A DNA stretch of 64,000 nucleotides, taken from a bacterium (GTDB lineage: Bacteria > Armatimonadota > Zipacnadia > Zipacnadales > UBA11051). Numbering within the stretch: position 1 is the stretch's first letter; each line of letters begins with the position of its first letter. Where the stretch lies: NCBI GenBank assembly GCA_030604405.1, contig JAUVVY010000022.1, positions 1 through 64,000 on the forward strand. Reading direction: 5' to 3'. Shown piece after piece: positions 1 through 64,000 of the stretch. The notes beneath the pieces were generated by a model. It was not told the origin of the DNA. It did no database searches and saw only the letters and a list, made by a program, of their open reading frames with translations. A program made the position numbers and the translations under genes.

Positions 1-60
1 AAGATTTACGAAACGACCAACGATATCGACCAAGTCTTTGCTGCCGCCGGCTGTGCATAG
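1..60 (+). CDS. 3' end of an unidentified gene (partial)
   Basis: The first frame is open from the window edge for 19 codons and stops at TAG; the visible C-terminus ends in DQVFAAAGCA. It runs in the same direction as etfA but is about 640 bases upstream. That position would suit an etfB partner, but the visible residues are too few to test this and do not look like a typical EtfB tail. The reading frame is only a guess. Confidence 0.35.
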   Translation, partial: KIYETTNDIDQVFAAAGCA

Positions 61-699
61 AACCTACAAAATTTGCATAACTACAGTGGAAGCCCGACCC
101 ACGGGATGAATGAGAGACATTCACAGGCTCGAAAGACGCTGCTGCTTTTTGGCATTGCTCCCGCAGTCGTCTAATACCTGCGGCGGGGTACAAGCCCCCG
201 CCCTACAGAACGCCGGCTGTTGTCAATAGGTTGTTGAAAGTTCCTAACAGATACGACAAGAATGTCGCCAAACAGCTATCACGTACTCCGACCTGTTCAG
301 GACCTAGTGGGGGACTGTCCCTTCAGGGACTGTCCCCGCGTCCAGCGTATTTCAAGAAGCAGCAGCGTCTGGAAAGCCCCGGCTTCGCTAAAGCTATGGC
401 GGACGAGATGGCGGGCAAGCCGGAAGGCAACGGCAACGCCTGGGCCGGATGGCCGTGAGTTTGCAGGCAAACTCCCGTCCATGCGGCCCCTCCGAACGAC
501 TTAGCGGCAACGGCGGCAGGCAGGATGCCTGCCCCACGGGGCGTTCTTGGGATGGCGCGCCTCTGCCGAGGCTTCAACGCGCAAGTCGGAAGGCAAAGGC
601 AACGGCGCACAGGCGGGCAAGCTTGTGCCAGGCCACAATATGAGTAGTCACGCAGTAGGTTCTGCAGCTCTGTATTGAGGGCTGTCGAAGGAGCAGTCA
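61..699. repeat. Intergenic repeat mosaic upstream of etfA
   Basis: This gap holds no convincing gene; short ORFs on both strands are repeat-derived. Recognisable blocks are GCCCGACCCACGGGATG at 92-108, two copies of GGGACTGTCCC separated by TTCA at 309-337, a block with the GCTTCGCTAAAGCTATGGC core at 371-402, and GGCGGGCAAGCTTGTGCCA at 612-630, which recurs exactly at 6631-6649. Each block type recurs in other intergenic gaps of the window. The last 15 bases before etfA hold its Shine-Dalgarno sequence GGAG. Confidence 0.7.
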
Positions 700-1902
700 A
701 TGCCGATTTATGTAGTAGCAGAGGAATGTAAGGGCTGCGGCCTGTGCGTGAAAGCGTGCCCCTACGGCGCTATCGAGATGGTGGACGAAAAAGCCACGTT
801 CACCGATGACTGCACCCAGTGCGGCGCATGTGCCACAAGCTGTAAATTCGACGCCATCAAGATGGATCGCGTCGAGGTGTGCGATATTGACATTTCCGAG
901 TATAAGGGCGTCTGGGTGGTCGCTGAGGTTGACGAAGGCGAGCTGGCCGACGTGACCCTGGAGCTGCTGGGCGAGGGCCGCAAGCTGGCCGACGAACTCG
1001 GGGTCGAACTCGGCCTGGTTGTGGTCGGCCACGAGATAGCCGACCTGGCAGAGGTCGTGGCTGCGTACGGTGCCGACAAAGTCTATCTGGCGCAAGCGCC
1101 GGGGCTGGAGCGCTATCGCACCGGCCCGTACACCGATGTCATCACCGGCATCATCAACAAGTACAAGCCGGAGATCGTGCTTATCGGCGCCACGGCGCTG
1201 GGCCGCGACCTGGCCTCGCGCATCGCCGCTCGCATCAGCTCCGGCCTGACAGCCGACTGCACCGGTCTGGAGATTCAGGAGGAAGATGGAATAGGGCTGC
1301 TGCATCAGACCCGGCCTGCTTTCGGCGGCAACATCATGGCGACCATCGTGTGCCGTCATGCGCGCCCGCAGATGGCTACCGTGCGCCCGCGAGTCTTCCA
1401 AAAACCGGAACCGGATGAAAACAAGGTCGGAGAGGTCATTGGGATTCCGGTCTCCATCAACGAAGACAGCGTGCTGACCAAGATAATCGAAGTCATAAGA
1501 GAAAGCAGCGAGGAGGGGCCTAACCTGCAGGACGCCGATATTATCGTGTCCGGTGGGCGCGGGCTGAGGACCCCGGAGAACTTCGCCCTGATTCGCGAGT
1601 TGGCCGATGCGATCGGTGGGGCAGTGGGAGCCTCGCGTGCTACCGTTGACGCGGGCTGGATTCCCGCCTACCACCAGGTCGGGCAGACGGGCAAGACCGT
1701 GCACCCGAAGCTGTACATCGCCTGCGGAATATCAGGAGCGGTGCAGCATCTGGCCGGAATGTCCTCATCCGATTGCATCGTTGCCATCAATAGCGACCCG
1801 TCGGCGCCGATCTTCGATGTGGCTCATTTCGGCATCGTCGGCGATCTGTTTGAAGTGGTCCCGGCTCTGGCCAAAGCGATTCGGGAGGAGTTCGGAAGCT
1901 AG
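700..1902 (+). CDS. etfA: Electron transfer flavoprotein alpha subunit with N-terminal 2[4Fe-4S] ferredoxin domain
   Basis: 400 residues. Residues 10-20 (C10, C13, C16, C20) and 38-48 (C38, C41, C44, C48) form two complete CxxCxxCxxxC clusters, a fused ferredoxin domain. The ETF alpha N-terminal domain follows, then the FAD-binding C-terminal domain, recognisable by [26 protein letters not shown] and [12 protein letters not shown] normally passes electrons from acyl-CoA or other dehydrogenases. Ferredoxin-fused alpha subunits are known from electron-bifurcating or confurcating complexes such as caffeyl-CoA reductase. The start has GGAG eight bases upstream. The gene is three bases from fabD, implying one operon. 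No EtfB is visible within the window. Confidence 0.95.
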
Positions 1903-1905
1903 CAA

Positions 1906-2883
1906 ATGCTTGCCTTCATCTGCCCGGGACAGGGCTCACAAAGCGTCGGCATGGCTCACGACATCTACGAGCAGTATCCGGCTGCGCGAGAAATGCTGGA
2001 TAGCCTCGCTGCCGCCGCGGACTTCCCGCTGCTGCAGACGATGTTCGAGGGCCCTGACGAGCTCCTGACAGCCACCGAAAACGCCCAGCCAGCGCTGGTG
2101 GCACACTCGCTGGCCGTCGCCGCGATCCTGCAGGAACATGGCATTAAGCCCGATATGGCCGCCGGCCACTCGCTGGGCGAATATTCGGCTCTGGCCATTG
2201 CCGGCGCGATCGCACCGGCTGAGGCAGTCAAGCTGGTGCGGCTGCGGGGTGAGTTGATGGCCGAGGCAGGCGCAGAAACGGGCGGGGCAATGGCAGCCAT
2301 CATCGGCCTGGACGAGCAGAAGGTGCTGGAGGCTATCCACTTGCTGGTGAGCGGGCTGTTCGCAATAGATTCAGATTCTGTCGGGGCGGACTACTTGGCG
2401 CAGTTTCTGCCCGTCTCAATCGCGAACTACAACTCGGAGTCGCAGATCGTCATCACAGGTGAGGACGAAGCCGTTGCAGCAGTCAGCGAGGTCGCGCTGG
2501 AGCTGGGTGCGAAGCGCGCCATCCCGCTGCAGGTAAGTGGGGCTTTTCACTCGCGACTGATGAAGCCGGCGGCCGATAGGCTTGCCACCATTCTCGAGAC
2601 GGTAGAGTTGTGTGATGCCGCCATACCGGTAGTCACCAATGTTGACGCTGCGGCGCAAACCGAGGCTGCCAAGCTGAAACAAGGGCTGGTGCGGCAGTTG
2701 ACCGAGCCAGTGCTGTGGAAGCAGTCGGTTGCCTGCATGGTACAAGCGGGTGCCGACAGCTTCGTGGAAGTCGGAGCCGGTCAAGTATTGGCCAAGATGC
2801 TGCAGCGGTCGGGTATGGATGCGGTTATCCTCAACACGGGGACGGCGGCGGCGGTTGGGGAAACCATAAACCAGCTCACCTGA
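1906..2883 (+). CDS. fabD: Malonyl-CoA:ACP transacylase
   Basis: 325 residues, slightly longer than the usual 305-315. It loads malonyl groups from CoA onto acyl carrier protein. The GQGSQ motif is at residues 8-12, the nucleophile is S89 in GHSLGEYSA, and the catalytic histidine is H215 in GAFHSRLM. A short insertion around residues 145-170 explains the extra length. It lies three bases after etfA, with only a weak upstream GGAAG, so it may depend on translational coupling. fabG follows after 29 bases. Confidence 0.96.
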   Translation: MLAFICPGQGSQSVGMAHDIYEQYPAAREMLDSLAAAADFPLLQTMFEGPDELLTATENAQPALVAHSLAVAAILQEHGIKPDMAAGHSLGEYSALAIAGAIAPAEAVKLVRLRGELMAEAGAETGGAMAAIIGLDEQKVLEAIHLLVSGLFAIDSDSVGADYLAQFLPVSIANYNSESQIVITGEDEAVAAVSEVALELGAKRAIPLQVSGAFHSRLMKPAADRLATILETVELCDAAIPVVTNVDAAAQTEAAKLKQGLVRQLTEPVLWKQSVACMVQAGADSFVEVGAGQVLAKMLQRSGMDAVILNTGTAAAVGETINQLT

Positions 2884-2912
2884 GATGCGGAAGTTCCAAG
2901 GGAGGGGTTGCG

Positions 2913-3659
2913 TTGAAGCTGACGGACAAGGTTGCGATAATAACCGGGTGTGGCGGCGGGCTGGGACGAGCGCTGGCCGTGAAAATGGCCACCCTCGGAG
3001 CCGACATCGTCGTCAACGATATTCCACAAGCTGAGGAGGCGGCCAAGGAGGTGGCAAAGCTGGTAGAGCAGCAGGGGCGCACTGCGCTGGTCGCGCTGGG
3101 CAGCGTCACCTCGGCAGACGATGTGGGCGCTATGGCGGCCGACACACTGGAGCGGCTCGGCAAAATTGACATCCTGGTCAATAACGCCGGCATCACCCGC
3201 GATTCGCTTATGGTCCGCATGTCCGAAGAGGACTGGGATCTGGTGCTGGATGTGAATCTGAAGGGCGCTTTTCTGTGCAGCAAGGCAGTCGCCCGACCGA
3301 TGATGAAGGCTCGCTACGGGCGCATCGTAAATATCGCGTCGGTTGCCGGAGTTATGGGTAATGTCGGGCAGGCCAATTATTCGGCCTCGAAGGGCGGCCT
3401 GATCGCGCTGACCAAGACGACGGCGAAGGAGTTGGCCGGGCGCGGCATCACCTGCAACGCGGTGGCTCCCGGCTTCATAGAGACGAAGATGACGGAGGCG
3501 CTTGACGAGGAGGTGCGGCAGCAGTGGTTGCAGAATATACCATTGGGCCGGCCCGGCACCTCTGATGACGTGGCTGATGTCGTTTGCTTTTTGGCCTCAG
3601 ATGCCGCCGGGTACATCACCGGGCAGGTGTTAAATATTGACGGCGGCCTGATAATGTAG
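2913..3659 (+). CDS. fabG: 3-oxoacyl-ACP reductase
   Basis: 248 residues from a TTG start, the usual FabG length. The frame stays open upstream into fabD, but TTG at this point follows GGAGG by about seven bases and gives the standard beginning KLTDKVAIITG. A short-chain dehydrogenase with TGCGGGLG cofactor loop (11-18), NNAG (90-93), N115 and the catalytic S143, Y156, K160. It reduces beta-ketoacyl-ACP with NADPH in each elongation cycle. The C-terminus YITGQVLNIDGG is typical of FabG. Confidence 0.95.
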   Translation: MKLTDKVAIITGCGGGLGRALAVKMATLGADIVVNDIPQAEEAAKEVAKLVEQQGRTALVALGSVTSADDVGAMAADTLERLGKIDILVNNAGITRDSLMVRMSEEDWDLVLDVNLKGAFLCSKAVARPMMKARYGRIVNIASVAGVMGNVGQANYSASKGGLIALTKTTAKELAGRGITCNAVAPGFIETKMTEALDEEVRQQWLQNIPLGRPGTSDDVADVVCFLASDAAGYITGQVLNIDGGLIM

Positions 3660-3670
3660 CAGAATACGGT

Positions 3671-3698
3671 TTGGTCGTTGTGCCCAGTCGTCTATAAT
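3671..3698 (+). promoter_or_regulatory. Probable sigma-70-type promoter for acpP
   Basis: TTGGTC at 3671-3676 and a perfect TATAAT at 3693-3698 are separated by 16 bases in the fabG-acpP gap. This would let acpP be transcribed apart from fabDG, as is common for this highly expressed gene. It is a pattern match only. Confidence 0.55.
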
Positions 3699-3762
3699 GG
3701 CGCGTCGTAGTGTGGATGTGGACCGCTGAAATTGGATTGCAAACAAATGGGAGGTTGTCGCC

Positions 3763-3999
3763 GTGGCACTGTATGAAAAAGTGAAAGAAATCGTCGTCCG
3801 TGAACTGTCTGTCTCCGAAAGCCAGGTAACTGAGAAGGCCACCTTCCAGGGCGATCTGAATGCGGACTCACTTGATGTCGTAGAACTCGTCATGGCTTTT
3901 GAGGACGAGTTCGATGTCGAAATCCCCGACGAGGAAGCCGAGAAGATCACATCGGTCGGGGAGGCCGTCGAGTACCTCGAGAAAAAGATCGGTCGCTAG
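3763..3999 (+). CDS. acpP: Acyl carrier protein
   Basis: 78 acidic residues, standard ACP length. The phosphopantetheine attachment serine is S36 in the [13 protein letters not shown] motif. It carries the growing acyl chain between FabD, FabF and FabG, all encoded alongside. The GTG start is preceded by GGGAGG with about eight bases spacing. It is followed by fabF after a 158-base gap that contains no other gene. Confidence 0.97.
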
Positions 4000-4157
4000 C
4001 AGCACTCCTCTGTAGCCGCTTGACGCTGTACCCGTTGAGGGCCGGTTTAGCAAGCGTTACCGTCCTGCCACCCGATGAACCCAGGTGAAGCAGTGCTCCG
4101 GTCCGGCACTGACACCAGTGGCGGCTTTGCAGCCAATCTCGCAACGGAGAAGCAAGT

Positions 4158-5441
4158 ATGGACAGGCCCATTCGACAGGCTCCCTTCGATAAGCTCAGGG
4201 CAAGCCAGGGCAGGCGCGTTGTTATTACAGGCGTCGGGGTGGTCTCTTGTTTCGGCGTCGGCCGCGACACGCTCTGGGAGGCCCTGTGTAACGAAGAATG
4301 TGGCATTGATACCATAACGCACTTCGACGTCAGTGAGTACAAGTGCCAGATCGGCGCCGAGGTCAATGATATAGAGATTACCGAACGCGTGGATGCCAAG
4401 CTTAGCAAGCGGGCCGACCGCTTCATCCAATACGCGCTGTACTGCACCGACATAGCGCTGGAGGAAGCGGGGTTGGAGATCACAGAAGGAAACTGCGGGG
4501 ACGTCGGTGTGCTGATTGGCTCGGGCATCGGCGGGATGGAGACGTGGGAGGAGCAGTACAGAATACTGCTGGAAAAGGGCCCGCGACGGGTAAGCCCATT
4601 CCTGGTGCCGATGCTGATCGTAGATATGGCCTCGGGGCTGGTCTCGATGCAGACGGGTGCGAAGGGGCCGAACCTGGCCGTGGTGACGGCCTGCGCCAGC
4701 GGGACTCACGCGATAGGGGAAGCGACAGCTATCATCGCTCGCGGGCAGGCCGATGCGATGATTAGCGGCGGCAGCGAGGCCTCAGTCAGCCAGACCGCGC
4801 TTAGCGGCTTCTCTTCCGCCGGCGCGGTATCATTCCGCAACGACGATCCCAAACATGCGTGCCGGCCATTTGACCGCGACCGCGACGGGTTTGTCATCGG
4901 AGAGGGTTGTTGCATCGTAATCCTGGAGGAATACGAGTTCGCCAAAGCGCGTGGAGCAAATATCTTCGGCGAGATGCTGGGCTTCGGGATGAGCGGCGAT
5001 GCCTACCACATCACTGCGCCGTGTCCGGATGGCGACGGCGCGATCAGGGCGATGGAGGCGGCGCTGCGGGACGCCAAACTCAACGTGGAAGATATTGACT
5101 ACATCAACGCCCACGCCCCCGGCACTCCGGATGGCGATGCGATGGAAGGTCGGGCGATATTGCAGATGTACGGCGAAGACTCTCCGCCGGTAAGCTCCAC
5201 CAAGGGCAACCACGGCCATCAGCTCGGCGCGACCGGCGCGACTGAAATCATAATGGCCCTGACGATGTGCGAGCACGGCTACATACCGCCTACGCTAAAC
5301 TGTGATAATCCGGATGAGTTCATGACCTTCGACATCGTCCGCGGCGATGGGCGTGAGAAGGCCATCAATACCGTCATGAGCAATTCGTTTGGCTTCGGTG
5401 GCCACAACGCGGTGCTGATAGCCAGTCGCAGTGGCCTGTAG
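4158..5441 (+). CDS. fabF: 3-oxoacyl-ACP synthase II
   Basis: 427 residues. Condenses malonyl-ACP with acyl-ACP. The catalytic triad is C179 (VVTACASGTHA), H319 (NAHAPGT) and H354 (NHGHQLGATG), with K349 also present. The loop after H319 reads APGTPDGD rather than the usual GTGTPLND. GGAG eight bases upstream supports this ATG. Residues 9-16 (PFDKLRAS) are encoded by CCCTTCGATAAGCTCAGGGC, a member of the intergenic repeat family, so the first 19 or so residues before RRVVITG look like a repeat-derived extension. No alternative ATG, GTG or TTG lies between the repeat and the conserved core. Confidence 0.95.
   Translation: MDRPIRQAPFDKLRASQGRRVVITGVGVVSCFGVGRDTLWEALCNEECGIDTITHFDVSEYKCQIGAEVNDIEITERVDAKLSKRADRFIQYALYCTDIALEEAGLEITEGNCGDVGVLIGSGIGGMETWEEQYRILLEKGPRRVSPFLVPMLIVDMASGLVSMQTGAKGPNLAVVTACASGTHAIGEATAIIARGQADAMISGGSEASVSQTALSGFSSAGAVSFRNDDPKHACRPFDRDRDGFVIGEGCCIVILEEYEFAKARGANIFGEMLGFGMSGDAYHITAPCPDGDGAIRAMEAALRDAKLNVEDIDYINAHAPGTPDGDAMEGRAILQMYGEDSPPVSSTKGNHGHQLGATGATEIIMALTMCEHGYIPPTLNCDNPDEFMTFDIVRGDGREKAINTVMSNSFGFGGHNAVLIASRSGL
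4168..4201. repeat. CTTCGAxAAGCTCAG-type repeat inside the fabF 5' end
   Basis: CCCTTCGATAAGCTCAGGGC at 4182-4201 is an imperfect palindrome of the same family as the copies near 6416, 6580 and 10055. A degenerate half copy (TTCGACAGGCTC) lies immediately upstream. Both fall after the fabF start codon and are translated in frame. Confidence 0.7.
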
Positions 5442-5479
5442 GTCTAGGTTGGCAACGCCGGAACCAGTTTTGCAGCATC

Positions 5480-5504
5480 GGCCCCAATGCTCGTGCGTGG
5501 GGCC
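5480..5504 (+). other. Hairpin between fabF and rnc
   Basis: GGCCCCA at 5480-5486 pairs with TGGGGCC at 5498-5504 around an 11-base loop, followed by AAGTTGTTTTATC. It could be a weak terminator for the fab genes or a processing site in the rnc leader. The T-run is interrupted, so I do not call it a terminator. Confidence 0.4.
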
Positions 5505-5541
5505 AAGTTGTTTTATCAACCGCTTCTGAGGAGTTGACCGC

Positions 5542-6264
5542 ATGGCTGAGCAGGATTGGACTGAGGTCCGTCAGGCTCTCGGGCTTCCGGTCCAACAGGA
5601 CCTCGAGCTGCTTAGACAGGCCTTCTGTCACGGCTCGTACGTGCGCGAACACGACCTGCCGCCGCTGAGTTCCAACCAGCGGCTGGAGTTCCTGGGTGAT
5701 GCCGTGCTGGACTTAATTCTGGCCAACCAGCTTTATGAGGATAACCCCGGCCTGACCGAGGGTGAATTGACCAAACTGAAGGCAGCCTTGGTCAGGTCCG
5801 AGGCTCTGCACGCCGTGGCCAAGCAACTTGGGCTCGGGCAGTACGTACTGCTGGGGCACGGGGAAGTGGAAAACGGCGGTCAGGAGAAGGCCTCAATCCT
5901 GGCCGATTGCCTCGAAGGCCTGATTGCGGCGATATATCTGTCCTGCGGGCGGGAAGCAGCAAGCGCGTTCATCATGCGCAATTTCGCCTCCCTGCTGGAG
6001 GAAGTCAAATCTGGGAAGCTGCCCTTCGATCATAAGACACGGCTGCAGGAGCTTGTGCAAGCACACGGCGGCCGGCCGCCGGCCTACAAAACGGTCGAAA
6101 CACTGGGCCCGCCACACCAGCGTACGTTTGCCGTCGAGGTCAGATTCGACAGCCGCGTTATCGGCACCGGACGCGGTCCCAACAAACAGGAAGCCGAGCA
6201 AGACGCCGCCAGCGACGCGCTCACTCATCTGGACGATTGGCTGCCGGAGACGGACGGCGCATAG
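5542..6264 (+). CDS. rnc: Ribonuclease III
   Basis: 240 residues. The catalytic domain carries the signature QRLEFLGDAVLD with E49 and D53, and the second acidic pair D122 and E125 in DCLEGLIAA. A double-stranded RNA binding domain occupies roughly residues 165-235 (TRLQELVQAHGG through NKQEAEQDAASDAL). It cleaves double-stranded RNA in rRNA processing and mRNA turnover. GAGG lies upstream of the ATG. fabF-rnc proximity is common in bacteria. A repeat-filled gap follows. Confidence 0.96.
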   Translation: MAEQDWTEVRQALGLPVQQDLELLRQAFCHGSYVREHDLPPLSSNQRLEFLGDAVLDLILANQLYEDNPGLTEGELTKLKAALVRSEALHAVAKQLGLGQYVLLGHGEVENGGQEKASILADCLEGLIAAIYLSCGREAASAFIMRNFASLLEEVKSGKLPFDHKTRLQELVQAHGGRPPAYKTVETLGPPHQRTFAVEVRFDSRVIGTGRGPNKQEAEQDAASDALTHLDDWLPETDGA

Positions 6265-6867
6265 CCCGGATTATTGGTGAAGCGATTGGGAAAGGCGCCC
6301 CCACCCCTTTTGTTCCCCTCTCCCGCAGGGAGAGGGGAATAACGGCAACCGCCAGGGCGAAAGGCAAGTGCAAGGGCGAAAAGCAACTGCAACGACACAC
6401 AGGCTGGGCTTCGACAAGCTCAGCCCCTACGGGAAAGCCCCGCCTTCGCTAAAGCTACGGCGGACAAGCAGGCTGAGCTACGCAATGGGTCAAGGCGGGG
6501 GCCGGTCTCCCGAACGGTTGCAACGGCGCAACCGCTCGCTCGGCACGGCCCCTCCGAGAGACAACGGCACACAGGCTGGGCTTCGACAAGCTCAGCCCCT
6601 ACGGGAAAGCCCCGCCTTCGCTAAAGCTACGGCGGGCAAGCTTGTGCCACGCGAATATGTTTGGAAAGCGCGAGCCACGTGTTTGCGAATAATAGGGGTC
6701 AGATACCCACGCTGCCTTGATTGATGCCCCAGCTTCCCGATTTCGGCGCGACACATTTGGCCCTGCCCATCTCCCGAGCGTGAACAGTTGCAGGAGTAAG
6801 GCTGTGCGGCTGCGAAATGGACTCCGTCAGCACATCGGACTTGTGTTCTTATGCAAGTGAGCTTCCT
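6265..6867. repeat. Intergenic repeat cluster with a 67-bp perfect direct repeat
   Basis: No gene is supported here. CCCCTCTCCC at 6315-6324 pairs with GGGAGAGGGG at 6328-6337 (three-base loop). Two identical 67-base units at 6397-6463 and 6569-6635 each contain the palindrome GGGCTTCGACAAGCTCAGCC and a second imperfect palindrome CCGCC-TTC-GCT-AA-AGC-TAC-GGCGG. The bases between them, and the tail GGCGGGCAAGCTTGTGCCA, also match other gaps. The last 140 bases before the next gene show no clear promoter. Confidence 0.75.
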
Positions 6868-9282
6868 ATGCAACCGCGCCCGCAAATAAAAACCAGGCCG
6901 CGCGGAGTCAACTGCGCCATCTGCGGCATCTTGCTGCTAGGGCTTGCTGCAGGGGCCTCGGGCAGTGTCGAAAAGCCGGGGCCGTTCACGTTTGTCTATG
7001 GCCTCGACAGGGGCGGCACGCTGGCCGACCTGCAGACCTTCGGCGTAAATACCCTCTACATTGACCTGCGGCCAGAGGAACTTGCGGACCTGAAGCCGGT
7101 GCGCCAACAGATCCGGGAGGCCTCTGCCGCCGGCTGCAAAGTCATCGTCGGCATCCCTACTACCAGCTTTCCGAACTACCGCATATCATCCTATTCAGAA
7201 CAGTATGTGGAAGCCGTGTCGAAGCTGATAACCACGACTGTGAACGGGCTGAGAGACGAGCCCGGTATCAGCGCCTGGGCTAGCGGCCACTATCTGGAAA
7301 AGCAGATCAGCTATCATGACGGCGATTTTCGGGAGTTTCTGAGCGCGCGATACGGCAATCTCGACAGCATGAATCAGTACTGGGACACCTCGTTTCGGGC
7401 CTGGGCCGATGTGAAGCAGGATGCGGCACTGAGACTTCACTACCAGCAGCCGTTCGGCTTCGGCCGGCCGGCAGTGGATGTCGCCGATTTCCGGCAGTAT
7501 GCCTTTGAGGAAGTGATGCGGCAGTGGTCTGAGACCGTCAAGTCGCTCGATAGTTCGAGGCCGCTTCTAACCGGATGTATCACGCTTTATCGCAGTATTG
7601 CTGCGGTTCCCGAGCTGTACGATATCATTGTCGTGAGCATGCCCCCGGACGTAATGCGCACCGATCGCCTTCATTATGGCGACCACGTCACGCACAATGT
7701 CCAGGCCGTGGATATGGCACGTCGCGGCGGCCGCTTTGATGTGATACCGATTTTGCGGATGCCATTGGCGGGTGAGCCGGGGTATGCCGGCGGCCTGCGG
7801 GACTGGATACTTGAGGCCGATATGCACGGTGCTTGCGGCGTAGGGATCGAGAATTGGGAGCGCTACAGCGGGTTCCCGAAGATCTCTTACTGGACATTGC
7901 GTTGCCTTCAGCAAGCGTGGCCGCGGGCCGACTTCAGCGGCCATCCGCAACCGACGGCTGCAATCCTATATTCGCCCTATGCCGAGGGGTTTCAAGTCAG
8001 CGGGCAGCCGGTCTATGGGCACCTGAAGTGGTTCGGCGTCGGGGAACCCAGCAATCTCATGGAGGGCCTGCGCACCGGCACCTGTTTCGGGCTGGTGGAT
8101 TACCTGACGACGGCCGATCTGGCGGAAGCTGATTTGCAGCGCTACAGCGTCATTATCGCGCCCGCCGCACTGGGGGTGACTGAGGCGGACGGTCGCATCC
8201 TGGGCGAATACGTCAAATCTGGCGGCGCGTTGATGGCGGACCTGGGCCTCGGCCTGCATTGCACAGGTTCGTGGCTGCGGTTACCGTCGCCTCTGCAGAA
8301 GGTCTTTGGGATCAGGGAGTTATCGGCGGGCGAGGCGAAGGCCGGCGACCTGACTGTTAGCGCACAAGTGCCCGAGCTGCCGAGCCTGAGAATGCGGATG
8401 AAAAGCTCCGGCAGCTTTCGGGCGTCGTTGTCCGGCAGCGGCTCGACAGAGACTTACCAGGCTCGCGCCTACAGCATCAGTTCCTACGCCGCCTACGCCA
8501 GCCTCACCCGCAACGCCGTCGCTCTTGGGGTACTGGATGCGAAGACTGTGAAGGAGGGCAATCCGCTGTTTTCGGGCCTGATATACAATAGCTACGGCCG
8601 CGGTATAGCGATGTTCGCAACTCATCTGCTGTATTCGTACTGGCCGCTGTCCGACCCGATGAGCACCGCCCTGCACTACGACTTGATGAGCAGAAGAGCT
8701 AACTGCAAGCTTGTCGACAGCCCGTTTCTGGCGCAGGCGGTCGAGGTCAGTGTGGAGGCGGACAGATTTCGTGTATTGAATGGCTCAGCAACGGAAATGG
8801 CCTACAAGATCGGCTTTTATGGGCAAGGCGACAGGCTGGTAGAGGGTGTCGTGACCATCAACCGCGCCGAGTACACCGCCGGTGGCGAGCGGCAGACCGT
8901 GCAGGTCACGGTGCCGGCAAACTCGATCCGATCGCTGTCGTTGAGTCGCATCACGGCCCAGCCGTATGATGCGGAGGTCAGCGTGGTTATCCGCGAGCTG
9001 CGGCCGGAGCGCATACACCTGATCGCCGCCGGCCCGGGGGCTGAGTTGGCACCCACGCGCAAGAACCCATACTACTTCAGGCGGCCTGAAAGTGCGGTGC
9101 GTGTGCGTTTTGGAGTCGCACCGGGGGGAACGTATGCAGTGGCGGACGGCTCGCGCCACCTCGTGAGCATCCATCCTGAGCGCGGACAAGCGCGGCGCTC
9201 GGAGGTTGTGGCCCGAAACGGCGCGCTCAGCTTCACCGAAGAAGTCTATCGCGACCAGATAATAATTACGCCGGCGCCCTAA
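6868..9282 (+). CDS. Secreted GH42-like (beta-galactosidase-fold) protein
   Basis: About 804 residues from the ATG giving a plausible signal peptide (basic stretch, then CAICGILLLGLAAGASG). An in-frame ATG 51 bases upstream is possible but would bury the signal. The N-terminal half resembles the TIM-barrel domain of family 42 glycosidases, with FREFLSARYGNLDSMNQYW and RQYAFEEVMRQWSETVK. The middle (GVTEADGRILGEYVKSGGAL) resembles the glutamine-amidotransferase-like trimerisation domain. The usual Asn-Glu acid/base pair is not obvious, since the equivalent strand reads GISAWASGHYLEK. A Glu in GVGIENWER could be the nucleophile. Activity and substrate are uncertain. It stands alone, facing a convergent transaldolase gene four bases away. 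Confidence 0.7.
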   Translation: MQPRPQIKTRPRGVNCAICGILLLGLAAGASGSVEKPGPFTFVYGLDRGGTLADLQTFGVNTLYIDLRPEELADLKPVRQQIREASAAGCKVIVGIPTTSFPNYRISSYSEQYVEAVSKLITTTVNGLRDEPGISAWASGHYLEKQISYHDGDFREFLSARYGNLDSMNQYWDTSFRAWADVKQDAALRLHYQQPFGFGRPAVDVADFRQYAFEEVMRQWSETVKSLDSSRPLLTGCITLYRSIAAVPELYDIIVVSMPPDVMRTDRLHYGDHVTHNVQAVDMARRGGRFDVIPILRMPLAGEPGYAGGLRDWILEADMHGACGVGIENWERYSGFPKISYWTLRCLQQAWPRADFSGHPQPTAAILYSPYAEGFQVSGQPVYGHLKWFGVGEPSNLMEGLRTGTCFGLVDYLTTADLAEADLQRYSVIIAPAALGVTEADGRILGEYVKSGGALMADLGLGLHCTGSWLRLPSPLQKVFGIRELSAGEAKAGDLTVSAQVPELPSLRMRMKSSGSFRASLSGSGSTETYQARAYSISSYAAYASLTRNAVALGVLDAKTVKEGNPLFSGLIYNSYGRGIAMFATHLLYSYWPLSDPMSTALHYDLMSRRANCKLVDSPFLAQAVEVSVEADRFRVLNGSATEMAYKIGFYGQGDRLVEGVVTINRAEYTAGGERQTVQVTVPANSIRSLSLSRITAQPYDAEVSVVIRELRPERIHLIAAGPGAELAPTRKNPYYFRRPESAVRVRFGVAPGGTYAVADGSRHLVSIHPERGQARRSEVVARNGALSFTEEVYRDQIIITPAP

Positions 9283-9286
9283 CGCG

Positions 9287-9946
9287 CTACTTGCCCAGCT
9301 CCTTCTGCAGGTTCTCCCAGTCGGCCAGGAATCCCTCAATGCCGCGGTCGGTCAGTGGATGGCTGAATAGCTGATCCAGAACCTTGAACGGGACAGTGGC
9401 GACATGCGCGCCCCAACAGGCACTCTGCACTACGTGCTCGGGCCGGCGCACACTGGAGACAATCACCTGGGTGTCGAATCCGTAGGCACAATAGATGTCC
9501 ACCATCTGCTTGACAACGGTGATCGCCTCGGTCGCCATGTCCTCAATTCGTCCCAGGAACGGCGAGCAGTAGGTTCCGCCGGCCTTGGCCGCGATCAGGG
9601 CCTGAGCGGCGGTGAACACCAGGGTCACGTTGGTCTTAATGCCCTCCTGTGCGAGCACTTTGACGGCCTTCATGCCCTCTTTGATCATCGGGATCTTGAC
9701 GACGATGTTGTCGGCCCAGGTGGCCAGGTTGCGAGCCTCGGCGATCATTCCTTCGGCGTCGAGGCTTATTACCTCGGCGCTGACCGGGCGGTCGCCCATG
9801 AGGTCGCATATCTCTTTGATTGTTGGCTCAAACTCGCGGCCTTCGCGGGCGACCAGCGTGGGATTGGTGGTGACGCCGTCAACAATGCCCCAACTGTCTG
9901 CCTCTCTTATCTCATCAATATTCGCCGTGTCAACGAAGAATTTCAC
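9287..9946 (-). CDS. tal: Small transaldolase (TalC/fructose-6-phosphate aldolase type)
   Basis: 219 residues, the length of the short decameric class rather than the 320-residue TalB. Begins [13 protein letters not shown] and carries GVTTNPTL. The Schiff-base lysine is K84 in [18 protein letters not shown] and [13 protein letters not shown] are also family hallmarks. It transfers dihydroxyacetone units in the non-oxidative pentose phosphate pathway, or acts as an aldolase. The GTG start has AGGAGG eight bases upstream. No pentose phosphate partner is adjacent. Confidence 0.93.
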
Positions 9947-10222
9947 GGTTTTGGCCTCCTCGGCTGATGCTGTGCGCCATTTGTTGGATAGTGCTTGCTG
10001 GAGTTAGTTGGGGCAAGAATGTTCGGCTGTGTTAGACGATGGCCTCGGGCTGCCCTTCGACGTTGCTCAGGGCCGTGAGCGTGTCGAACGGGAAGCTGAG
10101 AACGGAGAAAGCAGAGCATTCTCCGTTCTCACCTGCGCTGTGCGCAGCGCACAGCGCAGGCCGAGCCACGCGACATAATGAGCAATTGCAGATTGCGCCA
10201 ATTGAATCCATTAAGCACGAGT
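9947..10222. repeat. Intergenic hairpins and repeat between two leftward genes
   Basis: A CTTCGACGTTGCTCAGGGC block lies near 10055. Then two perfect hairpins follow: GAGAACGGAGAA at 10098-10109 with TTCTCCGTTCTC at 10119-10130, and a 13-bp stem CCTGCGCTGTGCG at 10132-10144 with its complement at 10148-10160 around a three-base loop. The strong second hairpin lies downstream of the metallophosphoesterase gene and may protect or end its transcript, although no T-run follows. No gene is supported. Confidence 0.65.
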
Positions 10223-11302
10223 TCACGGCAGGGCATCGGTCCACAGCCGCTCGTACATGCTGACTTGTCCGTTTTCCAGGTACAAGAAGTCGGCGTTGTG
10301 GTTCTTCCAGGAGCCAGCATTATGGTAATCTCTCTGCTGCCCGTTTTCGTCCCACTGCATGTGGTCTATTTTATGGATATGGCCGAGCACTATGGTTGAA
10401 ATGAGATTGCCCAGCTCATTATTAAGCTGTCTGAGGCGGTAGCGTGCGGCGCGGCGCCAAGGAATCTTTGCATAGTAAACGTCACCTATCATCCGAAAGG
10501 CCTCGAGAGCCAGCCTGGGTATCTCCGCCGCCACACGCAGTTGCTCCGGAGCCACGCCCAGCTCCTGTAGCTCAGGCAGTACGATGTCTTTCTCGGAGAA
10601 GACTTCGCCATCAGCCCGGACGTCGTCGAAGTCATCGAACAGGGTCAGGGCCATCAGGCTTATTGCCAGCCGCATCTCCGTCTCCGTGAACTCCAGGCCT
10701 TTCGGCTCCCACTGCAGGGCGGAGAACAACTCGTGGGCCATTGCGTGTGCAGGCGGCAAATGCACCTCTGCAGGCGCGGAATTCGGGTCAATAAACTGTC
10801 GCATTGCGTTCTCAGGCGTTGGTGGACTGGTGGCACACGTAAAGTTCAGGCGGTGCTCAACGTAGGCCCAGAGCCATGCGTCGAGTAGATGTCCGTGCTC
10901 AATGAGCAGGCGAACGTCACCCGATTCGAGTACCAGATAGGGGTAGTTTATCGTCAGCGGAATCTGGCGAATGTCGGAAGAGAAGCCGAGGATACCGGAG
11001 TCATGGTTGCCGATAACGTAGCTTATGCCGATCCCGGACCGGTACAATTCGATGAGCGCGTGGAAGATGTCAAGAAACGCCGGCAAGAGTGGCGTGCCGT
11101 CCTTTTGAGGAATGTCCACGAGGTCACCGTTGATGACCAGGTGCTGCGCGCCGCTATCATCCTTGACCCAATGGAGGAACTCCAGGAAAGCCTGGCGTTT
11201 TTCTTCGTGTTGCTCAGGGATTTCCCCCGGCCATTCATCTACATGCACGTCTGATACTACGATGACGCTTTGCGCTTTGAGTACGTCAGATGTTGCGCCC
11301 AT
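10223..11302 (-). CDS. Calcineurin-like metallophosphoesterase
   Basis: 359 residues. The metal-binding motifs appear in order: SDVHVDE (17-23), NGDLVD (59-64), GNHD (about 98), EHGH and GHIHKIDH. These place it in the binuclear metallophosphoesterase superfamily. A helical insertion of about 130 residues separates the EHGH block from the final GHIH block, larger than in LpxH-type UDP-diacylglucosamine hydrolases. The substrate cannot be read from sequence. No signal peptide, so probably cytoplasmic. The NifU-domain gene ends 24 bases beyond its start on the same strand. Confidence 0.85.
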   Translation of the reverse strand: MGATSDVLKAQSVIVVSDVHVDEWPGEIPEQHEEKRQAFLEFLHWVKDDSGAQHLVINGDLVDIPQKDGTPLLPAFLDIFHALIELYRSGIGISYVIGNHDSGILGFSSDIRQIPLTINYPYLVLESGDVRLLIEHGHLLDAWLWAYVEHRLNFTCATSPPTPENAMRQFIDPNSAPAEVHLPPAHAMAHELFSALQWEPKGLEFTETEMRLAISLMALTLFDDFDDVRADGEVFSEKDIVLPELQELGVAPEQLRVAAEIPRLALEAFRMIGDVYYAKIPWRRAARYRLRQLNNELGNLISTIVLGHIHKIDHMQWDENGQQRDYHNAGSWKNHNADFLYLENGQVSMYERLWTDALP

Positions 11303-11326
11303 AGTCGTCGGGTTCCCAACTTCAGC

Positions 11327-11557
11327 TTAATCTACGGCTACGACAGCTTCCACTTCGGAGACACGTTCCTTGATGACCCGCTCGATAAGGTTGGCCAGGG
11401 TCATCTGCGCCATCGGGCAGCCCTTGCAATGGCCTTGCAGCCGCACGCTTACCTTGCCATCGTCACTCACCTCGACCAGTTCAACATCACCGCCGTCACG
11501 CTGCAGAGCGGGGCGAACTTGTTCGAGGGCTTCCTGGACTCGATCAAATAGACTCAT
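11327..11557 (-). CDS. NifU C-terminal-domain iron-sulfur scaffold protein
   Basis: 76 residues consisting only of the NifU C-terminal (Nfu) domain. The cluster-binding cysteines are C44 and C47 in GHCKGCPMAQMT. Such proteins assemble or carry [4Fe-4S] clusters for delivery to targets. GGAGG precedes the ATG by seven bases. The cell clearly needs such a carrier, for example for the ferredoxin domain of the nearby EtfA, but no other Isc or Suf genes are in view. Confidence 0.92.
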   Translation of the reverse strand: MSLFDRVQEALEQVRPALQRDGGDVELVEVSDDGKVSVRLQGHCKGCPMAQMTLANLIERVIKERVSEVEAVVAVD

Positions 11558-11640
11558 ATCAACACCTCCATTTGCGCTTGCTAACGAATTAGCTTGGGGC
11601 TTTCTATTCTACACCAAATCGCACACGCTCGCCAAGGGCC

Positions 11641-12600
11641 TCAGAAGCCGTTCCAGTAATCCGGCTCGTAACCTTTGAGGAATTCGATGGTCTGTTGGTA
11701 ACTGCGTACGCCTGCGGTTGTGCCCAGGCCAGTGGTACACAAAGCGCCCACAGCGCTGGCGAACCTGGCCGTGCGCTCGAGGTCCCAACCTGCCAGATGC
11801 GCCCGCAAGAAGCCTGCGACGTAAGCATCGCCGGCCCCGGTGCCGTCTATGACCTGGACCTCGTAGGCACGCACCCGGATCGCCTCGTCGCCGGAGGCCA
11901 CATAGGAGCCCTCCGCGCCCATCTTGAGCGCCACGACTTCAATCCCTATGTCCAGCAGCGCGTTGGCAAGATCGCCGGGCGCTTTGAGTCCAATCAGCTC
12001 CTGTGCCTCGGCCAGCGAGGGCAGGAAAAGCTGCGTGTGCTGCAAGCACGGTGCCAATGTGTCCATCCATAAGCCGGTCGGGTCCCAGGCGGTGTCGAGA
12101 GAAGTGGTCGCTCCCTGGGCCTTGGCCGCCTCGAGCACCTGCGCCATCGGTTCGCCGTCGAAGCCGGGCATCAACAGTGCCCCGCCACAGTGAAATATCC
12201 TGGCGCCTCGTGCAAGGCTCATGTCAACATCCTGCACCGTGACTTTGGCGTTGGCACCGTAGTGGTGCAAGAAGGCGCGCTCGCCCGCAGAGTTTATCAT
12301 TACCATCGTCGCCGATGTGCGTGCGTCGGGGTCCACGACTACCCCAGTTGAATCCGCGCCACCGTCGTCTATGGCCTGGCGCACCAATCGGCCCAACCCG
12401 TCGTCTCCCACCTTGCCCATCACCGCGGTATCTACGCCCAGCTTGACCAGCGACAGGCCGGTATTGGCCGCGCAGCCTCCCAGGCCGATCCCGATCTCTT
12501 CGACGAAGCTCAAACGATCCCACTCCGGCCATTCGTCAATCGGCCGGCCATAGACGTCTGCTACCAGAATCCCCAGGCATACTACTTCGGCCAAGTTCAT
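11641..12600 (-). CDS. PfkB-family (ribokinase-like) sugar kinase
   Basis: About 319 residues. GGCAANTGLSLVKLG is the N-terminal PfkB signature and DGTGAGDAYVAGFL carries the catalytic aspartate and anion hole near residue 250. It phosphorylates a sugar or nucleoside with ATP; the substrate cannot be predicted. The start is uncertain: GTG and ATG lie too close to GGGAG, whereas a TTG two codons into the protein (12594) would have the usual eight-base spacing. Confidence 0.9.
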   Translation of the reverse strand: MNLAEVVCLGILVADVYGRPIDEWPEWDRLSFVEEIGIGLGGCAANTGLSLVKLGVDTAVMGKVGDDGLGRLVRQAIDDGGADSTGVVVDPDARTSATMVMINSAGERAFLHHYGANAKVTVQDVDMSLARGARIFHCGGALLMPGFDGEPMAQVLEAAKAQGATTSLDTAWDPTGLWMDTLAPCLQHTQLFLPSLAEAQELIGLKAPGDLANALLDIGIEVVALKMGAEGSYVASGDEAIRVRAYEVQVIDGTGAGDAYVAGFLRAHLAGWDLERTARFASAVGALCTTGLGTTAGVRSYQQTIEFLKGYEPDYWNGF

Positions 12601-12603
12601 CAC

Positions 12604-12925
12604 TCCCGGCTACGCATGCGCTGATTGTGTGCATCAGCTCAGTGCTGTACCTAGCAATTCTCCGCTTGCGGGACTTCACCTGCCAGACATTATCTGGGAA
12701 ATGCTTTGGGCTCGATAATAGTTGGAGGCTTTACACGGCGGGTCTGTTGTGTTACAATGGTGCTTGTCGCGCTCCCCCGGCTTGACAATACGCATCTCCG
12801 GCGGTTGTTCGGCTTCGGGCAAAGGGCATGTCGCAAATGCCGGTGCAACTATTTCAAGGCGCGGCCAGCTCGCAGGGATCTTTTTTGTTCCCTGGGCGCT
12901 GAGAACACGGAAAGAGGTCGCACAG
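12604..12925 (+). other. rpsO upstream region and structured leader
   Basis: The gap between the divergent kinase gene and rpsO holds the promoter above and no gene. Within the transcribed leader, CAGGGA at 12873-12878 pairs with TCCCTG at 12889-12894 across a T-rich loop (TCTTTTTTGT). S15 is known to repress its own translation by binding leader RNA in several bacteria, so this structure is a candidate site. That role is inference. Confidence 0.45.
12730..12758 (+). promoter_or_regulatory. Sigma-70-type promoter for rpsO-pnp
   Basis: TTTACA at 12730-12735 and TACAAT at 12753-12758 with a 17-base spacer. It would start a leader of about 160 bases before rpsO. Both hexamers differ from consensus by one base. 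Confidence 0.7.
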
Positions 12926-13195
12926 ATGCCTCTGGAAAAGACCAAGAAAGCGGCGATTGTCAGGAAATACGGGCGCAGCGAGAATGACACCGGCTCCCCC
13001 GAAGTGCAAGTAGCCCTGCTGACCGCGCGGATAGAGTACCTGACCACGCACCTGCAGGAACATCAGACTGACCACCATTCACGGCGCGGCTTGCTCAAGA
13101 TGGTGGGACAGCGTCGCAGGTTGCTCAACTATCTGAATAGCAAAGACGTCGAGCGTTACCGGGTGCTGATTGCGGATCTCGGCTTGAGGCGCTAG
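12926..13195 (+). CDS. rpsO: 30S ribosomal protein S15 (uS15)
   Basis: 89 residues, exact family length. Conserved [20 protein letters not shown]-like [22 protein letters not shown] and the C-terminal [12 protein letters not shown]. Binds 16S rRNA early in small-subunit assembly. The frame extends upstream, but this ATG after AGAGG gives the canonical protein. rpsO followed by pnp is a conserved pairing. Confidence 0.97.
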
Positions 13196-13385
13196 TTGCG
13201 GCCTCGCTGGACTGGCATGGAAGTTGAAGCAGTAGAGGCAGGCGACAGGACAGAATCTTGAAACGTGGTCGCGCTCTTAATTGCGCGGTCGGGTCAGGCG
13301 TGCGCTTGCACGGGTACCTGGCCCGACAGCGTTAGAATACAGCCGTATCTCAAAAACACGGACAATCCGCCGAAGCCAAGCTGTG

Positions 13386-13467
13386 AGTGGGATGATGCTT
13401 CCCACTCCAAAGACAGGGGATCAGAGAAAGCAGGGGAGGGGAGCTGTACCGGCCCCTATTTTCTCTG
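13386..13467 (+). promoter_or_regulatory. Two hairpins in the pnp leader
   Basis: AGTGGGA at 13386-13392 pairs with TCCCACT at 13400-13406. Then CAGAGAAAGCAGGGG (13422-13436) pairs with CCCCTATTTTCTCTG (13453-13467) over 15 positions with one mismatch and one G-U, around a 16-base loop. No T-run follows, so a simple terminator is unlikely. In Escherichia coli a comparable long stem in the pnp leader is cut by RNase III and mediates PNPase autoregulation. The rest of this 330-base gap shows nothing else. Confidence 0.6.
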
Positions 13468-13525
13468 CTTCCCTCTCTTAACGCGGCTGGGCCTCTCGGC
13501 AGATTGCCGGAGAGGAAAACTGAAT

Positions 13526-15787
13526 ATGTTACAAGAAGTAACCACAGACTTTGCGGGTCGTCCGCTGAAGCTGGAAGTAGGGCGACTCGCCCAGCAGTCC
13601 GACGCCGCGGTTGTTGCAACGTACGGAGATACCGTAGTTCTCGCCGCGGTCAACGTCACCGACAGACCCACTGACATGCCGTTCATGCCCCTGAGAGTTG
13701 ACTTCGAGGAGAAGATGTACTCTGTGGGGCGGATCCCGGGCGGATTTTTCAAGCGTGAAGGCCGCCCCTCCGAAGACGCTATCCTCACCTGTCGCAAGAT
13801 CGACCGTCCGATTCGACCCCTTATCCCGCCAGGGATGCGCAATGACATGCAGATTATCGTGCTGCCGCTGTCAGTCGAGGCCGATAGCTCCGTTGACGTG
13901 ATCAGCATGATCGCCGCCTCTGCGGGCATGCACATCTCCAGTATCCCCTTTGATGGGCCGTTTGCTGCTGTTCGTGTTGCACAGATGGACGGGGAACTGG
14001 CCCTTAATCCGGCCTTCGAATCACTGGCAGATGCCGACATGGACCTGCTGGTAGCCGGCACCCGCGAGGGCATCGTGCAGATCGAGATGTCAGGTAACGC
14101 GGTTGGCGAGCAAGTAATACGCGAGGGCATGAAGCTGGGCTACGAGGCGTGCGCGTGCGTGATTGAGGCCATAGAGCAACTCCGCGAAAAAGCCGGCAAA
14201 CCCAAAGGCGATTTCCCGCTGTGGGAACCGCGAGAGGAAGTTGTTGAGTTCATCAACTCCGAGCTCAAGGACCGCATTATTGAGGCGCTGGCAATGGCCG
14301 ACAAGAGCGAGCGGGACGGCACGCTGGCGGGGTTGCAGAATGAGGCCGTCGAGGCGCTTACCGAGCAGGGCCACGAGGCCCTTGGGTCCGATGTGCATGA
14401 GGTCTTCGAGGATATTATCAAGGCCCGTCTGCAGGATCTGGCGTTCGAGCAAGGCCTGCGCGTGGATGGCCGGCGGCTGGATGAAATGCGGGCGGTCAGT
14501 TGCGAGGTGGGTCTGTTGCCTCGCGTTCACGGCTCCGGGCTTTTCAACCGTGGGGAGACGCAGGTGCTCGCCACCACCACACTGGGAGCCTACAGGGACC
14601 AGAAGCTAGTGCGGACTCTGGAGGAAGAAGAGTACTCGCGCTTCATGCACCACTACAATTTCCCGCCGCTGTCGACCGGGGAAGTCAAAGGTCTGCGGGG
14701 CGCATCTCGGCGCGAGATAGGACACGGCGGCATCGGCCAGAAGGCGATCGAACGCATGCTGCCTCCCGAGGAGGAATTCCCGTACACGGTTCGTCTGGTG
14801 TCCGAGGTACTGTCGGCCAACGCCTCGACATCTATGGCAGCCGCCTGTGCGTGCAGCCTGGCTCTGATGGACGCCGGTGTGCCGATCAGGGCGGCCGTCG
14901 CCGGGGTCGCTATGGGGCTGATTCGTCGCGATGACGAGTACAGAATGCTCAGCGACATGCAGGGCGTTGAAGATTTCATGGGCTACATGGATTTCAAGAT
15001 CGCCGGCACCGCCGAGGGCGTCAACTGCATGCAGATGGATACCAAGACCCACGGTCTGCCGATGGAAGTGCTGGAGGAAGCCCTGGAAAGGGGTAGGGAG
15101 GGGCGTCTGGCCATACTTGAGCAGATGAACGCTGTTATATCAGAGGCGCGGCCCGAGCTTTCCGCCTTCGCCCCGCGCATGGTTTGTGTGTCGATTGACG
15201 AGAGCAAGATCGGTCTGGTCATCGGCCCGGGCGGCAAGAACATCCGTGGCCTACAGACGGACCATGATGTCAGTATAGACGTTGAAGATGACGGAACGGT
15301 CCGCATCTTCGGCAAAGACGCTGAAAACGTCGCCAAAGTTTGCGATATTATCGCCGACATAACCCGCGACGTGGAAATTGGCGAGGTCATCACCGGCAAG
15401 GTCGTTACCATTACCGAGCATGCCGCCTTCGTGGAGGTTATACCCGGCCGCGACGGCAGGTTGCACATCGGCGATATGGCCTGGGAGCATGTCAACAAGG
15501 TAGAAGACGTCGTCAAAGTGGGCGATGAAATCGAGGTCAAGGTAGTTGAGGTTGACGACGAGGGCAAGATCCGAGTGAGCCGCAAGGCGCTTCTGCCGCG
15601 CCCGGAAGGCGGCGGCTCCGGCTCCAGTCGGCCCCGCGACAGCAGCGACCGGCGCGGCAAGAATGAGCGGCGCGGTGGCGGCGATCGTTCGCGCCGCAGC
15701 TCCGACCGATCGAGCTCTCGCAGCAGCGATGCCTCTTCGCCCTCGCGCGGCAAGGCCTATTTCCGCAAGAAGAAGGATGACCAGTAG
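13526..15787 (+). CDS. pnp: Polyribonucleotide nucleotidyltransferase (PNPase)
   Basis: 753 residues from the ATG giving MLQEVTTDFAGRPLKLEVGR; the frame is open further upstream but that part is not PNPase-like. Two RNase PH domains are separated by a helical linker (active-site region FNRGETQVLATTTLG), followed by a KH domain (IGLVIGPGGKNIRGLQ) and an S1 domain (GKVVTITEHAAFVEVIPGRDG). The last 65 or so residues are an Arg/Ser/Gly-rich tail with repeated RSSDRSS-type segments, probably disordered and RNA-binding. It degrades RNA 3' to 5' phosphorolytically. AGAGG lies 11 bases upstream. Confidence 0.97.
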   Translation: MLQEVTTDFAGRPLKLEVGRLAQQSDAAVVATYGDTVVLAAVNVTDRPTDMPFMPLRVDFEEKMYSVGRIPGGFFKREGRPSEDAILTCRKIDRPIRPLIPPGMRNDMQIIVLPLSVEADSSVDVISMIAASAGMHISSIPFDGPFAAVRVAQMDGELALNPAFESLADADMDLLVAGTREGIVQIEMSGNAVGEQVIREGMKLGYEACACVIEAIEQLREKAGKPKGDFPLWEPREEVVEFINSELKDRIIEALAMADKSERDGTLAGLQNEAVEALTEQGHEALGSDVHEVFEDIIKARLQDLAFEQGLRVDGRRLDEMRAVSCEVGLLPRVHGSGLFNRGETQVLATTTLGAYRDQKLVRTLEEEEYSRFMHHYNFPPLSTGEVKGLRGASRREIGHGGIGQKAIERMLPPEEEFPYTVRLVSEVLSANASTSMAAACACSLALMDAGVPIRAAVAGVAMGLIRRDDEYRMLSDMQGVEDFMGYMDFKIAGTAEGVNCMQMDTKTHGLPMEVLEEALERGREGRLAILEQMNAVISEARPELSAFAPRMVCVSIDESKIGLVIGPGGKNIRGLQTDHDVSIDVEDDGTVRIFGKDAENVAKVCDIIADITRDVEIGEVITGKVVTITEHAAFVEVIPGRDGRLHIGDMAWEHVNKVEDVVKVGDEIEVKVVEVDDEGKIRVSRKALLPRPEGGGSGSSRPRDSSDRRGKNERRGGGDRSRRSSDRSSSRSSDASSPSRGKAYFRKKKDDQ

Positions 15788-16014
15788 AGCGTCCGGGCGC
15801 CGGCGGCCCTCAGCCCCGGCCTCACCCACTTGACCCACTCCTGCGGAGTGGGTGCCCGAGTGGGTACCCGCCGCAGGGAGAGGGGCAACGACAACGGAGT
15901 CGGGCAGGATGCCCGACCCACGGGATGTTTTGGGGAGGCCCCGCCTCCGCCAATGCTTCGGCGTACAAGCTTGTCATACCGACAATTCGTACACGCCCCG
16001 CGGCAGTGCGCAGG
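15788..16014. repeat. Intergenic repeat mosaic downstream of pnp
   Basis: ACCCACTCC at 15833-15841 pairs with GGAGTGGGT at 15845-15853. A right half of the GGGAGAGGGG family follows near 15874. GTCGGGCA-GGA-TGCCCGAC occupies 15899-15917 and continues as GCCCGACCCACGGGATG. A diverged member of the GCTTCGCTAAAGC family follows near 15945. Almost the whole gap up to the rplU promoter is repeat; no gene is supported. Confidence 0.75.
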
Positions 16015-16044
16015 TTGACAGGCCAGACACAAAAGGCCTATAAT
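16015..16044 (+). promoter_or_regulatory. Consensus sigma-70 promoter for rplU-rpmA
   Basis: TTGACA at 16015-16020 and TATAAT at 16039-16044, both perfect consensus hexamers, with an 18-base spacer. It is placed just after the repeat block and about 97 bases before the rplU start, as expected for a strong ribosomal protein promoter. Confidence 0.85.
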
Positions 16045-16066
16045 ACGGCTGCTTGATTGCACAGGG

Positions 16067-16087
16067 GGCCGACCGGCCAGGTCGGCC
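16067..16087 (+). promoter_or_regulatory. Stem-loop in the rplU leader
   Basis: GGCCGACC at 16067-16074 is perfectly complementary to GGTCGGCC at 16080-16087 around a five-base loop, within the transcript made from the promoter just upstream. Ribosomal protein L21 leaders with regulatory hairpins are known in Firmicutes. Whether this is related cannot be told here. Confidence 0.55.
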
Positions 16088-16140
16088 ACCTTTATCTTAA
16101 CTAGTTCTGCTAGAGCGCTTGCAGAAGGGTTTTCAGAGGT

Positions 16141-16452
16141 ATGTACGCGATATTTGAGACCGGCGGCAGGCAGTATTGGGCTCAGCCGGAACAGGTGCTT
16201 CGGGTGGACAGTCTCGGCCTCAAGGCCGGCGACAAAGTCGAGTTCGACAGGGTCCTGGCCGTGCGTGGCGATGATGACTTGCAGGTGGGGCAGCCCTACG
16301 TGGAGGGAGCCAAAGTTGTCGCTACGGTAGTGGAGCAGGGGCGCGGCAAGAAGATCCGCGTGTTCACCTACAAGCGAAAGAAGCACTCCAAACGGCTGCG
16401 CGGACACCGCCAGGACTTCACCGCCGTCAGAATTGATGAAATCTCTGTCTGA
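16141..16452 (+). CDS. rplU: 50S ribosomal protein L21 (bL21)
   Basis: 103 residues, full family length. MYAIFETGGRQYWAQP at the N-terminus and KRKKHSKRLRGHRQDFTAVRI at the C-terminus are diagnostic. Binds 23S rRNA. AGAGG sits very close to the ATG and GAAGGG sits 11 bases upstream. rpmA follows after 42 bases and obgE after that, the usual bacterial order. Confidence 0.97.
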   Translation: MYAIFETGGRQYWAQPEQVLRVDSLGLKAGDKVEFDRVLAVRGDDDLQVGQPYVEGAKVVATVVEQGRGKKIRVFTYKRKKHSKRLRGHRQDFTAVRIDEISV

Positions 16453-16494
16453 GGTCATTGCGTGATCTCGGGTGACGTATGAGGAGTGAGATAG

Positions 16495-16749
16495 ATGGCA
16501 CACAAGATGGGCATGGGTAGTTCCCAAAACGGTCGCGATAGCATATCGAAACGGCTCGGCCTGAAGGCTGCGGACGGCCAGTTGGTCAGGACCGGAAACA
16601 TCATCGTGCGGCAGCGCGGCACCAAGTTCAAGCCCGGACGCAATGTCGGCAGGGGCCGCGATGACACGCTTTTTGCTCTGGCGGACGGCGTTGTCCAGTT
16701 TCAATGCACCTCCGGCAACAGGCGTCGGGTGAACGTACTAGTCAGCTAA
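16495..16749 (+). CDS. rpmA: 50S ribosomal protein L27 (bL27)
   Basis: 84 residues beginning [16 protein letters not shown] and containing [15 protein letters not shown], the L27 signature. Its N-terminus reaches the peptidyl transferase centre. There is no cleavable N-terminal extension of the type found in Firmicutes and relatives. GAGGAG lies about eight bases upstream. The gene sits between rplU and obgE on the same strand. Confidence 0.97.
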
Positions 16750-16920
16750 GAGCCAGGCTCTGTGTACCGTCGTGTGGGTGTGCGGCGGGAGGTACTAGCA
16801 ATTGCAGGCATTGTCGGCGCAACTTGTAGCGCCGGCATTTTCTGTATCAGGACCTCACCTACTAGTATTACTGGCGCGTAGATCAGGCTTCCAGTCTGAC
16901 AGCATGTGGAGGCATCGCAG

Positions 16921-18219
16921 TTGTTTGTTGACGAGGCAACTATAACCGTGGTATCAGGCCGGGGCGGCGACGGGTGTGTCAGCTTTCGCCGCGAGAAGTA
17001 CGTGCCTCGCGGCGGCCCCGATGGCGGCGACGGCGGCGACGGCGGCAGCGTGCAGATCGTGGTGGAGGCGCACATGCGCACGCTGCTGGACTTCGAGTAC
17101 AAGAATAAGTTCGCAGCCGAGAACGGCAGGCATGGCAAGGGCGCCAACAAGACGGGACGCAACGGGCCTGACTTGCACGTAAGTGTGCCCCCGGGCACCG
17201 TCATCTACGAGGCAGATACCGACGAGCAGGTCGCGGATTTGGTTGTTGTGGGGGATCGATTGCTGGCCGCCCGTGGGGGAAAAGGTGGCCGCGGCAACAA
17301 GCAGTTCGCCGGCCCTACCCGCCAGGCCCCCCACTTTGCAGAAAAGGGCGAGAGCGGTCGCACCCACAGGCTTCGCCTCGAACTCAAGGTACTGGCCGAT
17401 GTCGGCATCATCGGTTTTCCGAATGTCGGCAAGTCCACCTTCATCGCCGCTGTATCAGCCGCCAGACCCAAAATCGCCGACTATCCATTTACCACTCTGG
17501 AACCGAACCTGGGGGTCGTGGAACTTTCCGACCATCGCCGCATGGTGATCGCCGATATGCCCGGCCTCATCGAAGGTGCCCACCAGGGCGTTGGGCTTGG
17601 CCATAAGTTCCTGCGCCACGTCGAGCGCACCCATGTGCTAATACACATGCTCGACATCGCCGCGCTGGAGGGCCGTGATCCGCTTGAGGACTTCGCTGCC
17701 ATCAACAACGAGTTGCGCCTGTATGACGAGTGGCTTGGGGGCCTTGTGCAGATAGTGGCCATGAATAAAATTGATCTGCCCAGCGGTCGCGAGTACGTGG
17801 ATATGTATGCGGATGAGTTGCGAAAGCAAGGCTATGAGGCGGTGGCAATCTCGGCTGCCACGGGCGAAGGCTGCACCGAGCTGCTGGGGAAGGTCTGGGG
17901 CATGTTGGAGGAAGTCGGGGCATTTCTCGCCCTCGACCAGGACCGCGAGCCTACTACCTTCATCATGCCAGAGAAGCCGGAGATCGAGTTGCGTGTAAGC
18001 CGCGCTGCCGAGGGTGTGTTTGTCGTGCGCGGAGCTATTGTCGAGCGCATCGTGGAAAGAACCGACTATGAGACACCAGCCGGGGCCGAATGGCTTCACG
18101 AGCAGCTTTCCGGCGCTGGTATCATCGAGCAGCTTGAAGAAGCCGGCGCACAGGAAGGTGACACCGTCTTCCTGGGCAAACTTGAGACCGAATACCGGTT
18201 TGCCCTCGACGAGCCGTAA
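16921..18219 (+). CDS. obgE: Obg-family GTPase (CgtA)
   Basis: 432 residues from a TTG start. GGAGG at 16908-16912 lies eight bases before TTG, giving the family-typical MFVDEATITVVSGRGGDG; a GTG five codons earlier would overlap that Shine-Dalgarno. Domains: the glycine-rich Obg fold (residues 1-158), the G domain with GFPNVGKST, DMPGLIEGA and NKID, and a C-terminal OCT domain. It binds the 50S subunit and links ribosome maturation to GTP and growth state. Third gene of the rplU operon. Confidence 0.96.
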   Translation: MFVDEATITVVSGRGGDGCVSFRREKYVPRGGPDGGDGGDGGSVQIVVEAHMRTLLDFEYKNKFAAENGRHGKGANKTGRNGPDLHVSVPPGTVIYEADTDEQVADLVVVGDRLLAARGGKGGRGNKQFAGPTRQAPHFAEKGESGRTHRLRLELKVLADVGIIGFPNVGKSTFIAAVSAARPKIADYPFTTLEPNLGVVELSDHRRMVIADMPGLIEGAHQGVGLGHKFLRHVERTHVLIHMLDIAALEGRDPLEDFAAINNELRLYDEWLGGLVQIVAMNKIDLPSGREYVDMYADELRKQGYEAVAISAATGEGCTELLGKVWGMLEEVGAFLALDQDREPTTFIMPEKPEIELRVSRAAEGVFVVRGAIVERIVERTDYETPAGAEWLHEQLSGAGIIEQLEEAGAQEGDTVFLGKLETEYRFALDEP

Positions 18220-18262
18220 TCGCGCACGTCGCTGTATGCTACGTTTGTCTCATTCGGAGGGA

Positions 18263-19490
18263 ATGTCCGATAGCCGGCCCGCCATCCCCACAAACCCAGC
18301 TTTCGATCCAGCGCACGCGCCTGGCCGTTGCTACCATCGGCCACGCCTTCAGTGACGGCTTCGTCAACCTGGTTCCGCCGCTTCTATATGTAGTGCGTGG
18401 CATGTTCCGTCTCAGCGACAGCGGCCTTGGCAATGTGATGATGCTGGCTTCGCTGACCACCAACTTCGGCCAGCCTATCTTCGGCTACCTCACCGACCGG
18501 ATGCGCTGGCGGAATGTGCTTGGGCTGGGCGTGTTCATCAGCGCCGTATTCATCTGCGCTATCGGCTTCATGCCGAACCTGTGGTTGTTTGTAGGCGCTC
18601 TGATCCTGAGTGGTCTGGGCACTGCGCTTTTCCACCCACAGGGCGGCGGGCTTGCCGCACACGCCTCCGGTGACCGCCGCGCTTTCGGTATGAGCATCTT
18701 CGGGATGGGCGGTGCGGTCGGATACGCCGGCGGGTCCCTACTCAGTCCGCTGCTGCACCAGCTTGGCCTCGCCGCCGGTATGGGGGCCTTGGAGGGGTTC
18801 ATATTCGCGCTGCCTTTCGGGCTGGTTGTTGCCTACCTGCTTCATGCCTACACCCGCGACCACAGCGTCCCTGCGCCAGCGGTCAAGTTCCGCCTGCGCG
18901 AGCACCTGCTGCCGTACTGGCGGCCGCTGCTGCCGGTACTGGTCGTGATGGTGCTGCGCTCGATGACCGTGATCGCCTATGCCACTTTCTTCCAGGTGAT
19001 GATCGGAGACCGGGGCCTGTCGGTGTATCATCAGGGCGGCAGCCAATTCACGTTCGTCTTCGGAGGCGCTCTTGGCGGGATGATCGGAGCCCACCTGAGC
19101 GACCGATGGGGTCGCCGCTTCATCACCGTTTTTACCTTGCTCGTCAGTCCGCCATTGCTCTACTACAGCCTCTACACCCCGTATATTGTGGCCCTGGCGC
19201 TGCTGTTTCTGTCCGGCCTGATTGTGCGTGCGGCCGAGTCAGTCAATATCGCCCAGACGCAGGACCTGGTGCCTGGCGGCATAAGCATGGCCTCGTCAAT
19301 TGGCATGGGGTTTTCGTGGGGAATCGCGAGCATCGTGACCCCGCTGGTCGGTCGCGTGTCAGACGCTACGGGCAACCTACCGTATGCGATTTCACTGACC
19401 GCTTTTCTGCCTGTAATCGCCGCTGTCGTTGGGCTGGGCTTGCCGACGCGGGCGCCCCCGGCGGGGCCGGGTGAAGCATCGGCCAAGTGA
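18263..19490 (+). CDS. MFS transporter, fosmidomycin-resistance (Fsr)-like, with disputed 5' end
   Basis: A major facilitator with about 12 membrane segments. GHAFSDGFVNLVPPLLYVV forms the first helix, followed by GYLTDR and LFHPQGGGLAAHASGDRR as in Fsr-type exporters. The frame carrying helix 1 is open back into obgE but has no ATG, GTG or TTG before it; the first GTG in that frame lies after helix 1. An ATG at 18263 next to GGAGG lies in a different frame and would begin MSDSRPAIPTNPAFDP. A one-base indel between about 18300 and 18325 would join the two. I therefore give the outer span. Substrate unknown. Confidence 0.75.
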
Positions 19491-19578
19491 ATGCCGACAT
19501 GCTCGGGCCCGCCAAAGAAGGAATTCAGTGTTCGATTGGCGAATCTCGTAGTATTGACGACCATGCTGTGGGCTTAGT

Positions 19579-20352
19579 GTGATGAGTATGTTGGACCCGG
19601 TGAAGCACAATCCGATAGTGGCCACTTTCCGCGCAATGTTCGGGCCTGCCGCGCTTGCTACGGTTGTGGGCACAGTTATCGCCGCTTCGTATCTGGGTTG
19701 GCGGATGATTCCGATCGGCATGGCAGCATGGGCTTTGGTAGTGTATCTGACGGGTCCGGCGCGGCTGAGAGGCGAAGCGCAGGCCCTGCGGCAGCGGCAG
19801 GAACTGGTGCGGTCATTGCCCCCGCGTTTGCGTCCGCTGGCGGCGCAGATTGCTGACAGCGTCGCCCAGACAAGCGACTTGATAAGCAGTGCCGACGAGA
19901 GCATTCGGATCGTTATTACCGGGCTGGAAGTGGAAATCGAGCAGGTCGGTCTGGACGCGCATCGGCTGCTGGAATCCGCCCGCCGACTCTACAGCTACCT
20001 GCAGGCCAACAGCATCGAACAACTCAACAGCAAAGCCGTATCCCTGGAGGCGCGCATCGAGGCTTGTGATGATGATTTCACCCGGTCGCAGTTGCAGGAG
20101 GCGGCAGCCGAGGTAGCCGGGCAGCAGGAAGCGTACGACGAGCTTGAGCTGCTGCTGCAGCGCACGGAAGCCTCGCTGCACAATCTGGCGTCATCGCTGA
20201 GCAACGTACACTCTCAAGTCGTTAAGCTCGTCAGTGGCGAATTGGTCGCCACGGCGGGTATGAGCCAGGAATCTTTTCAACATCTCGCGGAGGTGCGCGG
20301 AACTGTGGCAGCCCTGCAGGAAGTGATTGACACCAAAGTGCCCGAGGGCTAG
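19579..20352 (+). CDS. Two-TM, coiled-coil protein of a PspA-AAA+ cassette
   Basis: 257 residues, not recognised. Two adjacent hydrophobic helices at about residues 21-38 and 42-60 form an N-terminal hairpin (LATVVGTVIAASYLGW, GMAAWALVVYLTG). The rest is Glu/Gln/Leu-rich and strongly helical (residues 65-250), consistent with a cytoplasmic coiled coil anchored in the membrane. A GTG or an ATG one codon later can serve as start; no clear Shine-Dalgarno. It is followed on the same strand by a PspA homologue (66-base gap) and an AAA+ ATPase (3-base gap), so a membrane partner for PspA is a reasonable inference. Confidence 0.75.
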   Translation: MMSMLDPVKHNPIVATFRAMFGPAALATVVGTVIAASYLGWRMIPIGMAAWALVVYLTGPARLRGEAQALRQRQELVRSLPPRLRPLAAQIADSVAQTSDLISSADESIRIVITGLEVEIEQVGLDAHRLLESARRLYSYLQANSIEQLNSKAVSLEARIEACDDDFTRSQLQEAAAEVAGQQEAYDELELLLQRTEASLHNLASSLSNVHSQVVKLVSGELVATAGMSQESFQHLAEVRGTVAALQEVIDTKVPEG

Positions 20353-20418
20353 GCGAGCTGTGGGTCTTTGACGCATTTTACAGTTGTTGGACTGCATTTT
20401 TCTCAGGAGGCGATAGTG

Positions 20419-21198
20419 ATGTGGGAACGCATAAAGATGATATTTCGTTCGCTGTTTGGCTGGATGGTCCGGGGCGTGGAGAACCCGGAACTGATTCTGC
20501 GCCAGCACATGGATGACCTGCGCCAGAAGGTCCCGGAACTGAACCGTCAGGTCGCCGAGGTAGTCAAGCTGGAGAAGATGCTGCAGATGCAGGCCGACCG
20601 GCTCGAACAGAAGGTGGGGACACTGGAGCAGAATGTTGTGGCGGCGGTCAAGATGGGGGATGAGCACAAGGAGACCGCCAAGACGCTGATCGCCGCGCTG
20701 GAAACGTCCAAGACGGAGCTGGCTGAGACGCAGGCCCAACTCGAACAGGCGAAAGTCAATTCCGAGCGCGCCATGAAGATGCGCGACGCTTACGCCAAGC
20801 GCATCAAGCAGCAGATCAACGAGGCCATGCGGCAGATCTCGCGGGCCAAACGCGCCGAGATCGAAGAGGAAATGTCCTCTTTGATGATGGCCTTTGAGAC
20901 CGGCGATTCGACCGAGGTGCTCGACCGCATGACCGATGAGATTGACGAACGGCTGGCCAGGGCCCAGGCACGTACCGAGGTTGCAAGCGGCGACATCGAG
21001 ACTGAGATGGTTGATGTGGAGGCCGCGGCCACCGAGCTGCAGGCCGAAGAGAAGTACCGCGAGTACCAGCGCCAGCTTGGTCTCGTTGCTGACGAGGAGC
21101 CTGCCGACCGGACGATGGAACCAGTGTCCGGGACCGAAACCGAGCAGGAGCCGCCGGCGATCGAGACCGAAAGCGAAACCGAAACCCAGGAGAATTAG
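20419..21198 (+). CDS. pspA: PspA/IM30 family membrane-remodelling protein
   Basis: 259 residues from ATG, with AGGAGG eight bases upstream. The N-terminus MWERIKMIFRSLFGWMV is an amphipathic helix typical of PspA and Vipp1, followed by NPELILRQHMDDLRQKVPEL and a long alpha-helical coiled coil to about residue 215. The last 45 residues are acidic and low in complexity, an extension beyond the core fold. PspA proteins form ESCRT-III-like rods and rings that stabilise damaged membranes. The AAA+ gene starts three bases downstream. No PspF, PspB or PspC genes are nearby, so regulation differs from the enterobacterial system. Confidence 0.9.
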   Translation: MWERIKMIFRSLFGWMVRGVENPELILRQHMDDLRQKVPELNRQVAEVVKLEKMLQMQADRLEQKVGTLEQNVVAAVKMGDEHKETAKTLIAALETSKTELAETQAQLEQAKVNSERAMKMRDAYAKRIKQQINEAMRQISRAKRAEIEEEMSSLMMAFETGDSTEVLDRMTDEIDERLARAQARTEVASGDIETEMVDVEAAATELQAEEKYREYQRQLGLVADEEPADRTMEPVSGTETEQEPPAIETESETETQEN

Positions 21199-21201
21199 AC
21201 G

Positions 21202-22941
21202 GTGCCTGCGTGCGATCAGCCGGGAAAAGGCGCAGCCAGGGAGCAGTCGCCCTGGCCGGACTGGGCTGAGGAGATCAAACAGAGCTACCTCTCCTCAGCA
21301 TCCTCCGTATTTGTACTCCACGGCGTGCGCGACGATGTGGTCTTCCGCGGCGGCTATGTGCCGCTCAACGCCTTCCTGCACCAGGCTTTTTGCGGCGACA
21401 AGGTCACCGTCTATTATGACCTGGTCGGCGGCTTGACCTTTCCGTCACCGGACGACGAAAGGCAGTTTGAGACCTTCCTCGACGTTTACCAGAATCGCGA
21501 GCGCATCAAGGTTGATCGGCGCGAGAGTTATCGTCCTGAGCTGAGCATTCCGCTGCTGGAGAACTTCCTGACGAGTCGTGATAACGCGGCGGTCATCATT
21601 GACTATGTGGACAAGCTGGCGCCGCGTGAGGAAGAGCGGTTCATGAGCTTCCAGCAGCGCCGGCTGGTGACTACGCTGCGGCGGTGGGCCAACGAACCGC
21701 GCCTGGTGGGTCGCAACAATTTCGTTTTCATGATCGCTGATTCGCTGGCGGATGTGAGCGAGGAGTTGTACGGCCGCACGGGCGCCTCGAAGTTGATAGC
21801 GCTGCCGCTGCCTGATTATGAGGAGCGGCTGGAGTACATCAATTATCAGCTCGGCCGTGGGGAGCAGAATGGCTCCGCGGCGCGCCTGGCGGTATCGCCT
21901 GAGGCCTTCGCCACCAATACCGACGGCCTGAGCAGAATTCAGATATTGCGGCTCATGCAACAGGCTGCCGCCGACGATGAGCCGATCACCGTGCGCGACA
22001 CAACCGAGTACAAGCGCGAGGTGATCGCTTCTGAGATCGGCGACCTGATCTCATTCATGCAGCCGCGCTTCGGCCTCGACGCCGTCGCCGGTGTGGAAAA
22101 GCAAAAGCAGTTGCTGGTCAACACCGCCGAGGCCCTGCAGGAGGGGCGAGTGAAGGTGGTGCCGCAAGGGCTTCTGCTTGTGGGGCCGCCCGGATGTGGC
22201 AAGACCTTCACCATGCAGTGCTTCGCCCACGATGCCGGCATCCCGTTCGTCGAGCTGCGCAATATCTTCAGCAAGTACGTCGGCTCGACCGAATCCAACC
22301 TCGAACGGGTCTTCCACTATCTTGAGGCGATGGCCCCGGTGTTCGTGTTCATTGACGAGTTCGATCAGTCGTATGGCCGCCGCGTTACCTCCGACAGCGA
22401 CAGTGGCGTGTCGCGGCGCGTGTTCGGGATGTTCAATTCATTCCTCAGCGATGAGGTGCATCAGGGCAGAATTCTGTTCGGCGCAGCCACCAATCGGCCT
22501 GACTTGATTGACCCGTCCACCATGCGCGCAGGGCGCTTTGACATGAAGCTGCCGTTCCTGTTGCCCGACGCCGAGGCCCGCGAGGCGATTCTGCGAGTCA
22601 GTCTGCGCAGCCTGGGCATCGCCGCCGACGGACTCGACCTGGCACCGATAGCAGACCAGACAGAAGACTACTCCGGAGCCGACCTGAAGGAAGTCTGCCA
22701 GGTGGCGCAGCGTAACACCGCATTTTTGCGCCGCGATGAAGTGACCATTGACGACCTGGAATTCGCCGTCGCAGATTACATTGCACCCACGGCGGCCAGA
22801 AAAGATGAGATCGAATACATGGAGTTGCTGGCCGTGGCCGCCTGCACCTCGCGGTCAATGTTGCCGGACAAATACCTCGATGACATCGCCTCCGGAGCGC
22901 TTTACGAGCGGCTGCGGCAGTTGCAGTACAGCGTGCACTGA
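21202..22941 (+). CDS. AAA+ ATPase of the PspA cassette
   Basis: 579 residues, GTG start. The C-terminal half is a canonical AAA+ module: Walker A GPPGCGKT (328-335), Walker B VFVFIDE (380-386), sensor Asn in AATNRPD (N431) and an arginine finger in MRAGRFD (R445), with the lid following. The N-terminal 270 residues look like a second, degenerate ATPase-like domain with a Walker-B-like VIIDYVDKL (131-139) but no P-loop. The pairing resembles the ESCRT-III/Vps4 logic in which an AAA+ ATPase disassembles PspA-like polymers. That function is inference from context. Confidence 0.88.
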   Translation: MPACDQPGKGAAREQSPWPDWAEEIKQSYLSSASSVFVLHGVRDDVVFRGGYVPLNAFLHQAFCGDKVTVYYDLVGGLTFPSPDDERQFETFLDVYQNRERIKVDRRESYRPELSIPLLENFLTSRDNAAVIIDYVDKLAPREEERFMSFQQRRLVTTLRRWANEPRLVGRNNFVFMIADSLADVSEELYGRTGASKLIALPLPDYEERLEYINYQLGRGEQNGSAARLAVSPEAFATNTDGLSRIQILRLMQQAAADDEPITVRDTTEYKREVIASEIGDLISFMQPRFGLDAVAGVEKQKQLLVNTAEALQEGRVKVVPQGLLLVGPPGCGKTFTMQCFAHDAGIPFVELRNIFSKYVGSTESNLERVFHYLEAMAPVFVFIDEFDQSYGRRVTSDSDSGVSRRVFGMFNSFLSDEVHQGRILFGAATNRPDLIDPSTMRAGRFDMKLPFLLPDAEAREAILRVSLRSLGIAADGLDLAPIADQTEDYSGADLKEVCQVAQRNTAFLRRDEVTIDDLEFAVADYIAPTAARKDEIEYMELLAVAACTSRSMLPDKYLDDIASGALYERLRQLQYSVH

Positions 22942-23261
22942 CGCCGTCACAGCGCGCAATGTTACAGTCAATCGAGGCAAGCTGAAACTTGCAACCCCGC
23001 GCGGGTTGTTTATGTTAGTAACTGTTCACCTTGCCCTCACCCCCGGCCCCTCTCCCACAGGGAGAGGGGAGAACGACAACGGCAACACCGACAGGGGAGA
23101 CGCCTCGACAGGCCAGACGCCCGACCCACTCCAGAGGAGTGGGTGTCCGACCGGCTTAGGTTGGTTTGACGCAGTCTATGGCCACAAGGTGAGTAGTCAC
23201 CTATGCTATTGTCCAGGGAGCATCGGTAGTTGTCTGAAAAAGAGGAGAGCGTTGGCCTAAG
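22942..23261. repeat. Intergenic repeat mosaic before the Wzm/Wzt operon
   Basis: CCCCTCTCCC at 23047-23056 pairs with GGGAGAGGGG at 23060-23069 and continues into GAACGACAACGG. ACCCACTCC at 23124-23132 pairs with GGAGTGGGT at 23136-23144. These match the families seen at 6.3, 15.8 and 50.2 kb. An AGGAGAG sits about 15 bases before the next GTG start. No gene is supported. Confidence 0.7.
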
Positions 23262-24068
23262 GTGAGGGAGTTAAGCAACATCTGGCGATGGCGGGAGGCT
23301 GTGTTGCGCCTGGTGGTGCGCAACCTGAAGGTCAGGTACAAGAATTCCGCCCTGGGCTTCTTCTGGTCATTCCTCAACCCCCTGACGCAGGTCATCGTGA
23401 TGACCATTGCCTTCCGCTATATCATGGGTTCGCAGATAGAGAACTACTCGGTGCACCTGTTCACTGTTTTATTGCCCTGGCAATTCTTCGCCCAGGCGGT
23501 CAGCGACGGCTCGGTGTCTGTGGCCGAGAACATTCCGCTGATGAAAAAGTTCCCCTTCCCGCGCATCGTTTTGCCGATGTCAACAATCATCTCCAACTTC
23601 GTCCACCTGGTGCTGGGCCTGACCGTACTCGTAGCCGTCTTTGTGGTGCTGCGGGTCGCCGTCTTGCCCTCTTTTGCCTGGGTGCCGCTGTTTTTGGTTA
23701 TTCAGCTCATGTTCATGCTCGGCGTGCTGATGATGGTCGCGGTGCTGCGGATGTACTACGATGACATCCGCTTCATACTGGAGGCGCTCCTGCGGCTATG
23801 GTTCTTCCTGACGCCGCTGCTTTACAACATCCAGATGGTCATGGAGACCGAGCGGCTGACGGCGCTGCATAAGCAGCTTTATCTCTTACTCAACCCGCTG
23901 ACGCCGCTGATGATCGGCTACCGGTCGGCGCTGTTAGAGGGCGGCGTATGGCCTTTGGCAGATTTCTGGTTCTATCTTGGCGTGTCTGCGGTTATTTCCG
24001 GCCTGGTGTTTCTGGTGGGCCTGGTCGTGTGGCGAAGATACGAATGGCAGCTTCCGGAGTTGCTGTAG
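23262..24068 (+). CDS. wzm: ABC-2 type polysaccharide exporter permease (Wzm/TagG-like)
   Basis: 268 residues, GTG start. The amphipathic N-terminus LVVRNLKVRYKNSALGFFWSFLNPL is diagnostic of the O-antigen/teichoic-acid export permease family, followed by six membrane helices. It forms the channel that exports a finished polysaccharide from the cytoplasm. The next gene, its ATPase, begins at the base after the stop codon. The motif spans residues 17-40. Confidence 0.92.
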   Translation: MRELSNIWRWREAVLRLVVRNLKVRYKNSALGFFWSFLNPLTQVIVMTIAFRYIMGSQIENYSVHLFTVLLPWQFFAQAVSDGSVSVAENIPLMKKFPFPRIVLPMSTIISNFVHLVLGLTVLVAVFVVLRVAVLPSFAWVPLFLVIQLMFMLGVLMMVAVLRMYYDDIRFILEALLRLWFFLTPLLYNIQMVMETERLTALHKQLYLLLNPLTPLMIGYRSALLEGGVWPLADFWFYLGVSAVISGLVFLVGLVVWRRYEWQLPELL

Positions 24069-24848
24069 ATGAACGATGGCCAATACCTCGTAGAGGTAAG
24101 CAATCTGCGCAAGCGTTTCAACGTCCGCCGCGAGCAGGCAGCGACGCTCAAGCGCGTTGTGACGCGGCTGTTCAGACCGTATCCGCACGAGGCGCTCTGG
24201 GCGCTGGAGGGCGTCAGTCTTAGTGTGAAGCGCGGGGAGATCGTCGGCCTCATCGGAGTGAATGGCTCAGGAAAAAGCACGTTGCTGCGCGTCATCGCCG
24301 GCATTTACGTGCCTACCGAGGGCGATGTGGTTGTGAATGGCCAGGTTGGTGCCCTGTTCGAGTTGGAGACCGGTTTCAGTCTCGAACTGAGCGGCATGGA
24401 CAATATTTTCCTCAGCGGGTCGCTCATGGGCTATTCCAGAACGCAGATTACCGAGGCGCTGCCACGTGTGGCGGAGATGGTTGAGCTCGAGGAGTTCCTG
24501 CAAGTGCCGGTGAAAGCCTACTCGTCCGGGATGAAGTTCCGTCTCGGGTTTGGCATAGCCATGGCGTTTGATCCCGAAGTGCTGCTGGTGGATGAGGTTA
24601 TGGCGGCGGCGGACGAGGCGTTTCAGCGCAAGGCCTACCGCAGGTTACGAGAGTTTCGAGATAGTGGCTCGGGCGTTATGCTGGTGTCCCACGAAATGGA
24701 TGCTGTGCGCAGCCATTGCGACCGCGTTATCTGGCTGGCTGACGGCAAGATCCGGGCCGAAGGCTCCACCGACGAAGTCCTGGACGCATATTTGAGCGAG
24801 ATCGGGCCAGAGGCCGGGAATAACAGCAACATCAACAGCGGCAGATGA
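24069..24848 (+). CDS. wzt: Polysaccharide export ABC transporter ATPase (Wzt/TagH-like)
   Basis: 259 residues. Walker A GVNGSGKST (63-71), signature YSSGM, Walker B VLLVDEVMAA and the H-loop VSHEMD. The HEALWALEGVSLSV start of the nucleotide-binding domain is typical of this export subfamily. It ends soon after the nucleotide-binding domain, so the C-terminal carbohydrate-binding domain found in some Wzt proteins is absent. This suggests recognition of the glycan at the lipid or reducing end, as in TagH-like systems. Its stop overlaps the next start (ATGA). Confidence 0.92.
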   Translation: MNDGQYLVEVSNLRKRFNVRREQAATLKRVVTRLFRPYPHEALWALEGVSLSVKRGEIVGLIGVNGSGKSTLLRVIAGIYVPTEGDVVVNGQVGALFELETGFSLELSGMDNIFLSGSLMGYSRTQITEALPRVAEMVELEEFLQVPVKAYSSGMKFRLGFGIAMAFDPEVLLVDEVMAAADEAFQRKAYRRLREFRDSGSGVMLVSHEMDAVRSHCDRVIWLADGKIRAEGSTDEVLDAYLSEIGPEAGNNSNINSGR

Positions 24849-26146
24849 GCGCAGCCAGGAAGAGGCGTGAACAGGCCGATGCCCGCGCTGCGGAAGTGGA
24901 CGCAGCCGGCGCCAGTCCGCGGGCGCTGACGCGCCTGGAGTGGGCTATCCTCATCGTGACGCTGGCGCTGTGGCTTTCTTGCTCGGTCTTCCTCACGACA
25001 GTCATCCCGCCAGGCGATGCTCCTGACGAAGAAGCCCATCTTGCGTTCATCGAACACCTGGCGCAGACATGGACATTGGTGGATTTTCGCGCTGAGGGCC
25101 GTGGGACCGAGATGCATCAGCCGCCGCTTTACTACGCCGTGTGCGCGGTACTGATGAATATGGCAGGGGCGGGAGTGTACGGCCTGCGTCTGATCTCAAC
25201 GCTTTGCGGCCTCGGTCTGATTGCAGCGACATTCGCCCTGGCAAGAGCCTGGTTTCCGCAGCGAGAATTCGGCTTTCACTGGGCCTGTGCAGTTGTGCTG
25301 GCGTTTATTCCGATGAACCTGTACGTCTGCTCCGCGGTCAACAACGACCCGCTTGTGAATCTGCTGGTTGTGCTGGGGCTGTTGCAGATGTGGACTTCGC
25401 GCGACAGCAAGCGCCCGGTGCTGAGTGCCGCTATTACGGGCGCGATAGCCGGGCTGGCGATGCTCACGAAGTCAACAGCGCTGGCCTTCGTCGCGGTGTG
25501 CCTGGTGTGGTTCGGCGTGCTGTTGATAAGAGATCGCGGCACGGGACAGGCGGGAAAGCGCCTGTGGGCGTTTCTGGCTGCTTTCGCTATCCTATGGGGG
25601 CCCTGGGCGGTGCGCAACACGATAGTGTACGGCGATCCGATCGCCGCCGGGGCTTTTGCTACAGTAGCGGCTGGGCCGCCACCGACGCACGTTGGTTACC
25701 CGACGATGACATACTGGCTGCGATGGGTTGGGCGGGTGTGTTGGTTCACTCTGTGGGGCGCTTACGACCACCTGATCCACGAAGACGATTTCATGCCTTT
25801 GGTGTGGTACCTGGCATTGCTGTTGCCGGTTGGTCTGGCGCTGGTCGGCTTTGTAATTCGCTGGCGAACTTCAGAGATTGATGCGCGTCGGAGTCTGTTG
25901 TTGCAGAGTCTGGCCGCCGGAGCCGCCGTGTTGCTGGCCGGGTTCATCAGCTTCAATACGAAGGTGTTCCAGGCTCAGGCCCGCTACTTCTTCTGTTATC
26001 TGCCGGTCTTTGCAATATTGATCTGCACGGGCCTGCAAGGCCTCGGCAAATTCAAAGGCCGGGCGACTTTTGTGGCCTTGCTCAGTCTGCTCGCGATCGG
26101 ATGCTGGACTGGGGTCGCATGGCGGATGTGGTATGTCGGGCACTGA
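24845..26146 (+). CDS. GT-C-like polytopic membrane protein (ArnT/PMT- or DUF2142-like), copy 1
   Basis: 433 residues with about 10 to 11 hydrophobic helices. After the first helix it carries PPGDAPDEEAHLAFIEHL and, further on, MHQPPLYYAV, the periplasmic acidic and aromatic loop pattern of GT-C fold glycosyltransferases and DUF2142 proteins. Such enzymes move a sugar from a lipid-phosphate donor to an acceptor outside the membrane. The start overlaps wzt by four bases, and the gene downstream is a paralogue, so it probably modifies the glycan exported by Wzm/Wzt. Donor and acceptor unknown. Confidence 0.75.
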   Translation: MSAARKRREQADARAAEVDAAGASPRALTRLEWAILIVTLALWLSCSVFLTTVIPPGDAPDEEAHLAFIEHLAQTWTLVDFRAEGRGTEMHQPPLYYAVCAVLMNMAGAGVYGLRLISTLCGLGLIAATFALARAWFPQREFGFHWACAVVLAFIPMNLYVCSAVNNDPLVNLLVVLGLLQMWTSRDSKRPVLSAAITGAIAGLAMLTKSTALAFVAVCLVWFGVLLIRDRGTGQAGKRLWAFLAAFAILWGPWAVRNTIVYGDPIAAGAFATVAAGPPPTHVGYPTMTYWLRWVGRVCWFTLWGAYDHLIHEDDFMPLVWYLALLLPVGLALVGFVIRWRTSEIDARRSLLLQSLAAGAAVLLAGFISFNTKVFQAQARYFFCYLPVFAILICTGLQGLGKFKGRATFVALLSLLAIGCWTGVAWRMWYVGH

Positions 26147-27558
26147 TTCGGTCTTGCTTGGGGGATGATTTGTCATTGGATAGGCAGGCGCATGAACCGG
26201 CCGCTAAGTGGCTGTGGCTGATAATTGGGGCATATATCGTGTGCGCGGCTCTGGCTGCGTGGTTCATGCCATTGTCGCGTGATGATGGGCGCCGGCCTCG
26301 AAACGTCCTGGAAAAGTACATCCCCCCTGACGAAGAAGCCCACATCGAGTACATCGAGTATTTGCTCAACGAGCGCCGCCTGCCGGTGTTCTCCGACCCG
26401 GATGCGAGCTACGAGGCCCATCAGCCGCCGCTTTTCTACATATCCTGCATTCCTGCGCTTCTGCTTGGTTCTGCTGTCGGCGACCTGCTGAATCTGCCTG
26501 ACCACAGAGCGGCTATCACCCTGGCGCTGAGAGCCTGGTGTGTTTTGATAGGCGCTCTTGTGATCTGGGCCGTCTATGCTCTGGCGCTGCGTCTGTTTTC
26601 CGGGGATGGAAAGAAGGCACTGCTGGCAGCGGGTTGTGCCGCGCTACTGCCAATGCATTTTGTCAACCTGGCGGGCGTGACTAATGACGGCCTGAGCGAA
26701 CTGTTGGTCACAGTGTGCCTGCTGTGGGCGCTTAAGGCGGCTGTCAGCCCGGAGCGGAGGGTCGCTGTTGTTCTTGGACTGTTGATCGGCGTGGCAATGC
26801 TGGTGAAGTCAAACTCGCTGTTTATGTTGGGTGTCGCGATCGTTGCGGTGGTCCTGGGCACACAAGAGGAAAAAGACCGGTCGTATCGGCTGCGGCAAAT
26901 GGGGCAGAGCCTGGGTCTTATGCTCTGCGCAACGTTGTTGGTCTGCGGCTGGTGGCTGGTGCGCAATCAGATGCTGTACGGCGACCCCCTGGCCCAGAAG
27001 GTGTTCGTGGAGCTGTTTAGCCACGACCGGGCAACTCCGCAATGGTTCCTTGAACGGGGGTTTGCGCCGGTTGTTTATCTGCAACTGGTCCTGTTGGGTA
27101 CGATACTGAGCTTTTGGGGTGTGTTCGGTCAGGCCATCATTTTTATGCCGATCTGGTTTTACCAGATGGGGCTCGCCCTCACCGTCGCGGTGCTGGTGGG
27201 GCTGGGGAAGAGCTGGTGGCGATGGCGAACGTCCAGAGAAGATCACCCGATGGCTGCAGCCTGGCTACTATGCGGCGTGGCACTATTGCTTGTGGGACTG
27301 ATGTATTTGCGCTTCAACATGACATTTTACCAGGCCCAAGCGCGCTATCTATTCACCGCGATCGGGCCGCTGGCCGCGCTTTTTGCCGCCGGCTGGTGGA
27401 GCCTTTGGCAGTCTGGTGATGCTGGCGAGGACAGATCATCTATCAGCAAGATTGGCTGGACACTCTGGTGGGTTGTGCTGGGCCTATTGGCAGTGGTCGC
27501 GCTGTGGTATTTGCGTCCGGGCGCGCCGATGCTCGGCTCGCCCTTGTTCGGCATTTGA
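26101..27558 (+). CDS. GT-C-like polytopic membrane protein (ArnT/PMT- or DUF2142-like), copy 2
   Basis: About 485 residues, paralogue of the preceding gene: YIPPDEEAHIEYIEYLL and AHQPPLFYISC match its DEEAH and MHQPPLYYAV blocks, and both share the late FYQAQARYLFTAIGP-type segment before the last helices. About 11 membrane helices. The start is uncertain: ATG here overlaps copy 1 by 46 bases; ATG at 26119 or TTG at 26170 are alternatives and would still retain the first helix. It ends the operon; a tandem duplication of a sugar-transfer enzyme is likely. Confidence 0.75.
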   Translation: MLDWGRMADVVCRALIRSCLGDDLSLDRQAHEPAAKWLWLIIGAYIVCAALAAWFMPLSRDDGRRPRNVLEKYIPPDEEAHIEYIEYLLNERRLPVFSDPDASYEAHQPPLFYISCIPALLLGSAVGDLLNLPDHRAAITLALRAWCVLIGALVIWAVYALALRLFSGDGKKALLAAGCAALLPMHFVNLAGVTNDGLSELLVTVCLLWALKAAVSPERRVAVVLGLLIGVAMLVKSNSLFMLGVAIVAVVLGTQEEKDRSYRLRQMGQSLGLMLCATLLVCGWWLVRNQMLYGDPLAQKVFVELFSHDRATPQWFLERGFAPVVYLQLVLLGTILSFWGVFGQAIIFMPIWFYQMGLALTVAVLVGLGKSWWRWRTSREDHPMAAAWLLCGVALLLVGLMYLRFNMTFYQAQARYLFTAIGPLAALFAAGWWSLWQSGDAGEDRSSISKIGWTLWWVVLGLLAVVALWYLRPGAPMLGSPLFGI

Positions 27559-27592
27559 GGCGGACATGCCGCCTTCGCGGAGCTAGACGACG

Positions 27593-27618
27593 AAAAAAAC
27601 CCGGCTGTTAGCCGGGTT
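27593..27618 (-). terminator. Rho-independent terminator of the cold-shock gene
   Basis: AACCCGGCT and AGCCGGGTT form a perfect nine-base stem with a three-base loop. Read on the minus strand the stem is followed by a run of seven T. It lies 28 bases past the cold-shock stop codon and could also slow transcripts arriving from the opposite operon. Confidence 0.85.
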
Positions 27619-27645
27619 CCTGTCGTGGATGGCGAGCATCAAGCT

Positions 27646-27882
27646 CTACCAGGTCTCAGGCTCTTCCTTCTGGGGAGCCTGTTTGGTTACGACTACGTTG
27701 GCAGCGCGTGGGCCCTTAGAATCCTCTTCGATGTCAAACTCGACTTCCTCGCCCTCTTGCAGTGTGCGATAGCCCTCGCCAGCGATTGCCGAGTAGTGTA
27801 CGAAGACATCCTCCGCGTCCTCGCGCTCGATGAAACCGTAACCCTTCGAATCATTGAACCATTTGATCTTGCCGGTCGCCAT
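27646..27882 (-). CDS. csp: Cold-shock domain protein
   Basis: 78 residues from the ATG preceded by GGAGGG; the frame extends 13 codons further but that part is not conserved. RNP1 is KGYGFI and RNP2 is VFVHYSAI, with the opening [14 protein letters not shown]. Binds single-stranded RNA or DNA as an RNA chaperone. The tail [12 protein letters not shown] is slightly longer than in CspA. Upstream lies a gap of more than 200 bases to the GGT-like gene, which can hold a long leader as in other csp genes; I could not fix a promoter there. Confidence 0.95.
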
Positions 27883-28100
27883 ACAGATACCCTCCGTAAG
27901 AATTTTGGATTTTGGCTGCATTACTGCAGATTCCCATCAAGCAGCCTATGGCGGATGTCCATATGGCACTCACGGAACAGCAGTCAACAGCCGATCATGG
28001 TAGTAAACAGCTACTACCTCTGTTAACAGTTTAACAGTAGATGTATCAGGAGTGCAAGAGCTTTTTTGCAAAAGAGGAGACGGAGTCTTTTTCCCGCTGG

Positions 28101-29714
28101 CTATCCAGGGGCCGTGGCCCACGTGTTGCCTCCCGCTCGAGTGGTACCATTCGCCAGCCGTTCAGCCGCATGACAAGCGCCTGCCACGCCCGCTGGATAA
28201 TCTATGGAGTGCCCCATCTGCAAAAGCGATTTTCGCACATGATCAGGGACCGCTTCGCTCATCAGCACTGGCTCGCTTATTTCGGCATCTGCGCGCGCAG
28301 CCGTCGCTGCCTCGTATCCGGTTGCCGCGTAGTCTATTAGTCGAATCGCTATCGTGGACGCCGCAGAGATTATCTTCCTGCCACCCGGCAGCCCGACGGC
28401 GATGTCGCGATCCGGCGCTGCTATCATCAGCGTACCAGTGTTATTCAGCACCCGCTTGCCCGGGGCTATGGAGTTGGCCCGCCCTGGCCGCGGGTCGAGC
28501 CGGCACATGCCGTGCCCGAGGATGATACCGGTGCCGGGCACCGTCACCAGCGAGCCGAAAGCCGCGCCCTGGCTGATCGTAAGCGAGACCAGGTTGCCCT
28601 GGCTGTCGGCGGTTGACAAATGCAGGGTGCCGTGTCCAAACTCCTCGTTGGGCGCTGGCTTGAGCTTGTCCACATGCTGGGGGAAGTTGCGGATTGTCTC
28701 GGTACGACCGCGCGCATAATCGGCGGACAGGAGACGCTGCACAGGTACATCGGCAAAATCGGGGTCGGCCAGGTAAGTAAGCCGGTCGCGCCACGTGAGC
28801 TTCGAGATCTCCAGGAAGCGGTGCCAGAATTTTGTCGAGTCCTGCTCCGGTATCTCGAACTGCTCCCACATCTTCAGATTCTGCAGCACCGACAGCCCGC
28901 CGTTGGGCAGAATCGGCGTATGTACGCCCGCACCGCGATAAGTGATACTCAGCGGCTCGGTCACGCGTGCCTCGTAACCGGCCAAATCTCTTAGCGTCAA
29001 TGCCCCGCCGTTTTGCTGAATGTGGTCCGCAATCCGCTGCGCTATCTCGCCCTCGTAGAAATCCCGCCAGCCGTGCTCGGCCAGCCGGTGCAGCGTCCAT
29101 TCCATGTCGGGCCGGTGCCAGAGGTCTTCGGCAGTAGGCTCTCTGCCTTCAGGCATAAGGTGCTTTTCGGTATCCGGGAAGCGGCGGATCTGCTCGCGCA
29201 GGCCCTTGATGTGCCCGGCAGTAGCCGCATAAGGAAAGCCGTCTTCGAGAAGCTTCTGTGACGGGGCCACGATGTCGGCCCATTTCAGTTTTCCCCAGCG
29301 TTCCCAGATCGTACCCATCGCCGCCGCCATCCCCGGAATGGCAACCGCCTTCGCCCCATGTATGTTCTCGTTGTCTTGGACCGAGCAGCGATACTCGCTC
29401 TCATTCAGTCCATTGACGCCCTCGTCGGCTGGCCTCGAGTTGAACATGTCTTCGGTGACGCCGGCCGGGGCCTGTGCATTTGCGTCCACGGAATAGACGT
29501 TGCCGGTCGCAGCGTCCTTGACCACCGCAGAGCCCACGTAGCCGCCGACGCCGGTGCTGGCCGGCTGGAGCATGCAACATGCCATCGCGGTAGCTGCGGC
29601 TGCGTCGGCGGCGTTGCCTCCCTGCTCGAGGATTCGCGCGCCCACTCTAGCTGCTTCTGCCGGCCCAGCCGCCACCCCGCCGCGTTCGGATATGACCTCG
29701 TTGCCTTGAATCAT
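28101..29714 (-). CDS. Gamma-glutamyltransferase-like Ntn hydrolase
   Basis: About 537 residues. The start is taken at the ATG with GAGG eight bases upstream; GTG three codons earlier is possible. The maturation and nucleophile threonine lies near residue 363 in EFGHGTLHLSTAD, aligning with the TTHYSVVD block of GGT. The second Thr is Leu here and the GFLLNN block is replaced by GIILGHGMCRLDP. The C-terminal PGGRKIISA resembles the usual PGGSRI. No signal peptide, unlike secreted GGTs, so an intracellular amidase or acylase related to GGT is equally plausible. Confidence 0.8.
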   Translation of the reverse strand: MIQGNEVISERGGVAAGPAEAARVGARILEQGGNAADAAAATAMACCMLQPASTGVGGYVGSAVVKDAATGNVYSVDANAQAPAGVTEDMFNSRPADEGVNGLNESEYRCSVQDNENIHGAKAVAIPGMAAAMGTIWERWGKLKWADIVAPSQKLLEDGFPYAATAGHIKGLREQIRRFPDTEKHLMPEGREPTAEDLWHRPDMEWTLHRLAEHGWRDFYEGEIAQRIADHIQQNGGALTLRDLAGYEARVTEPLSITYRGAGVHTPILPNGGLSVLQNLKMWEQFEIPEQDSTKFWHRFLEISKLTWRDRLTYLADPDFADVPVQRLLSADYARGRTETIRNFPQHVDKLKPAPNEEFGHGTLHLSTADSQGNLVSLTISQGAAFGSLVTVPGTGIILGHGMCRLDPRPGRANSIAPGKRVLNNTGTLMIAAPDRDIAVGLPGGRKIISAASTIAIRLIDYAATGYEAATAARADAEISEPVLMSEAVPDHVRKSLLQMGHSIDYPAGVAGACHAAERLANGTTRAGGNTWATAPG

Positions 29715-29915
29715 TGTTGACACCTCGATAGGAATGGAAAGATACTTCGGGCTACTGCAGGGGTCTCATACTATCAGAGTGTTTTCCCAAAGGCCAACTT
29801 CTTCGCTTTGCCCATGTTTCCCTCCCCGACCTTGCCGTCGCCATGGCAATACGGTATCATCTATCATCGTACTAATTACGCGGCAAAGTACACAGCAAGT
29901 ACGAAGAGGTAAAAG

Positions 29916-30692
29916 ATGGAATTATTCGATTGTCATTGCCACACCGAGCGGTCTGATTGCGCTGAGGACGTAACCTTGGAATGGTATGCCGAGATTGCTC
30001 GTAACAGCTCCCAGGTATTTGCTATCACCGACCACAGCGCCCATATTTGCTACCCGCAAGATGCCAAGTGGGGCTTCTGGACCAATGAGGCCCGTGAGAT
30101 ATTCGAACGGCATAAGGACTACGCCGAGGCGGAGATAGACAGCTATATTGCCGAGGTGCGTTCGGTACAGACCGGCGGGATGCTTCTGGGCATCGAGCTT
30201 GACATCTTCCTCGACGGCACGCCAGTATGCAACGAGGAGCGGCTGGGCGATTTTGACATATTGCTGGGAGCCGCCCACACCTTCCCGGCTCTCCAACAGG
30301 AGGCTGACGCGCAACAGGTCGAGGCGGAACTGAAGCTCATGATCCGGCGACTTGTAGCCTGGGAGATAGATGTTCTGGCTCACCCGTTTCGACCCCTGCG
30401 GCTCAAGAACTACGCCATCAGCGACGACTTGATCGAATGGGTCGTGGACGTTGCCGGAGAGCATGATATTGCGCTGGAGATCAACTCGCACAACGTGTGC
30501 CGGGACGAAGATATCTGCATGGCCAAGCTGGCCTACGAGCAAGGCGTGGCGCTGGCCGCCGGCACCGATGCACACCGCAAAGTAGAATTCGGCGAGTTCT
30601 CGTATCATTATGAGGTGGCTGATGCCGTCGGCGTCGCGGCGCCTGAACTCTACTGGGGGCCAACACAAGCGGCGATGCAGGCGGCTAAGTAA
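29916..30692 (+). CDS. PHP-domain metal-dependent hydrolase
   Basis: 258 residues. The PHP motifs are present in order: HCHTERSD (H7, H9), TDHS near 40, an acidic GIELD near 90, AAHT, AHPF and the final AGTDAHR. The family includes histidinol phosphatase and 5'-3' phosphatases acting on phosphoesters through a trinuclear site. No histidine or nucleotide pathway gene adjoins, so the substrate is open. The M20 amidohydrolase follows 39 bases later on the same strand. Confidence 0.85.
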   Translation: MELFDCHCHTERSDCAEDVTLEWYAEIARNSSQVFAITDHSAHICYPQDAKWGFWTNEAREIFERHKDYAEAEIDSYIAEVRSVQTGGMLLGIELDIFLDGTPVCNEERLGDFDILLGAAHTFPALQQEADAQQVEAELKLMIRRLVAWEIDVLAHPFRPLRLKNYAISDDLIEWVVDVAGEHDIALEINSHNVCRDEDICMAKLAYEQGVALAAGTDAHRKVEFGEFSYHYEVADAVGVAAPELYWGPTQAAMQAAK

Positions 30693-30731
30693 GACGCCCG
30701 CGACGACAATGACCGGAAAGCAGGGATTTGA

Positions 30732-31958
30732 TTGGCTAAGCGAGCACGCACCAGCAAGTCACGCAAGCAACACCCCACATTGGCCGCTGCGGTGAAGCTC
30801 AGGCGCAAGCTTGTGCAGTGGCGTCGTCACCTGCACCAGTACCCGGAGCCGAGCATGCAGGAGTACGAGACGGCGGCCTATGTGGTCGAGCAATTGCGCG
30901 AAATCGGCCTTGATGAGATCAGGACCGGCGTCGGCGAGACGGGTGTCACGTGCATGGTGCGCGGTACCAGGGGCCGCAAGACCGTGGCCCTGCGCGCCGA
31001 TATGGACGCGCTGGAAATTGAAGAGGAAAGCGATGTCGAATATGCCTCGCGCAAGCCGGGGCTGATGCACGCCTGCGGGCACGATGGGCACACGGCGTGC
31101 CTGCTGGGTGCGGGTGCGATCCTGGCGAACATGGGCAATAAGCTGTCTGGCAACGTGAAGCTGATTTTCCAGCCGGCTGAAGAGGGAGCCGGCGGGGCGC
31201 TAAAGATGATACAGGACGGCTGCCTGCAGTCACCCAAGGTTTCGGCCATCGCAGGCCTGCATGTTTCGACTGATTTGAAGACTGGGACTATCGGCATCCC
31301 GCGCGGGTACGTGTGCGCCCAGACCGATGACATCAATATGACGGTCCAGGGGCAGAGCGGACATGCCGCCGCCCCTGACAAAGGGGTGGACGCCATTGCG
31401 GTGGCCAGTCAGGCGCTGATCGCCGTGCAGCAATTCGTCGCGCGCCATACCAGTTCTACCGATCGCAAGCTGGTCACCTTCGGAATCATCCAGGGTGGCA
31501 CGCGGCGCAATATCCTGGCTGACAGCGTTTATCTTGAGGGCACAATTCGCACCCTGGAGCCGGAGGGCCGCGAGGTGATTTTCAACTTCCTGAAACGCGA
31601 TCTGCGCAAGCTTGTCGGGGCGATGGGTGGGCGTCTGAGCGTGCGCATTATGGAAGGCTATCCGCCGCTGGTGAACGACGATCCGCTGGTTGACGCGGTT
31701 GAGGCCGCGGCCGTCGAAATTGTGGGGAAAGCTGCTGTGGTTCCCGAGAATAAGGCAGGACTTGGCGGCGAGGATTTTGCCTATTTTTCTACCGAGGGCA
31801 AGATTCCGGTTGCGATGGTTCACCTCGGCATCCGCGACGAGAAAAAGGGCTTCACCTCACCCGGGCACAGCACCACCTTCGATTTTGATGATGCGAAGGC
31901 ATTGCCCATCGGCGCGGCACTACTGGCCCAGAGCGCCATCCGGATGCTCGGCGACTAG
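30732..31958 (+). CDS. M20-family amidohydrolase (HipO/IAA-amino acid hydrolase-like)
   Basis: 408 residues, TTG start five bases after CAGGGA; no ATG offers an equally full protein. Metal ligands lie in ALRADMDAL and HACGHDGHTA, followed by FQPAEEGAGGA and the dimerisation domain. The late GGEDFAYF segment is also conserved. Enzymes of this subfamily hydrolyse N-acyl amino acids or related amides. The Lys/Arg-rich N-terminus (about 20 residues) is not a signal peptide. Its stop codon overlaps that of the convergent heparinase-like gene in the palindrome CTAG. Confidence 0.92.
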   Translation: MAKRARTSKSRKQHPTLAAAVKLRRKLVQWRRHLHQYPEPSMQEYETAAYVVEQLREIGLDEIRTGVGETGVTCMVRGTRGRKTVALRADMDALEIEEESDVEYASRKPGLMHACGHDGHTACLLGAGAILANMGNKLSGNVKLIFQPAEEGAGGALKMIQDGCLQSPKVSAIAGLHVSTDLKTGTIGIPRGYVCAQTDDINMTVQGQSGHAAAPDKGVDAIAVASQALIAVQQFVARHTSSTDRKLVTFGIIQGGTRRNILADSVYLEGTIRTLEPEGREVIFNFLKRDLRKLVGAMGGRLSVRIMEGYPPLVNDDPLVDAVEAAAVEIVGKAAVVPENKAGLGGEDFAYFSTEGKIPVAMVHLGIRDEKKGFTSPGHSTTFDFDDAKALPIGAALLAQSAIRMLGD

Positions 31959-34900
31959 TTGCGCTGGTAGCGGATGGCGGAGGACAGGAGGACCAAGTCT
32001 CCGGGGCCGTACTCCATTATGTAGGCGCGTATGACGCCGTCGCCGTCAGCGTCCGGGAATTGTGCGGCCGTGAAATCACCCTCTGTGGTCAGTACGCCCC
32101 CGCTGAAGCTGGCCATCTTTGCTACCGGCTCGAACGCCTCATTGACTACGTGCATCGTGGGCCGGACGAAAGACATGGTGGTAGGCGTGAGTAGCTGCTT
32201 CTCTTCGGCCTTGACCTCCCTGACAAATGCGCGGCCACAGATCGGCTCCTGGTCGCCGAACAGTAGCTTGTTATCGCCCTCGACGCCCTTTACTACGAAC
32301 GAACTGCCGTAGGCTCCGCAGTTGATAATTGCCGTGGAGCCCACTGCTTCGCGCTCGGCCAGCACCGGATCCGCAAGCGTGACTGAGTTCTCCTCATAAT
32401 CGCATGAGGCGATCGTCGTCCGGGCCGGCCCATCGCCTTCAAGCCGCCACTTGCCTGTGCCCAGCAGTGTGGCGTTATGCAGATATGCCTTCTCCACCTC
32501 GCCCTGGGCGTCCAGAGCCAGGTAGCCCACTTGTCCGGCGAAGCGGATGCCGTCAGCGATTTCGGTTTCCGCGACCGGTTCGGTGGCGTTGAAGTAGTAA
32601 TGGGTAGCGCCGGAATTGAGCTCTATCTTCAGTGCGACCAGGTCTTGGTTGTCCGTCGCAAGCGGCGTGACGCTGCTGATGATTTCGTCGCCAGCGCCCG
32701 GCTCAAATACGGTGGTAAACGTGCTACTCAGATTCTCGGCGGTCCTGCGTCTGACCACGAACTTCACGCTGTCCGGGGTGCCCTTCTGATTCTGCTGTGG
32801 CTTGCCGTCGCAGACGAAGATGTGCTCGTCCTGGCCGACCAAGAAGGCCTTAAGGTACGCCCCTTCATTGCCTCGCATTATGCCGACGGCGCGGTCGCCG
32901 CTGGTAATGAAGTTCCATTTTGCGTAGGCATTTGCCGGCAGGTCGGCCTCCTGGACGTTATCGAGAAACTGGAACGAACTGCCTTTGTACCCCCAGTAGG
33001 AAAGGCTTCCGTACGGAGCGTTTGCGTACTTCTCGTCATCGTAGAAGTATCCGTACTCCACATCGGGCCCGGCCAGGGTGCCCTTTCGGGGCTGCGAGAG
33101 GCCCATGTTCGATGCAAAGTCAGCGTGGCTGCCGTGTACCAGCCAGTCGTGCTGCTGCCCGCCCTCAACGCGGAATATGTCAATGAAATAGCTCTGGTCC
33201 GGCGACACCTCCACCATCGCCACACTGCGCCGGTAGATGTCGCACTGCGCATAGACGTTGTCATTCTGCGCCTCGACATATTGGCACACCGGGCCGGTAT
33301 CGTATGCGAGACATCGCCCACGCCCACCGGCCTGCGGGCGCTTGTCAACCAGTACCGTGTTGTGGGATATGGTGTGGGCGAAGAATCCGGCACGGCGCGG
33401 ATCGGTAGCGTTGGCCGTCTCCGGATAGCCGAAGTCAGGCATCATCGAGCAGTTTTCGGCGAATATGTCCAGTTGCATCTTGTCCAGGTGCGAATGGCCG
33501 AAGAATCGCCCGTAAAACAGCGACATCGCTACCGGATGTTCGCGGTTTTCGTTTTGCAGTATTGCGAGCCCGTAGCCGGCCAGGTGCTGATCGTCGTAGC
33601 CCGGCTCAGTCGCGACCTCGGCAGCGGCCTGCTGGAGCTCCTCAGTAAGCGGTGCGGCGGCGATGTCGCGCCCTGCGTTGGGATTGAGGCCGAACACTAG
33701 CTTGGCATAAAGCGGGTCCTTGTACATGTTATACGCGGGCACGAAAATGTTCTCGCGCCACATTCTCCCCCGGTTGGACATGTTGCCGGAGTCGCCGGTG
33801 GCGGGCGTGAAATTTCCTGCGCAGACTATGTCTATGGTCCAGTCATACAGCTTCTTGAAGCGCGGTACCTCTGACAGGTCCACATCATTGACCCGCAGCA
33901 ACTCGGCGATGATAGTCAGGCTATTGACCCAGCCGAGGTTATAGCCCGGCGATTCAAATGGCACTCCATCGCGATAGACGAGGTTGTAGAGGGCATCGTA
34001 CACCGGCATCATCGTATATACCCGGTACTCCTCGTTATTGAGCATCCAATCTATCATCTCTTCGCTGCTGGGGACGCCGGGCGTGTCCTTCAGAGCCGCC
34101 GCTATCTGCAGCAGTCCGACCTGGTGGCTGCCGTAGTTGCCGGCGATGTACATGGTTTCATTTACGATTTCACTGGCCATCGAGCGCAAGAGCTGCTCTT
34201 CGACGAGATGGCGGATTTCCTCCATAGTCTGGCCGGTGAACTGCTCCAGCTCGGCGTCCGTCTCCATTAGCGCCGGGAATATCGCATCATAGGCCGGGCC
34301 GCAATTCCTCACTGTCGAGCATTCCCACGTGTGGTAGAACAGTCGCCCATTATAGCCACGATTAATCTCCAGCCCGATGCGCGACTGGTTGGCGTAGTCA
34401 TAATCCGGGTAATACGTGGCAAGCTGCCACAGCAGCACCGCGCATTTGTGGGCGTATTTCGGATCATCGGTGTACAGATAGGCCTGGGAGAGGCTATTGA
34501 CCGCGCGGTGAAGCAGTCGCTGCGTCATCCAGTGGTTGTACCAGCCTACGAACCAGTACTTGTGTTTCTCGCCGTACTTCGGCGACTCCCAGCCCCAGCC
34601 GTCGTCCGGGTAGTCTCCGGTCAGAAGCGACCGGTCCTGGAAATCTGAATCAATGAACGCCTGGTAATCGTTGCTGGGATAGACGTTGCCGCAGTTGGGG
34701 CACTTGACCTTGTACGGCATATCCTGGCTGATAATCCACGAGTAGTTGCCGGTCTTGCGCATCTCCAGGCCACAGTTAGGACAGCCGGTTTCGTGGACGT
34801 AGATCGAGCGTGGTATGCGCGGGTCGGGCACGTACTTTGCCAGCTCTTCGTCCGGTATCTCCAGGTACTTGGCCGCACTGGCCACAGCGCTGTCGCGGAT

Positions 34901-35053
34901 TGCCTTGGCCCAGTCATGTTTCGCAATGTTATCGCGGATATTCTGTATCTTGTCCGGGGTATAGAGCGTCCGCTCGGTTTTCGCCTGCCCGGGCAAGCCA
35001 GCCAGCAGCAGCAGGCCAATCAACACGCAGGTAGTCAGAGCATCCATTTTCAT
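31955..35053 (-). CDS. Secreted heparinase II/III-like protein with zinc-ribbon insert
   Basis: 1032 residues with a signal peptide (CVLIGLLLLAGLPGQA). The central part is an alpha/alpha toroid (GNYGSHQVGLLQIAAALKD, SPGYNLGWVNSLT), followed by the heparinase II/III-like beta-sandwich (GRFFGHSHLDKMQLDIF, TISHNTVLVDKR), where the conserved His and Tyr of this lyase fold would act. Unusually, residues 91-121 contain two CPNCG motifs (C91, C94, C118, C121), a likely zinc ribbon before the toroid. Probably cleaves an acidic polysaccharide outside the cell. No transporter or sulfatase is adjacent. Confidence 0.82.
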   Translation of the reverse strand: MKMDALTTCVLIGLLLLAGLPGQAKTERTLYTPDKIQNIRDNIAKHDWAKAIRDSAVASAAKYLEIPDEELAKYVPDPRIPRSIYVHETGCPNCGLEMRKTGNYSWIISQDMPYKVKCPNCGNVYPSNDYQAFIDSDFQDRSLLTGDYPDDGWGWESPKYGEKHKYWFVGWYNHWMTQRLLHRAVNSLSQAYLYTDDPKYAHKCAVLLWQLATYYPDYDYANQSRIGLEINRGYNGRLFYHTWECSTVRNCGPAYDAIFPALMETDAELEQFTGQTMEEIRHLVEEQLLRSMASEIVNETMYIAGNYGSHQVGLLQIAAALKDTPGVPSSEEMIDWMLNNEEYRVYTMMPVYDALYNLVYRDGVPFESPGYNLGWVNSLTIIAELLRVNDVDLSEVPRFKKLYDWTIDIVCAGNFTPATGDSGNMSNRGRMWRENIFVPAYNMYKDPLYAKLVFGLNPNAGRDIAAAPLTEELQQAAAEVATEPGYDDQHLAGYGLAILQNENREHPVAMSLFYGRFFGHSHLDKMQLDIFAENCSMMPDFGYPETANATDPRRAGFFAHTISHNTVLVDKRPQAGGRGRCLAYDTGPVCQYVEAQNDNVYAQCDIYRRSVAMVEVSPDQSYFIDIFRVEGGQQHDWLVHGSHADFASNMGLSQPRKGTLAGPDVEYGYFYDDEKYANAPYGSLSYWGYKGSSFQFLDNVQEADLPANAYAKWNFITSGDRAVGIMRGNEGAYLKAFLVGQDEHIFVCDGKPQQNQKGTPDSVKFVVRRRTAENLSSTFTTVFEPGAGDEIISSVTPLATDNQDLVALKIELNSGATHYYFNATEPVAETEIADGIRFAGQVGYLALDAQGEVEKAYLHNATLLGTGKWRLEGDGPARTTIASCDYEENSVTLADPVLAEREAVGSTAIINCGAYGSSFVVKGVEGDNKLLFGDQEPICGRAFVREVKAEEKQLLTPTTMSFVRPTMHVVNEAFEPVAKMASFSGGVLTTEGDFTAAQFPDADGDGVIRAYIMEYGPGDLVLLSSAIRYQRN

Positions 35054-35162
35054 CTACCTCAGCTCCTGTGCTTATGTGGAGATATGGTTTATACTGATTC
35101 GGGTGCGCACTCGTGTATAGTTTCTCCGGCAACTGCCGATTCCCTTTGCAGGGTGATGATAA

Positions 35163-36212
35163 ATGGTTCGTATAGACGGCTCACAGGGCGAGGGCGGCGG
35201 GCAGATATTGCGCAGTTCGCTGTCTCTGGCTGCTATTACCGGTCAGGAGCTTGAGATCTACAACGTACGCGCCGGGCGGAAAAAGCCCGGCCTGGCCGCT
35301 CAGCACGTCACGTGCTGTGTAGCAGTGGCTGAAGTGTGCGGCGGCCGGGTCCACGGCGCCGAGATGGGGTCTGAGACGGTGCGGCTATCGCCCGGTGCGA
35401 TAACAGGCGGCGAGTACGAATTCGATGTCGCACGCGTGCGTCCCAGCGCCGGCTCTGCATGCCTGGTATTGCAGAGCGTACTGCCGGTGCTGGCCCTCGC
35501 GCCGCAATCATCGTACATTGTCATCAAAGGCGGCACCGATGTGCCCTGGAGTCCCGCTTATGCCTACATTGCCAACACCTTCGCCCCGGCACTGTCCTGT
35601 TTCGGTGTCGGGCTTGCTCTCCGTCGGCCTGGTGCTGGTTTCTATCCGATCGGACAGGGCTGCATCGAGGCCGACATCACTCCGGCCAGCACGCTTTCGC
35701 CGATCGGTCTGATGCAGCGGGGCGAACTGCAGAGAGCTGTCGTTGCCAGCACTGTCGCCGATAAGCTGCCTGAGCACATCCTCAAGCGGCAGAACTCCGC
35801 CGCCGTCAAACTGCTGGTCGCAGAAGGGCCTGAGGTGGATAGCGAAGAATACTATCTGTGCTCGGAATCTCCTGGCACGTCGTGTGTCGTGAGCCTATCG
35901 TATGAAAGCGGCCATGCCGGCTTCACTGCTCTCGGCAAGCGAGGCGTGCCTGCTGAGAAAGTAGGTAGCCAGGCGGCCTCTGAAGCGATTGAGTTCATGC
36001 GCTCTGAAGCGACAGTTGACTGCCGCCTTGCCGACCAGTTGCTGCTATACATGGTGATGGCTAAGGGCCGCTCCGAGTTTCGTACGACCCAGGTTACCGA
36101 GCACTTGCGCACCAATGCTGCGGTGGCCAGGCAGCTTACGGGCGCTGAGATCAATATTGCGGAAGATGGCTGGGTGACAGTGCAGGACGTGGGACTTGCT
36201 TCGAGTCCGTGA
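35163..36212 (+). CDS. rtcA: RNA 3'-terminal phosphate cyclase
   Basis: 349 residues, family length. GSQGEGGGQILRSSLSL at the N-terminus is the RtcA signature, and the nucleotidyl-accepting histidine is H314 in TEHLRTNAAVA. It converts RNA 3'-phosphate to a 2',3'-cyclic phosphate through a covalent AMP intermediate. The ligase partner RtcB and the regulator RtcR are not in the window. It is divergent from the heparinase-like gene, with a 109-base gap for two promoters. Confidence 0.93.
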   Translation: MVRIDGSQGEGGGQILRSSLSLAAITGQELEIYNVRAGRKKPGLAAQHVTCCVAVAEVCGGRVHGAEMGSETVRLSPGAITGGEYEFDVARVRPSAGSACLVLQSVLPVLALAPQSSYIVIKGGTDVPWSPAYAYIANTFAPALSCFGVGLALRRPGAGFYPIGQGCIEADITPASTLSPIGLMQRGELQRAVVASTVADKLPEHILKRQNSAAVKLLVAEGPEVDSEEYYLCSESPGTSCVVSLSYESGHAGFTALGKRGVPAEKVGSQAASEAIEFMRSEATVDCRLADQLLLYMVMAKGRSEFRTTQVTEHLRTNAAVARQLTGAEINIAEDGWVTVQDVGLASSP

Positions 36213-36379
36213 GTGCCGTTAGTTCATGCCGCACACGATGCCGGCAACATAACGTTAAAAAGACGCGTAGCGCGGCCTGAGCTTTGCGTTTCTTGCGAAG
36301 CTCAGGTGAGAATGCGACAGCATTCTCAGCTTCCAGCCCGCGAATTCTCTAGCAGGGACTGCTGGGGAGGAAACAGCGA
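36213..36379. repeat. Two adjacent hairpins upstream of the DUF1844 gene
   Basis: CCTGAGCTT at 36276-36284 pairs with AAGCTCAGG at 36298-36306. Then TGAGAATGC at 36307-36315 pairs with GCATTCTCA at 36320-36328 around a four-base loop. An alternative pairing GAAGC/GCTTC would enclose the second stem. The arrangement recalls the paired hairpins at 10098-10160, which also share a GAGAA start, so it may be a repeat rather than a gene-specific leader. Confidence 0.55.
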
Positions 36380-36847
36380 ATGTACGCCGATGACCGCGAA
36401 GAAGACAATAATATGGAATTTGAATATAAGAAGGTGGACAAGCGCGCAAAAGCCGAAGATGCGCCAACTGAGCAGGCAGACGCCGAAGAGACGGATGACG
36501 ATCAAGCTACGCCCGGACAACCTTGCGATGCCTCTGCCGCAGAGGCAGAAGACCAGACTGAGGAAGCGGCTGCTGAAGCCGAGGCCCCCGAAGCCCTGCA
36601 TCTGGACATCTACCAGATACTGCGGCTGTTTGTGGGTATGGTCTCTGAGCAGGCCTGGATCAACCTGGGCATTCAGCTAGCCCCGGGTGAGGAGGAAACG
36701 GAGGTCAAGCTGACGGAAGCAAAGATCGCCATAGACACTTTGCGATTCATCTGCCAACAGCTTGAAGATGACCTGGAGGAAGCCGAAAAGCGCGAGCTGG
36801 ACAATCTCATTTCCACGCTGCAGATGAACTACATACAGCGCACCTGA
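36380..36847 (+). CDS. DUF1844 domain protein
   Basis: 155 residues. GGGAGG nine bases upstream supports the ATG. Residues 1-70 are very acidic and low in complexity, probably disordered. The C-terminal 85 residues match DUF1844: IYQILRLFVGMVSEQAWINL, then AKIAIDTLRFICQQLEDDL. The function of the family is unknown. It precedes the asparaginase gene by 16 bases on the same strand. Confidence 0.85.
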   Translation: MYADDREEDNNMEFEYKKVDKRAKAEDAPTEQADAEETDDDQATPGQPCDASAAEAEDQTEEAAAEAEAPEALHLDIYQILRLFVGMVSEQAWINLGIQLAPGEEETEVKLTEAKIAIDTLRFICQQLEDDLEEAEKRELDNLISTLQMNYIQRT

Positions 36848-36863
36848 GAGATCGAGGCTGATA

Positions 36864-37877
36864 ATGAAGTTGGCTAGAATGGCGACAGTGTCCAGATCCG
36901 GCTTCGTCGAAAGCACACACTACGGCGACGCGGTGGTGGCCGATGGCGACGGGCGGGTGCTGGCTTTCGCCGGCGACGCACAACGCTGGGCATACTTGCG
37001 CTCTTCCAGCAAGCCGCTGCAGGCGTTGCTGGTGGTGCAGACCGGTGCGGCGGACCAGTTCGGCTTCAGCGAGCAGGAGCTGGCCATTTGCTGCGCCTCC
37101 CACTGCGGGTCGGCCGAGCACGTCGAGACCGTCCTGAGCATCCTGGCAAAGCTCGGCCTGAGCGAAGCCGACCTGGAGTGTGGCGTGCACGCGCCCGGCG
37201 ACAGCGACGAGCGCAACCGGCTGACATGTGAAGGTAAAGAGCCCGGGCCGGCTCACAACAACTGCTCGGGCAAGCACGCTGGCATGCTCGCGTCGGCGCT
37301 GGCAATGGGTGTGCCCACTGAAGGCTATTCGCAGCGTGACCACCCGGTGCAAAAGGCAACTCTTGAGAACATCGCTGCGATTTGCGATATGGTCGCGGAC
37401 GAGATACGCCTGGGCATAGACGGCTGCGGAGTGCCGACCTTCGGGATGCCGCTTCGCAACATGGCAATTGGTTTTGCCGGTCTGACCATACCGCAGGACC
37501 TCAGCGGCGAACTGGCAAGCGCGGCTGAACGCATCTGCGATGCCATGGCCGCCGCGCCGGTCATGATCGCCGGCCAAGGCAGCTTTACCAGCACCGTGCT
37601 GGAGGTTGCGGGCGATACCGTCACATGCAAGGGCGGGGCGGAGGGCTTGTTCACGCTGGGCGTGCGGGGGCGCAACATGGGCCTGGCGGTGAAGGTGAGC
37701 GATGCCGGCGGCAGGGCGCAGGCCCCGGCAGTGCTGGCCGCCCTACGCCAGCTTGACATTCTCACCGACGACCAGCACGAGCGACTCGCCGATTTTGCCT
37801 GCCCGCAAGTGATCAACTGCCACGGGGAAATCGTCGGGCAGATAGACGCGGAACTGGTGTTGCAATTCAATGAATGA
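36864..37877 (+). CDS. L-asparaginase II family (Rhizobium AnsA-like)
   Basis: 337 residues. Belongs to the thermolabile asparaginase family unrelated to the E. coli enzymes, recognised by the RSSSKPLQAL block (catalytic Ser and Lys near residues 47-51), CASHCGSAEHV, HNNCSGKHAGML, GIDGCGVPTFG and MIAGQGSFTS. Converts L-asparagine to aspartate and ammonia. No signal peptide, so intracellular. The following small membrane gene overlaps its last eight bases, indicating coupling. Confidence 0.9.
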   Translation: MKLARMATVSRSGFVESTHYGDAVVADGDGRVLAFAGDAQRWAYLRSSSKPLQALLVVQTGAADQFGFSEQELAICCASHCGSAEHVETVLSILAKLGLSEADLECGVHAPGDSDERNRLTCEGKEPGPAHNNCSGKHAGMLASALAMGVPTEGYSQRDHPVQKATLENIAAICDMVADEIRLGIDGCGVPTFGMPLRNMAIGFAGLTIPQDLSGELASAAERICDAMAAAPVMIAGQGSFTSTVLEVAGDTVTCKGGAEGLFTLGVRGRNMGLAVKVSDAGGRAQAPAVLAALRQLDILTDDQHERLADFACPQVINCHGEIVGQIDAELVLQFNE

Positions 37878-38097
37878 GCAGGCGGAATTTCTATACGGCA
37901 GAGCCAGCAGGACTCTAATCATCATTACGGTGTTGGTGATGCTTGTTATCGTGACCGGCATCGTGCTATTGCCGTTTTATGCCGGCTTGCCGCCTGACGC
38001 CGAGGTCGCGTCAGACACAAGCGACGGCGAGGGCCTGGGGCCGATTCCGCTGCCGGCTGGGATTCCAGCCGACGTGCCGCCGCCCCCGCCTCGGTAA
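37870..38097 (+). CDS. Small single-TM protein with proline-rich tail
   Basis: 75 residues, not recognised. One hydrophobic helix at residues 16-38 (LIIITVLVMLVIVTGIVLL) follows a short charged N-terminus. The C-terminal part is acidic and then proline-rich, ending VPPPPPR. It overlaps the asparaginase 3' end and is followed by the oxidoreductase gene 28 bases later. Being short, it rests mainly on the overlap and the clean membrane segment. Confidence 0.6.
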   Translation: MNEQAEFLYGRASRTLIIITVLVMLVIVTGIVLLPFYAGLPPDAEVASDTSDGEGLGPIPLPAGIPADVPPPPPR

Positions 38098-38125
38098 TAT
38101 CCGCTGTGTCACAGGGGTGAGAGAA

Positions 38126-39106
38126 TTGGCTTTGACTGTGGGACAAGTTGGCGCTGGCGCTCTGGCATCCTCGCACATGCAAGGCTATGTGGCCGCGCGC
38201 GGAGTTGAGGCAGTTGTGCTGGCAGAAGCCGACGAGCCGGCCCGCCGCAGCTTGTACGACAAATATGGCATCATCAAGCAGGTACACGAAGACTATCAGG
38301 CCCTGCTTGAGGACCCCGAGGTCGCCATTATTGACATCTGCGCTCCCACGGGCTTGCGTGCCGAGATCGTCATCGCCGCCCTGGAGGCTGGCAAGCACGT
38401 CATCTGCGAGCAGCCGCCGGCGACCACAATGGCCGACTTCGAAGCCATGCTCGCTGCCGCTGAGGTCAGCAAGGGCCGTCTGTTTGTGGCGATTTCCGAG
38501 TTGATGATCCCGGCTAATGAAAAGGCGCACGAATTTATCCAGCAGGGGGAACTCGGCGACCTGCTAGTGGCCAGCGTGCTTGTGATGGACAAGGCACTCG
38601 CTAGCCCCGTCATGATGCAAAGCGGTTATGCGGTGGTCGCTGTGCTGCAGCGGTGGTTGGGGCCGGCGGTTTCCGTTAGCATGACCGCCCGGTGCGTCGC
38701 TAGTGAAGCTGAGCCTGAAGCTGAAGTCGAGGACACCGCGCTGGTCAACATGGAGATGGCCACCGGTGCGCTGGGGCAGATCGCTATCACCTGTGCGTCT
38801 GCCGATGACGAGCCAACCGCGGAGCGCCGCATCGTTGGCACGAAGGGGTCGCTGTTGGTCCGCGACGACCCGGAGGACGAACTGCCGCTGGTCGGCTTCG
38901 AGGAGAGGATGTTTTTCCCGATAGCGGTACACAACCCGCCGCACATCCGCGAGTATGCGACCAGGCAACTGCTCTGCCATTTCGTGGAGTGCATCATCGA
39001 GGAAGAAGAGCCGGTGGTGACTGTCCAGGAGGCACAGGCCGCCCTGCGAACTGTGTTAGCTGCCTACGAGAGCCAACAGTCCGGCAGCCGGGTCGAGATT
39101 ACCTAG
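38126..39106 (+). CDS. Gfo/Idh/MocA-family oxidoreductase (1)
   Basis: 326 residues from TTG, after GGGGTGAG; GTG nine bases upstream is the alternative. N-terminal Rossmann fold with VGQVGAGALASSHM and the EKP-like CEQPPATTM, where Lys of the usual EKP triad is replaced by Gln. In this family that lysine takes part in catalysis, so the substitution may alter or remove activity. The C-terminal alpha/beta domain is complete. Substrate unknown. The neighbouring gene on the other strand is a second family member. Confidence 0.85.
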   Translation: MALTVGQVGAGALASSHMQGYVAARGVEAVVLAEADEPARRSLYDKYGIIKQVHEDYQALLEDPEVAIIDICAPTGLRAEIVIAALEAGKHVICEQPPATTMADFEAMLAAAEVSKGRLFVAISELMIPANEKAHEFIQQGELGDLLVASVLVMDKALASPVMMQSGYAVVAVLQRWLGPAVSVSMTARCVASEAEPEAEVEDTALVNMEMATGALGQIAITCASADDEPTAERRIVGTKGSLLVRDDPEDELPLVGFEERMFFPIAVHNPPHIREYATRQLLCHFVECIIEEEEPVVTVQEAQAALRTVLAAYESQQSGSRVEIT

Positions 39107-39149
39107 AGATCCGGCCGCAAAGGGGCTTTCTAGACGGATCGTCGAGGCG

Positions 39150-40214
39150 TTATCCGATCTTCACCGGCTCGCCCGTGTCCGACGATTTATAGACGGCTTC
39201 GAAAAGCTCCACGGTCTTGCGGCCCTCGTAGCCATCACACTGCACCGGCTTGCCCTCATTGATGGCCGCGAGCATGTCCTCGACGATGTTGGCCGGAAGG
39301 TCGTCAGGAGCGGCGAAATCCTCGGGATCAAGCTCCACCTGCTCGGGCGTCGGAGCGTCTTCGGGCAGCACGTATTGGGGCTGGCCGCCGACACCAACGT
39401 TGGCGCTCCTGGCCGCAGTAAAGCGGATAATCTCTTGATCAAGCCATGTGAGCGTGCCGGTGGTGCCGGTTATCTCGATTGCTGAGCCGAGGTCAGGGAA
39501 GCTGCAGGTGGTGGAGATGACCATGCCAACAGCCCCGGAAGCGAACTGTAGGATGCTGGCGGCGGTGTCCTCGGTTTCGATGTCGTGGGCGAAGGTGCCG
39601 CGCCTGCCGAAGACGCTTGCGACCGGCCCCAGCCACCACTGCAGGAGGTCGAGGTAGTGGACGGCCTGGTTGGCCAGTGAGCCGCCTTCGGTCGCTACCC
39701 GGCCGCGCCAGCCCTCGGGATAGCCGGTGTTGTAGTAGTCCTGAGCGCGGAACCACTTCATGCGCAGGTCACCGAGGATGATGGCGCCGATGGCACCGGA
39801 CTGCACTGCGTCACGGATCTGGTAATTGACCTTGTTATACCTGCTGTCAAAATCCACAGCGAACACCAGTCCGCTCACCTCGGCGGCCTTGATGACCGAG
39901 TCACAGGCCTCCACGGTGATGTCCATCGGCTTGGTGCTGAAGCAGTGCTTGCCGGCTTGCAGGGCCTTCACGGAGAATTCGGCGTGCATGCCGCTGGGCG
40001 TAGAGACGCCGATGACGTCAATATCATCGCGCGCCAGCATTTCGTCATAATCGCGGATCCACTCGCAGCCGAGTTCCTCCTGGGCCTTTTGACCGCGCTC
40101 TTCCCAGACATCGCACACGGCAATCAGCTCTGCCCCGGGTATGTTGGGGATCAGGTTCGCCCGCGCGCGGCCCATGCCCAGGCCGACAATTCCAAAACGC
40201 AGTAGATCTGCCAT
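39150..40214 (-). CDS. Gfo/Idh/MocA-family oxidoreductase (2)
   Basis: About 354 residues, starting at MADLLRFGIVGLGMGR; two ATG codons up to 24 bases upstream are possible and none has a clear Shine-Dalgarno. Rossmann motif GIVGLGMGR, then STKPMDITVEACD, which keeps the catalytic Lys missing from its neighbour, and GGSLANQAVHYLDLLQWWLG with the conserved histidine. Probably oxidises a sugar or sugar acid with NAD(P). Convergent with oxidoreductase (1); the two are clearly not close duplicates. Confidence 0.88.
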   Translation of the reverse strand: MADLLRFGIVGLGMGRARANLIPNIPGAELIAVCDVWEERGQKAQEELGCEWIRDYDEMLARDDIDVIGVSTPSGMHAEFSVKALQAGKHCFSTKPMDITVEACDSVIKAAEVSGLVFAVDFDSRYNKVNYQIRDAVQSGAIGAIILGDLRMKWFRAQDYYNTGYPEGWRGRVATEGGSLANQAVHYLDLLQWWLGPVASVFGRRGTFAHDIETEDTAASILQFASGAVGMVISTTCSFPDLGSAIEITGTTGTLTWLDQEIIRFTAARSANVGVGGQPQYVLPEDAPTPEQVELDPEDFAAPDDLPANIVEDMLAAINEGKPVQCDGYEGRKTVELFEAVYKSSDTGEPVKIG

Positions 40215-40318
40215 TATCATCACCCATTCATAATGCATAATGCGCGTTCGCGCAACAGAGCGAATTCGCGTGGCTTGGCCATCTGCTTGATCTCAGCTTG
40301 CGGAAAGCTGCCCGTCTG

Positions 40319-40924
40319 CTAAGCTCTCGGCTTGAAGATCGACCCATCGAGTATCTCGGCGAACTTCTCTGATAGTTCGGGCTGACCCAGCGCGACGAAG
40401 ACATCGCTCCAGCGTCGGGGCTGGTTTTCATGAACGAGCACCGGCTCGAAATCCAGCCGCAGATACGTCTTTATGGCCGGCAGGCGGAAATCGTCTGTGG
40501 ACAGCATGACGTCCCGCCGGCCCTCCGTGCGGAACTGGTGCAGAGCCGCCACGCTCACCCAGTAGCCGAGATGCTTGCCTCGGTGCTCCGGCTTGGTCCC
40601 GACCATATGTAACTGGCCGGTCTGCGGGCCCCATCCTGGCGAATCCCATGCCGATGCCGTCGCCACCGGCACATCACCCCATACCACAAAGAGAACGCGC
40701 TCAGGTCTGAACGCCTCGCGCTGCTTGATGCTGCTCTCAAATTCGCCGGTTTGGACCTCGCGCTCAAATGCCGCACCCACTATCCGCTCCCAGGCGGCCC
40801 CGTCGCCTTCGCGATAACATCGCACGGCGTAGCCGTCAGGCAGTTGCAGCTCCGGCAGGTCATCCAGATTCGCCCGCACCATGAAGAGCTGTGGTTGCAG
40901 TAGCCTCTGGGCCATTGGGCACAT
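40319..40924 (-). CDS. GNAT-family N-acetyltransferase
   Basis: About 201 residues from the ATG giving MCPMAQRLLQ; an ATG 51 bases upstream keeps the frame open but adds an unconserved piece. The acetyl-CoA binding motif A is present as LHMVGTKPEHRGKHLGYWV, and the C-terminal LDFEPVLVHENQP is typical of the fold. It transfers an acetyl group to an amine; the substrate is unknown. Lies next to oxidoreductase (2) on the same strand, 100 bases upstream of it. Confidence 0.82.
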   Translation of the reverse strand: MCPMAQRLLQPQLFMVRANLDDLPELQLPDGYAVRCYREGDGAAWERIVGAAFEREVQTGEFESSIKQREAFRPERVLFVVWGDVPVATASAWDSPGWGPQTGQLHMVGTKPEHRGKHLGYWVSVAALHQFRTEGRRDVMLSTDDFRLPAIKTYLRLDFEPVLVHENQPRRWSDVFVALGQPELSEKFAEILDGSIFKPRA

Positions 40925-41017
40925 TCTTTCGGTCTCAGTTGTCGGCACACCCGCAGCCAACCCGCCCGGCCACATCCGCTCATAGCCAATTCCTGCTGCG
41001 CCCTACTGTTTCCTGCA

Positions 41018-41103
41018 TGAAATTGGGGACAGTCACCTATTTCAGAGGAATAGGAGTGGGAGTTAGAGAAGTGTCAACAAACAGGTGACTGTCCCCAATT
41101 TCA
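41018..41103. repeat. Perfect 21-bp inverted repeat with GGGGACAGTCACC core
   Basis: The arms at 41018-41038 and 41083-41103 are perfectly complementary over 21 bases and separated by 44 bases. Each contains GGGGACAGTCACC or its complement. The right arm ends next to AGGAGG, the Shine-Dalgarno of the following hydrolase gene, so the structure lies in its leader. This core resembles REP/REPIN-type elements mobilised by RAYT transposases. GACTGTCCCC is shared with the pair at 309-337. No transposase is present. Confidence 0.8.
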
Positions 41104-41116
41104 GGAGGCGCAAGCA

Positions 41117-42157
41117 ATGATAGACCTGCAAGCTCTGAGCCGACCACCCGCCGATTTCGATCCTGACGCGATCGAGCTTCCTGCGCTGCACATCGGCCCT
41201 GCTCTTGCCGACTGGAACCAGCAGCGCCAAGAGGTCAGTCGGCTTTGGCTGGAGTATCTCGGCCAGGGCCCCGAGCAGGTGCCACTGGACGCGGAGATCC
41301 ACGGGGGGGAAGACCTCGGAGAGGTCACGCGCACACTGGTCAGCTATCAGGTTGAAGACGGCTGCCGCGTAGAAGCCTACTTGATGGCACCTAAGGATGA
41401 CGGGTCGTTCCCAGGCATCGTGGTCTTTCATCCGACGACTGACACGACGATTGACCAGCCGGCTGGACTTGGCACCAGGGAGCCGCTGCAATTTGCCCTC
41501 AATCTGGCGCTGCGCGGCTACGTTACCATTACGCCGCGCAACTTCATTTGGAACTACCGTGGCAAGTTAGCCGGCGAGTGGACGCAGTACATCGAGATAA
41601 CTGAGCTGCTGTTGCGGACGTGGCCCGAATGGACGGGCATGGGCAAGATGGTCTGGGATGGCCTGCGGGCCGTGGACTATCTTCTCACCATCCCGGCAGT
41701 TGATGGATCCAGGCTCGGCTGTATTGGCCACTCTCTGGGCGCGAAGGAAGCCTTATACGCAATGGCCTTCGACGAGCGACTCAATGCCGGCATCTCGTGC
41801 GAGGGAGGTGTCGGCCTGCCGTTCACCAATTGGGATGCTCCCTGGTATCTTGGCGAACAGATACACAAGCGTCAGGACCTTGAGCACCACCAACTTGTGG
41901 CCCTCGCCGCCCCCGGTGCGCTGCTTGTCATTGGTGGCGGAGCGGAGCCGAGCAACAGGCCCGAGGCCACAAGCCCCGGCGCCGACCGCCTCGAGACGTG
42001 GAACTACCTGGAGGCGGCGCGACCCGCCTATGAGTTGTACGATGCAGCACAGAACCTGGGCTACTTGCTCCACGACCAGGGCCACGGCCTGCCGGAGGAG
42101 CATGAGGGGCTGGTCTATGAATGGTTCGGCCACTTCCTGCCCGACAAGGCATCTTAG
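41117..42157 (+). CDS. Alpha/beta hydrolase (dienelactone hydrolase/acetyl esterase-like)
   Basis: 346 residues. The nucleophile serine is in IGHSLGAKEA near residue 205 and the catalytic histidine in LLHDQGHGLPEE near residue 320; an Asp between them is plausible. The fold core begins at VEAYLMAPKDDGSFPGIVVF. No signal peptide. Members act on esters or lactones, including acetylated sugars; the neighbouring sialidase- and transglutaminase-like genes make a carbohydrate-related role possible but not shown. AGGAGG is well spaced from the ATG. Confidence 0.85.
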   Translation: MIDLQALSRPPADFDPDAIELPALHIGPALADWNQQRQEVSRLWLEYLGQGPEQVPLDAEIHGGEDLGEVTRTLVSYQVEDGCRVEAYLMAPKDDGSFPGIVVFHPTTDTTIDQPAGLGTREPLQFALNLALRGYVTITPRNFIWNYRGKLAGEWTQYIEITELLLRTWPEWTGMGKMVWDGLRAVDYLLTIPAVDGSRLGCIGHSLGAKEALYAMAFDERLNAGISCEGGVGLPFTNWDAPWYLGEQIHKRQDLEHHQLVALAAPGALLVIGGGAEPSNRPEATSPGADRLETWNYLEAARPAYELYDAAQNLGYLLHDQGHGLPEEHEGLVYEWFGHFLPDKAS

Positions 42158-42197
42158 CCACCACGCGGGTGGGGCTTCAGAGACATCGGGAAACTAC

Positions 42198-43550
42198 TCA
42201 GGCGCTTACTGCCACTTCCCAGGACTTACCGACTTGCTTGTCGCCGCGCCAGCCAGTCACCACATAATAGTAGGTCTTTCCGCCCTCAACAGCCGCATCG
42301 CGGTAAGCGCAGGCACACGCCACCTCGCCAATGAGATTATCCTGGAGCGGCTCGAAGGAAGCATGCAGGCCGCGGTGTATGCGGTAGGTGTGCGTGTCAC
42401 CGGCCAGTTCGTCCCACTGCAGCTCGACCGCGCCAGGGCTGACCTCGGCCCTTATTCCGGTCGGGAACGGCACATCGAAGAATGCGCCCTTTAGCTCGGT
42501 GTGGTCGGCTGAGTACCAGGCCAGGAACATCTCACCTGAAGCCAGTTGCAGCAGGCACGGGTAGGCGAAAGTGTCCACATAGGTCTGATAGCCCCACGTC
42601 TCGCCGCAATCGTGGCTGAATGCAAGGTATATGCCGCCGCGATGCTGGTGGTCCAGATAGCGATCGTGGTAAGCCAGGATCGTTGTTCCGCCCGGCGGCC
42701 CCTGCGGCACCCACAACAGGCAGGGACACAGCCCATGCAGGTGAATGCGCCTGAAAGTCCATGTGTACCCATTATCGGTGGAAACCGACTGGTAAAGCGG
42801 ATAGTTCTCCTGGTGGTAGAAGCTCCGCGCCACGGCCAGCAGCCGGCCATCGCCGAGTTGGGTGATGGAGGTTTCATTGACACCACGACAGCCCTTAGCT
42901 TGTTCAGCCTCCTGGTCGTAGATCACGTAGGTGAAATCGCCCCAGGTGTCACCTTCGTCGCGCGACCTAAACACGCCAGAAGCCCCAAAGCCGCGCGCGA
43001 CATCCGGCCTGTCGCGGTTGGTTTCGCCGTAGCATGACAGCAACAGGTCGCCGTTTTGCAGCCGGATGATGCCTCCAAACGAGGCCGCACTGTGCAGCGG
43101 GCTAGGATCGAGTAGGGCCGGCTCGGTCCAGGTCGCACCCCGGTCGCTGCTTCGTGTCAGGAATAACTGCGCCTTCCACGTGCTTGGGTCTGCCTCATCG
43201 TGGTCTGGAGAGCACTGATAGAACGGCAACAGGATCCTGCCGTTACGCAAAAGCGGGGCGGAGGTGACATCGAGATAATCGTACATCTCCGGGTCCGCAA
43301 ATATCGGTCGTAGTGTATCCGCGTCCCACGTCTTGCAGCCGTCGTAAGACTTGACGCACACGATCTCGTCATCGAGATTGGTCCAGGGGTTGCCGGCTTT
43401 CATCCTGGGATCCTCGTCCATCGTGCTGGTACGGAAGGCGCACAGGATTTCTCCCCCGCCGAGGTCCACGAGGCTGGCGTAAAGCGCTGACTTGCCGGGC
43501 GGGGCCTTGTAGATGCTTAGATGTCTGAAATTCCCGGCCAACTGAGCCAT
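42198..43550 (-). CDS. Sialidase-like Asp-box (BNR) protein with C-terminal Fn3-like domain
   Basis: About 450 residues from the ATG with GGGAG eight bases upstream; a longer frame would run into the transglutaminase gene. At least four Asp-box motifs (S-x-D-x-G-x-T-W) are seen: SSDRGATW, SRDEGDTW, STDNGYTW and SHDCGETW, each marking one blade of a six-bladed propeller. Residues from about 360 (PTGIRAEVSPGAVELQW) look like a fibronectin type III domain. No signal peptide is visible, odd for an exo-sialidase-like protein. Substrate uncertain. Confidence 0.8.
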   Translation of the reverse strand: MAQLAGNFRHLSIYKAPPGKSALYASLVDLGGGEILCAFRTSTMDEDPRMKAGNPWTNLDDEIVCVKSYDGCKTWDADTLRPIFADPEMYDYLDVTSAPLLRNGRILLPFYQCSPDHDEADPSTWKAQLFLTRSSDRGATWTEPALLDPSPLHSAASFGGIIRLQNGDLLLSCYGETNRDRPDVARGFGASGVFRSRDEGDTWGDFTYVIYDQEAEQAKGCRGVNETSITQLGDGRLLAVARSFYHQENYPLYQSVSTDNGYTWTFRRIHLHGLCPCLLWVPQGPPGGTTILAYHDRYLDHQHRGGIYLAFSHDCGETWGYQTYVDTFAYPCLLQLASGEMFLAWYSADHTELKGAFFDVPFPTGIRAEVSPGAVELQWDELAGDTHTYRIHRGLHASFEPLQDNLIGEVACACAYRDAAVEGGKTYYYVVTGWRGDKQVGKSWEVAVSA

Positions 43551-43582
43551 CCATCCGGCTCCCTTCAGGCCTGGTGGCGTAG

Positions 43583-45586
43583 TTACTTCGTCATTTCGAC
43601 TACAGCGCGGCTGATGGGACCGTGCATACGGAAGGTGTTTACGGTCTTCGCTTCGATGACATTGCGGCCCGGCTTCAGCTTCCAGACAAACCCCGGCTTT
43701 TTCTGCTGCCACTTCTTCCTGTCAATCCGCACCATGAACCTGTCGAAGTTCGGGGTCATGGTGTTGAGGTCCAGGATCAGCGTGCCCGCATCTTTGCCTG
43801 CCGTCAACTCGATGGCAGTCTCATTCACCGGCCAGTAGTAGTCGGCGGGGCGATTGCTGGTCAGCCCATATTCCGGCGATTCGGCGGGGACCGCACTGTC
43901 CTCCCACCACAGATAGACGTCGCAGAAGTATTCGCCATGGCCGTGGGTCAGCTCGCCGGGGAAAGGCGTGAGCAGGTGGTTGTTGCGCAGCGCGATGCAG
44001 AAGCGGCGGTAGAGCTTCAAGTCGGCCCAGCCATGCTTCTTCGGATCTATTCTGTCAAGGGCAATACTCTCGCGCTCCGCATAGACGACCTGTACTTCGT
44101 TGGTGCGCTTGGGCTTCCACAACTGGCGGATTTCCAGCGCGCTGAGCGGCACACCGTTGCGCTCGAAATGACAGTTGTAACTCGGGTCGTGGAAATTACC
44201 AGTGTCCATCAGTATCCACTTGCCGAATTGATTGGACCAGACCTCCGCCACGCAGTGGTGATCCAGGATGACATGGCGGGCCGTGTAGCCCAGCGCGACC
44301 GCGGTCTGCACGAACAGCGTCGAGTAATGCGTGCACATGCAGAGCGCCAGAGGCGCCTGGTTGGTCTCCAGGAGGATAAGCGCATCCCACGGCGGGCACC
44401 AGTCCGTGCGTCCGCTGTCCCAGCCCTTTGGCGCGCTGTAGCGGCACCAGTTGCGCAAGGCGACGAGCCTTTCGAGTTCCGTTTTGTGCCCGGCAGTCAC
44501 CTTCTTCAGATCGTACTGCTTGCGCAGCCGCTCCAGGCGGTCGAACGGCTCCTGGTAAGCGAACCGATAGGAGCTGACAGCGAGGCTGACCGGCGTCATG
44601 TCCACTACCCGCACCGCCTCTGTCGCAGCAGTCCGCGCGACCCGCACATCCGCTTTCAGTGCCACTTCCTGCAGTGTCGGCGTGGCATCGCCGGACTTGC
44701 AGCCAAGCACCGCCCGCCACTGGAAATAGCGCGGGAGCCTGTCCCTGCCGGTGAGTTTGCTCATCGCCTGCCAGGGGCTCCAGTCCGCCCCGTTGTCGGA
44801 CGTGCGCGCCTCAAAGCGCAGCAGTGTGCCCTTGGGCTTGTCAACATCGGCCTGGAAGCGGACCTTGACGCTGCTGACGTGGGGGAAGATCCCGTCTTCG
44901 GCGGCGAGTGCGGCAAAGTCAACTACCTCCGAGGTCAGCTTGGCCTCGGACGGGTAGCGCGCCAGCCGCAGCCGCACCAGGTACTCGCCGTCATTCATGC
45001 CCTGTATGCCCAGCGCGTCGTAGTCCCAGGTTGCGCCGCCATCTACGCTGCGAGCCGAGCGGTTGGGATGAAGGCTGTCTTCGATGACCAGCTTGCCGCC
45101 GCCGGAGAATACGAAGCTGTTGAGCCCTGGCTTGAGAGCCTTCGCGGGCACGGTGACGACACTCCAGCCCGTTGATGGCAGCGTCCTCACCGGCTTGAGT
45201 TGCCGGCCGTTAACGCTGACCTGTGTTGGCTTGTCTAGAGCGTCTTCTTTGGCCCGGTTTGCCCTACTGTAGAAGTACAGCTTGCCGTCGGCGACGTCGC
45301 CGGGATCGAGGATGAAATCCTTGCGCGCCCAGACCCTGTCACTGAGCATCTCGACATTGTTGATATGAGTCCTGCCGCGCTCGTCCTGAAGCATCAGCGA
45401 CTTTGCCAGCCGCACGCCCGGTCTGGTGTTGTCAATCGCGACATCGCGGGTGCATACCTCGAAGTCAGCGTGCGAGTGCCAGGTCTTCTGTATGGACTTG
45501 ATTGATGGTGTTGTAGCCACAGGATCACCCTTTCTGAGAAAGCGTAGCGCCCGACGCTGATTGTTTTCAACCACCGTCCGGGCCAT
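43583..45586 (-). CDS. Transglutaminase-like cysteine protease-fold protein
   Basis: 667 residues. The triad is recognisable as Cys in CMCTHYSTLFVQTA, His in DHHCVAEVW and Asp in LMDTGNFHD, the transglutaminase-like core. About 350 N-terminal residues are beta-rich, without clear family, and include GGATWDYDALGIQGMNDGEY. No signal peptide. The start may be the ATG used here (GGAAGG very close) or a GTG at 45520 after AAAGG. Such proteins may cross-link or hydrolyse peptides. The gene ends 33 bases before the sialidase-like start, so both may be co-transcribed. Confidence 0.8.
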   Translation of the reverse strand: MARTVVENNQRRALRFLRKGDPVATTPSIKSIQKTWHSHADFEVCTRDVAIDNTRPGVRLAKSLMLQDERGRTHINNVEMLSDRVWARKDFILDPGDVADGKLYFYSRANRAKEDALDKPTQVSVNGRQLKPVRTLPSTGWSVVTVPAKALKPGLNSFVFSGGGKLVIEDSLHPNRSARSVDGGATWDYDALGIQGMNDGEYLVRLRLARYPSEAKLTSEVVDFAALAAEDGIFPHVSSVKVRFQADVDKPKGTLLRFEARTSDNGADWSPWQAMSKLTGRDRLPRYFQWRAVLGCKSGDATPTLQEVALKADVRVARTAATEAVRVVDMTPVSLAVSSYRFAYQEPFDRLERLRKQYDLKKVTAGHKTELERLVALRNWCRYSAPKGWDSGRTDWCPPWDALILLETNQAPLALCMCTHYSTLFVQTAVALGYTARHVILDHHCVAEVWSNQFGKWILMDTGNFHDPSYNCHFERNGVPLSALEIRQLWKPKRTNEVQVVYAERESIALDRIDPKKHGWADLKLYRRFCIALRNNHLLTPFPGELTHGHGEYFCDVYLWWEDSAVPAESPEYGLTSNRPADYYWPVNETAIELTAGKDAGTLILDLNTMTPNFDRFMVRIDRKKWQQKKPGFVWKLKPGRNVIEAKTVNTFRMHGPISRAVVEMTK

Positions 45587-45766
45587 ACCTTCCCACCTGA
45601 GAGGATTGTTTGCAGAGGGCGTGCAGGACGGCGGATAAGCCGAAAAACAACAGCAAGGGAGTCGGGCAGGATGCCCGACTCACGGGATAGAAGAGGCATT
45701 GTCAGGCTGGAAAGCCTGACCCACGCGAGAATATTTGGGATGAGCGACGTACGCTTTGAGGAGGGA
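45587..45766. repeat. Intergenic repeat block upstream of the transglutaminase-like gene
   Basis: GTCGGGCA-GGA-TGCCCGAC at 45661-45679 repeats the 19 bases found at 15899-15917 exactly and also continues into CACGGGAT. A related half (AAGCCTGACCCACGCGAG) follows near 45714. Nothing else is supported. Confidence 0.7.
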
Positions 45767-45858
45767 TTAGGGCTGGAATAGCTCGGCAAGCTGCTCCTTG
45801 GTGCAGGCTGTTATCAGGTAACTGACCCGCACCTCGTCGCCCTGGCTGTGCGCTGCTC
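45767..45858 (-). pseudogene. 3'-terminal relic of a homologue of the 918-residue secreted protein gene
   Basis: Read on the minus strand these bases encode AAHSQGDEVRVSYLITACTK and nine more residues before TAA. This matches the last 24 residues of the intact gene that ends at 46566 (AAHSQGDEVRISYLITGCRK) at 17 of the first 20 residues, and the DNA match is equally close. Similarity stops at the position where the vapC stop codon lies. So it is a fragment of a duplicated gene whose remainder is missing. Confidence 0.75.
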
Positions 45859-45859
45859 G

Positions 45860-46237
45860 CTACTGCTCAGGCTTCTCCAGATACACCACGCCCGGCAGCT
45901 CTGCGAAGTCCTCGTCGCTGGTTACCAGCGTTGCCTCGTAGTGGCGCGCTGTGGCATAGACGACTGCGTCCGCCATCGCCAGGCCGTGCTGCAGGCTCAA
46001 ATCGGCGGCCTCCAGTGCCAGCATGTCATCCAGAGGCACCACCTGGCCGACGCGCATTCTCCCCGCTACGATAATAGCATCCTGTGCAGATAGCTCACGT
46101 TTCATGAATTTGTAGACCTCATACAGCACCACCGTCGGTATTAGCAAATCGGACGCGTACAGATATTGCTCGTAGGCGTCCGCTTGCGGCCCTCCGGTGA
46201 GATGCTCGATCCAACCCGATGAATCAACAAGAATCAT
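45860..46237 (-). CDS. vapC: VapC-like PIN-domain ribonuclease toxin
   Basis: 125 residues. PIN-domain acids are D5 (ILVDSSGW), E40 (VVLYEVYKF), D90 (MADAVVYA) and D108/D110 (TSDEDF), all present, so it should be active. VapC toxins cleave tRNA or rRNA when freed from their antitoxin. Its ATG overlaps the antitoxin stop by four bases, and its own stop abuts the gene relic. No frameshift is visible. Confidence 0.92.
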   Translation of the reverse strand: MILVDSSGWIEHLTGGPQADAYEQYLYASDLLIPTVVLYEVYKFMKRELSAQDAIIVAGRMRVGQVVPLDDMLALEAADLSLQHGLAMADAVVYATARHYEATLVTSDEDFAELPGVVYLEKPEQ

Positions 46238-46443
46238 ACACGGTCGACCTTCTCGCGGAGGCTAGACGTGTCTGCGCCCGCGGCAATACCGCGCAATTCG
46301 TCGAGTTCCAGCACCGGCACCAGGTAGATTATCCCACCCTTGGTAATGACCGACAGCTTCTGGCCGGGTTCGATGCGCATGCGTTCGCGGATCTCCTTGG
46401 GTATTACGACCTGGTACTTGCTTGATACGGTTGTCTGGGCCAT
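46234..46443 (-). CDS. vapB: VapB-like AbrB/SpoVT-fold antitoxin
   Basis: 69 residues. The N-terminal swapped-hairpin DNA-binding domain is seen as TTVSSKYQVVIPKEIRERMR and GQKLSVITKGGIIYLVPV; the C-terminal tail (SSLREKVDRV) would bind the toxin. GGAG seven bases upstream. It should repress its own promoter, with the CATATCG repeats just upstream as a likely operator. It overlaps vapC by four bases. Confidence 0.92.
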   Translation of the reverse strand: MAQTTVSSKYQVVIPKEIRERMRIEPGQKLSVITKGGIIYLVPVLELDELRGIAAGADTSSLREKVDRV

Positions 46444-46460
46444 TTCAGTGCTCCGTAATA

Positions 46461-46479
46461 CGATATGTCGTTCGATATG
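46461..46479 (-). promoter_or_regulatory. Candidate vapBC operator: two CATATCG direct repeats
   Basis: On the minus strand CATATCG occurs twice with a five-base spacer, a 12-base period, across the expected transcription start of vapBC. Direct repeats of this sort near the start fit an AbrB-fold antitoxin binding site; the assignment is inference. Confidence 0.5.
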
Positions 46480-46482
46480 GAT

Positions 46483-46511
46483 ATTATCTTACTAACTGCC
46501 CACCGTGTCAA
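46483..46511 (-). promoter_or_regulatory. Promoter of vapBC
   Basis: On the minus strand TTGACA (46511-46506) and GATAAT (46488-46483) are separated by 17 bases. The first is perfect consensus and the second differs by one base. It lies 40 bases upstream of the vapB start and between the vapB gene and the end of the secreted-protein gene. Confidence 0.8.
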
Positions 46512-46565
46512 GATGTTGTTATTTCGTTGTCGTTATGTAGGGCGCGGACCTGTGCCGCGCCGAAG

Positions 46566-49322
46566 CTATTCAGGCAGCTCCTGTTTGCGACAGCCTGTTA
46601 TCAGGTAGCTGATGCGCACCTCGTCGCCCTGGCTGTGCGCTGCTCCCAGGTCTATGTTGAGAACGCCGTTGGTCTGGACTTCCGAATACCACTTGAGTTC
46701 CTGGTCGCCCCCGAACGATATCTTCACCGGCTCGTCGAATTTAATCAAACAGCCTTCGCCGCTTTCTGCCCCCGTCCATACGCCGGTGCAGATTTCTTCC
46801 GAGCCGATGACCTGCAGCTCGAAACCGGGCTTGTTCTTCAATAGCGGGATTTGCTCGAAGAGACCTTCCACCGCGACATCCTCATCGAAAGTGACTGTCA
46901 ATTGCTCTTTGATACCTTCAGCCAGGAAGTTGTGCTTGCGTACCATACTAATCGGCAAGTCGAACATCTTCGAGGTAACCGTCAGGGCACCGGCCGCTTC
47001 GTCCCACTCGTGCGCCACGCTCCAATAATCGGGCCAGGAGAGCTTGCCATCGCCGAGCTCTGCGAGCACCTGGTGATTCATGTAGGCGGTGTAGTTCATG
47101 GAGACAATGGTGCTGCCGTAGTCCGGCGTCCAGAACAGCGACAGTCCGCCGCCGGTACGCGGCCAATACTGATTAGCCGTGAAGCTGATGCGTGATTTAA
47201 CCCATTCGCCGGCGGTGTGTCCCGTGTAGATCAGCGCATAATACGCAGGGCGGCGGATGGCGAAGAACTCGTCGTTGAAGTTTTTTGTGAAATTGTCCTC
47301 GCGCACCACCGGCAGGACGCCGCTCTTGTCAACGCTCTTCGGATAGTTGAGCCAGCGCAGGAAGGCACCGGTGTAGATGGCACCTGCGGCTCCGCCCATG
47401 AACTGTCCCGAATCGTACGGCGCTTGGTCGTACACGCGGTTGACGGCGCTGTTTACGGCTGCTGTGGCCTGGGCGATATTGGCCTCATCGGTCGGGTCGG
47501 CGCTGTGTCGCCACAGGCCGGCCTCGGGCAATGCTGCTGCCATCATCGTGAGCCCGGCGCCGTACTGCGGATGTTGCCAGCCGTACTGGGTACGGTGGGC
47601 GAAATTGCTGGCACCCCACACGTGCCCGTCCGGCTCGGGCGCGACAGTGTGGTTGAAGAATTCGTAGATAACGCGCAGGCCCTCTTTGGCCGCCTCGTCA
47701 CCGCTCCAGGCATAGTACTGGGCAATCCCCGAGCAGGTCAGGCCCTGGTATGTGGTGTCCGGACCGTAGGCCTCCTGCTGATAGCCGGTCTTCATGAAGG
47801 GGTTCAGTTCCGGGTCGCACATCATCACACAGTAATCGTGGGCGAGCCTGTCGTAATCGGCCTCCACCTCGCCGACGACATGCAGGGCGTAGTGCGCCAC
47901 GAGCCAGTGCGCGGACTGGTTCTCGCACGATACCCGGTGAAACGGGTAGCGATCTATGGGATGCCGATATGCCTCAGTCCAGAGCGCCCGCAGTTCGGGC
48001 GAGAGGTCCTTCGCGCACAGGCCGTAGGGGAAGGCGTAATTCTGGTTCATCGGAAAGCCGGTCGAACTGGCGTAGGGGTCCATGTCGGAGTCGGTGGCGT
48101 TCTTGCAGGTGTCATCCTCGTGAATGCGCAAGAGGTCGGCAAAAGCGGCCAATATGCAGCGGTTGCGCAGCTTTTCGTCCCCGCCGAAGGGGTTGACGCG
48201 GGCAGGCACAGCGTAAGCTGCCGCAAGGTTGTTGGGCAGGCCGGTAGAGCTGAGACAGAAGTCGGGAAACGACGACCACTGGTCCCAGCGCACGCCCTGC
48301 TCCTCGAACTTCTTCCATCTGTGCAGCGAGCCGAACCAGATGCTGTCACGGTCGAGGTTCTGGCTCTCCAGCGTAAAGCGTGTGTGGTACAGCGCGCCGT
48401 AGTTCTGGAACAGGCCGGCATTGCGCACCGGCTCCTTGAGTAGCTCGTCCAGCAGCGGCGCGAACGACCTGTCGGCCTCACATTCGAGGTCGGCGGGGGA
48501 GAGCTGCCGCATCTGCTCCCAGACTTGCTTCTGGAACTTGTGCCACACCTGGGTGCCGTCAGGAAGAAACTCGGCGCTGCCACGGATGTTGCGGGCGGTG
48601 GCCTGATCCGGGCACAGAATAGTCGGCACCCCGCAGGACCGCAGAAATGCGCTGCCGGCCATGCGGAGGTTGACACTCCACAAAGACGGTGTCTTGCTGA
48701 CGATGATCTCACCTTTGCCCTCGGGATACTCAAGGTGCAGGAGTTCTTCGGCATCCTCGGTGACGGTCAAGGTGGTGTCGGCATAAGCCGACACCTGCCA
48801 TTTCTCCGAATTGGGCGGGACGTAGATGTACGCTTCGGAGAACTGCTCAGGGGTGGTGGCCCGTAAGAGCGTGCGCATGGGCATGACGCCGAAGGAGACC
48901 TCCGGCTCGGTGGTCACATCGAACGTGAAGCCGCCGGCCAAAGCCAGGCGCAGTTGGTAGATGCCCGGCTTGCCGTCAGCGACGGCGAAGTCCCAGGACT
49001 TGTCTATGACGCCCTCGGCGGGGAACCACTGGTAGTCCCAGCCGACGTAATGCTCGTCGGCATCCAGGAAGCGCACCAGTGCCTTGCGCAGCTTGCCCGT
49101 GTCGGTCTCCGAGTCGAGTTGCAGCGTGACCTTCAGCGGCCCGCCGTGGTGCACGAAGTAGAGCGCCGTCGCGTCGCACTTAAACGGCCCGTCAAAGCGC
49201 TTCGGCGCAGCTTCGGTGAGTCTAAAGGCATCCCACTCAGCGACATCAACCGCCGCTGTCGAAATGGTCGCCGCCAGGAATGTAAGTACGAAAACACAGC
49301 AGATGGCTTTGCGCATATCCAT
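46566..49322 (-). CDS. Large secreted protein of unknown function (toroid-like)
   Basis: 918 residues with signal peptide (AICCVFVLTFLAATISTAA). I recognise no family. The N-terminal 230 residues appear beta-rich. The centre is helical and aromatic, with repeated Trp/Tyr-containing segments (DQWSSFPDFCLSSTGLPNNL, CENQSAHWLVAHYALHVVG, TQYGWQHPQYGAGLTMMAAA), as in alpha/alpha toroid polysaccharide lyases and glycosidases. The last 200 residues look like a beta-sandwich. The layout resembles heparinase- or hyaluronate-lyase-like proteins, but no catalytic motif is certain. A relic of its own 3' end lies beyond vapBC. Confidence 0.75.
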   Translation of the reverse strand: MDMRKAICCVFVLTFLAATISTAAVDVAEWDAFRLTEAAPKRFDGPFKCDATALYFVHHGGPLKVTLQLDSETDTGKLRKALVRFLDADEHYVGWDYQWFPAEGVIDKSWDFAVADGKPGIYQLRLALAGGFTFDVTTEPEVSFGVMPMRTLLRATTPEQFSEAYIYVPPNSEKWQVSAYADTTLTVTEDAEELLHLEYPEGKGEIIVSKTPSLWSVNLRMAGSAFLRSCGVPTILCPDQATARNIRGSAEFLPDGTQVWHKFQKQVWEQMRQLSPADLECEADRSFAPLLDELLKEPVRNAGLFQNYGALYHTRFTLESQNLDRDSIWFGSLHRWKKFEEQGVRWDQWSSFPDFCLSSTGLPNNLAAAYAVPARVNPFGGDEKLRNRCILAAFADLLRIHEDDTCKNATDSDMDPYASSTGFPMNQNYAFPYGLCAKDLSPELRALWTEAYRHPIDRYPFHRVSCENQSAHWLVAHYALHVVGEVEADYDRLAHDYCVMMCDPELNPFMKTGYQQEAYGPDTTYQGLTCSGIAQYYAWSGDEAAKEGLRVIYEFFNHTVAPEPDGHVWGASNFAHRTQYGWQHPQYGAGLTMMAAALPEAGLWRHSADPTDEANIAQATAAVNSAVNRVYDQAPYDSGQFMGGAAGAIYTGAFLRWLNYPKSVDKSGVLPVVREDNFTKNFNDEFFAIRRPAYYALIYTGHTAGEWVKSRISFTANQYWPRTGGGLSLFWTPDYGSTIVSMNYTAYMNHQVLAELGDGKLSWPDYWSVAHEWDEAAGALTVTSKMFDLPISMVRKHNFLAEGIKEQLTVTFDEDVAVEGLFEQIPLLKNKPGFELQVIGSEEICTGVWTGAESGEGCLIKFDEPVKISFGGDQELKWYSEVQTNGVLNIDLGAAHSQGDEVRISYLITGCRKQELPE

Positions 49323-49342
49323 TCGCCTCCTTCAAAAAAAGC

Positions 49343-49418
49343 GGACGGAGCCCTTTTTGTCAAAACAGCGAGAAGCGGGGCTCCATCCATTTCTGTGGGC
49401 CCGAAAAAGGCTCCGTCC
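49343..49418. repeat. Inverted repeat upstream of the 918-residue protein gene
   Basis: GGACGGAGCC(C)TTTTT at 49343-49358 and AAAAAGGCTCCGTCC at 49404-49418 are complementary over 15 positions with one bulged base, around a 45-base loop that contains a further GGCTCCATCC. CCCTTTTTGTC in the left arm also occurs upstream of lexA near 52218. On either strand the arms end in a T-run, so it could terminate transcripts from the pseudopilin side. Between the gene start and the repeat lies the gene's GGAGG. Confidence 0.6.
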
Positions 49419-49448
49419 CTCTTACGATGCATAACGTGACGCTGAACG

Positions 49449-50168
49449 CTAGAGTGGATACACGTCCGGCCGATTTTCCTTGCGAGCGTTCCAGGGCTCA
49501 TTCCAATAGTAGTCTGGATACGGCCAGGTGTTGAGCTTGACCGCGTGATATGGCTTGACATGCCCGTCCACGAACGCGCAGTTTGCCATGCCGGACAGCC
49601 GGGGGTCCATAGTGTCCTTAAAGTGTCTGCCTGCCACGTTACCCCGGGATGCGTAGTACCATCCGTAGAATACGTCCGGATCCGGCACGCTGGGATGCTT
49701 GTAACACGTCTCTGTGAGCAAGAGCTGCTTGACAGGATTCTTGAAATCGCTGAACTCGCCGGGGCGGTTTTGCTCTGTGGCGTAGTAGGGTCCATATCCG
49801 ATTATCGCGTATATCACCGCGCCGTAAGCGGTGTAAGCGTTGTTGCCCGTATAGCCAAGCCTGACAGGACACTGCCACACGTCGTCAACCTCGTAAACCG
49901 TGGCCGCCTGGGTGCTAATGTACGGGGTAACGTAGAATGTCCAGACTTTGGCATAGTTGTACGGTGCCGGGTACATGATAGGGAAGGTCTCGTCATTGTC
50001 GTCGGCGTACATGATCATGGCTAGTGCGATCTGTTTGACGTTGCTCATGCAACTGCTCATCTGCGCCTTTGCTCGCGCCCTGGCAAAGACAGGAAAGAGA
50101 ATCGCCGCCAGAATCGCGATTATTGCGATGACCACCAACAATTCGATAAGTGTAAATCCCTTTCGCAT
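49449..50168 (-). CDS. Type II/IV pseudopilin, H-X9-DG family
   Basis: 239 residues. The prepilin cleavage site is GFTLIELL (Gly before the methylated Phe), followed by a hydrophobic helix and then [11 protein letters not shown] and [10 protein letters not shown]-like [20 protein letters not shown]. The C-terminal [13 protein letters not shown] corresponds to the H-X9-DG processing-associated motif. Secreted and assembled, or anchored, through the prepilin peptidase system. AAAGGAGG lies seven bases before this ATG; GTG one codon earlier is also in frame. Such genes occur in large numbers in Armatimonadota and Planctomycetota. Confidence 0.92.
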
Positions 50169-50171
50169 CAC

Positions 50172-50401
50172 AATACCTCCTTTATTTTTTGCACTATCAG
50201 CCGGGTACCCACTCCAGAGGAGTGGGACGGGCGTTTCGCCTGTCCAAGGCGATACTGGACAATGATTGGATTTGACAGGCGAGATGCCCGTCCTACCTGA
50301 CTCTACAAGCTTGCCCGATTCTCTTAGTTCAAACCCAATGCACCAACTACATTATACCACCCCTCCCCGCGTTTCGCAAGGCGTTCTGCAAGAGTCTCTG
50401 T
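50172..50401. repeat. Intergenic repeats upstream of the pseudopilin gene
   Basis: ACCCACTCC at 50207-50215 pairs with GGAGTGGG at 50219-50226 (same family as 15833 and 23124). GACGGGCGTTTCGCCTGTC at 50226-50244 is complementary to 50274-50292 at 17 of 19 positions, forming a large cruciform with a 29-base loop. The gap also holds the pseudopilin Shine-Dalgarno. No gene is supported. Confidence 0.7.
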
Positions 50402-51376
50402 CTATTCGCTGGTTTTGGCTATGGTGTCTTGCAGGCGGAGGATGAGGCGGTCCGCACCGGGAGCGCGGAAGATGGTGGTATAGTCGGTGAGTACGACGCG
50501 TGGCACGCCGGCCTCGTAGGCGCTGAGCAGGTTCTCCACTACCCTGTCCTGGGGCCGCGGTGAGGCGGCTATCCAGATGTGGCAGGGCTTGATGGTGGTT
50601 TTCTGCCCCCTGGAGGCGAGGTTATACAGCTCCTTGATTGCCTGCGCCGGTTCGGCTCCCCGTTCCTGCCACGGCACGTACAGGGCCAGGCCGTCCACAG
50701 CGGAACATTCGATTAACTGGCTCCAGTCGGCGGTGCCGGTGTTATCCTGAGTGGTATCGAGAGTGGGGCTGGGCATGACCAGCGAATGCAAGCGGGCGTC
50801 AACGGCCTGCACTGCAGCGGCCGCGGCCAGCACGAACATCACTATGCTGAAGCGGCGGAAGGTGTGGACCTGCTCATTGAGGTCGCGGGGCATCTGGTAG
50901 TTTTCAGCGGCGTAGAAGAGTCGCTGGCAGTACTCACAACGACAGGCCCAGGTGCCTCGGGAGTAGTAGAAGCTGGGTTCATCCCACAAGAAGCCATGCG
51001 CCTCAAGCATCCAGGCCGTCGTGCGCATCTGGGAGGCAAACCATTCGAGGAAACCGGGGTTGTTGGGGCACGCCTTGTAGCAGCGCCGGCCGCGGCTGTC
51101 AATCTGCAACTGCTCGCGGTGGGTGTCAACGTAAAGGCTGTCAATGGCCGGGTCCGGGTCAACCACCTTCCCATAGCCCCACGGCACGATGCACACTTCG
51201 AAACCGGCAGCGGCGGCAGACCTGACGAATGCAGCCACCTCCTCGGCGTGCCAGCGCATCTCGTTTTCGTAGCAGCCGACGAACAGCGATCTTATCCCGG
51301 TCTTGTAGAGCAGATCAATGTCCACACGCTCGAGTTCTTCCACGCCGCCAGCGATGCAGATGCCGACATCCATCAA
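50402..51376 (-). CDS. TIM-barrel glycosidase-like protein of unknown specificity
   Basis: 324 residues, weakly recognised as a hypothetical glycoside hydrolase. Repeating strand-like segments (RSLFVGCYENEMRWH, FEVCIVPWGYGK, HGFLWDEPSFYY) fit a beta/alpha barrel, and the Asp-Glu in LWDEPSFYY sits where a catalytic pair is expected. ACRCEYCQRLF follows, a Cys pair typical of such barrels (CxCxxC). The middle region has a hydrophobic stretch FSIVMFVLAAAAAVQAV. No signal peptide. It sits upstream of the pseudopilin gene on the same strand but separated by repeats. Confidence 0.6.
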   Translation of the reverse strand: MMDVGICIAGGVEELERVDIDLLYKTGIRSLFVGCYENEMRWHAEEVAAFVRSAAAAGFEVCIVPWGYGKVVDPDPAIDSLYVDTHREQLQIDSRGRRCYKACPNNPGFLEWFASQMRTTAWMLEAHGFLWDEPSFYYSRGTWACRCEYCQRLFYAAENYQMPRDLNEQVHTFRRFSIVMFVLAAAAAVQAVDARLHSLVMPSPTLDTTQDNTGTADWSQLIECSAVDGLALYVPWQERGAEPAQAIKELYNLASRGQKTTIKPCHIWIAASPRPQDRVVENLLSAYEAGVPRVVLTDYTTIFRAPGADRLILRLQDTIAKTSE

Positions 51377-51420
51377 AAACCCGTGCCTCCCGTGCTACGG
51401 CATTGTTGCCATGTGCATAG

Positions 51421-52203
51421 CTATTGTGGCTTACGGCCCACAACGACAAAGGATGTGCCTAGCGGCAAGTTGATGTAGCGTGTCAGCCACATCTCTATTC
51501 TCAACAGCGTAATCAGAGCGTTATTCAACAGGGGCGGCAGTATTCTCAAATCGGTTTTCGGCTCGTCCGGCTGTTTGGTGCGGAGCCGCTGCAACATGCG
51601 AAAGGTGAATATCATGGGGAACACGAAACTGACTGCAGAAGAGAACTTCTCTATGCGATAGCCGGCTTCCTGTAATTTGCCGATAATTTCCCTGCGCGTG
51701 TATCGGCGCAGATGCGCCAGCGCCTCATCGTGTTCGCTCCACAGGCAGGGATGTGCAGGCACAGTCATTACCAGGATTCCACCCGGGCGCAAAGCGCGAT
51801 AGGTGTCCTGCAGGGCCGCACTGTCATCAGGAATATGCTCCAGCACGTCGCAACTTGTGACGACATCGAGAGAATTGTCGGCGTAGCTCAACTCTTCCAC
51901 GCGGCTACAGGCTAGATTGCTGAAGCTGCGCTTGCGGCAGTATTGAAGCGCGGACCAGGCGGCATCGCAGCCGTGAACCTCGCCCAGGTCGGTGACGGCC
52001 TTCATGGTGCCGCCGGTGCCGCAGCCGGCGTCGAGGATGCGCAGATCGGCGTTGTTGTCACGGCGGACGGCGTACGTGTCTATGAGTTGCCAGACGAGTC
52101 GCCGGCGGCCCACAAACCACCAATAGGCGTCTTCGAGGCGGTACAACTCATCGAACTCTCTAGGGTGCATCTGGCGAGTGGCGTCGCTGTCTCTGGTGGG
52201 CAT
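51421..52203 (-). CDS. Class I SAM-dependent methyltransferase
   Basis: 260 residues. The SAM-binding motif is ILDAGCGTGGTMKAV (post I acidic residue in GCDAAW), with motif II-like LDVVTSCDVLEHIPDD and a later RPGGILVMTVPA. The C-terminus is hydrophobic and aromatic (FVFPMIFTFRMLQRL), possibly membrane-associated, as in methyltransferases of polyprenyl or lipid-linked substrates. Substrate unknown. It is divergent from lexA, with 107 bases between the two starts, in which the lexA promoter and SOS box lie. Confidence 0.88.
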   Translation of the reverse strand: MPTRDSDATRQMHPREFDELYRLEDAYWWFVGRRRLVWQLIDTYAVRRDNNADLRILDAGCGTGGTMKAVTDLGEVHGCDAAWSALQYCRKRSFSNLACSRVEELSYADNSLDVVTSCDVLEHIPDDSAALQDTYRALRPGGILVMTVPAHPCLWSEHDEALAHLRRYTRREIIGKLQEAGYRIEKFSSAVSFVFPMIFTFRMLQRLRTKQPDEPKTDLRILPPLLNNALITLLRIEMWLTRYINLPLGTSFVVVGRKPQ

Positions 52204-52227
52204 TAGTCCGATTAAGACCCTTTTTGT

Positions 52228-52241
52228 CGAACTTATGTTTG
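52228..52241 (+). promoter_or_regulatory. Candidate LexA (SOS) box
   Basis: CGAACTTATGTTTG matches the Gram-positive-type SOS box CGAAC-N4-GTTCG at 9 of 10 fixed positions, with T for C in the right half. It overlaps the -35 hexamer of the lexA promoter by three bases, the expected place for autorepression. Confidence 0.65.
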
Positions 52242-52267
52242 CAATTTTGTGTCTGCTATGCTATAGT
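52239..52267 (+). promoter_or_regulatory. Promoter of lexA
   Basis: TTGCAA at 52239-52244 and TATAGT at 52262-52267 are separated by exactly 17 bases. It lies 44 bases before the lexA start and overlaps the SOS box. Confidence 0.65.
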
Positions 52268-52310
52268 ACAGGTGTTCGCAGCAGCGAGCCTCAGGATGGA
52301 GGGTGATACC

Positions 52311-52934
52311 ATGGTCAAGAAAGCGCTTACACCGCGCCGCCAGCAGATCTTGAATTTCATAATACAGCATATTCGGGAGAACGGCTACCCGCCGACGGTG
52401 CGGGAAATCGGCCAGGATGTTGGCCTGTCTTCCAGCTCCTCAGTGCACTTTCACCTCAAGGCCCTGGAAAGGGCCGGCCATCTGGAACGCGACGGTTCGC
52501 TGACGCGCGCGATCCGCCCCAGTGCGCCGAGACAAGAGGCGCCCGAGGTGCGCCCGGCAGGTCGCCACATCCCACTGGTCGGACGAGTGGCTGCCGGCGA
52601 GCCTATACTTGCCACCGAAAACATCGAAGAGCTGTTGCCCATGCCCGATAATCTGTTTACCGGCAAAGACCTTTTCATGCTTGAAGTAAAGGGCAATAGC
52701 ATGATCAACGCCGGCATTCTGGACGGCGATTATGTGATCGTGCGCTGTCAGGACACCGCCGAAAACGGCGATATTGTAGTCGCGCTGCTCGAGGACGAAG
52801 CAACCGTAAAAAGATTCTACAAGCATTCCGACCACGTCGAGCTGCGGCCGGAGAACGACCAGATGCAACCGATCCAGGTCTCTGACGTGCAGATCGTCGG
52901 CCGCGTCTGCGGCGTCTTGCGCCGGCTAGCCTGA
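52311..52934 (+). CDS. lexA: LexA repressor
   Basis: 207 residues from ATG, with GGAGGG seven bases upstream; an ATG five codons earlier is less likely. N-terminal winged helix (TPRRQQILNFI, YPPTVREIGQDVGLSS), then the autocleavage site A95-G96 in VAAGEP and the catalytic dyad S130 (GNSMINAGILDGD) and K167 (EDEATVKRFY). Represses DNA damage genes until RecA filaments trigger cleavage. dprA and comM in the same window belong to DNA uptake and recombination but show no matching SOS box. Convergent with the phosphatase gene, with three bases between the stops. Confidence 0.96.
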   Translation: MVKKALTPRRQQILNFIIQHIRENGYPPTVREIGQDVGLSSSSSVHFHLKALERAGHLERDGSLTRAIRPSAPRQEAPEVRPAGRHIPLVGRVAAGEPILATENIEELLPMPDNLFTGKDLFMLEVKGNSMINAGILDGDYVIVRCQDTAENGDIVVALLEDEATVKRFYKHSDHVELRPENDQMQPIQVSDVQIVGRVCGVLRRLA

Positions 52935-52937
52935 TTT

Positions 52938-54236
52938 TCAATCATCGCTTGTCTCCGGGCGCTGCCTGCGGAGCACGATTAGCGTTGCGTCGTCGTTGTG
53001 GCGAGCGACAGAGAAGGCCTCGTGGGCGGCGATGATGCTCTGGGCGATAGTCGCGGCGTCCTCATCTATCGCCGCTTCGACAGCCTGCAGAACCCCCGAC
53101 GTCCCCCATTCTTCTCGATTCTTGTTTCGCACGTCCGAGATTCCGTCCGTATAGAAGACCACGATGTCGCCACGTTCCAAGTGCTCGGTCACCATCTCGT
53201 AATCGGGGTCTTCGATGGCTCCGATGAGAATCCCGCCCGAGCTTAATTCCACGACGTTTTCAACATCACCAGCGCGGATCAACAAAGGAGGAAGATGGCC
53301 GCAGTTGACGAACTCAATCTTACCAGTGGCAATCTCGATGGTGGCGATGAACAGGGCCGCGTAGCAGTCAGGCTGCAGGGCCGGGTAGATGCCTCGGTTG
53401 ATACGCAGCGCCATCTCCGCGAGGGAGAGGCCTTCGTGGACGGCGGCGACGAGGTGGGAATTGAGGGCCGACAGATGCACCAGGCCATAGACGCTTTTAC
53501 CGGCCATGTCAGCCAGGACTACGAGCAAGCGCCCTTCGTCGAGGATGCGGATGCTGTAAAGATCGCCGCCGACATAGCGCGCGGGCCGGAACGTCAGAGA
53601 AATGTCTAATTCGGGGACCTCGGGGACCTGGTCGGGCAGCATCGCGGACTGCAGCCGCCGCGCCAGCCGCAGCTCATGATCTATTTCGATATTGAGTGCG
53701 CGTTCGGAGTCACGGGCCCGGACCAGATAGCCGGTTATAACGGCCACCAGCAGCAGCAGCGGCACGCGCGTGAAGGATAACTCAGTGGCCAGCACCCACC
53801 AGTCGTAGCCGGTGGTGATGCGGTCAACTGCAAAGCTCAACAGGATGGCCAACACGGCAGTGATGATGGCGCCTCCACGGCGGTACCAGATAGCGCCTGT
53901 GATCACTACGACATAGTAGATTTGAGAAAGATCGCGCCAGCTTTCTGAGAATGTCACCGTGATCGCGGTGACCAACATCAGGTCAATGAGCAGAGCCACC
54001 GGCCGGTAGGGATGCATGCTGTAGTTGCCGAAAAACAACGTGGCCAGCAGGAATGTGAATAGTATGCCGATTATCAGCATCGCCTGCATGAATGGGGGAG
54101 CATTGAGAAGCCCTCGGGTTTCAGGGGGGACCACGAGAAGCGCAATGATGACCGCTGCGCGTATCAGCGCCACAATGATGTCGGTATCTTCGACCCGCTG
54201 TCGTGCTTCAATTGGACGCCGAAAGTCTGCCGACAA
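52938..54236 (-). CDS. Membrane PP2C-type (SpoIIE/RsbU-like) serine phosphatase
   Basis: 432 residues from TTG, with AAGGAGG eight bases upstream; the frame is open further but that part is not conserved. Four to six hydrophobic helices (residues about 20-170) precede a short coil (HELRLARRLQSAMLPDQVPE, the linker typical of RsbU-like enzymes) and the SpoIIE phosphatase domain with GGDLYSI, LVVLADMAGKSVYGL, NCGHLPPLL, GILIGAIED, FYTDGISD and HNDDATLIVL; most metal ligands are present. It dephosphorylates an anti-sigma antagonist or a similar partner. No anti-sigma gene adjoins. Confidence 0.9.
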   Translation of the reverse strand: MSADFRRPIEARQRVEDTDIIVALIRAAVIIALLVVPPETRGLLNAPPFMQAMLIIGILFTFLLATLFFGNYSMHPYRPVALLIDLMLVTAITVTFSESWRDLSQIYYVVVITGAIWYRRGGAIITAVLAILLSFAVDRITTGYDWWVLATELSFTRVPLLLLVAVITGYLVRARDSERALNIEIDHELRLARRLQSAMLPDQVPEVPELDISLTFRPARYVGGDLYSIRILDEGRLLVVLADMAGKSVYGLVHLSALNSHLVAAVHEGLSLAEMALRINRGIYPALQPDCYAALFIATIEIATGKIEFVNCGHLPPLLIRAGDVENVVELSSGGILIGAIEDPDYEMVTEHLERGDIVVFYTDGISDVRNKNREEWGTSGVLQAVEAAIDEDAATIAQSIIAAHEAFSVARHNDDATLIVLRRQRPETSDD

Positions 54237-54361
54237 AAAGCTCACCTCCTTAAGCGTCGGTTGGTGCAATAGGCCGGCCCTGTCCCTGAGCCATATTCGA
54301 CGCGGCGTCTGCATGCACCTGCCGCATGCTACGGGCCTGATGCCGGCAATGGGGTAAGAGT

Positions 54362-55030
54362 ATGACGCATGATGAGAATGCTGGGCATGACAAGTACCTC
54401 AACCTCCGCCGTCGGATGGTGGAAGAGCAGCTCATCCACCGCGGTATCAAAGACCCGCGAGTGCTGGCGGCGATGGTAGAGGTGCCCAGGCACGAATTCA
54501 TGCCCCCCGATCGGCGTGGCGACGCCCACTACGACGGCGCGGTGCCGATCGGTGAGGGGCAGACCATCTCTCAGCCGTACATGGTAGCACTGATGGTGGA
54601 GCTCCTGGAAGTGACGCCGACAGACAAAGTGCTTGAGGTGGGGGCCGGCTCCGGTTACCAGGCGGCGGTACTCGGGCAACTGGGCGCCGAGGTCTATGCA
54701 ATCGAGCTGATACCGACTTTGGCCGGCCGGGCAGAGGCGACACTGCGGCGACTGGGCTACGAGAATGTGTACATAGTCGTGGGTGACGGCAGCAAAGGCT
54801 ATCCCGAGGCAGCGCCCTACGACTGCATCATCGTGGCCGCCGCCGCTCCTGACATATCGCCGGCGTGGGTGGAGCAGCTCAACGAAGGTGGGCGGATAGT
54901 GGCACCGGTAGGCAGCCTGCACAGCCAGGTCTGTACCGTGGCGGAAAAACAAGACGACAGCCTGCAGACTGTGCGCAGCATCGGCTGTGTGTTCGTGCCC
55001 CTGCTAGGGCAATACGGCTGGGACGTATAG
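54362..55030 (+). CDS. pcm: Protein-L-isoaspartate O-methyltransferase
   Basis: 222 residues. Diagnostic blocks: RRRMVEEQLIHRGI, HEFMPPDRR, DGAVPIGEGQTISQPYMVALM, VLEVGAGSGYQAAVL (SAM motif I), and a late GGRIVAPVG. Methylates isoaspartyl residues to start protein repair. Start ATG follows GGGGTAAGAGT. It is divergent from the phosphatase gene upstream, with 125 bases between starts, and is followed by a PHP gene 92 bases later. Confidence 0.96.
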   Translation: MTHDENAGHDKYLNLRRRMVEEQLIHRGIKDPRVLAAMVEVPRHEFMPPDRRGDAHYDGAVPIGEGQTISQPYMVALMVELLEVTPTDKVLEVGAGSGYQAAVLGQLGAEVYAIELIPTLAGRAEATLRRLGYENVYIVVGDGSKGYPEAAPYDCIIVAAAAPDISPAWVEQLNEGGRIVAPVGSLHSQVCTVAEKQDDSLQTVRSIGCVFVPLLGQYGWDV

Positions 55031-55122
55031 GCATAACGCGCCGACCGACAAGGACTCTGTACCTGTTGGGAAGAAAGACTAGAGCTAGTTCGTTCGTTTA
55101 AGCGGGCCAAAGTGAATAGACG

Positions 55123-55893
55123 ATGAGCGCTTTTCCCTACGATGCCCACATTCACACTAATGTTTCCGAGGGGCGGGACAGCCTGCGCGAGATGATCCGC
55201 GCAGCCGAGGCCGCCCAACTACAACTGGCGGTGGTCGCCGATAGCTACGAGCTTGCCGGCGACGATCTACGCGACCGCGTCAGGGATATCGTGAAGGCCG
55301 ATGCCACCACCGGCGTGATGATCGTCCCTGCGATCGAGACAGCGATACTCGACTCAGCAGGCACCATCGCACTGAGCAAGGAGCTGGCAAGTTTGGCGCC
55401 GGTGGTTTATGCTCACTTCGGCGGCCGCACCCAGGGCATCGCCCATGACCCGCCGGCCAGCAAATACCGCTACCTGGCAAACATCTTTGAGGCCCTGCTG
55501 GGTGCGGTGAACGATCCGGTGATTACCGCGCTGGCACGCCCCTTCAACATCGGCCAGTTCCCCGCACCGATGGCGCCTTCGCAACTGCCGCGTTCCGGGC
55601 TGGATGAGCTGGCCGCGGCGATGTTTGAGTCCGAGGTCGCCTTTGAAATCACTAACCAGATGCACTGGTGGTTCCCGGAACTGTCGGTAGATGAATTCAC
55701 CCGCGAGTATGCCGGCCTGCTGTCGGTATTCTCCGCGCGCAACGTGAAGTTCCTCGTCAGCAGTGACGCGCGTTCGGCAGGTGCGGTCGGCAATCTCGAC
55801 TACGTGGTGCGGCTGATGAAAGAGGCCGGTGTGGAGAAATCACAGGTGATTGACCTGCCGCAGCTCATCCGCCGGAAAATGGGGCACAGCTAA
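55123..55893 (+). CDS. PHP-domain protein (2)
   Basis: 256 residues. The N-terminal DAHIHTNVSEGRDSLREM is the PHP HxH motif and VADSYELAG occupies the position of TDH (His replaced). Other ligands appear at PAIET, YAHFGG, FNIGQF and SSDARS, where the usual HP and DAH motifs are altered. Loss of several metal ligands suggests changed metal content or loss of hydrolase activity. Not a close paralogue of the PHP gene at 29.9 kb. Downstream of pcm on the same strand. Confidence 0.75.
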   Translation: MSAFPYDAHIHTNVSEGRDSLREMIRAAEAAQLQLAVVADSYELAGDDLRDRVRDIVKADATTGVMIVPAIETAILDSAGTIALSKELASLAPVVYAHFGGRTQGIAHDPPASKYRYLANIFEALLGAVNDPVITALARPFNIGQFPAPMAPSQLPRSGLDELAAAMFESEVAFEITNQMHWWFPELSVDEFTREYAGLLSVFSARNVKFLVSSDARSAGAVGNLDYVVRLMKEAGVEKSQVIDLPQLIRRKMGHS

Positions 55894-55950
55894 ACACTCG
55901 GCTCAGACTTCGCTGCACCGATAGTAGTGTTTCCCTCAGCGTCGGCAACC

Positions 55951-56439
55951 TCAACTCCCGAACAGCTTTGCCACCAGTTCGGCGATATCCTTGCCGTATG
56001 CCTCAGCCTGGCTCAGGGCTTCGTCGTCCGGGTCTCCGACGGCGATAGCGCCGTAATGATTGGCGCTGGAACTGCCCTTGACGATCATACCGTGGATCAT
56101 CAGAGCTTTGAGGATGTCCAGCACTGTGGTCTCGTTGCCGCCGTGCGGCGCGCCTGAGGTGGTGAAGGCTCCACCGACTTTTCCCTCTAACTTGCCGAAG
56201 TGTACCACTGACTGGTCAATGAGGCTCTTCAGCTCAGCGGCGCAAGTGCCGAAATAGACCGGCGAGCCCATGATGATGCCATCCGGCTCCAGCATGTCGT
56301 CCGGGGTCGTTTGAGCGACCGGCTTCATCTCCACCTCTATGCCTGCGACACCGCGCGCCCCCTCGGCGACAGCTTCAGCCATCTTCTCGGTATTCCCCGT
56401 CTGAGAGTGATACACAATCAGTATGCTTGCCATAGCCAT
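55951..56439 (-). CDS. Flavodoxin-like (WrbA/NAD(P)H:quinone oxidoreductase type) protein
   Basis: About 162 residues from the ATG giving MAMASILIVYHSQTGNTEKM, placed after GGAAGGA; longer starts would overlap the upstream gene. The FMN phosphate loop is SQTGNT and the second FMN loop is PVYFGTCAAEL, with TSGAPHGGNETT for the isoalloxazine side; these match the flavodoxin/WrbA fold. Reduces quinones or acts as an electron carrier. The iron-sulfur flavoprotein-like gene ends 20 bases upstream on the same strand, so both are probably one transcript. Confidence 0.88.
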   Translation of the reverse strand: MAMASILIVYHSQTGNTEKMAEAVAEGARGVAGIEVEMKPVAQTTPDDMLEPDGIIMGSPVYFGTCAAELKSLIDQSVVHFGKLEGKVGGAFTTSGAPHGGNETTVLDILKALMIHGMIVKGSSSANHYGAIAVGDPDDEALSQAEAYGKDIAELVAKLFGS

Positions 56440-56458
56440 TGATCCTTCCATGTAGGAG

Positions 56459-57391
56459 TCACTCGTCTTCTGAAATGGGCCGGTATGCTTGCGGCTGCTT
56501 GACACCGATTACCTCATCTTCGAGGAATTGCTTCCACGTGGCATGGGTCCAGTAGGCGCTGGCCTCGGCCAGGGACTTCGCAGCCTCGGCAAATTCGCCG
56601 GCGTGGTAGAGGCTGACGGTGTTTTCAAATTCCTCTTGCGCCTTGCTCAGGTACTCTATGGCCTCGGGTTTCTGCAACACGCCGCTCTGAAGCGCCGTGG
56701 TCACGATCGAACTCTCGGCCAGCATCGTCCCGTCTGTCAGGTTATCTATGTAGGGCTCCGTCGGCGTCCAGTGTGCGTGCTCAGTGTAGTACGCGAAGCA
56801 CTCGGCATCATCCCACGACCGCCTGCCCTCGGCCTCATCCACCAGCGCTGCACGCCCCAGCGTCTCGCCAAGTGCCTCGGCCTCCTCCAGCGCTTTTTCG
56901 AAGAATGCAACATGGGCGGCGACGCCTCCGAGATATCGCGTACGCAGGCCGAAGAGCCACTTGCAGATTTCGGCTCTCGCCAGCCTGTGCATGCCCTGGT
57001 TGCTCGCGCAGGAGATAGAGGCGGCGGGCATGCCGTTGAGCTTGGCGCTCCACACAAAGGGATAGCACCGCTCAATCAGCAGCCGGGCGGATGCAGTCGG
57101 GCTCCAATTGTGCACGGGATCTGCGAGCACGATCCCGTTCGCCCTGGTGAGTAGTTGGAAGACTTGGCCCTTGCCATTGCGCCCCATGTCATCATCCAGG
57201 ACGCAGACATGCTCGTCACTGCGCACGCACGCAAAGCAGCTCGTGCAGGGACCGTAGGTGAAATCATGGGTGTGAAGAGAATCCGCCTCGACGCCTTCAA
57301 CGCTCTCAATGCCGCTAATGGCGCTCTGCAGAAGCTGTGCAGTGAAACCGTGCTTGCGTCCGCTGGTCAAGACGGCGAGGATTGTTGCCAT
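56459..57391 (-). CDS. Iron-sulfur flavoprotein-like NADPH-dependent FMN reductase-family protein
   Basis: 310 residues. Residues 1-190 form a flavodoxin-like domain: TSGRKHGFTAQLL, then GPCTSCFACVRSDEHVCVLD, a C-x2-C-x2-C-x8-C cluster as in archaeal and clostridial Isf proteins, and DPVHNWSPTASARLLIERC. The C-terminal 110 residues are helical, Glu/Ala-rich, and not part of the usual family. The cysteine cluster could bind [4Fe-4S]. Electron donor and acceptor unknown; the adjacent flavodoxin may be a partner. Confidence 0.82.
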   Translation of the reverse strand: MATILAVLTSGRKHGFTAQLLQSAISGIESVEGVEADSLHTHDFTYGPCTSCFACVRSDEHVCVLDDDMGRNGKGQVFQLLTRANGIVLADPVHNWSPTASARLLIERCYPFVWSAKLNGMPAASISCASNQGMHRLARAEICKWLFGLRTRYLGGVAAHVAFFEKALEEAEALGETLGRAALVDEAEGRRSWDDAECFAYYTEHAHWTPTEPYIDNLTDGTMLAESSIVTTALQSGVLQKPEAIEYLSKAQEEFENTVSLYHAGEFAEAAKSLAEASAYWTHATWKQFLEDEVIGVKQPQAYRPISEDE

Positions 57392-57400
57392 AAGAATCGC

Positions 57401-58933
57401 CTACCCCCAGAACTTACGGTCGAGGGAACGGTACTGCACGGCCTCAGCGATGTGGTGGACCTTGAGGTCTTCGGCGCCTTCGAGGTCGGCGATGGTGCGG
57501 GCGACTTTGAGGACGCGGTCGTGAGCGCGAGCCGAGAGCTGGAACTGGTCAATCGCCGAGCGCAACAGCGATGCGACTTCATCACTCAGCGGGCAGAAGT
57601 GCCGCAGGGCCTTGGTGTTCATCGCGGCGTTGTTGTGGAAGGGAGTGTCGTCAAAGCGCGCCTGCTGCATCTCGCGGGCGGCGATGACGCGCTCCTGCAC
57701 GCGGGTGGAGGGCTCGCCTGGCTCTTTGGCCATGACCTCCTCGGCGGCCAGCCGCGGCACCTCGACCTGGATGTCAATGCGGTCCTGGAGCGGGCCGCTG
57801 ATGCGTTTGAGATAGCGGGCGATGTGCCCGGGGCTACAGGTGCACTGGCGCGCCGTATCGCCACGGAAGCCGCAGGGGCAAGGATTCATGGCTGCAACGA
57901 GCTGGAAATTGGCCGGGAAGGTGAGGGCCATTTGCGCCCGCGCTATGGTGACGGTGCCGTCCTCCAACGGCTGGCGCAGCACCTCGAGGCTGGCGTGGCC
58001 GAACTCCGGCATCTCATCGAGAAAGAGCACGCCATTGTGAGCGAGACTGACCTCGCCGGGCCGGGGTATGCTGCCGCCTCCGACCAGACCCGCGGTGGAT
58101 ACGGTGTGGTGTGGCGCGCGGAAGGGTCTGGTGCGGATCAGGGCTGTCTTTTCCGGCATAAGCCCTGCAACGCTGTAGAGCTTGCTTACCTCAAGCGCCT
58201 CGTCAAAGCTCATTGGGGGGAGGATACTGGGCATGCGGCGGGCCAGCATCGTCTTGCCGGCCCCGGGCGGGCCGATCATCAGCATATTGTGCCCGCCGGC
58301 GGATGCGACTTCGAGTGCACGTTTGACGTGCTCCTGGCCCTTCACATCGCCCAGGTCAATGTCGTAATGGGCGGTTTGGGGGTCGAGTTCTTCTTCGGCG
58401 ACCGTGACCGGCTCGTGCAGAAAGCCCTCTTCCAACATGCGGACGGTGTCATAGAGGTTGTCGGCGGCATAGATCTCGAAGTCGCTGACGACGGCGGCTT
58501 CGGGGCCGTTTTGTGCCGGGACCAGCAGACGCACCTTGCCGTCGTCCTTGGTGCCGAGAGCGATGGGGAGTGCTCCTGAAACCGGGCGCACCAGGCCGTC
58601 TAATGCCAGCTCTCCAACCATGGCTGTCTCATCAATGCCATCGGCGCTCATCTGACCGCTGGCCAGAAGTACCGCGATGGCAATCGGCAGGTCGAAGGAG
58701 GGCCCCTCCTTGCGGATGTCTGCGGGGGCGAGGTTGACGGTAGTACGTTCCCTGGGGTAGCGGAAGCCGGAGTTGCGGATGGCCGAGCGGACGCGCTCGC
58801 GGCTTTCGCGGACCGCGGCATCAGGCAGCCCCACGAGGTTGAAGGCTTCCATGCCCCGGGTGATGTCAACTTCGATCTGCACGGGATGGGCGTCAACACC
58901 GATGAGCGTCGCGCTGTGGACTCTTGCCAACAT
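57401..58933 (-). CDS. comM: YifB/ComM-family Mg-chelatase-like AAA+ ATPase
   Basis: 510 residues, family length. N-terminal Lon-like domain (DAHPVQIEVDITRGMEAFNL, GLPDAAVRESRERV), then a Mg-chelatase-type AAA+ domain with Walker A MIGPPGAGKTML, Walker B GVLFLDEMPEF and APHHTVS, and a C-terminal domain that includes the Cys motif MNPCPCGFRGD. In Vibrio and others ComM is a hexameric branch-migration helicase for natural transformation. dprA, the RecA loader in the same process, is about 4 kb downstream on the same strand. Confidence 0.95.
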   Translation of the reverse strand: MLARVHSATLIGVDAHPVQIEVDITRGMEAFNLVGLPDAAVRESRERVRSAIRNSGFRYPRERTTVNLAPADIRKEGPSFDLPIAIAVLLASGQMSADGIDETAMVGELALDGLVRPVSGALPIALGTKDDGKVRLLVPAQNGPEAAVVSDFEIYAADNLYDTVRMLEEGFLHEPVTVAEEELDPQTAHYDIDLGDVKGQEHVKRALEVASAGGHNMLMIGPPGAGKTMLARRMPSILPPMSFDEALEVSKLYSVAGLMPEKTALIRTRPFRAPHHTVSTAGLVGGGSIPRPGEVSLAHNGVLFLDEMPEFGHASLEVLRQPLEDGTVTIARAQMALTFPANFQLVAAMNPCPCGFRGDTARQCTCSPGHIARYLKRISGPLQDRIDIQVEVPRLAAEEVMAKEPGEPSTRVQERVIAAREMQQARFDDTPFHNNAAMNTKALRHFCPLSDEVASLLRSAIDQFQLSARAHDRVLKVARTIADLEGAEDLKVHHIAEAVQYRSLDRKFWG

Positions 58934-59064
58934 AAGACCAATACCCCCTGTACTGGTGAGGGATAAGCATTTCTATATTGGACGACAAAGCACCCGACAC
59001 CTGCCACTGTTTGGGTCAAAAGACAATGCCGGCTTCTCCGAATGCCCGTGTGGATCAACGCAGC

Positions 59065-59096
59065 AAAAAAACAGCGGCGGAGGCATGGCCCCCGCC
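59065..59096 (-). terminator. Rho-independent terminator after the 127-residue membrane protein gene
   Basis: On the minus strand GGCGGGGGC and GCCTCCGCC form a nine-base stem with one mismatch and a three-base loop, followed by GCTG and seven T. It is 38 bases past the stop codon of the membrane protein gene. Transcription continuing into comM, further along the same strand, would need read-through or its own promoter. Confidence 0.8.
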
Positions 59097-59133
59097 TTCG
59101 AGAGAACGTCTCTGATGCAGGCCGCAGATTGAT

Positions 59134-59517
59134 TTAGGCCTCATCAGCGCCCGCTGCAGGCGCCTCTTCAGCGGCCTCCAGGGCCTCGTCGCGCCGCCGC
59201 AGCATTACGCTGGTCATCACAGCCGCACCGATCATGATACCCATCGGTACCCCCAACCCGGTCCATGCGGACAGGACGGAACAGGCCGCCAGCATGGCCG
59301 CGATCCAGACCAGCGCACCGAGGACGGCCAGCTTGTTGTCCTGCTTAGGCAAGAAGCCGATGGCGACACAGACTCCTCCAGCCCAGAGCGACAGGATCAC
59401 CAAGTGGGCGAAGAAGGGGTCATTCACGCCCCAGAAGGCAACCCCTGCCGCGGCGCTGACCTGAATGATGACGTTGCCAATCACTCCCTCTCTCGACTGT
59501 GTGGATTGCATGCTCAC
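59134..59517 (-). CDS. Small four-helix membrane protein of unknown function
   Basis: 127 residues, not recognised. Four hydrophobic segments are predicted at about residues 13-30, 38-54, 63-85 and 90-107 (VIIQVSAAAGVAFWG, LVILSLWAGGVCVAIGF, LGALVWIAAMLAACSVL, MGIMIGAAVMTSVML). The C-terminal tail is Glu/Ala-rich. Preceded by GGGAGGA seven bases before ATG. It follows feoB on the same strand with a 107-base gap; any link to iron uptake is unproven. Confidence 0.7.
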   Translation of the reverse strand: MSMQSTQSREGVIGNVIIQVSAAAGVAFWGVNDPFFAHLVILSLWAGGVCVAIGFLPKQDNKLAVLGALVWIAAMLAACSVLSAWTGLGVPMGIMIGAAVMTSVMLRRRDEALEAAEEAPAAGADEA

Positions 59518-59623
59518 TCCTCCCTTTCAATTGCCGACATCTCAGCGTGTATGCCAAGAGTATTATAAATCTGTTGGAAGCTTCATGCAACCGAAAATGC
59601 TACGAGCGGGTTGTCCAACGGCC

Positions 59624-61714
59624 TCAGAAGCCCAGCAGGCGGCCGCCCTGATAGACGATGAAGCTGACTATCCATGCCAGGGCGCAGGTATAGCCGATCA
59701 GAAACAGCGGCCACTTCCACGAGTTGGTCTCTTTTCTCACTACTGCGATGACGGCCAGGCAGGGGACGTATATCAGCACGAACACCATCAGCGTTACTGC
59801 CACTAGCGGGTCGAACTGCGGGTCGGACTGTAGAGCTTCGCGCAGCCCTTGGTCTTGTTCATCGGCCTCGTCGAGGCTATAGACGGTGCCCATAGTGGCG
59901 ACGACGATCTCCTTGGCCGCGAAGCCGGCGATCAGGCTGGTGCCAATCTTCCAGTCGAAGCCGAGCGGGCGAAGCAGCGGCTCAAGCGTTTTGCTGATGC
60001 GGCCCGCGTAGCTATACGCTGCGGCGTGGACGGGGGCTTGTTCGGGCGAGTCGCCCGCACTCAGCTCTGGTGGTGGAGCCGGATGGGTAAGGGCGAACCA
60101 GACGATGATGGAGGCGACCAGGATTATGGTGCCGGCTTTCTTGATATAGAGCCAGGTGCGCTCCCACGTGTGTACCAGCAGACCGTGCAGCGTCGGCAGG
60201 CGATATGGGGGCAGCTCCATGACAAATGGTGTAGTCTCCCCGCTGAACAGAGACTTGCGCAATACCAGTGCCACCAGAATCGCCAGCAGCACTCCCAGCA
60301 GGTATATGCCGAATATGACCTTGCCGGCGATTTCGGGGGCGAAGAACGCCCCTGCCAGCAGCAGATAAACCGGCAGCCGGGCGCTGCAGCTCATCAGCGG
60401 TGCTACGAGCATGGTAGTCAGACGGTTCTTCTCATCATCTATGGTGCGGGTGGCCATCACGGCGGGAACCGTACAGCCGAAGCCGATTAGCATCGGGATA
60501 AAGCTCTTGCCGTGCAGGCCGATGTAGTGCATGAGCCGGTCAACAACGAAGGCCGTGCGGGCCATGTAGCCGGTGTCCTCGATGAATGCGATGGCAAGAA
60601 ACAATAGCAGAATATTAGGGATGAATACGAGGACGCCACCGACGCCTCCGATAATGCCGTCAACGATGAGCGACTGTAACTCGCCGGGGGGAAGCCACGC
60701 CGCTGCCACCGCGCCAAGCCACTCAAAGCCGGCTTCGATCCATCCCATCGGCGGCTCGCCCAGGGTGAAGACCATCTCGAACATCAGCCACATCAGCAGC
60801 AAGAATATCGGTATGCCAACGATGCGGTTGGTGACGATGTCGTCAATGAGGCCGGTAATATCAACTTTGGGGCGCTTGACAGTCACAACCGCGCGCCGAC
60901 ACGCCCCGGCAATGAAGCCGTAGCGGCGGTCGCCGATGGCTATTTCGGGGTCTTCCCCCAGGATTTCTTTAATATGGCGTCTCGCCCGCGCGACACCTTC
61001 CAGTAATTCTTCGGCCTCAGGAATCCGTTCCCGGAGATCCTTTACCACCTCGGCGTCATCTTCGAGCAGCTTGATCGCAAGCCACCGCGGCGAGATGCCC
61101 ATCTGATCATCGAGGCCGATATCGTCCAGCTTCTCCGTCACAGAGGCAATGTGCGGCTCCAGCTCGGAACCGAAGGAAATGGTGACCCTTGGCTTGGTCC
61201 GTTCAGCGGTCACCTCGACCATTGCCTCCAGCAGCTCGCGTTTGCCGAAGCCGGTAGTTGCGACCATCGGTATGATGGGGACGCCGAACAGTTGGGTGAG
61301 CAGTTCAGCGTCTATGCGCAGGCCCTGCGCCTCGGCCATGTCAATCATGTTGAGCGCGATGATCACGGGGATATCGAGTTCGATGAACTGGGTGGCCAGG
61401 TAGAGGTTGCGCTCCAGGTTAGAGGCGTCCACAACATCAACGACTACGTCGGGGCGCTCGTCTATGACGAAGTTGCGGGCGACGAGTTCCTCGAGCGAGT
61501 AGGGGGTAAGGCTGTAGGTGCCGGGCAGGTCAACCACGTGCAGTTCGTGCCCGTCGAAGTCGGCGTGGCCTTCCTTGCGCTCGACGGTGACACCGGGGTA
61601 GTTGCCAACATGCTGCCGGGCACCGGTCAGGCTGTTGAAGACGGTGGTCTTGCCGGAATTCGGGTTACCGGCCAGCGCAACAACGATCGGTTGGTCCTGT
61701 TCTGAAATGCTCAT
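59624..61714 (-). CDS. feoB: Ferrous iron transporter FeoB
   Basis: 696 residues. N-terminal G domain with G1 GNPNSGKTT (16-24), G2 VGNYPGVTVER, G3 DLPGTYSL, and G4 NMID. The membrane part has the Gate motifs of the nucleoside-transporter fold: GFGCTVPAVMATRT and the later GTSLIAGFAAKEIVVATMGT. No Cys-rich FeoC-like end is present. Imports Fe(II) across the inner membrane. Its gene follows feoA and the DtxR-like regulator on the same strand. Confidence 0.96.
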   Translation of the reverse strand: MSISEQDQPIVVALAGNPNSGKTTVFNSLTGARQHVGNYPGVTVERKEGHADFDGHELHVVDLPGTYSLTPYSLEELVARNFVIDERPDVVVDVVDASNLERNLYLATQFIELDIPVIIALNMIDMAEAQGLRIDAELLTQLFGVPIIPMVATTGFGKRELLEAMVEVTAERTKPRVTISFGSELEPHIASVTEKLDDIGLDDQMGISPRWLAIKLLEDDAEVVKDLRERIPEAEELLEGVARARRHIKEILGEDPEIAIGDRRYGFIAGACRRAVVTVKRPKVDITGLIDDIVTNRIVGIPIFLLLMWLMFEMVFTLGEPPMGWIEAGFEWLGAVAAAWLPPGELQSLIVDGIIGGVGGVLVFIPNILLLFLAIAFIEDTGYMARTAFVVDRLMHYIGLHGKSFIPMLIGFGCTVPAVMATRTIDDEKNRLTTMLVAPLMSCSARLPVYLLLAGAFFAPEIAGKVIFGIYLLGVLLAILVALVLRKSLFSGETTPFVMELPPYRLPTLHGLLVHTWERTWLYIKKAGTIILVASIIVWFALTHPAPPPELSAGDSPEQAPVHAAAYSYAGRISKTLEPLLRPLGFDWKIGTSLIAGFAAKEIVVATMGTVYSLDEADEQDQGLREALQSDPQFDPLVAVTLMVFVLIYVPCLAVIAVVRKETNSWKWPLFLIGYTCALAWIVSFIVYQGGRLLGF

Positions 61715-61776
61715 AGGATGTCAAACTTGGCTGTGCCGATGAGCTTGTTGAATTTACAGGACAACGGTTGGTTGTA

Positions 61777-62037
61777 CTATGTCAGCGGTCGGACCATTAT
61801 CCTTCGCGCCATTCCACGGCTGACCATCAACCTGCTGTCCAGGACTGTTACGATCAATGCGCCGCCATGCCCGCCCATTACAGTCACAACCGCACCGGGC
61901 ACAAAGCCCATATCCGTGAGGTGTCGGCACATGCCTCGGCCGCCTGTGAGCTCTACGACTTGATGCGGCCGGCCGGGCGCGGCCGACACCAGCGGCAGCG
62001 CCGGCTGCAGAGGCGGCAGATCAGTTCGGCCGAACAT
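61777..62037 (-). CDS. feoA: Ferrous iron transport protein FeoA
   Basis: 86 residues from an ATG inside the 3' end of the regulator gene (17-base overlap, GAGG about ten bases upstream). An SH3-like domain with GGRGMCRHLTDMGFVPGA and SRLMVSRGMARRIMV; this is the FeoA signature (LxxMGxxPG). FeoA is a cytoplasmic accessory of FeoB. The overlap with the regulator gene argues for coupled expression under iron control. The longer frame upstream lacks family features. Confidence 0.9.
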   Translation of the reverse strand: MFGRTDLPPLQPALPLVSAAPGRPHQVVELTGGRGMCRHLTDMGFVPGAVVTVMGGHGGALIVTVLDSRLMVSRGMARRIMVRPLT

Positions 62038-62767
62038 AAATCTTGGCAGCCTCCTCGTGGCGCAAGGAAAGATGATACCCACGAATCTTAAACTCTATCG
62101 GGTCGCCCAGGGGTGCCAGCCGCTCCACATCCAGGTCGCTACCAGGTGTGAAGCCCATGTCCATAATGCGTCGCCTGACAGCACCGGAGCCGCCGAGGCG
62201 CACGATAACGGCGCGTTGACCCGGCTCGAGGCGGTCAAGTGTGATTATGTCGCCCTCGTCTGGTGTAGTGGCGAACGGCGAGCCCTCAAGTGGCTGGATA
62301 GCGGCGATGCACGCGGCGCAGTCACCAGCACAGGGCTGGCCCTCCCAGCGGCCCTTGAGGTGCTCCAGCCAATCGTGGCCGCCCCGAGGGCAGCGCTTGA
62401 CAAAATCAAGCATCGCAAGCAGACGCTTCAGTGTCTCGGGGCTTAGCCCATGTTCCATTTTGCATGCCTGCTCATCAGCGGTCCGTGGAGGAAGCTGGAG
62501 AATATCGGCGAGGAATTCCCGCAGGGCCTGATGGCGGCGGTAGATTTCGCGCGCGACCTTACGCCCGGCGGCGGTGAACTGGACGGCCCCGTACCTCTCG
62601 TGCTCGATGACGCCGTGTTCTTCCAGGGTCTGGAGGGCAGATGTCACCGAGGGCATCTTGACATTGAGAATGTTTGCAATGTCTTTGACCCGCACCTTTC
62701 CACGCTGCATCTCAACGCGGAATATCGCTTCCAGATAGTCTTCCTGGGTGGCGGTGAATTCGCTCAC
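62021..62767 (-). CDS. dtxR: DtxR/MntR-family metal-dependent regulator with C-terminal FeoA/SH3-like domain
   Basis: 248 residues. Winged-helix domain (residues 1-65, TATQEDYLEAIFRVE, VKMPSVTSALQTLE), dimerisation domain with metal ligands, and an SH3-like FeoA domain (VRLGGSGAVRRRIMDMGFTPG). By DtxR numbering, position 102 is Cys, 105 Glu and 106 His as in the iron type, but position 10 is Asp as in the manganese regulator MntR; H79 is kept and position 83 is Arg. Four more cysteines (C126, C146, C150, C153) lie in the linker. Probably represses itself and feoAB when metal is plentiful. Confidence 0.93.
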   Translation of the reverse strand: MSEFTATQEDYLEAIFRVEMQRGKVRVKDIANILNVKMPSVTSALQTLEEHGVIEHERYGAVQFTAAGRKVAREIYRRHQALREFLADILQLPPRTADEQACKMEHGLSPETLKRLLAMLDFVKRCPRGGHDWLEHLKGRWEGQPCAGDCAACIAAIQPLEGSPFATTPDEGDIITLDRLEPGQRAVIVRLGGSGAVRRRIMDMGFTPGSDLDVERLAPLGDPIEFKIRGYHLSLRHEEAAKIYVRPN

Positions 62768-62787
62768 GGCGGTACCTCGTGCAGAAG

Positions 62788-62801
62788 TTAGACGGCCCTA
62801 A
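62788..62801. promoter_or_regulatory. Candidate DtxR-type operator
   Basis: TTAG-N6-CTAA half-sites (TTAGACGGCCCTAA on the plus strand) lie between the promoter and the start of the regulator gene. DtxR and IdeR boxes are built on TTAGG-type half-sites, so autoregulation is plausible, although the central bases do not match. Confidence 0.45.
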
Positions 62802-62814
62802 TTCAATTGGCCCC

Positions 62815-62843
62815 ACTATACCGCACGCTTCACAGCTTGTCAA
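62815..62843 (-). promoter_or_regulatory. Promoter of the dtxR-feoA-feoB operon
   Basis: On the minus strand TTGACA (62843-62838) and TATAGT (62820-62815) are spaced by 17 bases. A second TATTGACA copy lies just upstream in an AT-rich stretch. Confidence 0.8.
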
Positions 62844-62880
62844 TACAATATGTCAATATGATTATTGCCCCCGCAAGATG

Positions 62881-62908
62881 AAAAATAGCCGCTGGTGAGC
62901 GGCTATTT
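62881..62908 (-). terminator. Rho-independent terminator of dprA
   Basis: AAATAGCCGCT and AGCGGCTATTT form a perfect 11-base stem with a four-base loop. Read on the minus strand it ends in five T. It lies 90 bases past the dprA stop and upstream of the dtxR promoter, separating the two units. Confidence 0.8.
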
Positions 62909-62998
62909 GTCCTGAAATCGAGGCTGAAAAAGCAAGACCTAGAGGTCGTTCTCCGAGGGCGATGTGTAAGTAATACGACCGCTTGATAGATGACGCAC

Positions 62999-64000
62999 TC
63001 AGTCGAACATGCTGAGCTGCTGCCCGTCGTCATCGTGCTTCGGCGGCGCTTGCTCCTCGAGCAATCGCGGCAGGGCCGGAGCCGGTTGCCGTACTAACTC
63101 GATTAGCTTGTTGAGGTCCTCGTCATTGCCCAGTGGCATCGCACCCTCTGCCAGCAACTGCTGATTTCCCAGGCGCTTCAAATTCATATCGGCCCAGTCA
63201 ACTGCCGCGACCGGCTTGCCCTGATTGCGGCTCTGCTCGGCGGTAACCAGGCTGCCACCCCTGGCACCGGAAGCGACCACGACCGTCGCATTGCTAAGCG
63301 CGGCGACGAGGCGATTGCGGGCCATGAGCGTCCCGACAGCGGGTGCGGCGTCGGGTGCCAACTCAGAAAGCAAAGCCCCGGAGCTGGCGATCTCCTCGGC
63401 CAATGCTTCATTTTCCGGCGGATAGATCCGCTCGATGCCGCTGCCCAGTACGCCGATGGTGCGCCCGGCGGCCTGCATCGCTCCGCGATGGGCACCGCTG
63501 TCTATGCCCAGAGCTAACCCCGAAACCACGGTAATGCCCGCACGCGCGAACGCTTCTGCAAGCCCAAAAGCCCTATCAAAATCCTCGCGCGTGGGGGTGC
63601 GTGTACCCACCATCGCCACCGCCGCGCGGTCCTGCGGCAGTATCTGCCCGCGCACGCACACCAGCGGCGGCGGGTTGCGCAAGCCGCAAAAGGCCTCGGG
63701 ATACTGCCGATCCTCACTGCTGATGACGTGGGTGTCATTAGCCTGCAGGTTGCTGATGCGGCCGGCGCATTCCGCTATGCGTGGGCCCAGCTCGATGATG
63801 ATTGCAATCTGCTCTGCGCTCAAGCGCGAGTCGGCAGCGGCAAGCTGGCCGGCGTGTGCCTCGAAGATCGCCGCCGTCGAGCCGCAGTGGGCCACTAGCT
63901 TGCGAAAGCCGGCCGGGCCGACACCCGCGTCCCACACAAGCGCCGCCCGCAGCGCCCTCTCGTTGTCATCAAGTGATTTGTCCGGCTTGTGGTCATTCAT
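62999..64000 (-). CDS. dprA: DNA processing protein DprA
   Basis: 333 residues from an ATG that falls exactly at the window edge; a longer start cannot be excluded. The Rossmann-like core has VAMVGTRTPTRED, SGLALGIDSGAHRGAM, TIGVLGSGIERIYPPEN and RNRLVAALSNATVVVASG, with a SAM-like N-terminal domain and no complete DprA_WH domain at the C-terminus. DprA loads RecA on incoming single-stranded DNA. The last residues are QQLSMFD, which match a beta-sliding-clamp binding motif (QLxLF type), an unusual ending for this family. Confidence 0.94.
   Translation of the reverse strand: MNDHKPDKSLDDNERALRAALVWDAGVGPAGFRKLVAHCGSTAAIFEAHAGQLAAADSRLSAEQIAIIIELGPRIAECAGRISNLQANDTHVISSEDRQYPEAFCGLRNPPPLVCVRGQILPQDRAAVAMVGTRTPTREDFDRAFGLAEAFARAGITVVSGLALGIDSGAHRGAMQAAGRTIGVLGSGIERIYPPENEALAEEIASSGALLSELAPDAAPAVGTLMARNRLVAALSNATVVVASGARGGSLVTAEQSRNQGKPVAAVDWADMNLKRLGNQQLLAEGAMPLGNDEDLNKLIELVRQPAPALPRLLEEQAPPKHDDDGQQLSMFD

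Follow-up and report, generated by a model that had tools for sequence, protein, structure and literature searches.

In eukaryotic cells the AAA+ ATPase Vps4 acts on ESCRT-III polymers, and in bacteria the classical AAA+ neighbour of PspA is PspF, a sigma-54 activator. How the bacterial ESCRT-III polymers PspA and Vipp1 are disassembled is an open question, with chaperones or PspF named only as possible agents for the disassembly of PspA rods (PMC11746142). The closest described system is that of Ravi et al. 2024 (mSystems, PMC11237479), whose available text reports that PspA co-occurs with a two-AAA+ protein in which the N-terminal copy is inactive, proposes a Vps4-like remodelling for this pair, names the neighbourhood of AEY64321.1 as an example and describes longer operons that include ‘Snf7’ homologs with TM segments, an ABC transporter and an OmpA/PBPB protein. 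The cassette studied here matches that system by description only, in that both place PspA beside a two-AAA+ ATPase with an inactive N-terminal copy, and two of our loci (L094 and L095) resemble the longer operons as they are described there. The first-pass annotation of this DNA did not recognise the trio of genes, a view that needs qualifying since the PspA and two-AAA+ pair and the longer operons with TM-‘Snf7’ proteins already appear in the available text of the 2024 paper. Our literature search, which took in few subscription papers, found no experimental study of the pairing. The idea of such a pairing is not new, and the locus is a further, better-documented case of something already predicted. 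The new parts are a motif in the PspA tail and the phylum-wide co-inheritance of PspA with the ATPase; the conserved motif itself appears to be new, the available text of Ravi et al. making no mention of it and its main text not naming Armatimonadota.

The window, that is the whole stretch of 64,000 nucleotides that was analysed, belongs to an Armatimonadota (WS1/Zipacnadia) MAG. The cassette consists of three genes on the + strand, g1, PspA (g2) and g3, separated by 66 and 3 bp, and all features given below lie on the same strand. The first gene (19579..20352; GTG start, 257 aa) encodes a helical coiled-coil protein of an unnamed family with a predicted TM hairpin at about residues 23-60 (19645..19758), where the model has helices at 23-39 and 43-79 and hydrophobic segments align across relatives. 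The second (20419..21198; ATG start with AGGAGG ahead of it, 259 aa) encodes PspA/IM30 of the ESCRT-III superfamily, with a PF04012 score of 67.3 bits against a gathering cut-off of 33.9, and its family profile matches the Vipp1 structures 7o3w and 6zvr over helices 0-5 (E=4e-26 to 3e-23). The third, g3 (21202..22941; GTG start, 579 aa), encodes a tandem AAA+ ATPase identified by PF00004 and by fold alignment. These coordinates and assignments bear out the initial description of three same-strand genes with this spacing, the first of them a two-helix membrane anchor with a long coiled coil, to which the all-helical AlphaFold2 model fits, and the second a PspA/IM30 protein.

In Pfam searches the PF00004 match of g3 (E=2.8e-31) is confined to residues 324-451 and the N-terminal half matches no family. 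An AlphaFold2 model, built on an alignment of 33 orthologues from which plasmid-borne rows were left out, reached a mean pLDDT of 86.9 and aligns through both of its halves to the tandem AAA+ proteins Rix7, NVL, p97, Drg1 and Pex1/6 (Z about 24-26 over 460-486 residues). Because both halves align to D1-D2 proteins, the N-terminal half is on the model an AAA+ domain (D1, residues 18-285, 21253..22056; fold alignment to the D1 of Rix7, NVL and p97), and one in which the P-loop is absent: GxxxxGK is missing from D1 in all 33 orthologues, and the position of the Walker B glutamate is mostly Tyr, Phe or His. D2 with its lid (22057..22938; PF00004 and PF17862) is complete. Its Walker A motif GPPGCGKT (residues 328-335, 22183..22206) carries K334, its Walker B motif VFVFIDEFD (residues 380-388, 22339..22365) carries D385 and E386, and these residues, together with the Arg fingers R442 and R445, are found in 33/33 orthologues; the pore loop SKYVG (22270..22284) has an aromatic residue (Y/W/F) at position 359 in every one of them. 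The first-pass annotation had proposed exactly this combination of a degenerate N-terminal half and an intact C-terminal AAA+ module, and had seen no sigma-54 or DNA-binding motif; our family searches returned no such match either, and the modelled N-terminal half has an AAA+ fold and not a DNA-binding or unrelated one. By sequence the nearest AAA+ families are Cdc48, PAN and FtsH.

The tandem D1-D2 fold is thus held in common with Rix7, NVL, p97 and Cdc48, from which g3 differs by its P-loop-less D1, by the absence of an N-terminal adaptor domain, by being bacterial and by its link to PspA. With Vps4 and CdvC it would share the pairing of an AAA+ unfoldase with an ESCRT-III superfamily polymer, an aromatic pore loop, here predicted from sequence and model, and a short substrate motif, borne on a flexible C-terminal tail, that in our system is a candidate handle. 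Unlike Vps4 and CdvC, which have one AAA+ module, g3 is a tandem with a dead first tier, and the PspA tail motif does not resemble a MIM. Pfam gave no match to a MIT domain, the N-terminal half being an AAA+ fold instead, nor to the Vps4 C-terminal or beta domain, and the model has no inserted strands after D2; the NCBIfam CdvC score is 78.9 bits, below the cut-off of 650. Since the MIT, C-terminal and beta elements are absent g3 is not Vps4, and the analogy that we infer is one of function. The PspF-PspABC system of E. coli likewise has PspA and an AAA+ protein, but PspF is a sigma-54 activator and g3 is not.

To follow the pair through the phylum we called g3 by its N-domain profile (E below 1e-40) in 291 Armatimonadota genomes and found orthologues in 37. 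The PspA clade was defined by a profile of the cassette PspAs, partly trained on PspAs adjacent to g3, which recovered 35 genomes at E <=1.7e-56, the next best match being at 4e-41. Both proteins occur in 33 genomes, the clade PspA alone in 2, g3 alone in 4 (G044 and G243-G245) and neither in 252; the two genomes with PspA alone are G025, whose contig stops just past PspA, and G102, which is 96% complete. Given the partial training on adjacent PspAs, the fair test is made by the nine genomes whose PspA lies outside the training set (G043, G045, G046, G098, G099, G100, G102, G103 and G288), and g3 is present in eight of these; their PspAs belong to the clade though they do not lie beside g3. 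In a maximum-likelihood tree of PspA with the tails removed, all the PspAs of g3 genomes in the set fall on one side of a single branch (support 67) and the presence of g3 requires 2 changes. The g3-linked PspAs are in essence one clade and offer few independent contrasts (2), and shared descent alone could account for the co-occurrence of the tail motif with g3. Fisher values of 2e-15 for the motif and 1e-36 for the co-occurrence are not to be read as strength of evidence, since they ignore both the kinship of the genomes and the training of the PspA profile on PspAs beside g3. Together with gene adjacency, this phylum-wide co-inheritance supports the dedicated pairing of PspA with an AAA+ protein that had been suggested from the window.

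Gene neighbourhoods, counted with a simple gene caller on draft genomes, show that the genes are not rarely adjacent: in about 21 of the 37 g3 genomes the gene immediately upstream of g3 is PspA, and in 4 more (G005, G006, G041 and G043) PspA lies within a few genes of it. In G002 g1 adjoins g3 and the contig holds just a remnant of a PspA tail; in the remaining g3 genomes PspA is elsewhere or was not found. The contiguous trio of g1, PspA and g3 occurs in about 10 genomes (families f1 and f5), and families f4 and f6 keep PspA and g3 with g1 absent. A further arrangement, with a gene between g1 and PspA, is found in family f11 (G041, G042 and G043), and in G041 and G042 this g1-X-PspA block shares its operon with genes for an ABC permease, an ABC ATPase and g3, an arrangement akin to the longer operons of Ravi et al. 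Within the genus the chromosomal site of the cassette, after obg and an MFS gene, is conserved.

The tails of the cassette PspAs are probably disordered and are poorly conserved except at one point, [RK]T[ML], which x-P often follows. In the window this is RTM (21109..21117, within ADRTMEP; alignment A5), which, from the motif counts and tail shuffles that follow, is a candidate handle for the ATPase. Within the last 60 residues [RK]T[ML] is found in 21/23 PspAs adjacent to g3 (shuffled-tail mean 0.7), in 5/11 of those from g3 genomes with PspA elsewhere (0.6), in 1/62 from genomes without g3 (3.3) and in 0/6 paralogues (0.3). The other 6 of the 11 non-adjacent proteins have RQL, KSL or KSM, and in 3 of the 11 the last residues of the protein are GRQL or GRTL; in the lone positive PspA without g3 the motif lies outside the final 45 residues. 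The C-terminal helix usual in PspAs is also missing from the g3-linked proteins; where the genome has no g3, most PspAs terminate instead in a DxxLxELExRLN-type helix. A relaxed motif, [RK][TSQEH][ML], was dropped as a statistic since ordinary PspAs carry RQL too, both in their last core helix and in their C-terminal one. The motif persists in proteins with about 20-25% identity to the PspA of the window (L092 ends KTM and L094 has AGKTMGP) and is conserved in the lineages without g1 (f4 and f6). Its retention across such diverged PspAs, and where g1 is absent, makes g3 the better candidate reader. [RK]T[ML] was recognised after inspection and then tried on two further genomes: as predicted, G043, with the tail KSM-GP, has g3 about 13 kb from PspA in the same direction, and against prediction g3 was not found in G102, whose clade PspA has an RQL tail. 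From its conservation in the alignments the motif may be a handle for g3.

The model of g1 (pLDDT 87.8) is all helical, with the TM hairpin followed by five further helices. The protein has no match in Pfam or NCBIfam, a sequence search of the PDB returned coiled-coil noise only and Foldseek gave nothing with E below 0.02. We found no sign of kinship with Snf7 or PspA (no Pfam Snf7 match; hhalign probability with PspA 0.6%; CdvB2 fold match at E=0.22), nor a match to PspM (Rv2743c) in NCBIfam or Pfam, where a PspM model may be missing. A family profile built from alignment A2 detected relatives in 112/291 Armatimonadota genomes, the weakest of which may be coiled-coil noise. Some of these lie beside PspA without g3 (L128, L129, L130 and L136) and others in OmpA/PBP-ABC-g1-X operons without g3 (L117-L127 and L134). 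The proposal in the first-pass annotation that g1 recruits PspA finds no support here, as families f4 and f6 keep PspA and g3 without it and its homologues occur without g3; on the same grounds g1 is a PspA-linked accessory and not a constant part of the system.

Beyond Armatimonadota, as sampled from plasmids and viral contigs, full-length relatives of g3 occur on Paenibacillaceae plasmids, with N-domain E values of 2e-32 to 2e-34, and a viral contig carries another (2e-31). Neither PspA nor g1 was found beside them in the flanks examined, and no plasmid carries a relative of the cassette PspA that could be detected. It follows that the architecture either predates its link to PspA or is more mobile than that link, and the ATPase does not imply PspA; the family has other clients too.

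Taken as a whole, the cassette is best explained as a module in which PspA remodels membranes and a dedicated unfoldase serves it, a reading that we hold to be rather probable. By analogy with Vps4, g3 is probably the machine that disassembles the PspA coat. PspA would polymerise on the inner membrane, and g3 would assemble as a hexamer of two tiers, of which the dead D1 may be structural or bind substrate. The D2 tier would hydrolyse ATP and draw the PspA chain through its aromatic pore, leading to turnover of the polymer much as Vps4 acts on ESCRT-III. Recognition of PspA by g3 could run through the flexible tail with its [RK]T[ML] motif and g1, where present, may anchor or nucleate the polymer at the membrane; the purpose of the whole might be membrane repair. 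Against this reading stand the descent of the g3-linked PspAs from essentially one clade, G102 and the four g3 genomes outside that clade, the relaxed motif of six distant members and the full-length relatives without PspA. An AAA+ partner is also absent for most PspAs, and PspA can bind ATP and hydrolyse it slowly by itself (PMC11746142).

The main rival is that g3 is a quality-control unfoldase for membrane proteins, PspA and g1 acting as membrane scaffolds by which it is recruited or positioned, and the threaded chain being a damaged or orphan membrane protein in place of PspA. Cdc48, PAN and FtsH, its nearest families, are general unfoldases, full-length relatives without PspA exist and, in the available text of Ravi et al. 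(PMC11237479), chaperone-like roles are also proposed for PspA-AAA+ complexes. Yet the cassette holds no peptidase gene, and the conserved motif on the PspA tail suggests direct contact with PspA, although an adaptor role is also compatible with it; we regard quality control as unlikely, if deserving of serious thought. Rather less probable is that the motif has a role apart from g3, for instance in autoinhibition of PspA polymerisation or with another partner, and hitch-hikes with the clade while PspA and g3 share a stress operon. Such a history would suit the single clade with its few independent contrasts, and G102, which retains an RQL tail without g3. It sits less well with a motif that survives in an otherwise unconserved tail, at about 20-25% identity and in lineages without g1, and with the loss of the usual C-terminal helix from the same PspAs.

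Two further readings are hard to credit. An IetA-like module for anti-phage defence is suggested by the match of the D2 half to IetA profiles (E=2.7e-32), but the NCBIfam IetA score is 104.7 bits against a cut-off of 510, there is no IetS-type protease partner and the chromosomal position after obg and the MFS gene is conserved, which leaves this reading very improbable. We give still less credence to g3 as a PspF-like enhancer-binding regulator of cassette transcription. The place of PspF as the classical AAA+ neighbour of PspA speaks for it, but g3 has no family match for sigma-54 activation or a helix-turn-helix, its D2 belongs with the classical AAA families and its other half has an AAA+ fold, a domain content that already contradicts such a role.

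Within the preferred reading of a remodelling module with its own unfoldase, a more specific proposal can be made, though only tentatively and with the balance somewhat against it: the tandem AAA+ protein with a dead first tier would be a dedicated counterpart of Vps4, itself not a Vps4, that reads [RK]T[ML] in the PspA tail in a manner convergent with MIM-MIT recognition. A co-inherited tandem unfoldase and a candidate handle of three residues make the predicted analogy with Vps4 directly testable. If true, it would be a case of convergence in which a bacterial ESCRT-III polymer is served by an ATPase other than Vps4.

Directly downstream of the cassette lies an ABC-2 permease and ATPase pair (23262-24848) resembling polysaccharide export systems of the Wzm/Wzt type. 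Conservation of this pair 3' of the cassette is limited to the genus, and in families other than that of the window the cassette is followed by different genes.

Full-length relatives of the two-tier AAA+ protein, g3, are carried by Paenibacillaceae megaplasmids (L113-L116) and by a viral contig (L236), and the window's protein itself matched PHROG 8638 (E=6e-49). Neither PspA nor the TM-hairpin/coiled-coil protein, g1, was found in the flanks of these plasmid and viral loci. A second, divergent two-part AAA+ paralogue (L111, L233, L234) belongs to another conserved operon, together with genes for unnamed proteins ~380-430 aa long. A g1 homologue occurs in a widespread Armatimonadota operon (L117-L127, L134) that encodes an OmpA/PBP-like protein, an ABC permease, an ABC ATPase, the g1 homologue and a ~235-aa unnamed protein with the N-terminus MSIRNVLxKAAGLFVE; PspA and AAA+ genes were both absent nearby.

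At one locus (L036 in genome G002, 410-3018) g3 directly follows g1, and all that is left of the PspA gene is a short tail-like sequence, TETETQE, read in the same frame as g3; this arrangement reflects either a deletion or an assembly error. Another contig of G002 encodes a PspA whose tail carries RTM. Solitary g3 genes were observed in three genomes, G243-G245 (L087, L088, L091), where PspA ends in exactly GRQL or GRTL, whereas in G250-G252, which lack g3, it ends in RNIEV, RNLEI or RNLEL.
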